Shown: positions 1 through 37,780 of the stretch, in pieces
How positions within the stretch are numbered: the stretch's first letter is position 1
Layout of the letters: the number at the start of each line of letters is the position of its first letter
Virus record (IMG/VR): IMGVR_UViG_3300024182_000135
Location: 1 to 37,780 of that record
Reading direction: 5' to 3' (one strand)
Source of the DNA: a virus
DNA length: 37,780 nt
Translations under genes and position numbers: made by a program
Notes under the pieces: generated by a model
Told to the model about the DNA's origin: nothing
Seen by the model: only the letters and a program-made list of their open reading frames with translations
The model's database searches: none

Positions 1-1443
1 TCAAACGGTTACAGCAATTTCCTCTTCAACTGACTTTTCATTTCTTTGTACAGTTTGTACAACAACAGCCGGAATCGTGAATCCGAGACCGGCTGACCGT
101 GCTACTTCTTTGCGATATTCCACATCTTCACGAACCCTGTCATAAGAGTCCGTGGTGCTCTTTCCGGCATGTCCCAACCAGAACTGAACCAAGCCCTCCG
201 GGGCACGTTGCTTACGAAGATGGGTTGTGCGGAACCGGCGGAACGCATGCGCGCCGCAGGCTGGTATTCCAAGCTCTTCAAGCAACGGATGTAGCCAGCG
301 CTTCAGAATATTCGACTGTGACAACGGCTTGCCGGTGCGTGTAGCAAACACCAGTCCCTTTCTGCCACTGATGAATTCTGAAAGCAGCTTGCCGACCTCT
401 GGGTCCACATCTACTAAACGCTTGCCGTTCTTGGTCTTCAAGAAGTCTTGGACATCAGAACGAAATGCCTTCTCAACGACCGTTATAACGGTGCCATCTT
501 CGCTGACGTTGCTGATATTCAAGCCGAGGATTTCACCCAATCGCATACCTGATGATGCCGCTAGAATAATCAGCATTCTCAAGGCTTGATTCGATGTATT
601 ATCCTCGACCGTTTCTTCGGCTGCGTTTTTGTCTGCTAGCACCTTAACGTTACCCGGTGTGACGTTGTTTAACGCTAAGGTGATGTTCTCCGAAGAGAAC
701 GTCGGGCGGTGTTGCTCGGTAGAATCCACAACTGGAACTTCGATAAATTCTGAGTTCCACTTGCGAGGAAACATCTCTTCGCCTTCGTCGTTCACTGCAC
801 TGGCGACGACCATCTTCACCAGTCCGAAGTACGTTGAGATTGACTTGGGTGATAGACCGCCCTCGACCATCTTTGCTATCAAATTCTTCGCAACTGCGTT
901 GTTGATTTGGCTGAGCGGCATTTCCCCAAGTTCTGGGGTTAACCATTTGTCTATGCAACTCTGCCATGTTGCGATTGTTGATTCGGCCACCGGTTTTCGT
1001 GTTCGGCGTTGGGCATGCTTCAAGAACCATTCGGCTTGTTGGCTGAACGTAGTTCCCAAGTTTGCCTCGATTATTTTCAAGTCTTTGTTTATTCCCTTTG
1101 ACACCAAAATCTCCTGTGCTTTACGGCGCTGGTTTGCGGATGACAGAGAACCCGGTCCGCTTGCAGGACAGATTTTCTCTGCTACTAATTTCCGCCCCTC
1201 AGGTGTGTCTACCCGGTAGCGCACATAAATCCACGCACCGAGTTGTTCAACATGCCCTTGCTGGTATCTAGCTCCCATACGGATTCGCTTTCTCCGCATG
1301 GTTTCAGTCGAGTCGATTTTACCGACTTGACCATCTGGTGTCGATAGACCGTTCGTACTGGTACTGATTGGGATTACCTGCTGTTGGTCGGGGCTGCTCC
1401 CGAATGCCCCGACTCTCGTTAGATTTAATGATGGTGATGCCAT
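1..1443 (-). CDS. int: Tyrosine site-specific recombinase (prophage integrase)
   Basis: This 480-residue protein is the integrase that inserts and excises the prophage. The C-terminal catalytic domain shows the tyrosine recombinase residues: R301 in SGMRLGE, a lysine around K338-K341, H399-x-x-R402 in HAFRR, H425 in LGHAG and the nucleophile Y434 in SYDRV. Residues about 130-225 look like the helical core-binding domain, and the first 60-70 residues are a low-complexity extension. AGGAG lies about 9 nt before the ATG, which supports this start. The gene ends at base 1 and points out of the prophage, the usual place for an integrase beside its attachment site. The tRNA-Arg fragment at 36994-37042 is the likely partner site. 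It is the last gene of the leftward operon, 31 nt after the sigma-like gene. The family is certain; the exact target is inferred. Confidence 0.95.
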   Translation of the reverse strand: MASPSLNLTRVGAFGSSPDQQQVIPISTSTNGLSTPDGQVGKIDSTETMRRKRIRMGARYQQGHVEQLGAWIYVRYRVDTPEGRKLVAEKICPASGPGSLSSANQRRKAQEILVSKGINKDLKIIEANLGTTFSQQAEWFLKHAQRRTRKPVAESTIATWQSCIDKWLTPELGEMPLSQINNAVAKNLIAKMVEGGLSPKSISTYFGLVKMVVASAVNDEGEEMFPRKWNSEFIEVPVVDSTEQHRPTFSSENITLALNNVTPGNVKVLADKNAAEETVEDNTSNQALRMLIILAASSGMRLGEILGLNISNVSEDGTVITVVEKAFRSDVQDFLKTKNGKRLVDVDPEVGKLLSEFISGRKGLVFATRTGKPLSQSNILKRWLHPLLEELGIPACGAHAFRRFRTTHLRKQRAPEGLVQFWLGHAGKSTTDSYDRVREDVEYRKEVARSAGLGFTIPAVVVQTVQRNEKSVEEEIAVTV

Positions 1444-1474
1444 CTTTATATTCTCCTGTATTAATACGATTTAA

Positions 1475-2332
1475 TTACTCTTTCGAATACAACTCTTCAC
1501 GTTCTGCTGCTATCACTTCTGCGTATGCGTCTGAAATCGGACGATAATATTTGATTATTCCCAGATTGAATTTAGGGTCCTGACTCCACGGCAAACGCTG
1601 TCCCGCTCGATAGTACGGATACATCGAACACAGACGGCGCTGCTTTCCATTCGAAAAGCGCGGTCGTGGCGACTCCGCGATTTGCTTCAACCAGCGGTTA
1701 GCTTCTCGGTAGCGCTTTCGAGCTGTTTTTGCTGTTATGTCCAGTTGAGCGGCGACTTCTTCCCACGTGGCTGGCTCCCCGTCCAGTTGCGAACGGAGAT
1801 AAAGCACGCGGCGATAACGCTCCGGAACTTTCTTCAATGCCGACTTGGCGAGCTGTCGTGTCTTTTCGAGCTTCTCTTCTGCAAAATCGGATGATGTTTC
1901 AAAGTTTGCGAACGCTCGACCGTCGGCGACTACGTCTTCGATTGAGATTGTGTCGCCGTCTTCAGTTGAGACTTCAGCATCCAAGGGGATGATTTGATTT
2001 TGTGTCTTACCAAAAATATATTCTGGTTTCGGTCGTCCTGACTTACGTTGCTGCTTCTTGTGTTCGCACTGCTTAATTGCAGCACTTCCACAAACTTCGC
2101 AGGTTTCACGTGGCTGATTCTTCAGTTCGTTCTTGAATGCTTTGTGCAGAGCATCGGTGACGCCGGTCCAAACTTGCAACGGCGTTATTTCGAGACCGTG
2201 TTTTGCAATCGCATCCAGCAATCCTAAATACGCTGTCTGAACTGCGTCTTCTCGTTCCGAACGTGGGAACAGCTTTGACGTAGTCCCAAGATGACGTGCG
2301 TAGTCTTGATACTTTTCGAAAATGGGGTCCAT
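1475..2332 (-). CDS. Phage-encoded sigma-70-like transcription factor with inserted zinc knuckle
   Basis: This 285-aa protein has the layout of a sigma-70-family factor. Residues 27-70 resemble region 2, with an acidic EDAVQTAYLGLLDA-type helix followed by a tryptophan-containing helix. Residues 117-135 (PLDAEVSTEDGDTISIED) resemble the linker into region 3. Residues 165-215 form a region-4 helix-turn-helix (ALKKVPERYRRVLYLRS, then EEVAAQLDITAKTARKR). Unusually, C78, C81, C89 and H91 form a probable zinc site between regions 2 and 4, and about 70 extra residues follow the helix-turn-helix. The start overlaps the stop of the upstream gene (TAATG), so translation is probably coupled. It may redirect host RNA polymerase to phage promoters. 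A non-sigma helix-turn-helix regulator is the main alternative. Function is inferred from motifs only. Confidence 0.7.
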   Translation of the reverse strand: MDPIFEKYQDYARHLGTTSKLFPRSEREDAVQTAYLGLLDAIAKHGLEITPLQVWTGVTDALHKAFKNELKNQPRETCEVCGSAAIKQCEHKKQQRKSGRPKPEYIFGKTQNQIIPLDAEVSTEDGDTISIEDVVADGRAFANFETSSDFAEEKLEKTRQLAKSALKKVPERYRRVLYLRSQLDGEPATWEEVAAQLDITAKTARKRYREANRWLKQIAESPRPRFSNGKQRRLCSMYPYYRAGQRLPWSQDPKFNLGIIKYYRPISDAYAEVIAAEREELYSKE

Positions 2333-2703
2333 TAGGCATGTACTCCCGCTTTCTCGGCTACGAACGGCTTGTAAGTTCCATTGGGATTACGTTCAAGCAA
2401 CTTGAAGAAACCTTGTTCATGTCGAACTTTGAGAACCTTGCCTGCGTTCTCGGCTCGTGTACATCCGCATGATTGATTATTGCCGCTGCGCAATAACCTA
2501 TTTTCAACAACACATCTATTTCCGCAGGCACACTGAGCAACAGATAAGCTCGCGTGACGGATGCCTGATTTGTTGTGTTGGCATTCGATGACAGCAACGC
2601 CGCCGTCTTCGATTACGGTTAGAATTCCGAACTTCGAACCGACAGAAATCGGTTTGCGGTTCTTCGTGTGGTGCTTTGAATCCAATATCTCAATTAAATT
2701 CAT
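2332..2703 (-). CDS. Zinc-ribbon phage protein
   Basis: This 123-residue protein has a conserved phage layout: a KFGILTVIEDGG beta-hairpin segment (residues 24-35), C58-x-C60 with G61-N62, and SCGC (residues 78-81) after a LLRSGNNQ turn. The family is often seen as a stand-alone zinc ribbon or at the N-terminus of AP2/HNH-type DNA-binding proteins. No nuclease motif is present here, so it is probably a small nucleic-acid-binding protein. Its ATG overlaps the TGA of the upstream 57-aa gene (ATGA), and its TAA overlaps the ATG of the sigma-like gene, making it the middle of a tightly coupled trio. Its biological role is unknown. Confidence 0.65.
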   Translation of the reverse strand: MNLIEILDSKHHTKNRKPISVGSKFGILTVIEDGGVAVIECQHNKSGIRHASLSVAQCACGNRCVVENRLLRSGNNQSCGCTRAENAGKVLKVRHEQGFFKLLERNPNGTYKPFVAEKAGVHA

Positions 2704-2873
2704 CGCTGCACCGCCTGCTTCGCAGCTTTTGCAGCACGCATTGCGGCGGAAATAATGTGAGAAATTCCTGCAAACTCTAAACGAATGAGTTTGTCTGGAG
2801 CATTCGTTTTTAGTAGATAGACTAAGCGCTCGGCACGCTTAAATATTAAGTCTCGGTCAGTCTGGGTAAACAT
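2700..2873 (-). CDS. Small hypothetical protein (57 aa)
   Basis: This short reading frame starts MFTQTDRDLIFKRAERL and ends AAMRAAKAAKQAVQR. It is helical and strongly basic at the C-terminus. It is supported by an upstream AAGGGA about 9 nt before the ATG and by a four-base ATGA overlap with the next gene, the same coupling used elsewhere in this operon. I recognise no family. A small DNA- or protein-binding accessory of the replication genes is plausible but unproven. Confidence 0.6.
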   Translation of the reverse strand: MFTQTDRDLIFKRAERLVYLLKTNAPDKLIRLEFAGISHIISAAMRAAKAAKQAVQR

Positions 2874-2985
2874 ACTTTAATCCCTTGAGGCGCACGGCCC
2901 CGGTTGGTTTATTTGTACGGCTGAACTACTGAAGGGAATTAAGAGGATTTATGGCGGAACTTCGTATGCCTGTTTAACCTCACGA

Positions 2986-3009
2986 CATCGCATCTTCCCA
3001 AATGCGATG
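2986..3009. repeat. Perfect 8-bp hairpin after the primase-helicase gene
   Basis: CATCGCAT and ATGCGATG form perfect arms around an 8-nt loop, in the 147-bp gap between the primase-helicase stop and the 57-aa gene. There is no T-run after it in the leftward direction. It is therefore more likely an mRNA-processing or attenuation hairpin than a full terminator. Confidence 0.4.
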
Positions 3010-3020
3010 AAGTTTTACTG

Positions 3021-4916
3021 CTATTGATTTGGTGGTGCTTTTAAATTAATTGCGTTGTCGGTGAACACAAAACCCGGAACTGTCCAATACCACTTGCGAT
3101 TGTATTGCTGAGCTTCGAATCCTGATTCTTCCTTAGCTCGATACAACGTTCTCAAACTATGTCCAGCTTTCTTGCCGAAGCTCTGAACATCCTCCGCTGT
3201 TTCTGCGCCGTTATTTCCGATGAAGTCGTTAAGCCACGTTGTGGCGTCCTTAGATTTCTCCGCTGGTCTTCCTCGCAAGATTAAATCATTCGCTACAACG
3301 TCTGTTGTTCCGATGAACTCCACATATGGAACCGTTTCGTCTTCGTTTTCGATTCTGATTACTTTCGTTTTGACTGCATAACTCAAACCGCCGGTCGGTC
3401 TGGCTATATTTGCCTTAACCTTCAACATCTTTCGAACATTAGCTTGCAAGTCTGATGGGTCCTGCATGAATGCCCAAACTGCACGAGCCACACCAGTGAA
3501 TGCGACCGCGCCGCCGACCTTGTGAACCGCTCCGACATCTGTCTTCTTACTGAAGTGCATAATCATTATTACGGCCACGTTGGTTCGAGCTGCTAGTTGT
3601 TTCAGCGGATTTAAAACTTCTCGAACTTCTTGTTCCGCGTTCATGTTGGCATCACCCAGATACGAACTAATCGGGTCGATGATGACCAATTTGATTTTCG
3701 GATGCTGTTTTAGATGCGCTTCAATTTGCTTGATGTCGTAATCGAGACGGATTTCCCGTTCCTCGGCTGTTATCTCTCCGTCATTCTTAGTGACTGATTC
3801 CAAGATATGGACTCGGCTTAATTCCGCTCCCGCTGCCATCAAGCGAGGAACGATAACATCCGACGGCTCGTCTTCGGCTGCTAGTATCAGAACTTCACCG
3901 TAATCGGCGAAAATATCTGTTTCATCTCCGTACATCGGTTCGCCATTTGTGATATTCGCCGCGACATACAAGCTCACCAAACTTTTTGCTTGGTCCGGGT
4001 CTCCGGAAAACACAGTCAACTTGCCGTATGGAACTCTTTGACCCCAGAGCCACTTTATACGACGCGGCTTGACTGATGCTGCGCTCGTAATCTTCAACGA
4101 CTGATTTGCCGGTTCCTGCGTCTGTCCAGTCTTTTGGTTCAAAATCAATTGCGTCGGACAACTACCGACCGGATATTTGCAAGCGCTCTGTGCTTTTTTC
4201 TGGCACATGTCAACATAGTCGCTTCCGTATCCCTCACAGCGCTTCTCGCAAATCTCGATTAGAAGCGGAGTCATCTCTACTTGGTCCATTCCCGCGTTGC
4301 GGAAGAGACTGGCGATTCGAAACAGTTCTGTATCGTGACTTCCGAGAGGAATCTTCGGACCTTCGACCGATGCGTTGACTCGGGTCTTGGTCTGCTCTGA
4401 TTGCTTCGAAATAAATTCGATTAGCCAGTCTGGGGCCTCCACGACAGGATTGTCTCCAACGATTTCGTACTCGCGCTTAGTTTTCGGATGGATACTCTTT
4501 GCGCCCACGCAGTAACGGTTGTCCGTTCTCGCGCTCCAGATTTCTCCGTGTGAATCTTTCGCTTGTCGGTTGCCGAGAGCGATGGATTTAGCGGTGTGAC
4601 GGAAGAAAAAATGTCCGCGACCGGGAGAACTACGGACCATGAAAGTAACAGGTAACTTCTGGCCTGTTTCACGCTCAATTTGCTGGTGGTAATTGTCGCG
4701 GTCAATTTCGAAAATCCAAATCCCGTCTGGTTGCGCTTTTGCTACAGCAGCGGTATTGAAATTCGGATTGATTTGGTTCCACTCTTCAATCTGCGTCTGG
4801 TTCGTTGTTGCGAGACTCGGCCACGATTCCTGAAAAGCAATCTTCGATTCAGGAAGTAGTGGAATGACCGGAATGTTTCTCTGTGTCAGTACAGCAGCAC
4901 GCTCAAGGAAGTTCAT
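3021..4916 (-). CDS. Primase-polymerase / RecA-type helicase replication protein
   Basis: This 631-aa protein is the likely replication initiator. The N-terminus (about 1-170) matches the bifunctional primase-polymerase fold: acidic E70-I-D72, the SSPGRGHFFFR motif (96-106) and the GAKSIHPKTKREYE segment (138-151). The central part is a RecA-like ATPase of the RepA/DnaB-like type, with Walker A SGDPDQAKS (304-312), an acidic AAEDEP segment (346-351) and Walker B LVIIDP (410-415). The last 80 residues look like a winged helix that ends in KWYWTVP. The Walker A has alanine where the second glycine of GxGKS is expected. AAGGA precedes the ATG by about 8 nt, and the start overlaps the stop of the upstream gene (TAATG). 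Combined priming and unwinding suggests fairly self-contained phage replication. Confidence 0.88.
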   Translation of the reverse strand: MNFLERAAVLTQRNIPVIPLLPESKIAFQESWPSLATTNQTQIEEWNQINPNFNTAAVAKAQPDGIWIFEIDRDNYHQQIERETGQKLPVTFMVRSSPGRGHFFFRHTAKSIALGNRQAKDSHGEIWSARTDNRYCVGAKSIHPKTKREYEIVGDNPVVEAPDWLIEFISKQSEQTKTRVNASVEGPKIPLGSHDTELFRIASLFRNAGMDQVEMTPLLIEICEKRCEGYGSDYVDMCQKKAQSACKYPVGSCPTQLILNQKTGQTQEPANQSLKITSAASVKPRRIKWLWGQRVPYGKLTVFSGDPDQAKSLVSLYVAANITNGEPMYGDETDIFADYGEVLILAAEDEPSDVIVPRLMAAGAELSRVHILESVTKNDGEITAEEREIRLDYDIKQIEAHLKQHPKIKLVIIDPISSYLGDANMNAEQEVREVLNPLKQLAARTNVAVIMIMHFSKKTDVGAVHKVGGAVAFTGVARAVWAFMQDPSDLQANVRKMLKVKANIARPTGGLSYAVKTKVIRIENEDETVPYVEFIGTTDVVANDLILRGRPAEKSKDATTWLNDFIGNNGAETAEDVQSFGKKAGHSLRTLYRAKEESGFEAQQYNRKWYWTVPGFVFTDNAINLKAPPNQ

Positions 4917-5293
4917 TAGAACGGTCCTTTGTCGTGTGCTTCTTTCTCCGAAGGGACGCAGATTTCCGATTCACGGGTTTTCATTGTGAACTCGGCAAGT
5001 TGCTCTGCATCCTCGGGTCTATACACAAAAATAGTGAATGTGCGGGAAGGATAGTAGTTGGTCGTGCCGCTGAGTGAGACTGCTAGATTTTGTTTGGATA
5101 AAAAATTGAGAAGCTGAAGCAGCAAAGTTCCATCTGCGTGATACGGCTGAAGGATTGCCACCTGCTTATAGTGCCGAACATGGTCTACACCCGCATCGTG
5201 GGTAAATAGCTCAGGTTGGTTTTGTTGAAGAGTTTCGAACCAAGTTGGCGCACCGTGATAGACAGTGCTCAACTGAAATAGAGGGTCAGACAT
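4916..5293 (-). CDS. Hypothetical protein, first gene of the leftward operon
   Basis: This 125-residue protein resembles no family I recognise. It is mixed alpha/beta, with an aromatic-rich N-terminus (VYHGAPTWFETL), a leucine-rich helix (LLLQLLNFLSK) and a beta stretch (TFTIFVYRPEDAEQ). There are no membrane segments or cysteine motifs. GAGGAG lies immediately upstream at good spacing. It is the first coding gene after the leftward promoter at 5439-5467 and its stop overlaps the start of the primase-helicase (TAATG). A replication accessory role is therefore plausible by position only. Confidence 0.6.
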   Translation of the reverse strand: MSDPLFQLSTVYHGAPTWFETLQQNQPELFTHDAGVDHVRHYKQVAILQPYHADGTLLLQLLNFLSKQNLAVSLSGTTNYYPSRTFTIFVYRPEDAEQLAEFTMKTRESEICVPSEKEAHDKGPF

Positions 5294-5348
5294 AAAACAT
5301 CTCCTCGGTCCCTATGGTGGGAAGCCGAAAGGTACTGCCGTCGTTCTC

Positions 5349-5410
5349 CACCGACGTTGCGGTTGGTGCGGGTCGGATTAGCCGACCGAGACTGCTCAAA
5401 GATTAAGCAG
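5349..5410 (-). promoter_or_regulatory. Structured leader of the leftward operon
   Basis: The roughly 140-nt untranslated leader between the promoter and the first leftward gene can form three hairpins: arms at 5349-5355/5362-5368 (one mismatch on the leftward strand), 5371-5376/5382-5387 (GGTCGG/CCGACC, perfect) and 5392-5396/5406-5410 (CTGCT/AGCAG). A leader this structured may control translation or stability. No known riboswitch family is recognised. Confidence 0.4.
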
Positions 5411-5438
5411 AACTTCACCTTTCTTTACTATTAAAACC

Positions 5439-5467
5439 ATTATAACATGAATATTTTTCGAATGCAA
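5439..5467 (-). promoter_or_regulatory. Sigma-70-type leftward promoter
   Basis: On the minus strand a perfect TATAAT (5439-5444) lies 17 bp from TTGCAT (5462-5467). A start near 5431 would give a leader of about 140 nt before the gene ending at 4916. The -35 box lies inside one arm of the GCAAGTCG inverted repeat, a natural place for repression. Confidence 0.65.
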
Positions 5468-5509
5468 GTCGCTTTCCAAAAGTCAAGTGATTGATAAATA
5501 ACGACTTGC
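5464..5509. repeat. Operator-like inverted repeat GCAAGTCG...CGACTTGC
   Basis: Perfect 8-bp arms at 5464-5471 and 5502-5509 are separated by 30 bp. The left arm overlaps the -35 box of the leftward promoter. A further GCAAGTC lies at 5701-5707, just after the RHH gene; there 10 of 11 bases match an extended arm. Two half-sites bound by one dimeric or looped regulator is a reasonable reading. Confidence 0.45.
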
Positions 5510-5575
5510 GGGAGAAGATTTGCAAAAAGCCGCATAAATCGCATCTTTTGACTTTATTTTATGTCCATTGTATTC

Positions 5576-5650
5576 AACAAGTTACAGACACTGAAAATTG
5601 CATTGATTCGATGTTTGGCATTCAAATTGCTAAGTACACTGTAACTTGTT
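5576..5650. repeat. Perfect 12-bp inverted repeat in an AT-rich spacer
   Basis: AACAAGTTACAG (5576-5587) and CTGTAACTTGTT (5639-5650) are perfect complements with a 51-bp spacer. The surrounding 5510-5690 stretch is AT-rich and shows no convincing gene. AAGTTACA recurs at 6050-6057. Possible roles are a regulator site or part of a replication origin. Confidence 0.45.
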
Positions 5651-5715
5651 CTAAACACAGTACTTATATTTACGTGTTTTAGAATTACGCCGAATCTTCC
5701 GCAAGTCCCGCATAA

Positions 5716-5919
5716 TCAGTCGGTTGGAAGCTCGGTCTTGGTAACCGGTGTATTTTCCGGCGTAGAGTCGATATGAGCGACGTTCGGACTCTCGATGAGC
5801 CAGAATGCGACCGCTTCCCGGATAATACTGGAAACAGAGCGCTGTGAGCGTACAGCCAGCTCTTGGAGCCTATCCAGAAGTTGATTGTCGGTCTTGAATG
5901 AGATTGTCGTGGTTGCCAT
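5716..5919 (-). CDS. Ribbon-helix-helix (CopG/Arc-like) DNA-binding protein
   Basis: This 67-aa protein has the ribbon-helix-helix pattern: a beta strand TTISFK (3-9), helix A DNQLLDRLQELAVRS (11-25), the turn with Q26 and S28-S30, and helix B SSIIREAVAFWLIE (30-43), followed by a disordered tail. These proteins are dimeric repressors, often autoregulatory. A GAGG sequence lies about 11 nt upstream of the ATG. The gene sits alone between two repeat-rich spacers, with a strong dyad at 5957-6007 just upstream that could be its operator. It is the only obvious DNA-binding repressor in the control region, so it is my candidate for the lysogeny or copy-control regulator, although an antitoxin-like role cannot be excluded. 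Confidence 0.8.
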   Translation of the reverse strand: MATTTISFKTDNQLLDRLQELAVRSQRSVSSIIREAVAFWLIESPNVAHIDSTPENTPVTKTELPTD

Positions 5920-5956
5920 TGGTGCTTGCCTCTACTGAATAAACCGAACCGTGATG

Positions 5957-6007
5957 GTATGAGTGGGGAAACTTTTAATACAAAGTATTAAACGTCCTCA
6001 CTGATAC
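5957..6007. promoter_or_regulatory. Extended dyad upstream of the RHH regulator gene
   Basis: The core TTTAATACAAAGTATTAAA (5974-5992) is a perfect 8-bp palindrome with a 3-bp centre. Symmetry continues imperfectly outwards: GTATGAGTGGGGA on the left is mirrored by the complement of TCCTCACTGATAC on the right. The whole element spans about 50 bp and begins 38 bp upstream of the RHH start codon. It is a likely operator, or paired operators, for that protein. Confidence 0.55.
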
Positions 6008-6075
6008 GAGCAAACCACGGCATCAATTATTAAGTGTTGTATTTGCTATAAGTTACAACCTGAAAATTTTGTTGT

Positions 6076-6106
6076 TTGCATAAAAACTATCTTTCGTATG
6101 TATAAT
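6076..6106 (+). promoter_or_regulatory. Candidate rightward promoter into the repeat array
   Basis: TTGCAT (6076-6081) and TATAAT (6101-6106) are spaced 19 bp apart, using the same -35 sequence as the leftward promoter. A TTCGTA half-site (6093-6098) abuts the -10 box. A transcript from here would run through the inverted-repeat array at 6280-6617 towards the small genes at 6726. Confidence 0.5.
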
Positions 6107-6279
6107 GTATAAAACTGTTTTATGTGATGTGCCTTCACTACCCTTCAACCATCCCAGCAATGTAGAGCGCCGGGTAATAACGTTACATCCAGAAGAGTCA
6201 ATAGCCAGAGCCGCCGTCGGTCTCCACACTAATACGAGGGATTTGGGTCTAAAAACTGTTCGCTATTTGTTCGCTGGTT

Positions 6280-6617
6280 CAGGCTGCCAAAAATACCCAA
6301 AACTCAGGCTGCCAAAATGTTTGGCAACCTGAGTCTGCTAAATGGTCTTTCGCTTTGTATTCGCCTGTTTTTCAGGCTGCCACGTGTGGTGATTTTGGCA
6401 ACCTGAGTCCAAAACGTCTGTAAGTATAAGATAATAATATTATTTATTTCATTTTCTCAGGCTGCCAAACATTTTGGCAACCTGACTTTTGGCAATCTGA
6501 GTTCTTTGTACACTAAGCGTTTTTGACTCAGGCTGCCAAAAGTCCACCATACGCCCATCAATTTTGGCAATCTGAGTATTTCAGTCAAATTTAGGGTCAA
6601 AACTCAGGCCGCCAGAA
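6280..6617. repeat. Array of eleven ACTCAGRYTGCCAAA motifs in alternating orientation
   Basis: Forward copies of CAGGCTGCCAAA or a close variant begin at about 6280, 6305, 6373, 6458, 6529 and 6605. Reverse copies (TTTGGCAAC/TCTGA) begin at about 6320, 6394, 6473, 6488 and 6563. Forward copies always carry CAGGC or CAGGCC, while reverse copies read CAGGT or CAGAT on their own strand. Paired arms therefore have a conserved off-centre mismatch. Four forward-reverse pairs can form hairpins: 6302-6334 with a 3-nt loop, 6373-6406, 6456-6485 and 6524-6577. No convincing gene overlaps. The array could be an origin, a partition-like site, a regulator array or a structured RNA. Confidence 0.85.
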
Positions 6618-6725
6618 TTCAAGTTTACCTCTTAATTCGATAATGGTTCGGTTTATTAGAGGGACGCCGCCCAACCGGATGGAAGCTCGGCGCGTACACG
6701 AATAGCGTCCATCAAACTGGGGAAC

Positions 6726-6872
6726 ATGAAGAATAGCGAAGTTCTCGAAATGATATTACAGCGTCAGGAGACCGTCTTAGCGGCTCTTGGGAACATGGAA
6801 CGCAAGCTGGAAGACATCGCAGCTCTGGTGCGTCAGGAACGGGCAGCAAAGGCACAACAGGAGAAATATTGA
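6726..6872 (+). CDS. Small coiled-coil protein (48 aa)
   Basis: This is the first small gene of the rightward direction. It starts MKNSEVLEMILQRQETVL and is almost entirely one charged helix with heptad spacing, ending AAKAQQEKY. A GGGG motif precedes the ATG. Its TGA overlaps the ATG of the next gene (TGATG), the same coupling used elsewhere in this phage, which supports both being real. No family is recognised. A small helical protein beside a one-pass membrane protein could be a partner pair. Confidence 0.55.
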   Translation: MKNSEVLEMILQRQETVLAALGNMERKLEDIAALVRQERAAKAQQEKY

Positions 6873-6988
6873 TGCATTACGTCATACTTGTGGTAATCGG
6901 CGCAGCGCTTGGGTGGTTCGGTCGTCCGTATCTCGATAGGCTGGAAGCACGAGTTAAATCGAGCTGGTCAGCATTTCGTGGTAAATAA
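6872..6988 (+). CDS. Small single-pass membrane protein (38 aa)
   Basis: The protein begins MHYVILVVIGAALGWFG, a short hydrophobic segment of about 14 residues, followed by a basic tail (RPYLDRLEARVKSSW). This suggests an N-out or N-in single-span peptide with a cytoplasmic positive end. It overlaps the previous gene by one base (TGATG). No family is recognised. It might alter the membrane early in infection or lysogeny, but the sequence does not say. Confidence 0.5.
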   Translation: MHYVILVVIGAALGWFGRPYLDRLEARVKSSWSAFRGK

Positions 6989-7007
6989 GCCACACATCAA
7001 GAGTTGC

Positions 7008-7113
7008 TACAATAAATTGTATATTTAATTTCTCCGTTGTACGAAGACATTCGTATCTAATTTAGCGATAAGTCGTGCATTTTCAATTATATACATATAC
7101 GAAGTATTTCGTA
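7008..7113. promoter_or_regulatory. Operator-like palindromes TACGAA-N4-TTCGTA (two copies)
   Basis: TACGAAGACATTCGTA (7040-7055) and TACGAAGTATTTCGTA (7098-7113) have identical 6-bp arms and 4-bp centres, with centres 58 bp apart. A separate 14-bp palindrome, TACAATAAATTGTA, lies at 7008-7021. Two identical-arm sites in non-coding DNA are typical of repressor operators. The half-site TTCGTA also occurs beside the -10 box at 6101. Confidence 0.55.
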
Positions 7114-7385
7114 CATCAGATTTCGATTTCAAACGTGTAAGCTCGCATTACCATTTTGTCGCATAAGTTGTTGAGAACAAAGCATCTATCGCAGTGAGTG
7201 TTTAGTAAGCAACTAAATACTCTACAAAGCACATAAATTCCCGGGATGCACGTATCGCACATATTCTGTTGTCCATCGACCAATCAGACCTGAAGAGCGA
7301 AAAGCGTTCCATCACCTTCGTATCACATAGAAAACAAAAGAGTTAGTAGCTAAAGCCTAGCCTTCGCAGGAGTCCCTATTTTTGG
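7114..7385. other. Non-coding spacer before the glycosyltransferase leader
   Basis: Apart from short, poorly initiated reading frames I see no gene, RNA family or clear repeat here. The stretch is AT-rich to about 7250 and more balanced after that. It may hold the promoter for the long rightward operon, but no convincing -35/-10 pair stands out. Confidence 0.4.
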
Positions 7386-7390
7386 AAACG

Positions 7391-7441
7391 ATGCCACCGG
7401 GTAAGGCCCCCATGATTCTACCGGTGCAAAGCGTGGCATGA
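7391..7441 (+). ncRNA. Structured leader element (or 16-codon leader peptide)
   Basis: ATGCCA (7391-7396) pairs with TGGCAT (7434-7439). Inside it CCGG-G-TA (7397-7403) pairs with TACCGG (7419-7424), leaving a one-sided 9-nt internal loop (TGCAAAGCG) and a 15-nt hairpin loop. The same bases also encode a 16-codon frame starting at ATG 7391 and ending TGA 7441, so a leader peptide is an alternative. It does not match a riboswitch family I can name. It lies about 80 nt before the glycosyltransferase start. Confidence 0.35.
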
Positions 7442-7519
7442 CAGTTTTACACATCATTTCGTGACGTTTAGGTCTTCATCGACGGCGTTATCGCTTCATT
7501 TTGATACAGGGAAGATAGC

Positions 7520-8920
7520 TTGAACTACACGCTAGCCATTACAAGCTGTGACCGGTTTGACCTTCTAGAACAGAGCTTGCTCAGTTTCATGGATAACGCC
7601 GACGTACCGCCGTCCCAGATTGTAATCATTAATGACGGCCCGGCTGATATGCCCGAGTTCTTGAAGCGGTTTCGCCATATCCCAACAACATGGTTGGCAA
7701 ACGACCGTCGCCGTGGGCAGGTTTACTGTCTCGACCGTTTATATGGTGAAATCAAGACCGAGCAGGTATTCCACACCGAAGACGACTTTTTGTTCACCAG
7801 CAATGTTCCGGTTCGAAAGTCATTTGAGATTTTGGACAAATATCCGGATATCAGTTTGGTCGCGCTCCGCTCCGAGTGGCCCCACCCGGTTGCCGATGCT
7901 GCGGACCACATCCCGTCCACCATCAAGATAGCGATGCCTTACTGGCGACAAGCATGGGGCGGTTACACATGGAACCCCGGCGCAAGACGTTTGAAAGATA
8001 TTAAGAAGTTCGGGCCGGTTGCAAAGTACGGTCAGCAGAATGGACTGGAGCATGAAGCGATGTTGTCCAAGGCTTTCTTGGACGCCGGTTATCGCATCGC
8101 GATTATTTCTGGACAACAATGCTGTCAGCATATCGGCGGTAACCGCAGCAAGGCTTCAGAAAAAATCGAAATCAAAGACCCGAAGATTCTCATCGCAGTG
8201 AAAGCCGGTCAGAAGCTGAGCTATACAAAGTGGGAATCTGAAAAGTCTCCTAGCTTTGACCCGAGCATCGCTTATAACGGCGTTCCGTATTGCAAGAGCG
8301 ACAAACCGATTCATGTGAGCGGTCCTAATGACCGTATACCTGCTGTTCGCGAAACATGGTTTAAGAATGTGGCGAACTATAAGAATCTCACCGCTAAGTT
8401 CTTTTTCGGTCAGCCCACACCGGTAGTTGCATTAGAAGATGAAGTCTATCTTCCGGTTCCCGATGATTATGCGCATCTAGCACCGAAGACAAAAGAAATC
8501 TGCCGATGGGCGTATGAACACGATTTTGATTTTGTGGCACTGGTAGATGACGATACTTTCGTCGTTGTTGACCGCTTGGTTTCAGAGATTCAAAACGGCA
8601 ACTTCGATTACGCAGGATATACAAACGGAAATGTCTGCACAGGTGGACCCGGATACATACTCAGCCGTAAGGCGATGGAAGCGGTAATCAGTAACTTTCA
8701 TGAACATTGGGCAGAAGACGTATCAGTTGCGAAGACGATGAGATTCGCAGGTATAGAGCCAGTTCATTTGCAAGGACACCGAAGCGGACGAAGTAATCAT
8801 CATTTTTTCACAGACGATAAGTTCGATTCATCTCTTTTAGATAATAGCATCGTAACTATGCACGCTGTTTTTCCGCAGTGTATGCGCGATTGTTGGAAAC
8901 ACATAAAGATATATTCATGA
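7520..8920 (+). CDS. Two-domain glycosyltransferase (GT2-like plus GT31-like)
   Basis: This 466-aa protein fuses two transferase domains. Residues 1-220 look like a GT-A fold of the GT2 type: TSCDRFDLLEQSL, IVIINDG (34-40) and an acidic HTEDD metal-binding motif (85-89). Residues 265-450 carry GT31 (beta-1,3-galactosyltransferase/fringe-like) hallmarks in order: AVRETW (275-280), FFFGQP, a DDYAHLAPKTKEICRWA segment, VDDDTF (342-347), GGPGYILS (375-382) and WAEDVSVA (397-404). The start is TTG. An in-frame stop at 7502-7504 rules out a longer form, and AGGGA lies about 9 nt upstream. There are no membrane spans or signal peptide, so it should act in the cytoplasm. The substrate could be surface glycan, virion protein or modified DNA. 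Its TGA overlaps the terminase gene start (ATGA). Confidence 0.8.
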   Translation: MNYTLAITSCDRFDLLEQSLLSFMDNADVPPSQIVIINDGPADMPEFLKRFRHIPTTWLANDRRRGQVYCLDRLYGEIKTEQVFHTEDDFLFTSNVPVRKSFEILDKYPDISLVALRSEWPHPVADAADHIPSTIKIAMPYWRQAWGGYTWNPGARRLKDIKKFGPVAKYGQQNGLEHEAMLSKAFLDAGYRIAIISGQQCCQHIGGNRSKASEKIEIKDPKILIAVKAGQKLSYTKWESEKSPSFDPSIAYNGVPYCKSDKPIHVSGPNDRIPAVRETWFKNVANYKNLTAKFFFGQPTPVVALEDEVYLPVPDDYAHLAPKTKEICRWAYEHDFDFVALVDDDTFVVVDRLVSEIQNGNFDYAGYTNGNVCTGGPGYILSRKAMEAVISNFHEHWAEDVSVAKTMRFAGIEPVHLQGHRSGRSNHHFFTDDKFDSSLLDNSIVTMHAVFPQCMRDCWKHIKIYS

Positions 8921-9324
8921 GAACGAAGCTAACAGAAGCACAACTCGACGCGAAGTTGAAAGGAAACCTGTTGTACGAGGGATTGAACGATTCACAGAAA
9001 CAGTTCGTTCGAGTGTATATCCAGAACGACGGCGATTTGACGGATGCAAATTTCCCGCAACACAAAGTTTATCGATATCGTAAAGCGGAACGGGTAGTAG
9101 CGCTGTTGAGAGTGTTCGGATTTAACCTGCAAGAATCGATGGTTCAATCTAAAGAACTGTTGAGACTAATTTCACGTCGTCTTCGATTGGATACAACTAG
9201 CAACGAGGATTTCATCCGGCTGGCTACACTGGCACAGGAACTACAACCAAAGATACGAAGCAAGAAAAAAGCAGCACCGAAGTCGATTGATGAAGCCGTA
9301 CTTGAGGCAGAAAAGAAAGCTTAA
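8917..9324 (+). CDS. terS: Putative terminase small subunit
   Basis: This 135-aa protein lies just upstream of the large terminase, with one small gene between them. It has a SQKQFVRVYIQNDGDLTDAN segment (about residues 27-45), which resembles the helix-turn-helix start of small terminases, where the phrase usually ends in T-x-A-A. The C-terminus is lysine-rich. I chose the ATG at 8917 because it makes an ATGA overlap with the glycosyltransferase stop; a start at 8878 would overlap that gene by 43 nt without a visible ribosome-binding site. The identification rests mainly on position and the N-terminal pattern. Confidence 0.6.
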   Translation: MRTKLTEAQLDAKLKGNLLYEGLNDSQKQFVRVYIQNDGDLTDANFPQHKVYRYRKAERVVALLRVFGFNLQESMVQSKELLRLISRRLRLDTTSNEDFIRLATLAQELQPKIRSKKKAAPKSIDEAVLEAEKKA

Positions 9325-9417
9325 GTTTGCAACGGGCGTCGGTCCTCCAAAAGAAATTGTCGAGACCCTGCGGTCCCGGCGCTCGTTTGGTGAATAGACT
9401 AGCAACGGAGAAGAAAC

Positions 9418-9618
9418 ATGTCAGATATGAAAAATATCCTCAGCGGGAAACCAATCAAAGGCCGCGCTCCGAAAGGTGCACATGGTAGGGCGGCAGTTAA
9501 GGCTCTCGGTCGTAAAAAGGCTAGCGGTAATTTCGACCGGCTTTTAAAGAGTAAGGGCAAGGCTGCAGCCGTCGCTGCGTATCAAAACGCGTTGAAGGCT
9601 CACAAAGCTGGTAAGTAA
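9418..9618 (+). CDS. Small basic protein (66 aa), possibly nucleic-acid-binding
   Basis: This protein is rich in lysine, alanine and glycine (SGKPIKGRAPKGAHGRAA, then KSKGKAAAVAAYQNAL). There are no acidic clusters or cysteines. A good GGAGA lies 7 nt before the ATG. It sits between the two terminase genes, where small DNA-binding or head accessory proteins are common. No family is recognised. Confidence 0.6.
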   Translation: MSDMKNILSGKPIKGRAPKGAHGRAAVKALGRKKASGNFDRLLKSKGKAAAVAAYQNALKAHKAGK

Positions 9619-9662
9619 ATCGGCCAGACGATAGCCGCCGATTAATTTTAACGGGTGCAGAA

Positions 9663-9681
9663 CACCCAAGAACGTTGGGTG
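9663..9681 (+). promoter_or_regulatory. Hairpin over the large terminase translation start
   Basis: CACCCAA (9663-9669) and TTGGGTG (9675-9681) form a perfect 7-bp stem with a 5-nt loop, ending six bases before the ATG at 9688. The weak GGGTG ribosome-binding candidate is inside the stem. This would hold terminase translation low or make it conditional. Confidence 0.45.
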
Positions 9682-9687
9682 CGATGC

Positions 9688-11286
9688 ATGACCGAAATAA
9701 ATCCGGCTGATGTAAAGGCAAAGCTAAGCGTTCGCGACCGTGCCCGCACTGACAAGCTTTATCTAGCTTCGGAAATTCTCGGATACGACTTCGTCGAATC
9801 TGTCCACAAGGAACTGTTCGATTTATTTATTCCGTACGATAAAAACAAACCTTGGCGTGAACAGAGCAACACGCATGACCGCTTGATTCTATGGCCGAGA
9901 GGACATTTCAAGACTACGGCGGTAATCGTAGAAATCATTCAATGCATCATCAATTTTCCGAACGTAAGAATTTTGTTGATGCAGGGTTCAGTCAGCACAA
10001 CTCAGAACCTTCTTTCAGAAATTAAGGCACATTTTTTAGGTACCGCACCGCGTTCAAAGTTCAAGGACATATTTCCAGAACACTGCACCATTACAGATGA
10101 CGAAGGTAATGCGGTTCCGCTGAGCAAGCTAGGAACAGTCAACAAGTTCACGACTCCGGCACGCACTCAAGGTCAGTTAAGAGAACCGACGATTTCAGTC
10201 GCATCACCCAAGGCTATTACCACGGGTATGCACTTTGAGATTGGGTTCTTTGACGATTTGGTCCATGCGCAGAATTATCAATCTGCAAAGAAATTAAAGA
10301 AGACGGCTGACGAATTCAAGGCATTGCAGCCACTTATCGACCCGGGCGGATTCAGGTACGTTACCGGCACGCGCTACGCATTCGGGGATTTGTACGAGCT
10401 GATTATTCGCGGCAATACGAATAACCAATGGACGCTTTCGGTAAAGAATTGCTGGACTGATGACGGGAAAGAAGTTCGATTCCCTCAAACGACTTTAAGC
10501 GACGGACGAATCATCGGCTTCACGTTTGACCAGTTGTTGCAGTTCATGCGTGATGACCCAGCTGTGTTTGCATCGCAGTATCTGAACAAGCCAGCCAGCA
10601 GCGCTAACCAACTGTTCCCGGAGGAAAGAATTCTTGGCGCGGTTGTAACTGAGAAGGATTCACCAGCGCTGAGTCAAGCTGTGATGTTCGTAGATTTAGC
10701 GGCAAGTGAAGCCGAGAATGCGGACGACTCAGTTATCCTCAGCGGCAAAACCGACCATTTAGCGAATATGTATGCCGTCGATGTAGCGGGCGGACAGTGG
10801 TCTCCATCAGCGTTAGCCGTTCAAGTAATCGAAATGGCTTTAAAGCACAAGCCTCTTCGCATCATGATTGAGAAGACTGCCTCATCGAAGTACTTCGTAG
10901 CCTATCTACAAGTTCTTTGCCGCGATAAGGGAATAGTCCTTCCGATTGATTACATCCCGGTGAACAACAATAAGGACGCGAAGCAGATTCGCATCAGTTC
11001 ACTTGACGGACATCTTCGTAACAAGCGTTTACGTTTCTTTGCCGGACTACCGAATTTCGACAAAATAGTCGAACAGTTCACAAAGTTCCCAACAGGTCGT
11101 CACGACGATTACATCGACACTATCGCTCTAATGACACAAGTATTTGGTGGGCAGTTCAGCCCGGTAACACCTTTAAGCCAACAGAAGCATCCGCTGCTGG
11201 TTGAAATGGAAAGACAGGAGCAGCAACACTTTATCGTGCCCAAGCAAACGGAATATGTTCCGGATTCACTAGGCGACGAGTACTAA
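9688..11286 (+). CDS. terL: Terminase large subunit
   Basis: This 532-aa protein is the DNA-packaging motor. The ATPase domain has a variant Walker A, WPRGHFKTT (69-77), and Walker B with catalytic acid, FFDD (187-190), followed by the coupling-like RYVTGTRY (223-230). The RNase H-like nuclease domain starts with MFVDLAAS (D336), has a second acidic cluster AENADDSV, and ends with a GRHDDYIDTIALM motif. I prefer the ATG at 9688; an in-frame GTG at 9655 would add 11 residues but has no ribosome-binding site. The start lies just after a hairpin at 9663-9681. Neighbours are the small terminase and the portal, the usual packaging module. The family is clear. Confidence 0.95.
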   Translation: MTEINPADVKAKLSVRDRARTDKLYLASEILGYDFVESVHKELFDLFIPYDKNKPWREQSNTHDRLILWPRGHFKTTAVIVEIIQCIINFPNVRILLMQGSVSTTQNLLSEIKAHFLGTAPRSKFKDIFPEHCTITDDEGNAVPLSKLGTVNKFTTPARTQGQLREPTISVASPKAITTGMHFEIGFFDDLVHAQNYQSAKKLKKTADEFKALQPLIDPGGFRYVTGTRYAFGDLYELIIRGNTNNQWTLSVKNCWTDDGKEVRFPQTTLSDGRIIGFTFDQLLQFMRDDPAVFASQYLNKPASSANQLFPEERILGAVVTEKDSPALSQAVMFVDLAASEAENADDSVILSGKTDHLANMYAVDVAGGQWSPSALAVQVIEMALKHKPLRIMIEKTASSKYFVAYLQVLCRDKGIVLPIDYIPVNNNKDAKQIRISSLDGHLRNKRLRFFAGLPNFDKIVEQFTKFPTGRHDDYIDTIALMTQVFGGQFSPVTPLSQQKHPLLVEMERQEQQHFIVPKQTEYVPDSLGDEY

Positions 11287-11295
11287 GGACATCTC

Positions 11296-11631
11296 ATGGT
11301 CGCGGACACATCAGTATTAGATTGGATAGCAAATCATTTACAACTCGTCGGCTGGCCCGCCTTGTTAGGGATTACGTGGAAATTCAAAGGCGCGTTCGAT
11401 AAATATTTTAACAGCGTAGAAGAAGTCAGAAGTAAATCTGCTACTACGGCGCAGGTTGCCGAACAGATTAAAAGAAATCTAGATACTGTGCAGAACAACC
11501 ACTTGGCGCATTTGGCGGAAGACATCAAGGCTGTATCGACACAATACGAAAAGCACACAGAGCTGCTATCCAGCATCGACAGAGGTATCGCGGTGTTAGT
11601 GGACCGCAGCAGTTCGAAGCGCGGGAAATAA
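11296..11631 (+). CDS. Hypothetical protein between terminase and portal
   Basis: This 111-residue protein has a moderately hydrophobic N-terminal helix (LQLVGWPALLGITW, residues 16-29) and then a long predicted coiled coil of charged heptads. AAGGA precedes the ATG. Small helical proteins are often found here between terminase and portal in podoviruses. An anchored coiled-coil such as a spanin or holin partner is conceivable, but the hydrophobic segment is short for a transmembrane helix. No family is recognised. Confidence 0.6.
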   Translation: MVADTSVLDWIANHLQLVGWPALLGITWKFKGAFDKYFNSVEEVRSKSATTAQVAEQIKRNLDTVQNNHLAHLAEDIKAVSTQYEKHTELLSSIDRGIAVLVDRSSSKRGK

Positions 11632-11640
11632 CGGAGCAAC

Positions 11641-13632
11641 ATGGCAAGCGAATTTGAACAATTAAGCACAGCGATTCCCGCAGCCGAGAGCCTAGCTCCG
11701 ATTACAGCGGAGAATACTGCTTTTGCTGATGAGCAACTTTCTGATGAAACTGCGCTAGGAATAGTTCTAGCTGATGTTGATACTGCTGAAAAGTATTTGC
11801 AGTCTAAGGGAATCATCATAAATCTAGACCAAGCCGATGATTTGTACCGTGGCTATGTAAAGCCTCGCGTGTGGGCAAACGGCAAGCAGCGCTCAAATTT
11901 GTCGATGCCTATTGTTCTCGAAGCCATCGAAAAGATTATGCCGACTCTCTATATGAGTTTGTTCGGTAATGGCAAAGAGCCGTTTTATCTCCGTCCAATC
12001 GGTCGTACAAAACCGGAAGCTGCTCGCGCTAAGGCGAAGATTCTAAGCTGGGCTATTAAACAGTCTGATTTGAAGGAAGGCATGCGCTTAGCGCTGAAAA
12101 ATTGTCTTCAATATGGCTTCGTTGTAGGTAACTACGGCTGGACCGAGCGCGAACAAATCGTTAAGAAATATGTGAACGGTCAAGACGGTAAGATTCAAGT
12201 CGTAAAAGATTCGGTTACATTCAATGTTCCGACGTTTGAGACGATAGATTTTCGTCAAGTATTATTCGACCCGGCTTGCAAGGTTCAAAATCTTAGAGAT
12301 AAGAATCAAGGCGCTAAATACGTCATTAAGCAAGTTTTTGTTGACGCAAACTGGCTCGACGAGAACCGCGACAACCCGCTCTACAAGAATATTCCAACAC
12401 GTGAAGAGCTTCGCGACATTCTTGCGGCTAACAAGGCACAAGCTACGGATAGCCTAAAAGCCAGCAAATCAAGCCAATATCGTGAATTTCAAGCCGAGCA
12501 GGCGACCACGCCGACATCGGCTGACCCGTTTAGCGCTCCCCTTGAATTGCTGGAGTATTGGTCCGAAGACCGCGTTATCACGGTTCTTCAGCGCGTGATT
12601 GTTATTCGCAATGAAGAGTCAGAATTTACCTCGCTGCCGTTTCCGTCATGTGCATTCATCGACGTTCTTAACTCAGCTATCGGATTCGGTGTTGCCAAGC
12701 TACTGGCTGGCGAACAACGTTTGCAGGTCGGAGTATTGAACACTTGGGTAGATACGCTGAGTTTGGCACTTAACCCGGTCTACCAATTGCTGAAGGGAAT
12801 CGGCGCAGGAACACAGCAGGTTACTCTTTCCCCGGGTAAGGTTATTACCGAAGCCGGTGAACTGAAACCGTTGGTTCAGCCGTCCGTTTCGAATGAAGCA
12901 CAGAACGCCATCGCAGCATCCGAACAGCGTGCATCGAAACGTGTCGGGTCTACCGGCGGTGCTGATATGCCGACACAGGCACTTCGCACGGCATCCGGTA
13001 TTCAGAGTTTTCAAGGCAATGTTGTCGAACGCTTGCAGTATTTTCTTGAAATCTTTACGAGCATGGTATTCATCCCAACTCTTGAAGCGTTCTTGGATAT
13101 GTGCTGCGACCACCTGACGAAAGAACAGATTAACCAGATTTTGACGGACGCAGAAGGGAAGGCTTACGAAGGCGATGTTTTGGAAGTCTACAATGCTCAA
13201 GTTGAAGTGGAAGTATTGGCAGGCACCAAGCTAGCTTCACGACAAGCGGCGGCACAGCTTGTACCAATGTTAGCTCAGCTTGTTGCTCAAGAACCTTTCC
13301 AGACATCTCTGGCAGCGCAGGGCAAGAAGTTCGACTACGCCGAATTGCTCGACGAAGCTATTGAACTATCTGGTTGGGACTTGGACAGCTTGATTGTGGA
13401 TATGACGCAGGAAGATGTGCAGCGTCAGCAACAGAACAACGCCGCATTAGTCAAAGCTCAGGTATCACAACAACAGCAGCAAACAGACCACGAGAACAAG
13501 TTAGCGGAAATCAACGAGAAAGGCACGGTTCAGGCCGGTGTCGCTGTTGTCCGACAACTCGTCAAATCGCATGCCGATGAGGCACAAGGCGTACTCGATA
13601 AGTTAGCAAATCCAGAAGAGGCAGCCGCCTAA
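11641..13632 (+). CDS. Portal protein
   Basis: This 663-aa protein follows the terminase genes and has the size and composition of a podovirus portal. Residues 55-85 (YRGYVKPRVWANGKQRSNLS) resemble the family start. The middle includes an all-helical segment with LKNCLQYGFVVGNYGW. Later comes a glycine-rich GADMPTQALRTASG stretch, typical of podovirus portals before the wing/stem, and the C-terminus is a long Q-rich helical barrel-like tail (about 570-663). As the dodecameric vertex it would dock the terminase and the connector proteins. GGAG lies 6 nt before the ATG, and its stop overlaps the next start (TAATG). Confidence 0.85.
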   Translation: MASEFEQLSTAIPAAESLAPITAENTAFADEQLSDETALGIVLADVDTAEKYLQSKGIIINLDQADDLYRGYVKPRVWANGKQRSNLSMPIVLEAIEKIMPTLYMSLFGNGKEPFYLRPIGRTKPEAARAKAKILSWAIKQSDLKEGMRLALKNCLQYGFVVGNYGWTEREQIVKKYVNGQDGKIQVVKDSVTFNVPTFETIDFRQVLFDPACKVQNLRDKNQGAKYVIKQVFVDANWLDENRDNPLYKNIPTREELRDILAANKAQATDSLKASKSSQYREFQAEQATTPTSADPFSAPLELLEYWSEDRVITVLQRVIVIRNEESEFTSLPFPSCAFIDVLNSAIGFGVAKLLAGEQRLQVGVLNTWVDTLSLALNPVYQLLKGIGAGTQQVTLSPGKVITEAGELKPLVQPSVSNEAQNAIAASEQRASKRVGSTGGADMPTQALRTASGIQSFQGNVVERLQYFLEIFTSMVFIPTLEAFLDMCCDHLTKEQINQILTDAEGKAYEGDVLEVYNAQVEVEVLAGTKLASRQAAAQLVPMLAQLVAQEPFQTSLAAQGKKFDYAELLDEAIELSGWDLDSLIVDMTQEDVQRQQQNNAALVKAQVSQQQQQTDHENKLAEINEKGTVQAGVAVVRQLVKSHADEAQGVLDKLANPEEAAA

Positions 13633-13898
13633 TGTCCGATATCTTGCTCATAAAGAAAGAAATTATCCAAACGATGGCGACACGCGGTTGGCGTTTTGTA
13701 ACCGACCGCGCTGACGCCGTAATCAAGGACCTGACCGATAAGGCGTTAGACCAAGAGGACAAATCAAAACGCGAAGAACTGGTTACAGAAGCAAGAGCAG
13801 CAAGAAAGTTTTGGCGTGAGTTATTGCAATCGCTGGAAGCATCTAAAACAGCAGAAGCAGATACAAAAGACGACGGATGGAACGAAATATCGATGTAA
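13632..13898 (+). CDS. Hypothetical protein downstream of portal (88 aa)
   Basis: This small, charged, mostly helical protein (starting MSDILLIKKEIIQTMA) is translationally coupled to the portal by a TAATG overlap. The coupling and its place between portal and scaffold suggest a head accessory, but no family is recognised. Its 3' end is followed by the tandem GGATT-loop hairpins. Confidence 0.55.
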   Translation: MSDILLIKKEIIQTMATRGWRFVTDRADAVIKDLTDKALDQEDKSKREELVTEARAARKFWRELLQSLEASKTAEADTKDDGWNEISM

Positions 13899-13913
13899 GC
13901 AGTAAGCAGGGAA

Positions 13914-13952
13914 CCGGTCACGGATTGTGATTGGAGCGTCTCGGATTGAGAC
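13914..13952 (+). promoter_or_regulatory. Tandem GGATT-loop hairpins in the scaffold leader
   Basis: First hairpin: CCGGTCAC (13914-13921), loop GGATT, GTGATTGG (13927-13934), 8 bp with two G-U pairs. Second: GTCTC (13938-13942), loop GGATT, GAGAC (13948-13952), 5 bp. Stem sequences differ but the loop is constant. The second hairpin ends directly before CAAAGGGGAAGTAG and the ATG at 13967. The first resembles the CsrA-binding hairpin of the E. coli glgC leader as I recall it. Confidence 0.7.
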
Positions 13953-13966
13953 CAAAGGGGAAGTAG

Positions 13967-14914
13967 ATGTTAGCTCAAATTAAAAATGTGGTAGATGCAA
14001 CGGGTTCTGTAGGTGTGAATGACGAAGATTTGGAAGGATTGTCTCTCGCAGAACTACGTGCCTTAGCTGATGGTCAAGCACAACCTAAAGCTGCACCGAA
14101 GGCAGCGGAACCGAAGGTCGAAGAAGTAGAAGAAGAAATTGACGAGGATGAGGACGACGAGGAAGAAGAGGATAAATTTAAGCGTGAAATTGACCTCGGC
14201 GACGGCTCCGGCGTTCAGGTATTCAAAGCACCGACGTTAGAAAAGTTGCTTGATAAGCTGGCCGAAGCTCAGAAGAATGCGACAAAAAAGATTCGCGAGC
14301 AGGCCGCACAATTAAAGAAGTACAGCGCACAAGCCGAAGCTGAAGCCGCCGATAACGAATATGTGGTCGGTCAGGAATTGATGTCGAAACCGACCGCAGC
14401 TTTCAAGAAGCTGTTCAAAGAGACCACGGGCGTAGACATCGAATCGTTCAAGAATAGTTGGGAACGCCTGCAGGCATGGGAGCAGTCTCAAGCGGTCCAA
14501 TCTGTCGAGAATAAGAAAAATGCAGCGGCAACACAATTCCTAGCTAATCACCCAGAATTTGTAACAAATACGCAGAACGGTGCCCGACTTGAGAAAGCTA
14601 TCAATCTGTTGGTCTCTCAAGCAGAGATTAACGGAGATGAAATTGATTTTCCTAAGTTCATTGAAGAGGCATACGCGGACCTTAGTGCCAGTGGATTACT
14701 CGAACTGAAGGACGTGAAAGCTTCTGATGAAAAGAAGGAAAAAGCGGAAGAGAAGCCAGTGCAGGTCGCTGCGCATACTCGCCGTGCATCCGGTCTTTCA
14801 TCCCGTGTTCGCACAGCGACACAGCCACGAAACACCGAGCCTACTGAAGAAGATTTGTACAATATGCCGCTTGAAGAATTGAAAGAACGAGCACGCAAAT
14901 CAGCACAGAAGTAA
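13967..14914 (+). CDS. Putative scaffolding protein
   Basis: This 315-aa protein is highly charged. It has a very acidic stretch around residues 51-72, a coiled-coil region with many lysines and alanines (about 85-130), and a basic C-terminus (ARKSAQK). It lies directly upstream of the major capsid gene, the usual position of a scaffold, and the acidic-then-helical-then-basic design is typical of scaffolds that template procapsid assembly. A strong AAGGGGAAG precedes the ATG, just after the tandem GGATT-loop hairpins. There is no protease motif. The name rests on position and composition. Confidence 0.7.
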   Translation: MLAQIKNVVDATGSVGVNDEDLEGLSLAELRALADGQAQPKAAPKAAEPKVEEVEEEIDEDEDDEEEEDKFKREIDLGDGSGVQVFKAPTLEKLLDKLAEAQKNATKKIREQAAQLKKYSAQAEAEAADNEYVVGQELMSKPTAAFKKLFKETTGVDIESFKNSWERLQAWEQSQAVQSVENKKNAAATQFLANHPEFVTNTQNGARLEKAINLLVSQAEINGDEIDFPKFIEEAYADLSASGLLELKDVKASDEKKEKAEEKPVQVAAHTRRASGLSSRVRTATQPRNTEPTEEDLYNMPLEELKERARKSAQK

Positions 14915-14939
14915 CCCGAGTTTAGTAGTTAAGAATTTA

Positions 14940-14968
14940 GAACGAGTAGCTGGATTAGTTCCTCGTTC
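14940..14968 (+). promoter_or_regulatory. Long GGATT-loop hairpin in the major capsid leader
   Basis: GAACGAG (14940-14946) pairs with CTCGTTC (14962-14968). After one 1x1 mismatch the AGCT/AGTT helix leads to the same GGATT loop (14952-14956). The total is 11 pairs. A weaker partner, GCC-GGATT-GGT at 15002-15012, lies downstream in the same leader. The element is about 120 nt before the capsid ATG at 15092. Confidence 0.6.
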
Positions 14969-15066
14969 ACCGCAGCAAACACCCAACTGATTGATGAAGT
15001 AGCCGGATTGGTGAAACAGCGATTAGGTGCCGTGAACAACCTGATTGCGCAGACAGCGCACAGGTC

Positions 15067-15080
15067 TGCCCGAAAGGGCA
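15067..15080 (+). promoter_or_regulatory. GAAA-tetraloop hairpin before the capsid start
   Basis: TGCCC-GAAA-GGGCA is a perfect 5-bp hairpin with a GNRA loop, directly followed by AGAGG and the ATG at 15092. A stable small hairpin just ahead of a ribosome-binding site can raise or set expression of an abundant virion protein. Confidence 0.5.
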
Positions 15081-15091
15081 AGAGGAACAGT

Positions 15092-16075
15092 ATGACAGCA
15101 ACAGCAGCATCAGTCGTGTCTAGCGGTCTTTCCGCATACCCGACAGTTTATTACGACCGCGTAGCGCTCGACACACTACGCAGCAACCTATTTTTGTATC
15201 CGGCTTGTGAAACAAAGCAAATGCCAGACAAGAGTGGCGTTGCAATGCAAATCTTCGATTACAGCGCGTTTGGTGCTAACACCACGGCTGCAACCGAAGG
15301 TACACCCGGCAACGGACAGGCACTAACTCAGAACACCCGCACAATCAGCCTCAGCCAGTATGTTGACTATGTCAGCTTCTCGGACAAGGTTGTTATGACG
15401 GCAATCAGCGACACTGTTGCTGAAGGTGCAGCCGAGTTGGCGTTCCGTGGCGCGTTGTCAGTTGACACCGTTATTTCGACGGCAGTTGACACGGCATCGA
15501 ACGCGGATTCTGCAACGCGTATCGAAATCAACGACGGTAGCTACATGACCGCCGCGATTGCGCGTAAGGCAGCATGGCAGCTCCGTGCCAACAACATCAA
15601 GACCAAGGCAAATGGCTTGTTCTTCGGCGTTATCCCATCTTTGATGGCATACGACCTTGTGAACGATAACTCTGCCGGTGGCGCTCTTGACCTTCAGAAA
15701 TACGCTGATTCGCTTGCGTCGGACAACCCGGCATTGGTCGGAATCAAGCAGAACCGTGTGGGCAACATCGGTGGCGTTGAATGGTACGAATCAAATGCGC
15801 TTCCGACGGAAACTCACTGGCAGTCATCTGCCAACATCGGTTACCACGCGTATGTGTTCGGTTTGAATGCGTTCATCGCTTCGAGCTTGGGCAAAACGCA
15901 GCTGGGTCAGAAGAACTTTAGTGTGAAGGTGTCGAAGTTTGACCAGCCTATCGCACTAGACCCGGCTAACCAGATTGCAGCCGCTGCAGCTTACAACTTC
16001 TTCTTCGGAGTTAGCAAGCGTACCGGCAGCACCAACGGTTTTCGCCGTATTCGTGGCGAAAGCTCGATTGGATAA
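15092..16075 (+). CDS. Major capsid protein, N4-gp56 family
   Basis: This 327-aa capsid protein starts MTATAASVVSSGLSAYPT. It carries the family's landmarks in order: YPTVYYDRVALDTL near the N-terminus, a MPDKSGVAMQIFDYS beta segment, TEGTPGNGQALT, and SQYVDYVSFSDKVVMTAI followed by DTVAEGAAELAFRGAL. That pattern is what I associate with the N4-gp56 (HK97-fold) capsid family. An in-frame TTG at 15008 would add 28 residues, but the ATG at 15092 has AGAGG at proper spacing and removes a basic extension that overlaps leader hairpins, so I prefer it. Two hairpins follow the stop. Confidence 0.88.
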   Translation: MTATAASVVSSGLSAYPTVYYDRVALDTLRSNLFLYPACETKQMPDKSGVAMQIFDYSAFGANTTAATEGTPGNGQALTQNTRTISLSQYVDYVSFSDKVVMTAISDTVAEGAAELAFRGALSVDTVISTAVDTASNADSATRIEINDGSYMTAAIARKAAWQLRANNIKTKANGLFFGVIPSLMAYDLVNDNSAGGALDLQKYADSLASDNPALVGIKQNRVGNIGGVEWYESNALPTETHWQSSANIGYHAYVFGLNAFIASSLGKTQLGQKNFSVKVSKFDQPIALDPANQIAAAAAYNFFFGVSKRTGSTNGFRRIRGESSIG

Positions 16076-16081
16076 TTAATC

Positions 16082-16129
16082 GCTCTCGCAAGAGAGCACA
16101 GAGGATAGGGGATTGCTGCAGCAGTCCCT
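16082..16129 (+). terminator. Twin hairpins after the capsid gene (possible attenuator)
   Basis: GCTCTC-GCAA-GAGAGC (16082-16097) is a perfect 6-bp stem with a GNRA tetraloop. The next stem, arms 16108-16116 and 16121-16129, has 9 pairs around a TGCA loop. No T-run follows, only CTTCTCCTG. Partial termination or protection of the capsid mRNA fits better than full termination. Confidence 0.4.
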
Positions 16130-16162
16130 CTTCTCCTGTACCTGAATTAAATCAAGGAAAAT

Positions 16163-16516
16163 ATGACAGCAGCTTCGGTCGTCACCGACGACTTATCGCA
16201 GTATCCGCACGTTCCACAATGGTACAAGCTCAGCCGGAATGTAACACCAGCACAAGAACTGCTTATTCACGATGCGATTCGAATCACACCAATCTATTTC
16301 GGCATCGTCACCGATATCAATGATTTAGCGCTAGCTCATCGCTTTTCGACTGTCGTTATGCAGGTAGCAGACGATGCGGCAGCCCGAGCACTGACGCAGC
16401 AGATTTATGACACCGCTAAAGGGCATCCAAATCGCTCGGTAATTATCACAGGCGATACAGAAATATTAACGGCAGTTTATGCCGACCACGAGGCACCAAT
16501 CCATGTTGGTAGTTAA
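16163..16516 (+). CDS. Hypothetical structural-region protein (117 aa)
   Basis: The N-terminal 25 residues (MTAASVVTDDLSQYPHVPQWY) are low in charge, and the rest is a mixed alpha/beta fold. No motifs, signal peptide or membrane segment are seen. AAGGAAAAT precedes the ATG. It sits just after the capsid gene, as a decoration, head-completion or connector protein would. No family is recognised. Confidence 0.55.
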   Translation: MTAASVVTDDLSQYPHVPQWYKLSRNVTPAQELLIHDAIRITPIYFGIVTDINDLALAHRFSTVVMQVADDAAARALTQQIYDTAKGHPNRSVIITGDTEILTAVYADHEAPIHVGS

Positions 16517-17060
16517 TGACCGACGACGTTTAGGCGACCAGTTTCTCGACCCAACGGAGAATTTAGCGAAGTTAAAAGAAGGCAATGCGAAGCTGGTCGA
16601 GAAACAGAAAATTGCAGGGCAAGCCGAGTTAGAAGATTCCGAGAGAGCAGGCGGCCCCCGAATTCCGTATCAGGAACTGGTTCGTAAGATTCAAAAGTTA
16701 AATTCAAATATTAAGGTTCTAGACGGCTCACCCGGCAGCGTCGCGATTTACGTTTTAAAAACAAACAAAGAAATAGCGGAATCTGCGAACGAAGATAACG
16801 GCGACCGAACGCGCTCCGACTGGTTTAAGGCGCATAAATACGTCACCGGTTGTCCGAAAGAACCACTACCAGAATACAGCACGGTAACGGTCGATGAACG
16901 CGGAATAGCAAAGCGCGAGTTACGAGGTTGGAGGTCGATTTTGATTGCACTGATTAAAAACCGTGCAATCACGTATCGGCAAGCAGTCGAAGAGTTTGGC
17001 GACCCATTAACAGATTCGAGAAGTGGTCGCTGGTTTGAGCAGTTGCAGTCATATCGGTAG
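16503..17060 (+). CDS. Hypothetical head/connector-region protein (185 aa)
   Basis: I chose the ATG at 16503, which overlaps the previous gene by 14 nt and has GAGG nine bases upstream; an in-frame ATG at 16479 lacks one. The protein is highly charged with helical segments at the N-terminus, a mid-region VAIYVLKTNKE beta strand and an RSGRWFEQLQSYR end. No family is recognised. Between capsid and connector genes it may be a head-completion or virion-assembly protein. Confidence 0.55.
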   Translation: MLVVNDRRRLGDQFLDPTENLAKLKEGNAKLVEKQKIAGQAELEDSERAGGPRIPYQELVRKIQKLNSNIKVLDGSPGSVAIYVLKTNKEIAESANEDNGDRTRSDWFKAHKYVTGCPKEPLPEYSTVTVDERGIAKRELRGWRSILIALIKNRAITYRQAVEEFGDPLTDSRSGRWFEQLQSYR

Positions 17061-17069
17061 AAGTATCCG

Positions 17070-17109
17070 GCTTGCGGATTGCAAGCGGAAGCGGTCAGGG
17101 ATTCTGACC
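17070..17109 (+). promoter_or_regulatory. Second tandem pair of GGATT-loop hairpins
   Basis: GCTTGC-GGATT-GCAAGC (17070-17086) and GGTCAG-GGATT-CTGACC (17093-17109) are perfect 6-bp stems. As at 13914-13952, the second hairpin is followed by CAAAGGGGAAGTA and the ATG. Loop-to-loop distance is 23 nt, compared with 21 nt in the scaffold leader. Confidence 0.7.
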
Positions 17110-17123
17110 CAAAGGGGAAGTAA

Positions 17124-17597
17124 ATGAGCGAAGTAGAAAAGAAGCAAGCAACAGTAGTAGCACCAGCAGCAACATTGTCAGCAGACGAATTGAAGGCGCT
17201 TATCGAAGGCGCAGTTACAGCGGCTGTAACGGCAGCTAAAGCTCCTAATGCAATAGAGCAGGCGCAGCTGGACCGAGCACAGCAGAAAGCTGAACAGGAT
17301 AACCAGACGCGACTGGAGACGTCCGCAGAAATTAAGAAGCAAATGGAAGCCGATGCATTCCGCAAACAGACCTGTCAGCACGAAGGCGGCAAACCGAAGC
17401 ATGCTCACACAGTATTCGTGAGCGACGAACTCGGTGGTTATGTTCTATGCCAGTTTTGCAGAGCAGTTATCCGTCCGGAATCACAATTGGTTCACTTCCC
17501 GAAGGACATACAGAAAAAGCGTTCGGATATCATTTTCAACACCGCGCTGTTCAACCGAGTATTTCAGCTCACCGACGCGTCAGGAACCTTCGCCTAA
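17124..17597 (+). CDS. Hypothetical protein with a putative zinc site (157 aa)
   Basis: The N-terminal 50 residues are alanine-rich and helical, followed by a charged coil. Residues about 85-115 contain C-x-H in CQHEGG, H-x-H in KHAHTV, and a CQFC knuckle, so a metal site is likely. The gene shares its leader design with the scaffold gene: two GGATT-loop hairpins, then CAAAGGGGAAGTA and the start. That suggests it is made in step with the scaffold and belongs to virion assembly. No family is recognised. Confidence 0.6.
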   Translation: MSEVEKKQATVVAPAATLSADELKALIEGAVTAAVTAAKAPNAIEQAQLDRAQQKAEQDNQTRLETSAEIKKQMEADAFRKQTCQHEGGKPKHAHTVFVSDELGGYVLCQFCRAVIRPESQLVHFPKDIQKKRSDIIFNTALFNRVFQLTDASGTFA

Positions 17598-17606
17598 TCT
17601 AGGTTT

Positions 17607-17658
17607 TTCCACATAGTGGAACGGTGCTCCGGCTCTCGGGTTCTCCGTAAAGGAACCC
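17607..17658 (+). promoter_or_regulatory. Hairpins in the leader of the connector gene
   Basis: TTCCAC-ATA-GTGGAA (17607-17621) and GGGTTC-N9-GAACCC (17638-17658) are perfect 6-bp stems just before a very strong AGGAGG. They do not carry the GGATT loop. Sequence-specific meaning is unknown. Confidence 0.35.
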
Positions 17659-17696
17659 AACCACTTTACCTGCCTTGCAGTAACTCAGGAGGAATG

Positions 17697-18716
17697 ATGT
17701 CAAACACGACCATAACGCTTCAGAGCGTCGCTAATTTTGTCTCTACACACGTAGACCTGATGCCTGTCGCAGGTGTGGCGGGGTATACGAACGAACCATT
17801 CCTTTCTATTGCAAATTCTGCAATCAGCGAAATTCTTTTGTCTCAAATCGACTGGCAGTTCAACCGCGTCGAGATGCCTTTTTTCGTAACCGCACAAAAC
17901 AAACAGGACTACACAATTTCTGGAGCGTGTGCATTCACTCTCGGCAGCACTTCAACGGGTGCGAGTATCGGTCTGTCTTCAACCCCGTCTATATCCGTAT
18001 CTGCTGGCGTGGTAACCGTCACGACCTTAGAGCCGCACCGCTTCTCAGCTGGTGATGTTGTTTATTTGTCCGGAGTCATTATGACCACGGGCGCGGCGAG
18101 CAAATACAACAGCACATTTACCGACAACGGCAGTTCCAGCGCATGGTCAGGAGGTTGGACGATTGCATCCGTTCCAACATCGACCACGTTTACGTTCGCA
18201 GCGACTTCTGGCCAGAACAACGCTGACGCTGGTGGCGCACCGGGAATCACAAATTTTGCATGGCTTGCTAGCGCTTCGATGGTTCAACTTTCCGACACGT
18301 CTAGTCCACAAGATAGCCGCACCCTTCAGGCGGTGAAAGAGCTTCAGCCGTGGAGTAAGGTTGCAAATCCAGAAAAAGTTGCGGTTGTTAAAGATAACGG
18401 CGACGGGACATTGAAGGTCCGTTTCCAATATGTTCCGGGAAGCACAATTTGGGTCGTAAATCTCGTGTATCAAGCCACGCCAATTGTGAAGACCGCGCTG
18501 AGTGATACGTGGTCACCGATTCCTGATAGCTACTCAAGTCTTATTCGACAGGCGACGATATATGCCTGTTACCGCTATCTAGGAAACCCAAAAGAAACAA
18601 CCGAATACCAGAAATTTCAAGCGCTGCTTCAAAAAGCATCCGGCGCAGATGACAGAGAAACCAGTGAAGTGCACGTAGTTCCTGCAGAGTCTCTTGTTGA
18701 CTCAGGTTGGTTCTAA
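17697..18716 (+). CDS. Head-to-tail connector / tail adaptor-like protein
   Basis: This 339-aa protein sits where podoviruses encode the ring between portal and tail. Its ends look like a helical adaptor: VANFVSTHV near the N-terminus and SLIRQATIYACYRYLGNPKET near the C-terminus. Between them is a beta-rich insert, about residues 95-200, with threonine/serine-rich strands and a HRFSAGDVVYLSG motif typical of Ig/FCCH-like inserts. AGGAGG precedes two adjacent ATG codons; I chose the second (17697) for spacing. The role is from position and architecture, not a specific family hit. Confidence 0.6.
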   Translation: MSNTTITLQSVANFVSTHVDLMPVAGVAGYTNEPFLSIANSAISEILLSQIDWQFNRVEMPFFVTAQNKQDYTISGACAFTLGSTSTGASIGLSSTPSISVSAGVVTVTTLEPHRFSAGDVVYLSGVIMTTGAASKYNSTFTDNGSSSAWSGGWTIASVPTSTTFTFAATSGQNNADAGGAPGITNFAWLASASMVQLSDTSSPQDSRTLQAVKELQPWSKVANPEKVAVVKDNGDGTLKVRFQYVPGSTIWVVNLVYQATPIVKTALSDTWSPIPDSYSSLIRQATIYACYRYLGNPKETTEYQKFQALLQKASGADDRETSEVHVVPAESLVDSGWF

Positions 18717-18718
18717 GA

Positions 18719-20530
18719 ATGTCAGCTATTTCTAGAAATCTAGAATCTTCGGGACTTTACATCAATCGTTGGGCTACGGGTCTTTACACGCAGCGCTCTC
18801 CGCTCTACGTCCCGGTCTCTGCGATGGGTCTGCAAACTATTTCGCGTCTCGATACCTTGTGGGACGGACTTAATGTAGAGATTTCTCCGTTGATGACGCC
18901 GGTTCGTCGTCCGGGGTATGGACTATATTGCTCGACAGCATTTGGAAGTTCCGATTATCCACTACAGTATTTCAGTTTTAAGAATTTGTCCGGAACTATC
19001 AAGAATTTGGTAGATACACCGACCAAGGTTGTTTCATTCACCACATCTACGCAAACGACAGTGTTCTCGAAGTCCGGTACCGCACAAGGCTCGTTCACCA
19101 AAGTTGCAAACACGGTTTATTACTGCGACGGAACAGATGCGGACCTAAAGAAGTGGGACCAGACCACAGTTTCAAAATGGGGCATTGCTAAGCCTGCGAC
19201 CGCTCCTACATTGAGTTTCAGCGCTGGGGCTTTAAGTCCGACTAGTGGCTACACGTATTGCTACGTCTATAAGAACTCAAGTACGGGGCATATTTCAACC
19301 GCATCGCCTCGGTCTGCGAACACAGGCCCGCAGACAGCGAAGAATGTTGTTGTCAGTTATGTTGCGTCTTCAGATTCGCAGGTCGATAAGATTGACATTT
19401 ACCGCAACAACGATGGCGGAAGTATCTTCTATTTTCTAGCAGAAGTTGCAAATGCAACATCAACCTACACCGATTCGACTGCAGACTCAGGTTTAAACAA
19501 CGATTTGGTTGCGCCGTTGACCGGAAACGACCCTCCGCCGACCGGAATGTCGCTTGCTGTTTTCCATGAAGGCAGAATCTGGGGAGTAGTAGGAAATAAA
19601 GTGTATTTCGGCTCCGGTCCAGATGTTACGAACGGAGTCGGCGAAGAATCGTGGTATCTGCCAAATGTGTTTACGTTCCCGGGTCAGGTTACTGCGCTTG
19701 CAAGCACGTCTATCGGTTTAATTGTATTCACCAGTGCGGATGCATTCCTTATTACCGGCAGCAGTCTAGCTGACTTTCAGCATGGTTTGTGGCAGAAGAA
19801 CTTCGGTGTTCAATCGCAGAACTGCGTCGCGCAAGATGGCGACACACTGTTCGTGTTTACATCTCGTGGTCAGTTATTCGAAATATCCGGCGGATTGGAA
19901 GAAATCGGCCAACCCATTCGAGCAAAGTTGCAAGCATTCACTCCGGGAAATGTCTATTTGGCGCTGCATCGTAGTGGTGAAGATGAAGGACTGTTTGTTT
20001 CAGATGGCGCGGCCAATGTCTATCGTTACTCGATTGCTATGCAGTCATGGTCTCCGGTAGCGACGCCTTCCGGTGGAATCAACTGTATACAGAGCATTGA
20101 AACATCGACTTCAACATGGTCATTGATGGCCGGACGACCGACCGGAAGCGGCAGAATTTTGTATCGTACTCCGGGAACGTTTCTAGATGATGGTTCAACT
20201 TATACAGGGTTCTTCACGGTCGGTAGTTTAATTATTGCGCCACCACGTAAGACCGCTCGTATCGAGAGCATTCTCACAGAAGTTATGCCTGTAGGAACCT
20301 ACCCGACGGTTAGCGTTTTGTTGGGTGAGATTTCCGGCACATTTGTCGCACTTCCGAATCCTGTAAACGACCCGCCGCTGTTGGCTGCATCTACAACGGT
20401 TTTGATGAAAAGACATGATTTGAAAGCGGCCCAGACGCCGCTTCCCCAAGATGTCCGACATTTTCAAGTCCGATTCGATTGGATAGCAGAAAATTTCAAA
20501 AATGAAGTCCTTGGAATGGGCGTGAGCTAA
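18719..20530 (+). CDS. Tail/stem structural protein (tubular or beta-propeller-like)
   Basis: This 603-aa, beta-rich protein begins MSAISRNLESSGLYINRWATGL and includes GLNVEISPLMTPVRRPGY, a pattern found in podovirus tail proteins downstream of the adaptor. Many repeated beta strands with aromatic and glycine turns suggest a propeller or tube. The ATG lies 2 bases after the connector gene stop, in a coupled arrangement; a TTG at 18707 would overlap that gene. It probably forms the tail tube or a stem ring. No catalytic motif is seen. Confidence 0.6.
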   Translation: MSAISRNLESSGLYINRWATGLYTQRSPLYVPVSAMGLQTISRLDTLWDGLNVEISPLMTPVRRPGYGLYCSTAFGSSDYPLQYFSFKNLSGTIKNLVDTPTKVVSFTTSTQTTVFSKSGTAQGSFTKVANTVYYCDGTDADLKKWDQTTVSKWGIAKPATAPTLSFSAGALSPTSGYTYCYVYKNSSTGHISTASPRSANTGPQTAKNVVVSYVASSDSQVDKIDIYRNNDGGSIFYFLAEVANATSTYTDSTADSGLNNDLVAPLTGNDPPPTGMSLAVFHEGRIWGVVGNKVYFGSGPDVTNGVGEESWYLPNVFTFPGQVTALASTSIGLIVFTSADAFLITGSSLADFQHGLWQKNFGVQSQNCVAQDGDTLFVFTSRGQLFEISGGLEEIGQPIRAKLQAFTPGNVYLALHRSGEDEGLFVSDGAANVYRYSIAMQSWSPVATPSGGINCIQSIETSTSTWSLMAGRPTGSGRILYRTPGTFLDDGSTYTGFFTVGSLIIAPPRKTARIESILTEVMPVGTYPTVSVLLGEISGTFVALPNPVNDPPLLAASTTVLMKRHDLKAAQTPLPQDVRHFQVRFDWIAENFKNEVLGMGVS

Positions 20531-20534
20531 CGTA

Positions 20535-22910
20535 ATGATTAATTTCACTGTCAACGAAACCGACACGAATGACACCATTCGCCGAGTCAACGAAATCCAG
20601 ATAGGTAAAATATGGCGTCCTATCAAGACCGGCGGATTGAGTGTAGGTAAGAATGTTCGACAGAATAATCTTATCGTGAAGGCTACAACCTCAACCGCTC
20701 CGTCTACTGTTGTAAATCCGAGCGGAAAGAATGGAATCCCGAAGTCGTTGTTATCTGTTTCGGCGACTGAATCCCCAAGTAAGCAGCAAGACAGAACATA
20801 CTCAGAAGTATCTGTAAGTTTCTCTCGTGACGGAAGCGACCCAAACTTCAGTACGGCTCGTGTGTGGTTCAAGGGTTATCAGGGGAATCCGAACGCGGTA
20901 TTGATGGCAGACGGAAACCAATCGCCTATCACATTCTTATGCGAGAGCACCGGAGAGACGGTCGTTGTTACGGTTCAGCCCGTGTCGCCAACCGGACTAA
21001 CAGCAGATTTGTCCTTTGCTTTGAGCACAACTGTTGCGCTAGACGGTGTTGTTAGCGCTCCACCGGCTCCGAGTATAAGTCAATCTCTGATTGGTACAGC
21101 ATTAGGCTACCAGTTTAGTTTCAACCAAGTTGTGGTTGGTTCGACGCAGGATGTTATCGACAGCTACCGCGTTTATCGCAACACGATAAATGATAGCACG
21201 TCAGCGACATTCATTCGTACCTACAAACATGACCGAACAGCTTCCGGAGCTATCGTAGTATCAGACAACATCACAGAAGCGACCGCGAGCTATTACTATT
21301 ATTGGGTGTCGGCAGTGAATACTGTCGGTTTGGAATCAACCAAGACTGCGGCACAAAGCAGTTCGATTATTGGGTCTATCGGTTCGGTTCCGCCATCACT
21401 TTCAACTCCGTTCAAAGTGGCGTTGACATCGACAACCGCCACGTTCACCACTAGTCCATCGTGTTTCTTTGCGCGTGCTGATGGAACAGTCACTCAGGTT
21501 GGTTCGACAACTCAAGCTGTCACCGGATTGACAGCGAATAACACCAGCTTTTATTTTCCGTACTGGCGTGAATCTGACCAATCTTTGCAGTGGCTGACCG
21601 ACTCAGATGTGGTCATCCCGAGCATCACAGGAGCAACATTCACCGCTGGAAGCTCCCAATGGGTTCAGACTACGACTTCAGCATCTGTACCGGCAGCATT
21701 TAGCTTCGAAGTATGGGTAAAGGGAACAACGGCGGCTAATCAAGCGCTGTTGTCACACTCGAACGTTCAAGGCACTGGCGCACCGGGTGCAGTTAGAACG
21801 CAGGCTTACGTTACCAGCGCAGGCGAGGTTGTGTTTTCAATTTGGAACGGCGCATCATGGCAGACTTTAACAACATCAGGCGCTACTGTTCTTGACGGAA
21901 GCTGGCATCATATTTGTTGTACATATGTGAGCGGAACGACGAACATTTACGTCGATAGCGCAAATACCTCTGACGACGTTACGTTTTGGACGAAGACCGG
22001 CGTCGGCACAATTTCAAACACAGCGGGATACTGGCATATCGGCTTTGCAGCCGGTCTAGCCGGAGCACCGCTGACATCGAATACGTTCAATAGTTTTACG
22101 ATGTCTCACGTCACGCTGTATTCATCGACCCTTACAGTCGGTCAGGTCGGTGCGCACTTCCAAGCGTTTGTGAATGTAAGTGAAGCGATGTACGGCTCTG
22201 AGGTTGTCTACGATTCAGCAACTAATTATTGGAAGCTGAACGAGACTAGTGGTACGAACGCAGCGGACTCAATCGGTTCAAATACTGGAACGTATCAGAA
22301 TTCTCCAACGTTGAACCAAACATCGTTGGTTATCACGGTACAAGGTTCTCCTGCCATCGCATGGCCGTATATTACTTTGGTCGCGCTTCAACAAGTCAAC
22401 TTGCGAGACCGTATCGACCTGTCTGGTGGTATCTCGGCAAAGACGCCTGCATCTGGAAGTAGTTCAGGTTCCGGTGGCGGCTCAAGCGGTGGATACACAG
22501 GTGGAAGCGGCGGTGGAATCGGCGGATGCTTCACTGGTGGAACTTTGGTTAAAACGCATCGCGGGCCGGTTGCTATCGATGAGATTGTCCCGGGCGATAA
22601 AGTTTTGACCGCGAGAGGGACTTGGAGGCAGGTTCTATTAGTCATCGGACATCCGGCAGAACCGAGAGTATTGCATCAGCTACCGGGCGGTGGGCTTGTT
22701 ACTTATGGTCACCGCATTCTCGTTGACGGTCAGTGGGTCAATGCAGGAACGATATTCACGAAAACAATTAACACCAATCTTCCGGTCTACACGTTGACGG
22801 TTCTTTCTGGTGAGCCTGAATCACTCGGGCGCTCGCCGCGTTCTGAACATAGCTTCACTTTGGAAGACGGGACGATTGCGTCGAACGTCAGCAAATTCAG
22901 CAAGGATTGA
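20535..22910 (+). CDS. Tail protein with FN3-like, LamG and C-terminal Hint domains
   Basis: This 791-aa protein is modular. The middle has a fibronectin-type segment (YRVYRNTINDS, then SYYYYWVSAVN, about 185-260). Residues about 375-535 form a LamG/concanavalin-like domain (SFEVWVKG, GSWHHICCTYVSG). A glycine/serine-rich linker (about 640-664) leads to a Hint domain: C665 in CFTGGTLVKT, IDEIVPGDKVLT, T723-x-x-H726 in VTYGHRI, and a C-terminal HSFTLEDGTIASN. Hint domains self-cleave or splice. Here the linker plus the domain at the extreme end points to autoprocessing of a tail tip or spike. The next gene, a JAMM peptidase, fits such a maturation unit. The domain calls are from motifs. Confidence 0.75.
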   Translation: MINFTVNETDTNDTIRRVNEIQIGKIWRPIKTGGLSVGKNVRQNNLIVKATTSTAPSTVVNPSGKNGIPKSLLSVSATESPSKQQDRTYSEVSVSFSRDGSDPNFSTARVWFKGYQGNPNAVLMADGNQSPITFLCESTGETVVVTVQPVSPTGLTADLSFALSTTVALDGVVSAPPAPSISQSLIGTALGYQFSFNQVVVGSTQDVIDSYRVYRNTINDSTSATFIRTYKHDRTASGAIVVSDNITEATASYYYYWVSAVNTVGLESTKTAAQSSSIIGSIGSVPPSLSTPFKVALTSTTATFTTSPSCFFARADGTVTQVGSTTQAVTGLTANNTSFYFPYWRESDQSLQWLTDSDVVIPSITGATFTAGSSQWVQTTTSASVPAAFSFEVWVKGTTAANQALLSHSNVQGTGAPGAVRTQAYVTSAGEVVFSIWNGASWQTLTTSGATVLDGSWHHICCTYVSGTTNIYVDSANTSDDVTFWTKTGVGTISNTAGYWHIGFAAGLAGAPLTSNTFNSFTMSHVTLYSSTLTVGQVGAHFQAFVNVSEAMYGSEVVYDSATNYWKLNETSGTNAADSIGSNTGTYQNSPTLNQTSLVITVQGSPAIAWPYITLVALQQVNLRDRIDLSGGISAKTPASGSSSGSGGGSSGGYTGGSGGGIGGCFTGGTLVKTHRGPVAIDEIVPGDKVLTARGTWRQVLLVIGHPAEPRVLHQLPGGGLVTYGHRILVDGQWVNAGTIFTKTINTNLPVYTLTVLSGEPESLGRSPRSEHSFTLEDGTIASNVSKFSKD

Positions 22911-22912
22911 TA

Positions 22913-23485
22913 ATGGCAGAAAATAAATACGATTCCGGTCATGTGATTGTTCCTGTGTTGCATCCTGACTCGGGAGAAGTTCATAACATCGCAGTCCCGC
23001 CAGATATTCCGGTTGCCGATTTGCACTCAGCTTTACTCGACGGCTATGCGCACCCAGAGCCTAGTCGAGAAGGAGCTGTAGAATTGTCGCCCGCATTTCG
23101 TAAAGCTGCTGCCGCTGCAAGCCAGATGGCGCAGATGGGTGAGATAAAAAGAAGTCAAAACGGCGGGGCAATCCGCAACACCGGAGAAGCCGGATTCGCA
23201 GCACGTAGAGACGGCTCTGTGTCCCCCGTTGTTTTTTCACCAGACCAAGAGTCTTCCAAAGGCACTATTTCTCAAGAAGTGTCATCCGGCGATTTAGGTA
23301 TTTTCCATACGCACGACAGATATCACCAATCGGACCCGAGTGAGGCAGATAAAAATGCCGCAAAGAAAGCACACACTACTGTCTGGGTTGCTAGCAAAGA
23401 CGGGCTTTATAGCGTAGACCCTTCAGGGCAGGTTACAAAAGTATTCACCAATCCGGATTGGGCTTCTTCAAAGAACCCGAAGTAA
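22913..23485 (+). CDS. JAMM/JAB-type metallopeptidase-like protein
   Basis: This 190-aa protein has the JAMM signature: a candidate glutamate at E92 (GEAGFAA), H132-T-H134 and, eight residues on, S143-x-x-D146 inside DPSEAD. The C-terminal HTTVWVASKDGLYSVDPSG hairpin agrees with this fold. AAGGA lies 7 nt before the ATG at 22913, which is 2 bases after the Hint-protein stop. In tailed phages JAB domains occur in tail-assembly and cell-wall-cutting proteins, and they also occur with Hint domains in polymorphic toxins. Likely roles are maturation of the Hint protein or peptidoglycan entry. Confidence 0.65.
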   Translation: MAENKYDSGHVIVPVLHPDSGEVHNIAVPPDIPVADLHSALLDGYAHPEPSREGAVELSPAFRKAAAAASQMAQMGEIKRSQNGGAIRNTGEAGFAARRDGSVSPVVFSPDQESSKGTISQEVSSGDLGIFHTHDRYHQSDPSEADKNAAKKAHTTVWVASKDGLYSVDPSGQVTKVFTNPDWASSKNPK

Positions 23486-23510
23486 TTCCCAATGAAACAC
23501 GGAGAAAGGA

Positions 23511-23966
23511 ATGAGCAGTAAGTTTCAAGGTAGAACCGCAGAACCTAAAGACGCACAGAACTATATTGACTGGCTCAAAGCCGCGTCACACATAAATTTG
23601 GTTTCTACAGAGTGTTACAGCTACCCAACTTGCAACACTATTGTGGTCGATAAAGATGATGAGCCTGTTTTAATGAACAGCTTTCATCTGGTGATTCAGA
23701 TGGAGGCGCTAGCGCCTAAACCGGGTATCGAATCGAAGGATGAAGCTAGGGCGTTGAAAGAACTATACACAAGCATCCGCAACGTAGCGAAGGCAACCGG
23801 TGTTAGAGAAATCTTCTTTACCTGCGCCGACCCGAAGTTAATCGAATTCTTGGATAACCAAGAGAAGAACAACGAAAAGCGAAACAAGAAAGGGTTTAAG
23901 AGAGTTAAGACTTCGGTCTACAAATACGCAGTCGAAGTGGATGAAAAAGCAAGTGAGGCAGTATGA
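23511..23966 (+). CDS. Virion-region protein with a possible acetyltransferase-like fold
   Basis: This 151-aa protein has strands and helices in an order reminiscent of the GNAT-like proteins often encoded in podovirus structural operons: an AQNYIDWLKAA helix near the N-terminus, a VLMNSFHLVIQMEALAPKPG segment, and VREIFFTCADPKLIEFL. The canonical acetyl-CoA P-loop (R/Q-x-x-G-x-G/A) is not visible, so activity is uncertain. GGAG lies 6 nt before the ATG, and its stop overlaps the next gene (ATGA). Function in the virion is unknown. Confidence 0.5.
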   Translation: MSSKFQGRTAEPKDAQNYIDWLKAASHINLVSTECYSYPTCNTIVVDKDDEPVLMNSFHLVIQMEALAPKPGIESKDEARALKELYTSIRNVAKATGVREIFFTCADPKLIEFLDNQEKNNEKRNKKGFKRVKTSVYKYAVEVDEKASEAV

Positions 23967-24886
23967 AGATTTATACAAAGATAGTATGGCAGATGACGGA
24001 TACCATCGGTGAATACATCCCGGTGTACGAAGATTCTTTCGACTACGACGGCCCGGTTGCTCTATGTAAGGGCGACAATACAGCGAAGGCTGCGGAACAA
24101 CAGCAACTAGCATTCAATACCCAGCTGATGTCCGTCTTCCAGCAACAGTTTGGGAAGCAATCGGCTGTGTTCGACTATTTGAAGTCGAAGATGCAGCCCA
24201 TGATAGATAACCCAACCGGGCTATCGGCTGAAGGTCTCGCCGCTGCACGCACTAGCAACACCGACCAACTATCATCTGCTTATCAGAACGCTCAAAGAGC
24301 ATTGAATGCAAAGATGTCGGCATCTGGCGAAAGCACGTTGCCATCCGGTGTCGGGGCGCAGTTGAACGAGGCTCTGTTGAATGCTGAGGCTGCTGATAAG
24401 GCAACCGGTCAGAACCAAATTACGATGCAAAACGAGCAGTTGAAGCAACAGAACTATTGGAACGCGGTTAACGCGTTGAACGGAGTCGCTGCTCAAGAAA
24501 ATCCGCTCGGATATGCAAACTCTGCAACCGCAGGTAGTGGAGCGGTAGCAAATCTTTCTCAAGCAGTTACTGCAGCAAACGGTCCCGGATGGGGTCAAAT
24601 TCTAGGTGGCGCAGTCGGCGGTGTCGTAGGCGCAGCCGGGTCAGCAGGCGGATTCGGTAAATTGTTCGGATGCTGGTTGGCCGCTGCAATTTGGGGTTCT
24701 CTGGACCCACGTACTTTGAAGGTGCGTGAATACATTCATGGAAAGTTTGCCGAGACATGGTACGGCAGCGCTATCTCCCGCTTGTATATGAAGCACGGGT
24801 TGTGGGCTTCTCAGCAACCCGTTCTAGTCAAGATTTTCACACCGGCATTCAAATTGGCGCTTCGTAGCGCACAAGAGGCAGCGTAA
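23963..24886 (+). CDS. Putative internal virion/ejection protein
   Basis: This 307-aa protein is mostly helical, with Q- and A-rich segments, and has a glycine-rich hydrophobic run (GGAVGGVVGAAGSAGGFG, about 214-231) resembling a membrane-inserting segment. That, with its place among three consecutive helical proteins before the spike gene, matches the internal virion proteins that podoviruses eject to build a channel through the envelope. Its ATGA overlap with the previous gene shows coupling. Confidence 0.6.
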   Translation: MKIYTKIVWQMTDTIGEYIPVYEDSFDYDGPVALCKGDNTAKAAEQQQLAFNTQLMSVFQQQFGKQSAVFDYLKSKMQPMIDNPTGLSAEGLAAARTSNTDQLSSAYQNAQRALNAKMSASGESTLPSGVGAQLNEALLNAEAADKATGQNQITMQNEQLKQQNYWNAVNALNGVAAQENPLGYANSATAGSGAVANLSQAVTAANGPGWGQILGGAVGGVVGAAGSAGGFGKLFGCWLAAAIWGSLDPRTLKVREYIHGKFAETWYGSAISRLYMKHGLWASQQPVLVKIFTPAFKLALRSAQEAA

Positions 24887-26632
24887 ATGGATACGAACGG
24901 ATTTGACGTATTAAGTAACGATGCAGGTAGTTCGGCACCGCCATCATTCATGGACTCGGGAGTATCTGCACCTGCGGATACCTCGGCTCCGGACTTGGGG
25001 AATCCTGCTTACGCGCCGAGTAACTTGTTGTCCGGTCAGTCTCCGCAACCTGCTGCACCGGCAGCGTCTGCTCCTGCTCCGACGCAGGCTCCTTCCCCTG
25101 CTTCGAATCAGCCTATATCGTGGCGCGACGTTCTCCGTGGCGCTCTCGCTGGTATGGCAGGTGCTTCGCAGCCGACCCGTGGACGCGGTGGATTCGCCGC
25201 TGGTGTTGGCATGGGTGCGGGCGCAGAACTTCAAGACCAAGCAAACCAGCAAGAATTCAAGTTGAAACAGCAACAGCAACAGTCAAATATCAAATTTCAA
25301 GATGCACAAGCTGCAAACTTGGCTGTCGAGACCGCTATCCGCGATAAGCAGCTGCATTCGATGGACCAGAAAGACCAAGATGCTCATAACGAGGCATCAG
25401 TATCGATGGTCGAGAGAATGAAAGCTTTAGGAATCACTCCGACAATCGTTGCTGATAATAACCACGGGGGTGCGGAAGTAAAGGCGGGTTTACAGCAGCT
25501 AACTCAATCTCACGGCGGTGTTCCTCCGATGTTCACAGTGAACGTTGGTGGACAGATTATCGGTTATGACTTGAACCAGCTTGCACAAACTCCACAAGGT
25601 CTAGCTGAAGTCAACCGTGTTCGTGCAATCACGAATCCCGGTTCTCCCGCTTTGACTGCTCAACAGTTCCAGCAGATGGACCCGAAGATGAGAAATGAGT
25701 TATTGAACAATTCGCTCGGTTTCAGCAACCCAATGCCGTCAGAAGACGCTTTGTTGGTTTACAAGAATTATCTTCAAACTGTGCAAGCACAGCCGGATTC
25801 ACCAGACAAGACAGCGAATGTTGAGATGCTTCAAGGCATAACGACCCGCATGGAGTCTGCGTTGGATTCTGCGAAGGCTCGTGCAGATAAGCAGAAAGCT
25901 GACTCAATCGCAGCAACAGGACCGGCAGAAGCTAAGGTAGCAGGACAGAAGGCAGCAGCTACCGGCGAACTGCAAAAGAACATCGCGGAAGCGAACAAAG
26001 CAGACCGTGCGGATGGTCAAGGGAAGAACGCTGGCCAGATGATGGTCGGTAGTCTACCTGACGGGACCCAGATTGCAGGCACTGTCGATGAATTGAAATC
26101 AGTGGGAGTAACTACCGCTACCAAGCTACCGGCTTCTGAGCAATCGAAAGTCGTAATTGCTCGTCAGTTGATTTCACCTAATGGTCTAATTTCAAACGTC
26201 GAGAAGGACATCGCTGCATTTTCACCGGAAGAGCTATCCGCTATCGGCGCTCGTTGGAATGAATTTACAGCAGGAAAACTCGGCGCGGCGAGCGACCAGC
26301 GCTACACCGCTCTACGAACTGACACTAAGTTACTTAGCACCGCTTTGATGCAAGCACACGTCGGTTCGAAGGGTAGCGAACAAATTATGGAGCACTTCAG
26401 CAATCTTGCAGACGCAGGAAAGATGGACGGCGACACGTTGAAGACAGCTATCGCGACCGAAAAGCGTTACGTCACAGAAAAAGCGATGTTACCGAAAGGC
26501 ACACCGGCAGGACAACCTGTGCAGCCGCAACAAACCAGTGGGCACAAAGTCGGCGACAAGATTGTACAAAACGGAAAAGCGTTCACGGTCACATCCGTTG
26601 ACCAGAATGGCAAAGTGACAGGAGCAAACTAA
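24887..26632 (+). CDS. Putative internal virion protein (581 aa)
   Basis: The N-terminal 80 residues are proline/alanine-rich and unstructured. A GGFAAGVGMGAGAE glycine-rich segment (about 104-117) follows, and most of the rest is long, Q-rich coiled coil. It starts immediately after the previous stop. It is the second of three adjacent ejection-type proteins. No enzymatic motif is seen. Confidence 0.6.
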   Translation: MDTNGFDVLSNDAGSSAPPSFMDSGVSAPADTSAPDLGNPAYAPSNLLSGQSPQPAAPAASAPAPTQAPSPASNQPISWRDVLRGALAGMAGASQPTRGRGGFAAGVGMGAGAELQDQANQQEFKLKQQQQQSNIKFQDAQAANLAVETAIRDKQLHSMDQKDQDAHNEASVSMVERMKALGITPTIVADNNHGGAEVKAGLQQLTQSHGGVPPMFTVNVGGQIIGYDLNQLAQTPQGLAEVNRVRAITNPGSPALTAQQFQQMDPKMRNELLNNSLGFSNPMPSEDALLVYKNYLQTVQAQPDSPDKTANVEMLQGITTRMESALDSAKARADKQKADSIAATGPAEAKVAGQKAAATGELQKNIAEANKADRADGQGKNAGQMMVGSLPDGTQIAGTVDELKSVGVTTATKLPASEQSKVVIARQLISPNGLISNVEKDIAAFSPEELSAIGARWNEFTAGKLGAASDQRYTALRTDTKLLSTALMQAHVGSKGSEQIMEHFSNLADAGKMDGDTLKTAIATEKRYVTEKAMLPKGTPAGQPVQPQQTSGHKVGDKIVQNGKAFTVTSVDQNGKVTGAN

Positions 26633-28327
26633 ATGGCTGACCAGAATCAGACGCCTGCATTCGACCCGAATGCACCATATCAGGCGGCACAGCCAGTAGT
26701 TGCGCAACCTGCACAATCATCTGGCTTTGACCCGAATGCTAGCTACTCGCCTGCTCCTAAGCCAGATACAGGAATTCTATCTGGTGTGAAGCGCAACACT
26801 GTTGGTGTAGTCCAAGGGCTTTATCACGCTTTAACGGACCCGGCAACGGAACAAGAGAAGCAAGATATCCTCGCGAAAATTCGTGAAGCTAATGCGAGTG
26901 GGAACGGACCTCAAGTTTCGGAAGACCTAGCTACAAACCCATCACACGGCACACTCGCGTTACACCGTTTGATTAACGCTCCGGCTGATGTTTTGGATAA
27001 GAAGGGCAAAGACGAAGTCGCCGTAGCTCAAGATTTGCTGAACCATCATCAATATTGGAAAGGTGCAAATCTTTATCTCAGCGGTCTTACTGACCGTGCT
27101 TTATCCAATGTCCCGCTTGCTGGTCCCGCTATCAATTCTATTGCGGAACGAGCGGAGGGTTCACTTATCCCAGCAATCGACAAGAAGGGAAACAGTATTC
27201 CAGTTGCTGATGTTCCAGCAGAACGTAAGGACCTCTCTGGCGCTGCAACCGACATCGGCTCATTGCTTGCGCTAGAAAATGCTCCGAAAATCGTCAAGGG
27301 CGCGAGCAATCTTGCTCGTGAAGCAACGCATATATTCGACCCGGGAACCAATACGATTTCTCCTATCGACACCACTGTAGCGAAGATTGCTGCCAAATCA
27401 GGTATTGCCGAAGGTGCCGCTGCGCCAACAACCGAAGCGGTTCAAGCTCCAATGCAAACTGGCATCCGTTCAGTTCTTTCTGACGCCGCTAAGGATGCAG
27501 GTGTGCCTGCTCCATCAGCTACATCGATTCGTTCGGTGGCTGAACAACTCGGTGATGCGACATATGCAAAGTCAAAAGCCGCATATCAAGCATTGGATGA
27601 TGCGTCAGGTGGACGTTGGCAACGATTCGATGATTCCATCAAGAACATTTCAGACAAGATGGACGAAGTTGCCGGTGTCGATGATGAGAAGTTTGACCAG
27701 TTGGCTGCAAAGCGAACTGAAATCGAAACGAACCAGCAGAAGATGATTGACCAGCTTGTGTCGGACGGAAAGATTGACCCGAAGCTTGCTGACCAAGCTA
27801 AAGCCGACTACAAGACGTCACAGGCTTTGTATGACCTAGATACGCAAATCAAGGCTTCGACAAGCGGACGAGCAGGAATCGGAAACGGCGTTGAGACAGT
27901 CAATCCAAAATCGCTATCGACTCGACTGAACAAATTGTATGACAGCGGAAGATTGCAACAAGCGGTTGGTGAAGACCGAGCAGCGCAACTATTGACCCAT
28001 GCCGACACGGCTCAACAATTGAGCGAGTTAGGCCCAACCGGTCAGAAGGCATTGCAGGAATTAATCGCTGGCAGCACAAAACAAGGACGCGTGTTCGGCA
28101 CTAACACCAGCTTTTTTGATGCTTTGGATAAGTTCAATAAGATGGCACCGGAGGAGCGTACCGCGCAGTTTGGCTCAGATGCTGCCGCTGTTAGAAACTT
28201 TCTGAAGACTCAAGCACGCAATCAATTCATTAAGAAATTGGTTGTAGGTGGTGCAGGTAGTGCCGCTGCGCTTGCAATCGGTAAACAGATAGGCATCAAC
28301 CACGCTGTTTTACACGCGCTGCTTTAA
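26633..28327 (+). CDS. Putative internal virion protein (564 aa)
   Basis: The N-terminal 60 residues contain repeated FDPNA-x-Y phrases (AFDPNAPYQ, then GFDPNASYS). Most of the protein is helical, with a hydrophobic glycine-rich C-terminal segment (VVGGAGSAAALAIGKQIGI, residues about 537-555) that could insert in a membrane. AGGAG precedes the ATG, which directly follows the previous stop. It is the third ejection-type protein before the spike. No lysozyme or transglycosylase motif was found. Confidence 0.6.
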   Translation: MADQNQTPAFDPNAPYQAAQPVVAQPAQSSGFDPNASYSPAPKPDTGILSGVKRNTVGVVQGLYHALTDPATEQEKQDILAKIREANASGNGPQVSEDLATNPSHGTLALHRLINAPADVLDKKGKDEVAVAQDLLNHHQYWKGANLYLSGLTDRALSNVPLAGPAINSIAERAEGSLIPAIDKKGNSIPVADVPAERKDLSGAATDIGSLLALENAPKIVKGASNLAREATHIFDPGTNTISPIDTTVAKIAAKSGIAEGAAAPTTEAVQAPMQTGIRSVLSDAAKDAGVPAPSATSIRSVAEQLGDATYAKSKAAYQALDDASGGRWQRFDDSIKNISDKMDEVAGVDDEKFDQLAAKRTEIETNQQKMIDQLVSDGKIDPKLADQAKADYKTSQALYDLDTQIKASTSGRAGIGNGVETVNPKSLSTRLNKLYDSGRLQQAVGEDRAAQLLTHADTAQQLSELGPTGQKALQELIAGSTKQGRVFGTNTSFFDALDKFNKMAPEERTAQFGSDAAAVRNFLKTQARNQFIKKLVVGGAGSAAALAIGKQIGINHAVLHALL

Positions 28328-28408
28328 TCCTGACGACGAAGTATTGAAGCAAATCCACAATAACAATTTTGGTCGGGTGTGGAAACGCGCCTAAGTGTTT
28401 GGAGAGTT

Positions 28409-30631
28409 ATGACTACACCGAGTAAAAACTCGCACGAAAAATGGGATGCATCAGCGGGACAGGACGACTTTCTCCAAATTGCTAAGAACGGCGGTCCTGT
28501 TCTGGGCGGTATCGGCCCATCAGGCGTGCCATACGGGACATTGGCGACAAGCGGAAGTGGCTCTTCAGCCTTCGACGCTATCACAGGTGGCATAAACACG
28601 TCTGCCGCGATGGTTATCGGTTCAGGTGCAAGTTTGTCCGCATCTGGTAGCGGTACAATTGCAGCAACATCAGTTCCAGCATCGGGAATCGGCGCAGGCA
28701 CTAACAACAACGCTCTTGTCATTGGTACAGGCGGCTCAGTATCAACCTCCGGCAGCGGTATGATTGCCGCAACAAGCACGCCGTTCTCAGGGGTAAGTGC
28801 CGGAACAAATACCGGCGCGTTAACTATCGGTACGGGCGGCTTGCTTCAAACTAGTGGCAGCGGACAGATTCTGGCATCGAACGGTATCACACTGGTTTCG
28901 TCCATCCCGGCAACATGTACGCCGGGTTCGACTCCCATGATTCAGTTGACGACGACTCCGTTCGGTTTGTACACATGCACAGGAACAAACGTTTGGTCTC
29001 GTTCGTCAGCCCCTAACAACGTCATTGACCCAACTGCGTTTGGAGCAAAGTTTGACGGCAAGGTGTTTTACGGAAATAATTCTTCGATTGTCATTACATC
29101 TGGTAGTCCGACCGTAACTTGTAATAACTGCAATTTCACTGCGGCTGACGTAGGAAAACAATTCACGGCGTCGTCAGGTGGTGTCGGCGGTGTCGCGGCA
29201 TCATACCAAGGGGTCTTCGCGATTCCGAATTCACCAACCACAATTTTAGCGGTGAATTCAGCAACCAGTATCACTATCAGTAGAAATGCTACCGTGTCAT
29301 GCACTACGGGTTGTGAAATCGCGTACGCGACGAACGACGATGCTGCTTTAGATGCTGCGGAAGCTGCGTGGCAGGCGCTACCTGTTTGCGGCACTATCGT
29401 TCTTCCCGCAGGAACCACAGCGGTATTGAAGGGGCACTTCAACAACCCCGGAACTGCCTGTCTAAATCAAACCACTAGCATTGACTATAACGCGTTGATT
29501 TACGGACAAGGACAAGGTTCAACCCAAATCGGTTTGTTCGCAGGTTTTGATTCTACAACTTGCACCGGAGGAGGAGGGGACGTTTGTTTCTTTGGGTACA
29601 ACCAAGCAGTTGTTAACAACTTGGCCTTCAATGGTTTCGGAGCAGGAAATACAGGTTTCGGTTCGGCTAAAAAGTTGCTAGGGCCGGGTTTGGGTTCACA
29701 GATAAGCGATGTAGCATGCAATGCATTTGGCGGCTCTGATGCAAACTTAATCGGATTTTCTTTCAACGGACTTGGCGTCCGCGCAAAATTCTTGAGTATA
29801 GATGGATGCGGAAAGGTAGGCGCTGCCGTAAACAGCGGAATTTGCAAATGCTTCTATTGCTTTTTTGGAGATACTTTAGGGCCGAATCTATCTATATCAA
29901 ATAGCGCAGAATTTAACGACTACGGTTCTGATTACGGCTTATCAGGCGGAACAATTGTCATCGACAACGCAGGAATATATCGCGGATTCGGAACTAATTT
30001 GTTTGGCTGCGGAGCTACGAATTCAACGGCTATCTACATGGGCAATGCAGGAGCAGGCGGCAGAACTTATTTAAATAATTCTAAGTTCAATTGCGCCTCA
30101 ACCACGAGTAACGGCGTTTTCATGAACAACGCTGGGCAAAAGCTTTATTTAACTGGTGGGACAATTATCGGCGGAACAACAGCCGCTATTAGTCGAAGTG
30201 CGGGAACTGTGTTCACAAGTCCGGATACGGTTTTTGCAAACGGCTCAATTACCAGCTTAGCTCCGGCGTGCACCTTCTCTACAGGGGGAGGAACATCTCC
30301 ATCTTGTGCTTTGCAAGCAGGAAGTACAAACGAAGAAGGCGTCATTATTGCAACCACCGGAACGGGTTCACCCGGTTCGACTGGTACGTTGACGCTTACG
30401 TTTGCAGGGACTTACGCAGGTCCGTCAAACGCAGCGCCGTCTTGCACCTACACGCTGGACGACAGCGGAACAGCATGGGGCGACGGGGCGATAGTTAAAG
30501 CTTTGACCCAATCAACTACCGCGCCAACTATCGCGTGGAGCAACTACGCTAATTCAAGCGGTGTAGCAACTTTGGCGACCTTGGCTACCTCGTCGCCTTT
30601 TAGAATCGGCTACAACTGCACGGCACGATAA
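28409..30631 (+). CDS. Tail spike/fibre with beta-helix depolymerase-like domain
   Basis: This 740-aa protein has three tandem glycine/serine-rich repeats of about 36 residues (54-87, 88-123, 124-156; GSGASLSASGSG, GTGGSVSTSGSG). These look like a fibrous trimer stalk. After a linker, DPTAFGAKFDG (207-217) opens a right-handed beta-helix of the pectate-lyase type, rich in short beta strands and cysteines, and a beta-rich C-terminal cap follows. Such spikes bind and often cut surface polysaccharide. I chose the ATG at 28409 with GGAGAG close upstream; an earlier in-frame GTG at 28379 has none. Catalytic acids cannot be assigned from sequence alone. Confidence 0.75.
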   Translation: MTTPSKNSHEKWDASAGQDDFLQIAKNGGPVLGGIGPSGVPYGTLATSGSGSSAFDAITGGINTSAAMVIGSGASLSASGSGTIAATSVPASGIGAGTNNNALVIGTGGSVSTSGSGMIAATSTPFSGVSAGTNTGALTIGTGGLLQTSGSGQILASNGITLVSSIPATCTPGSTPMIQLTTTPFGLYTCTGTNVWSRSSAPNNVIDPTAFGAKFDGKVFYGNNSSIVITSGSPTVTCNNCNFTAADVGKQFTASSGGVGGVAASYQGVFAIPNSPTTILAVNSATSITISRNATVSCTTGCEIAYATNDDAALDAAEAAWQALPVCGTIVLPAGTTAVLKGHFNNPGTACLNQTTSIDYNALIYGQGQGSTQIGLFAGFDSTTCTGGGGDVCFFGYNQAVVNNLAFNGFGAGNTGFGSAKKLLGPGLGSQISDVACNAFGGSDANLIGFSFNGLGVRAKFLSIDGCGKVGAAVNSGICKCFYCFFGDTLGPNLSISNSAEFNDYGSDYGLSGGTIVIDNAGIYRGFGTNLFGCGATNSTAIYMGNAGAGGRTYLNNSKFNCASTTSNGVFMNNAGQKLYLTGGTIIGGTTAAISRSAGTVFTSPDTVFANGSITSLAPACTFSTGGGTSPSCALQAGSTNEEGVIIATTGTGSPGSTGTLTLTFAGTYAGPSNAAPSCTYTLDDSGTAWGDGAIVKALTQSTTAPTIAWSNYANSSGVATLATLATSSPFRIGYNCTAR

Positions 30632-30641
30632 AAACGAAACA

Positions 30642-30869
30642 ATGATTACCTTACAAAACAGAATGTGTGACGTGTGTCGATTGCTTGATTACGACACTGA
30701 GAAAAAACTCTGCTCTTACTGTTCTCTCTGCGATGCATGGATATGCGAAGCAGATTCGAATAAGTGGGGACGACGAATCAAAGCAGCCTTGAAACGCAAG
30801 ACAGAAGTCGGCTATCAAGGCTTGCCGAATTACGATGAAATAGCGATGAATCAAAAGGGGATGAAATGA
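30642..30869 (+). CDS. Cysteine-rich zinc-binding protein (75 aa)
   Basis: Two Cys knuckles, CDVC (9-12) and CSYC (24-27), then C30 and WIC (34-36) suggest one or two zinc sites. The rest is charged and helical. Start support is weak: only a poor ribosome-binding site is visible. Its TGA overlaps the next ATG (ATGA). A small regulatory or chaperone role is possible. Confidence 0.5.
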   Translation: MITLQNRMCDVCRLLDYDTEKKLCSYCSLCDAWICEADSNKWGRRIKAALKRKTEVGYQGLPNYDEIAMNQKGMK

Positions 30870-31003
30870 TTGAACGTGAACAAATAATTACCTATCTGTT
30901 GCAGCGATGCGACGCCTTAAACAAGGTTGTTGAAGACCTTCAAAAGAAGGTCGCTGAGCAACAGAAAGAAATCAATTTAAGAAACGAAGATAACCAGAAG
31001 TAA
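30866..31003 (+). CDS. Small coiled-coil protein (45 aa)
   Basis: The frame begins MIEREQIITYLLQRCDALNKV and is a single amphipathic, charged helix with heptad spacing, ending at the TAA at 31001. GGGG lies just before its ATG, and the start overlaps the previous stop (ATGA). It could be a fibre chaperone or assembly factor, since it sits between the spike and the adhesins, but no family is recognised. Confidence 0.5.
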   Translation: MIEREQIITYLLQRCDALNKVVEDLQKKVAEQQKEINLRNEDNQK

Positions 31004-31015
31004 GCAGAGGATAAG

Positions 31016-32836
31016 ATGGCGATAGCATTCGTACAAGCGGCAAATTCAGTAGCGGGAAGCGCTGCCAGTTTAGCGTTAGCCTTCGGTAGCAACAATACCG
31101 CAGGAAACATGCTTTTGCTGACTACTCGGTCTTCTACAGGCAATCCGGTCATCTCCGTCACAGATTCAAACGGAAATGATTGGCAGAAGATTTCTACGTT
31201 TAGTAATAGCACATCTAGCGTAGCCTTATTTTATGCACCTAATTGTAAAGCTGGCGCTAATACGGTTACTTTGTTTCGAGTTGCATCAACTGGGAACATT
31301 TCTATGGTTATCATGGAGTACAGCGGCGTAAACACGCTGGACCAATCGGCAACCGCTGGACCAACCACGAGTAACTCATTTTCTTCTGGTAACATAACAA
31401 CTACCCAAGCGAATGAGCTTTTGATTGGTTATGGAGCAAACGAAACTTCTAACGGCTTGACTATTACTCCGACCAACAGCTTTACGTTGCAAACAAATGC
31501 ATCGAACAGCGGCAACAGTTTTTTAATCGACCGAGTTGTCTCATCTACCGGAACATTCGCAGCAACAACTGGGTTTAGTTCAAGCGTAAACTGGGCTGGT
31601 GGTATCGCCACGTTCTACAACGACCCGAACTTCCCCGGACAAAGTAGCGGTTTCGTTCAATCGAAGAACGGAACGTCTTCGGTGGGAGCTTCGGTAGCTC
31701 TTGCTTATCCATCTAACAATACTGCTGGAAATCTTCTTGTTGCAATTTGTCGATATAATAATGGAACTTCTCCTACGATTACAGATACGGCGGGAAATTC
31801 ATGGCAAACAGCCGTTTCTTTTACTAACGGTGCGTCTCTTGTTGGTGTGTTTTACGTATTGTCGGCAATTGCTGGAGCAAATACTGTAACATTCAATGCG
31901 ACAGGTGCTTCAAGGTCAGAACAAGCCGTTGTCTTAGAATACGCCGTCAAGGCCGCCTTCGACCAAGAAGTTCACGCCAGTGGATCGAGCGTATTCCCAA
32001 CTTCTGCGGCGATTACAACAACTCCCGCGTTTGAACTGGCAATCAACTACGTTGAGAATGAGTCAGCTAACAGCATATCTGCAGCACCGTTTCTCGGATA
32101 CATTCAAAGAGATAACGCAAACGGGAACGTTTTTGTAGCGGACAGAGTTATTCCGGCAGGAACGTACACCAACATATACGGTTACGGAAATAGCGCGAAC
32201 GTATCATGGGGCACAGGCATCGTTGCCTTCAAGATTGCGTTCGGAATTTCTGGTAGCGCAGGCACGCCGGGAGCAAACGTCGCTTGGACAGGCGGAGCGT
32301 CTGCAAACGGTTCGGTAGTTTCAGATGGGTCAGGAAATTACAATACAGGTGAAGTCCTTCTCAACAGCGCGTACACCATCACGCCGACCAAGACTGCGTT
32401 CACATTCTCTCCGGTTAACTCGTCTCAAACGGTAGCCGGTGCGGATATTTCAGGTGTTAACTTCACTGCGACAAACACAAAGGTTGCGACCCCGACGTTT
32501 AGTCCGGTAGCAGGAACATACAGCAGCACCCAGTCGGTTACGGTGTCTAGTACGGATTCCGGTCTCTCTGGTTTTGCGATGTACTACACAACCGACGGGT
32601 CAACTCCGACGACGGGTTCGACTCCGGTTAGCGGAGCAATCTCCGTCAGCGTATCGGAAACACTCAAAGTCTTGGCTGTTGCTACCGGTTATGCCAACAG
32701 CAACGTCGCATCTGCCGGTTACACAATCAGCAGCTCGGTAGTGACAGCAACTAACGCCGACGGCCCAACAATCAACGCTTTATTCCCAGTGCTTGCGGCT
32801 CGTATCCGCATCGCAATGGCAGCTCGAAATAAGTAA
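31016..32836 (+). CDS. Adhesin-like tail protein with two repeated modules and a CHB_HEX-like C-terminus
   Basis: This 606-aa protein has two copies of a roughly 200-residue beta module. Matching landmarks are NNTAGNMLLLTT and NNTAGNLLVAIC, TDSNGNDWQ and TDTAGNSWQ, and AGANTV in both. After residue 408 come a carboxypeptidase-like/Ig-like domain (GANVAWTGGASANGSVVSDG) and, about 485-575, a domain typical of CHB_HEX_C_1 or FN3-like carbohydrate-associated modules (AMYYTTDGSTPTTG). It is probably a distal tail or fibre protein binding surface glycans. GAGG precedes the ATG. Confidence 0.65.
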   Translation: MAIAFVQAANSVAGSAASLALAFGSNNTAGNMLLLTTRSSTGNPVISVTDSNGNDWQKISTFSNSTSSVALFYAPNCKAGANTVTLFRVASTGNISMVIMEYSGVNTLDQSATAGPTTSNSFSSGNITTTQANELLIGYGANETSNGLTITPTNSFTLQTNASNSGNSFLIDRVVSSTGTFAATTGFSSSVNWAGGIATFYNDPNFPGQSSGFVQSKNGTSSVGASVALAYPSNNTAGNLLVAICRYNNGTSPTITDTAGNSWQTAVSFTNGASLVGVFYVLSAIAGANTVTFNATGASRSEQAVVLEYAVKAAFDQEVHASGSSVFPTSAAITTTPAFELAINYVENESANSISAAPFLGYIQRDNANGNVFVADRVIPAGTYTNIYGYGNSANVSWGTGIVAFKIAFGISGSAGTPGANVAWTGGASANGSVVSDGSGNYNTGEVLLNSAYTITPTKTAFTFSPVNSSQTVAGADISGVNFTATNTKVATPTFSPVAGTYSSTQSVTVSSTDSGLSGFAMYYTTDGSTPTTGSTPVSGAISVSVSETLKVLAVATGYANSNVASAGYTISSSVVTATNADGPTINALFPVLAARIRIAMAARNK

Positions 32837-32853
32837 TTTAGGAGATTTGAATC

Positions 32854-33264
32854 ATGGCATCAACAGCAGCAATCTGCGACAGCTATAAGCAAGAAATTTT
32901 GCAAGGAATCCACTTGTCTTCGGACACGTACAAGATTGCTTTGTACAATCCGGGAACGCTGGATAAGACCACGACCGCGTATACCGCGACCGGCGAAGTG
33001 TCCGGTACCGGGTATACAGCCGGTGGACTAACCCTGTCCGGTTTCACGACTGGTTTGAGTGGCGACACTGCGTATATCGATTGGACGACTGACCCTCAGT
33101 GGACATCGGCGACGATTACCGCATCAACCGCGTTGATTTACAACTCATCACGCTCCAATAAGGCGGTCTGCGTTCTGACATTTACTCAGACCAGTTCTAC
33201 CGCAGGAACGTGGACGTTAGTTCTACCAGCGGCAGGCGCATCAGCAACAGTCACATTGAGCTAA
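32854..33264 (+). CDS. Small beta-rich virion/tail protein (136 aa)
   Basis: It begins MASTAAICDSYKQEILQGIHL and continues with SDTYKIALYNPGTL and threonine/glycine-rich beta strands (TGEVSGTGYTAGGLTLSG), ending with a strand of alternating T and V. The pattern CDSYKQEILQG...YKIALY matches a recurrent family of small structural proteins in podoviruses, which I recall as virion or decoration-type proteins. AGGAG precedes the ATG. The structural role is likely; the detailed function is unknown. Confidence 0.65.
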   Translation: MASTAAICDSYKQEILQGIHLSSDTYKIALYNPGTLDKTTTAYTATGEVSGTGYTAGGLTLSGFTTGLSGDTAYIDWTTDPQWTSATITASTALIYNSSRSNKAVCVLTFTQTSSTAGTWTLVLPAAGASATVTLS

Positions 33265-33274
33265 CAGGAGCGAT

Positions 33275-34411
33275 ATGGCAATCGCTCTTGTCCAATCTAA
33301 GGTTGGCGGAAACGGCTCGGGTCCGACATCTGCTACGTCGAACGCAGTTGGCTACAACGCCACGACCACGGCGGGAAATCTACTGGTGTGCGTTGTCTCT
33401 GCTCAAGACGATGTTGACATTCCGGCAATCTCTACTCCTGTAACGACCGGTTTCACATGGAGTTTGCTTAACACCGCAACCTATCAAGACGTTGGGAATA
33501 GTCTTTACGGAAGAGTCTCTCACTATTACATCGCAAACGCAGGAGCGATGTCGGCTACGACTAGGGTTACCGCTACCCAAAATCGCGCCACATTTATACA
33601 GGTCGAATTTGCGTTGTATGAGTTCTCCGGAGTTGCGCAAACAACCCCGCTGGACATCAGTGCTACGTCTTCTAATGGTTCTAGTTCTGTTCCTAGCACG
33701 GCAAACCTATCAACCACGGCTACCGACCTTATTTTTGTAAGCATGGCTACCAGTTCCTTATCAGCGGGCAGCGCTGGCAGCGGCTTTACTCTCGGAGTAT
33801 CGGCACCGGCAATCGAATCATGGCAGAGTCAATACATCCTGAATCAATCATCCGGCTCAATTGCAACAGCATTCGGTACGAGCAAACCGCATTGGGGTTG
33901 TGCAGCAGTTTCGCTTAAATCAGCAGCTAGTGGAAACGCATCGGTCTCTGTCACCGGTGTGACCTTCGCAAGCGCTGTCGGTTCTGCAAGCGGGACCGGC
34001 ACAGCGACAGTTAGTGTTTCCGGTGTATCGGGCACATCTGCGGTCGGTACTGCCACGGTGACGACGGGTCAATCGGTAACTACAACCGGAGTTTCGATGA
34101 CTGCATCGGTTGGCGTGGCATTTGCGACTTCAAGCGGTGCAACGGTAGCAACATCAGGGGTATCGATGTCGGCAGCGGTTCATGCGCCTTCGCCGACCGG
34201 AATAGGGGTAGTCGCTGTAATCGGAGTATCGATAACCGCGTCAGTCGGAACAACAACTGTAGATGCAACTTCTCCCCGTCTAAGTTTTTCAAGTTTAACT
34301 TTTCACAATTCAATGAACATGTCTCCACTAGTTGCTTCAAACCGCATGCAGATGGCGGTATCAGCAGCAAACAGGATGGCGGTTGGCGGATTCTCCGTCG
34401 GGCAGGATTAA
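33275..34411 (+). CDS. Adhesin-like protein related to the 31016 protein
   Basis: This 378-aa protein starts MAIALVQSKVGGNGSG and contains TTTAGNLLVCVVS, the same landmark as the two modules in the 31016 protein. The C-terminal half (about 215-340) is a tandem series of short valine/threonine/glycine repeats (VSVTGVTFASAVGSASGTGT and variants), which look like beta-solenoid or stalk repeats. AGGAG precedes the ATG. It is likely a paralogue that diverged after duplication, serving as an accessory fibre. Confidence 0.6.
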   Translation: MAIALVQSKVGGNGSGPTSATSNAVGYNATTTAGNLLVCVVSAQDDVDIPAISTPVTTGFTWSLLNTATYQDVGNSLYGRVSHYYIANAGAMSATTRVTATQNRATFIQVEFALYEFSGVAQTTPLDISATSSNGSSSVPSTANLSTTATDLIFVSMATSSLSAGSAGSGFTLGVSAPAIESWQSQYILNQSSGSIATAFGTSKPHWGCAAVSLKSAASGNASVSVTGVTFASAVGSASGTGTATVSVSGVSGTSAVGTATVTTGQSVTTTGVSMTASVGVAFATSSGATVATSGVSMSAAVHAPSPTGIGVVAVIGVSITASVGTTTVDATSPRLSFSSLTFHNSMNMSPLVASNRMQMAVSAANRMAVGGFSVGQD

Positions 34412-34720
34412 ATGGCGTATTCAATTATCAATACAGGTACGGACGGGACTATTTCCGTCACAGGATTGGTTCTAGAACCGGCTGGGACAACGGTTACGGG
34501 TGCTACGGTTCTCGGCACTCTGCGTGATGTCAACAACGCTGTTGTCACCAACTGGAATGGAGTCAGCTTGTCGGACCAAGGTGGCGGGACTTATACATTC
34601 AACTTTTCGGCAGCAAACGTTCCGCCGGTCGGGGATTATTTCTTCACCGTTGTTGTAACCAAGTCTGGGTTAACGCTGACGGTCGAGCACGACGTAATCG
34701 TTCAAGTTTTGTCTGCGTAA
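34412..34720 (+). CDS. Small beta-sandwich tail protein (102 aa)
   Basis: This all-beta protein has a run of threonine- and valine-rich strands, with VLEPAGTTVTGATV, GGTYTFNFSAANVPPVGDYFFTVVV and LTLTVEHDVIVQVL. The shape suggests an Ig-like or BppU-like N-terminal fold. Its ATG follows the previous stop directly. A baseplate or fibre-network component is likely by neighbourhood. Nothing catalytic is visible. Confidence 0.55.
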   Translation: MAYSIINTGTDGTISVTGLVLEPAGTTVTGATVLGTLRDVNNAVVTNWNGVSLSDQGGGTYTFNFSAANVPPVGDYFFTVVVTKSGLTLTVEHDVIVQVLSA

Positions 34721-34721
34721 G

Positions 34722-35483
34722 ATGCAGACCGTAAAACTTGCTGGTGGGATTGGAAACCAGTGCTTTCAATTTGCATTTGGTAGAGCGCTGCAACATCGTG
34801 GACAACAGGTCCAGTTCAAGTTCGAAGACTCTGTTCGTCCGTATTCGCTTGACCAGTTTAACGTCAACATCTCGCTAACCAGCCAACTGTACGGTCCTAT
34901 CAGAGAATTCAGAGAGAAGACTTTTGCATTCGATTCTGATGCGTTAGAGCAGTCGGATGGAACATTCTTCAACGGCTGTTGGCAGGCTGAAAGATATTTC
35001 CACGATATCAGTGCAAAACTTCGGGCAGAACTAACTTTGAAAAACATTTCGACCAAAGTTAGTGAAATGGGTTCAAGTTTGCAATCGACCGAAACAGTGT
35101 TTTTGCATGTCCGTCGTGGTGATTATCTGCAACAACCGTTCACTGATTATCACGGATTGATGGGGCTGGATTACTACGAGCGTGCGGTGCAACACATCAT
35201 AAGCCGAGTAGCAAATCCAAGATTTATCGTGTTCTCCGATGATGCGGAATGGTGCAAACAGAATCTTCCATATGAAGTCGTGACCGGCTTTGCAGCGCAT
35301 GAAGACCTGTACTTGATGTCTCGGTGCAAGCACGCGGTGATAGCTAACTCAACTTTTTCGTGGTGGTCGGCTTGGTTGGGCGACGAACAACCAGACCGAA
35401 TTGTCATCGCTCCTAGCAGATGGTTTGCAGGAGCAAAATTAGATACATCAGAAATAATTCCTAAACGGTGGGCAACAATATGA
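34722..35483 (+). CDS. GT11-family alpha-1,2-fucosyltransferase-like protein
   Basis: This 253-aa protein has all the family hallmarks: GGIGNQCFQFAFGRALQ (8-24), HVRRGDY (129-135), and the C-terminal MSRCKHAVIANSTFSWWSAW (199-218). These bind GDP-sugar and define bacterial alpha-1,2-fucosyltransferases (GT11). No transmembrane segment is seen, so it acts in the cytoplasm or on the inner membrane face. It lies among the tail fibre genes, 1 base after the previous stop, and its TGA overlaps the holin-like gene (ATGA). It might glycosylate the phage's adhesins or alter host surface glycan. Confidence 0.85.
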   Translation: MQTVKLAGGIGNQCFQFAFGRALQHRGQQVQFKFEDSVRPYSLDQFNVNISLTSQLYGPIREFREKTFAFDSDALEQSDGTFFNGCWQAERYFHDISAKLRAELTLKNISTKVSEMGSSLQSTETVFLHVRRGDYLQQPFTDYHGLMGLDYYERAVQHIISRVANPRFIVFSDDAEWCKQNLPYEVVTGFAAHEDLYLMSRCKHAVIANSTFSWWSAWLGDEQPDRIVIAPSRWFAGAKLDTSEIIPKRWATI

Positions 35484-35704
35484 ACCTCTTTACAAAAATA
35501 ACCTCAATGCTGCAAGGGCGACACACCGCGTTTATATCTGCTTTCTTCGTGGTGGGGCACGTCCTCCATTGGTACCACCGTCTCGATTCGACCTATATCG
35601 CTTTTATGGGAACGTTGATGGGATTTGTGCTCGGGCATTCGGTTAAGGAAGCTATGTTGCCGGAGCAGGACAAGACCGATGAAAGCAAACCTAGCGGAGC
35701 GTAA
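35480..35704 (+). CDS. Holin-like small membrane protein
   Basis: This 74-aa protein has two hydrophobic segments (about 16-33, TAFISAFFVVGHVLHWYH; 39-58, YIAFMGTLMGFVLGHSV) and a charged C-terminal tail. Two transmembrane spans plus a short charged tail is the layout of class II holins. The ATG at 35480 overlaps the fucosyltransferase stop (ATGA) and is preceded by GGTGG; a GTG at 35468 is in frame but unlikely. No endolysin gene is recognised nearby, so it is a candidate rather than a firm call. Confidence 0.55.
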   Translation: MNLFTKITSMLQGRHTAFISAFFVVGHVLHWYHRLDSTYIAFMGTLMGFVLGHSVKEAMLPEQDKTDESKPSGA

Positions 35705-35789
35705 ATGTCCTATTTGCGGACGACGGTTGCAAAAAGAAGTACACGACGATAAATCTAAGAAATGCGAATGTGGATGGACTTGGAAATGA
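35679..35789 (+). CDS. Tiny zinc-ribbon protein (36 aa), overlapping the holin-like gene
   Basis: The frame MKANLAERKCPICGRRLQK... ends CECGWTWK. CPIC (10-13) and CEC (29-31) make a four-cysteine zinc ribbon. It starts inside the last 26 nt of the holin-like gene, in another frame, with AGGA eight bases before the ATG. It stops seven bases before the terminator stem. The cysteine pattern and the ribosome-binding site argue that it is translated. Confidence 0.6.
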   Translation: MKANLAERKCPICGRRLQKEVHDDKSKKCECGWTWK

Positions 35790-35795
35790 AAATAG

Positions 35796-35827
35796 CCCCG
35801 GAGCCTATTAAGGTTTCCGGGGTTTTT
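35796..35827 (+). terminator. Intrinsic terminator ending the late operon
   Basis: CCCCGGA (35796-35802) pairs perfectly with TCCGGGG (35816-35822), and inner GCC/GGT pairs extend the stem. Five T residues follow (35823-35827). It ends the long rightward transcript just after the zinc-ribbon gene. Confidence 0.93.
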
Positions 35828-35869
35828 GTTTGTTCAGTGTGATAAAGTCTGCGGGATTACGGAGGATAA

Positions 35870-36070
35870 ATGGACATCGTAAGCAGTTTGCGTAAGGAAG
35901 AGTCGAAATTGAGTCAGCAACTTGAAACAATCCGAACAGCCATAAAAATGCTCGGCGGAAAAGCCAGCCCGACCAAGAGAACGAAAAGAAAGCTATCAGC
36001 AGCTTCGCGTGCCAAGATTGCAGCGGCACAGAGGAAGCGGTGGGCTAAAGTTCGAAAAGCGCAGCCGTGA
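35870..36070 (+). CDS. Small basic DNA-binding-like protein (66 aa)
   Basis: This protein has an N-terminal coiled coil (about 5-29) and a strongly basic C-terminal half with SPTKRTKRKLSAASRAKIAAAQ and RKRWAKVRKAQ. The C-terminal pattern is one I associate with many Acidobacteriota proteins, and it looks like a nucleoid- or histone-like tail. GGAGG precedes the ATG. It lies after the operon terminator, in the moron-like cassette near the attachment site, and may be expressed from the prophage. Confidence 0.65.
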   Translation: MDIVSSLRKEESKLSQQLETIRTAIKMLGGKASPTKRTKRKLSAASRAKIAAAQRKRWAKVRKAQP

Positions 36071-36627
36071 AAAAAGCTACAAAAGAAAATTGGTCTTTAG
36101 TTTTGTCTGCCATCGCTATTATCGGCATGGTCTTGTTCTGGTGGATTGAACACGACCGAGGAGACGTTAAGTCGATTGTTAAAAATGAAGTCAACGACCA
36201 ACTCTCACCTATAAACAACAAACTGTCGCAGCTCGAATCGAACATCTCTGAGTTGACGGGCGAATTGAAAATATTACGTCCGCTTGTATTGCAAAGAATT
36301 GCGTCACTGCCTCAATCTCAGTTTCCACAGGCTGTCCCCGCGCTTTACAAAACTTTGCAAACCATCCGAAACGACCAAATCTTCGCTGAGCCAGCTGTGT
36401 TGCACTCAATTTCCTCAAAGCTTCTTATGACGGATAAATCGACTGAGAAGTATTGGCCAACCACGGCAGAATTTATCAATTACAAATCTGAAGCTTATGT
36501 TGCCAATTTAGCGTGGCTACGCCAAGACTTTCCACTATGCCGAGACACATCTCCCAAAGCCCCTCTTATTCTCTCTGTTCCTACGCCGAAGTCCTTTACG
36601 ATGTTGCCACGATTAATAAGACTCTGA
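36067..36627 (+). CDS. N-terminal part of a probable frameshifted membrane protein
   Basis: This 186-aa product starts MKKATKENWSLVLSAIAIIG and has one transmembrane segment (about 9-28), a coiled coil (about 45-85) and a helical domain with YWPTTAEFINYKSEAYVANLAWL. From roughly residue 165 the sequence becomes unconvincing (PLILSVPTPKSFTMLPRLIRL) and stops, while another frame continues in protein-like form to 36896. I read this as one gene broken by a -1 shift between about 36540 and 36600. It overlaps the previous stop (GTGA-type overlap). Confidence 0.55.
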   Translation: MKKATKENWSLVLSAIAIIGMVLFWWIEHDRGDVKSIVKNEVNDQLSPINNKLSQLESNISELTGELKILRPLVLQRIASLPQSQFPQAVPALYKTLQTIRNDQIFAEPAVLHSISSKLLMTDKSTEKYWPTTAEFINYKSEAYVANLAWLRQDFPLCRDTSPKAPLILSVPTPKSFTMLPRLIRL

Positions 36628-36896
36628 ATTCCGTCTCGCCCTTGATTACGTTTCGGAAGTGCGTTGTCTCATATGATGGAGGAGAAATCGGAATCGTGAT
36701 TTATCGCGATGCAAATACTCATGAGCCTGTAAGCTCTCTACACTTCGAATCTGTCTTGTTTGACTTTAAGGTGCTCGACAACCCACCGGAATCTGGACAG
36801 AAAATGCTAAAGGTACTTTTGACTGACAAGGACTTTGTCATCAAATTCACGCCACCACTTAAGTTGCACGTTGTTTCGCCCGAAAAAACTCACTAG
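36513..36896 (+). CDS. C-terminal part of the same frameshifted gene
   Basis: The protein-like portion begins at about SYSLCSYAEVLYDVA and continues through ITFRKCVVSYDGGEIGIVIY, HFESVLFDFKVL and GQKMLKVLLTDKDFVIKF. This resembles the beta-rich C-terminal domain of the membrane-anchored proteins that have the helical part seen in the upstream piece. No ribosome-binding site or convincing start was found for an independent gene; the in-frame GTG (36513) and ATG (36537) are poor. The true domain probably begins near 36570. If the frameshift is real, the gene is a pseudogene. Confidence 0.45.
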   Translation: MATPRLSTMPRHISQSPSYSLCSYAEVLYDVATINKTLNSVSPLITFRKCVVSYDGGEIGIVIYRDANTHEPVSSLHFESVLFDFKVLDNPPESGQKMLKVLLTDKDFVIKFTPPLKLHVVSPEKTH

Positions 36897-36993
36897 TGTC
36901 TCCGACCTTTGTACTTTATGAACATTAAGAGTGCGCCCGGAAACCTTCTGACCCGTAGGTGACTGAAACCACACGAGTTAGATTTTATATCTG

Positions 36994-37042
36994 CTGGCTA
37001 CGAACCAGAAGGTCGGGAGTTCGAATCTCTCAGGGCGCGCCA
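36994..37042 (+). other. Prophage right attachment site: 3' half of tRNA-Arg(ACG)
   Basis: The 49 nt include the anticodon arm CTGGCTACGAACCAG with anticodon ACG, a T arm with loop TTCGAAT, acceptor 3' strand AGGGCGC, discriminator G and encoded CCA. The 5' half of a tRNA is missing, so this is the duplicated 3' end left by integration. The intact gene should sit beside the integrase, left of base 1. Upstream GCGCCC (36933-36938) and ACCTTCTG (36943-36950) can pair with GGGCGC (37033-37038) and CAGAAGGT (37006-37013), so an inverted partial copy may be present. Confidence 0.8.
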
Positions 37043-37060
37043 CTTTAACCCGGGTCCGGC

Positions 37061-37246
37061 CTAGCTTTCCTTTTCCATCGCTTTCCGCATCATCTCCAGT
37101 GCCGCCACGTAGTACGGTTTCAGAAACTCCACTGCCTCTTCCGGACTCTTCGAGGCCTGCTGCCCCAGAAGTCCCTGGAGGTGGCCGTCTTTCAGGAATA
37201 TCGTTTGCACCAAGATCGCTGCTCCGGTTGAATCGCCTGTTTGCAT
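37061..37246 (-). CDS. Hypothetical host protein (61 aa)
   Basis: This chromosomal frame begins MQTGDSTGAAILVQT and ends MMRKAMEKES. GGAGG precedes the ATG (minus strand) at good spacing, about 6 nt. It contains GHLQGLLGQQASKSPEEAVEFL and appears helical. No family is recognised. It is the first gene beyond the attachment site and reads toward it. Confidence 0.45.
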   Translation of the reverse strand: MQTGDSTGAAILVQTIFLKDGHLQGLLGQQASKSPEEAVEFLKPYYVAALEMMRKAMEKES

Positions 37247-37387
37247 AAAACTGCCTCCATTTGGTGCAATTGCAAGTCTACCACCACCTAATGCGTCAGA
37301 TGTGCCGCCGGGCAGCACCGTCGTTCGCCAGAATCTCAACGAAAATTCGTTCAGAAATCTGGAGAATTGCGCCGCGAATGCCTCATA

Positions 37388-37588
37388 ATGGAAGCAGGGC
37401 TGACCACCATGCAAGAGACGCTGATCGAATGTAAGAGTAAACGCGACAAACTGAAGGCCAAACGGGACCTCCTCTTCGAACGCTACCTGAAGAGTCCTCA
37501 AGATAGCCGAATGGCGCTCGAGATCAAGAAGATTGACGATGAGATCGCAGAGTGCACTGATCGTCTGCGGTACACCAAAGCTCGTTAA
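37388..37588 (+). CDS. Hypothetical coiled-coil host protein (about 66 aa)
   Basis: It begins MEAGLTTMQETLIE and is a charged helical protein rich in K, E and D (KSKRDKLKAKRDLLFERYLKS). The ATG at 37388 was chosen over an in-frame TTG at 37367, whose GGAG is only 2 bases away; an ATG at 37409 is another option. No family is recognised. Moderate support only. Confidence 0.4.
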   Translation: MEAGLTTMQETLIECKSKRDKLKAKRDLLFERYLKSPQDSRMALEIKKIDDEIAECTDRLRYTKAR

Positions 37589-37617
37589 ACGCTTGGGCGC
37601 GACGATTCTCTCGCCAG

Positions 37618-37780
37618 CTATGTCCGCTTGTGCACGCCTTTTTTGAAATTGGAAAGCATGTTGTCGCACGTACGCATTGCGAACGCCACGATCGGCATCG
37701 TTGTAGTTTTGTCCGTCGAGCTTGGAAAAATGCTGGCGTCGCAAATATAGACGTTCTTCACGTCGTGCGCCTGAGCCCAT
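37618..37780 (-). CDS. GMC-type oxidoreductase, C-terminal end (partial)
   Basis: The gene runs off the window on its 5' side; only the last 53 residues are visible. They read WAQAHDVKNVYICDASIF, then PSSTDKTTTMPIVAFAMRT and end KKGVHKRT. The A-H-D-x-x-N-x-x-x-x-D-x-S-x-F-P pattern followed by a threonine/proline patch and a hydrophobic helix is the conserved C-terminus of GMC-family FAD oxidoreductases, which oxidise alcohols, sugars or sugar acids. A longer overlapping reading frame on this strand is in the wrong frame. This is host chromosome, not phage. Confidence 0.75.
   Translation of the reverse strand, partial: WAQAHDVKNVYICDASIFPSSTDKTTTMPIVAFAMRTCDNMLSNFKKGVHKRT

What the first reader, a model, noticed from the sequence alone, without database searches (positions are those of the whole stretch)
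13914..17109. Shared GGATT-loop hairpins in leaders of structural genes: a candidate translational regulon
Five well-formed hairpins (13914-13934, 13938-13952, 14940-14968, 17070-17086, 17093-17109), plus a weaker one at 15002-15012, all expose the pentaloop GGATT. Every stem is different, so the pairing was kept while the sequence changed. They lie in the leaders of the putative scaffold, the major capsid and a third assembly-region gene. CsrA/RsmA proteins bind GGA in hairpin loops, and the 13914 hairpin closely resembles the E. coli glgC site as I remember it. A phage using host CsrA, or its own RNA-binding protein, to set capsid and scaffold stoichiometry would be new to me.
Basis: partly seen in the sequence, partly recalled or inferred. 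Interest (0 to 1): 0.8.

Follow-up and report, generated by a model that had tools for sequence, protein, structure and literature searches.

The report
Phage hairpin operators controlling capsid genes

Summary
The hairpins are real, not chance, and conserved. Across about 70 related viral contigs, GGATT is by far the commonest loop of perfect pentaloop hairpins (23 against 7 for the next of 1024), almost only on the coding strand. Stems covary. Two site classes recur: leader hairpins 11-19 nt before the start codon of the scaffold gene (also g17124, and a terminase in one relative), and a pair, usually 67 nt apart, in or just after the 3' part of the scaffold gene, upstream of the capsid gene. 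In-gene hairpins number 34 against 0.23 expected from protein sequence and codon usage. Loops switch together within a phage: GGACT at both sites in one clade, AGACT at both sites and the leader in one member, GTATT at both in a distant phage. This points to one sequence-specific trans-acting factor. CsrA is unlikely: loops without GGA occur, geometry differs, no related phage record encodes it, and the one linked host genome (Acidobacteriaceae) and 57 of 60 relatives lack it. Best reading: operator hairpins for a probably phage-encoded RNA-binding protein, possibly the scaffold itself, controlling scaffold and capsid synthesis after transcription. No binding or regulation has been measured.

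The parts
13914..13934 (+). Hairpin 1 of scaffold leader, CCGGTCAC[GGATT]GTGATTGG, 8 bp
   Evidence: homologues with other stems in L001/L015, L002, L006, L019, L041
13938..13952 (+). Hairpin 2 of scaffold leader, GTCTC[GGATT]GAGAC, 5 bp; ends 14 nt before the ATG and abuts the SD AAAGGGGAAG
   Evidence: L001 has the same paired arrangement
13967..14914 (+). Putative scaffold gene (315 aa), between portal and major capsid genes
   Evidence: position; AlphaFold model largely helical; weak Foldseek matches to viral 'capsid assembly' and 'scaffolding' proteins; no Pfam or PHROG hit
14690..14700 (+). Residual in-gene site, agt[GGATT]act, 3 bp; homologous to site 1 of the in-gene pair of relatives (codons of SGLL)
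14940..14968 (+). Hairpin upstream of capsid gene, 11 of 12 positions paired, GGATT loop; 3' arm also complementary to the capsid SD
   Evidence: homologue in L001/L015 GAACCGTAGACA[GGATT]TGCCTCGGTTC; L019 has a 10-bp version
15002..15012 (+). Weak partner hairpin gcc[GGATT]ggt, 53 nt downstream of the previous loop; partner kept in L015 and L019
15081..15094 (+). Capsid SD and start (AGAGGAACAGTATG); GAGGAAC pairs with 14958-14964 in the predicted MFE
15092..16075 (+). Major capsid protein gene
   Evidence: phrog_1357, E 1.6e-19
17070..17086 (+). Hairpin 1 of g17124 leader, GCTTGC[GGATT]GCAAGC, 6 bp
   Evidence: L001 and L002 have homologues
17093..17109 (+). Hairpin 2 of g17124 leader, GGTCAG[GGATT]CTGACC, 6 bp; ends 14 nt before the ATG
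17124..17597 (+). Gene g17124 (157 aa), conserved assembly-region protein with Cys/His (zinc-like) motif, function unknown
   Evidence: alignment; AlphaFold; no PDB fold match at E<=0.001

Best explanation
These are post-transcriptional operator hairpins on the late structural mRNA. A single sequence-specific factor recognises the exposed loop (R-N-A-Y-U overall, GGAUU in this phage) on top of a short stem of free sequence, usually closed by C-G. Shown by sequence: the hairpins, their selection at RNA level, the concerted loop changes and their placement. Inferred: that the factor is a protein, that it is encoded by the phage (the scaffold protein is the favoured but unproven candidate), that in leaders it blocks 30S access to the adjacent Shine-Dalgarno, and that at the scaffold/capsid junction it changes scaffold versus capsid output, so that scaffold, capsid and g17124 synthesis are tied to the amount of free head protein.
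For: Loop enrichment 23 against next 7 of 1024 pentaloops, strand-specific. Covariation score 0.599 against 0.147 shuffled for in-gene site 2. In-gene hairpins 34 against 0.23 expected under synonymous resampling. 27 of 42 non-redundant scaffold genes have a same-loop pair, 7 more a single site. Leaders: 18 of 45 against 0 of 45 on the reverse strand and 4 of 496 control windows. Concerted switching: GGACT at both sites in L029, L003/L013, L020, L095; AGACT at both sites and the leader in L017/L012, one clade nested among GGATT phages; GTATT at both sites in L069. One relative has the hairpin against the SD of its terminase gene. 800 kb from two genomes of the probable host class show no enrichment (1 hairpin), favouring a phage factor. 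No early gene is shared by all 20 phage records compared; the scaffold is.
Against: No binding or expression data. The binder is not identified; AlphaFold and Foldseek gave no RNA-binding fold for the scaffold or g17124. The Q/E to D change in the scaffold motif SGVQVF that accompanies GGATT to GGACT is one event on one branch, so it may be coincidence. In-gene hairpins lie roughly 170-230 nt or more from the capsid start, too far for direct SD blocking. Some relatives (L070, L071) have no recognisable sites. L092 has an AGACT leader with GGATT in-gene sites, so switching is not perfect. The L069 switch is two synonymous CGG to CGT changes and could partly reflect codon drift.
Confidence: 0.6

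Rival explanations
1. Host CsrA/RsmA binds the GGA in the loops and represses scaffold and capsid translation.
For: GGA in hairpin loops, often in pairs about 20 nt apart next to SD sequences that also hold GGA, as in Csr-regulated leaders (general pattern in PMC4005645, PMC8668096).
Against: AGACT, GTATT and GCATT loops at homologous sites; full GGATT is kept, other GGANN loops are not enriched; GGA lies at the 5' side of the loop and the A of ANGGA is not conserved; CsrA absent from 23 related virus records, the linked MAG and 57 of its 60 relatives.
Confidence: 0.06
2. A different host-encoded RNA-binding protein is the factor, and phage loops follow the host's protein.
For: Loop type differs between phage lineages, which may have different hosts; the hosts are largely unknown.
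Against: No enrichment of GGATT hairpins in 800 kb of two genomes of the probable host class; sites are confined to the phage head module.
Confidence: 0.2
3. The hairpins are recognition sites of an endoribonuclease, or stabilising 5' ends, that process the polycistronic head mRNA and set scaffold and capsid levels by mRNA decay.
For: Pairs inside the scaffold ORF, far from the capsid SD, fit a processing or stability site better than direct SD blocking; a strict loop is compatible with a site-specific nuclease.
Against: Leader hairpins sit at a narrow distance (11-19 nt) from start codons next to the SD; no non-head gene, so no phage nuclease, is shared by all the phages compared.
Confidence: 0.2
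4. The hairpins are coding, terminator or DNA-level by-products (conserved SGLL and ARI codons, inverted repeats).
For: Site 1 covers conserved SGLL codons and site 2 of distant relatives covers conserved ARIEQ codons.
Against: Synonymous resampling expects 0.23 against 34 observed; leaders are non-coding; strand bias; no T-run follows them.
Confidence: 0.03

Closest known systems
CsrA/RsmA (Csr/Rsm) binding sites
   Same: Short hairpins exposing GGA in the loop, often two per leader, next to SD
   Different: Loop is GGAUU (overall RNAYU) with GGA at its 5' side; homologues without GGA; no csrA found in the phages or the linked host genome
Coat-protein operator hairpins of ssRNA phages (MS2 type; from memory)
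   Same: Phage hairpin with a fixed loop near a start codon, thought to be read by a virion protein
   Different: dsDNA tailed phage, pentaloop, no bulged A, several copies per genome, some inside coding sequence
P22 scaffolding protein (gp8) autoregulation (from memory)
   Same: Scaffold gene as target, feedback tied to capsid assembly as the proposed logic
   Different: No RNA element of this kind is known to me for P22; capsid, g17124 and terminase genes are also targets here
Lambda N / boxB antitermination hairpins (from memory)
   Same: Pentaloop hairpins read by a phage protein
   Different: Sites abut SDs and lie inside genes; loop ends in YU and is not GNRA-like; no N-like protein known here
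Rfam families
   Same: RNA structure class
   Different: No match at gathering score in the window, and none relevant at E<=10 in 13850-17200

Membership tests
CsrA/RsmA regulon | GGA in the loop of every functional site | tested here: not met
   Homologous sites with AGACT, GTATT and GCATT loops
CsrA/RsmA regulon | ANGGAX hexaloop or ARGGA pentaloop, GGA on the 3' side | tested here: not met
   Loop is GGATT; base two before GGA is T, G or A; consensus from PMC4005645
CsrA/RsmA regulon | csrA in host or phage | tested here: inconclusive
   Absent from 23 virus records and MAG G008; 3 of its 60 relatives have it; the window's own host is not established
CsrA/RsmA regulon | Binding by purified CsrA | not testable with these tools
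   needs gel shift
MS2-type coat operator | ANYA tetraloop and bulged A in the stem | tested here: not met
   Pentaloop RNAYU, mostly perfect stems
P22-type scaffold autoregulation | Free scaffold represses its own synthesis after transcription | not testable with these tools
   No expression data
Lambda boxB/N antitermination | GNRA-like purine-rich pentaloop with boxA | tested here: inconclusive
   The loop departs from the purine-rich type, ending YU; boxA was not sought
Intrinsic terminator | Stem followed by a T-run | tested here: not met
   Sequence after the leader stems is CAAAGGGGAAG or similar

The most novel reading that the evidence does not exclude
The phage scaffold protein itself, through its conserved N-terminal beta-hairpin/helix module (DGSGVQVF...AQKNATKKIRE), binds GGAUU-loop hairpins on its own and the capsid mRNA, giving a co-evolving RNA-protein code that sets scaffold to capsid stoichiometry in a dsDNA phage.
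Probability: 0.22. Interest if true: 0.88.

Novelty: new variant of a known kind. Interest (0 to 1): 0.74.

Why it matters
Tailed phages must make scaffold and capsid protein in the right ratio. P22 scaffold is known (from memory) to regulate its own synthesis, with no RNA site known to me. Here is a compact RNA code, defined by comparative genomics, attached to scaffold and capsid genes, with natural loop variants (GGAUU, GGACU, AGACU, GUAUU) that can be tested for matching specificity. If confirmed it would also give an RNA tag and binder pair usable like MS2 or PP7.

Tried and rejected
CsrA: searched in the window, related phages, MAG and relatives; rejected on loop variants and geometry as well. 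Rfam: none. GGATT hairpins in the probable host class: no enrichment. Tunturiibacter phage Tunturi_3, whose capsid protein is distantly related: no comparable system. g17124 as binder: AlphaFold/Foldseek uninformative, and it is also present in phages without leader sites. Gene presence profile for a dedicated RNA-binding gene: only head-module genes are widely shared. Convergent-residue test: I first took L095 as an independent GGACT lineage (note); trees put it in the same clade, so the scaffold Q to D change is one event and only a lead. The capsid-SD switch of 14940-14968 is predicted in the window but not in L015 or L019, so it is a lead. Literature searches for GGAUU hairpins in phages and phage CsrA capsid control found nothing relevant; the open-access library misses much older phage work. 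The spacer-like DNA search against the host class gave only short matches of no use and the G008 phage itself.
Full report
WHAT WAS CHECKED. The window is a 37,780-base virus record of a tailed phage with integrase, primase-polymerase, terminase, portal, major capsid and internal virion protein homologues. Between 13632 and 17694, GGATT hairpins with a stem of at least 5 bp number 4 against 0.021 expected by dinucleotide shuffling, and no single pentaloop reached 4 in 1000 shuffles.

RELATIVES. No close DNA relative exists in the annotated phage collection (only capsid proteins below 27% identity), but about 70 distinct IMG/VR contigs encode related portal or capsid proteins. Over these, perfect pentaloop hairpins with stem >=5 show GGATT 23 times on the coding strand and 2 on the other; the next loop of the 1024 has 7. 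With stem >=6 it is 15 against 3. Loops one letter away from GGATT are near background (0-4), so the whole loop matters, not GGA alone.

ANATOMY. There are two site classes. (a) Leader sites: one or two hairpins whose 3' base lies 11-19 nt before the start codon and which abut the SD. They occur before the scaffold gene in W, L001/L015, L002, L006, L019, L041, L017 and others (18 of 45 leaders against 0 of 45 reverse-strand windows and 4 of 496 control windows), before g17124 only in W, L001 and L002, and before the terminase gene of L038. Deep lineages L096, L097 and L039 have a hexaloop form NGGATT. (b) A pair of hairpins in the 3' part of the scaffold ORF, most often exactly 67 nt apart (range 36-85), upstream of the capsid gene. 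In the window, L015 and L019 the pair sits instead between scaffold and capsid genes, 49-53 nt apart. Of 42 non-redundant scaffold genes 27 have a same-loop pair and 7 a single site. Elsewhere in the relatives examined over most of their length, strong sites are rare.

SELECTION ACTS ON RNA. Resampling synonymous codons of each scaffold gene with its own codon usage expects 0.23 in-gene GGATT hairpins with stem >=4 in 43 records; 34 are seen. The records include a few near-copies, which inflates both numbers alike. For in-gene site 2, chosen by reading frame of GGATT and not by pairing, cells paired are 79% against 50% shuffled and 28-37% in slid registers, and covariation is 0.599 against 0.147. 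The leader set gives 1.093 against 0.185 but was chosen for pairing.

CONCERTED LOOP SWITCHING. Phages without GGATT pairs have hairpins at the same places with another loop, the same at both places. GGACT: L029 (=L004/L005), L003/L013, L020, L095. AGACT: L017/L012, at both in-gene sites 67 nt apart and in the scaffold leader. Trees put all of these in one clade whose nearest relative L032 has GGATT, so the loop changed at two sites together on one branch, and again, at two sites with a matching leader, on the L017 branch. The two in-gene sites lie in different reading frames, so the same RNA change means different codon changes. L069, far away in the tree, has GTATT at both sites while its sisters L063 and L068 have GGATT; these are synonymous changes and count as weaker evidence. 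L065 and L078 (GTATT) and L066 (GCATT) keep a hairpin at the C-terminal site (read from the sequences). Overall loop: R-N-A-Y-U. L092 is an imperfect case (AGACT leader, GGATT in-gene).

NOT CsrA. Loops without GGA, a different loop geometry from ANGGAX/ARGGA (PMC4005645), and no CsrA in the window, in 23 related virus records or in the Acidobacteriaceae MAG that carries a near-identical copy of the L092 phage. Of 60 relatives of that MAG 3 have CsrA. The host of the window itself is inferred only: integrases 48-50% identical over about 410 aa occur in genomes of that class, without comparison to other phyla. 800 kb from two genomes of the class hold one GGATT hairpin against about 2 expected, so there is no sign of a host regulon.

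MECHANISM. Shown: RNA-level selection, fixed loop on free stems, concerted loop changes, positions. Inferred: one trans-acting protein. It is likely to be phage-encoded because loop type follows phage lineage and the probable hosts show no such sites. Only head-module genes are shared by nearly all the phages compared, so scaffold, capsid or a neighbour is a natural candidate. The scaffold is favoured because it is the constant target and because its conserved module REIDLGDGSGVQVFEA...AEAQKNATKKIRE, a predicted beta-hairpin and helix, has D in place of Q/E in exactly the GGACT/AGACT clade, alongside a Q to K change in the helix that some E-bearing GGATT phages share. That is a single event and cannot carry weight alone. 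In leaders the bound protein would block the 30S subunit. At the scaffold/capsid junction the route is open: in the window the 14940 hairpin competes with pairing of its 3' arm to the capsid SD (GTTCCTC with GAGGAAC, -57.3 against -50.4 kcal/mol), which would make binding an activator of capsid translation, but L015 and L019 do not keep this arrangement.

VERDICT. A real RNA element family absent from Rfam, with a good case for a phage head-assembly regulon and a poor case for CsrA.

Noticed in passing
window:14940-14968 and 15082-15088: 3' arm of the hairpin (GTTCCTC, 14958-14964) is perfectly complementary to the capsid SD GAGGAAC: a possible on/off switch; not kept in L015 or L019.
   Followed up: partly
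L035:11753-11773, also L036, L044 and L046 capsid genes: A 6-8 bp GGATT hairpin inside the capsid gene at codons K-K-N/S-G-L-F-F in one subclade; partly forced by coding, possibly a third site.
   Followed up: no
L015, between scaffold stop (about 6183) and the capsid leader pair (about 6758): In the closest relative an extra ORF-sized insert separates scaffold from capsid gene, and the hairpin pair stays on the capsid side; its product was not searched.
   Followed up: no
window:20535-22910: 791-aa protein with a Laminin_G_3 lectin domain followed by a Hint (intein/hedgehog-type) domain near its C-terminal end.
   Followed up: no
window:1475-2332 (-): Phage-encoded protein with sigma-70 region 4.
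   Followed up: no
window:17124-17597: Conserved head-region protein with invariant C-x-H and CQ motifs, possible zinc site; no known fold match.
   Followed up: partly
L003:4840-5280: An ORF inserted upstream of g17124 in L003 looks by eye like a GIY-YIG type homing endonuclease; not searched.
   Followed up: no
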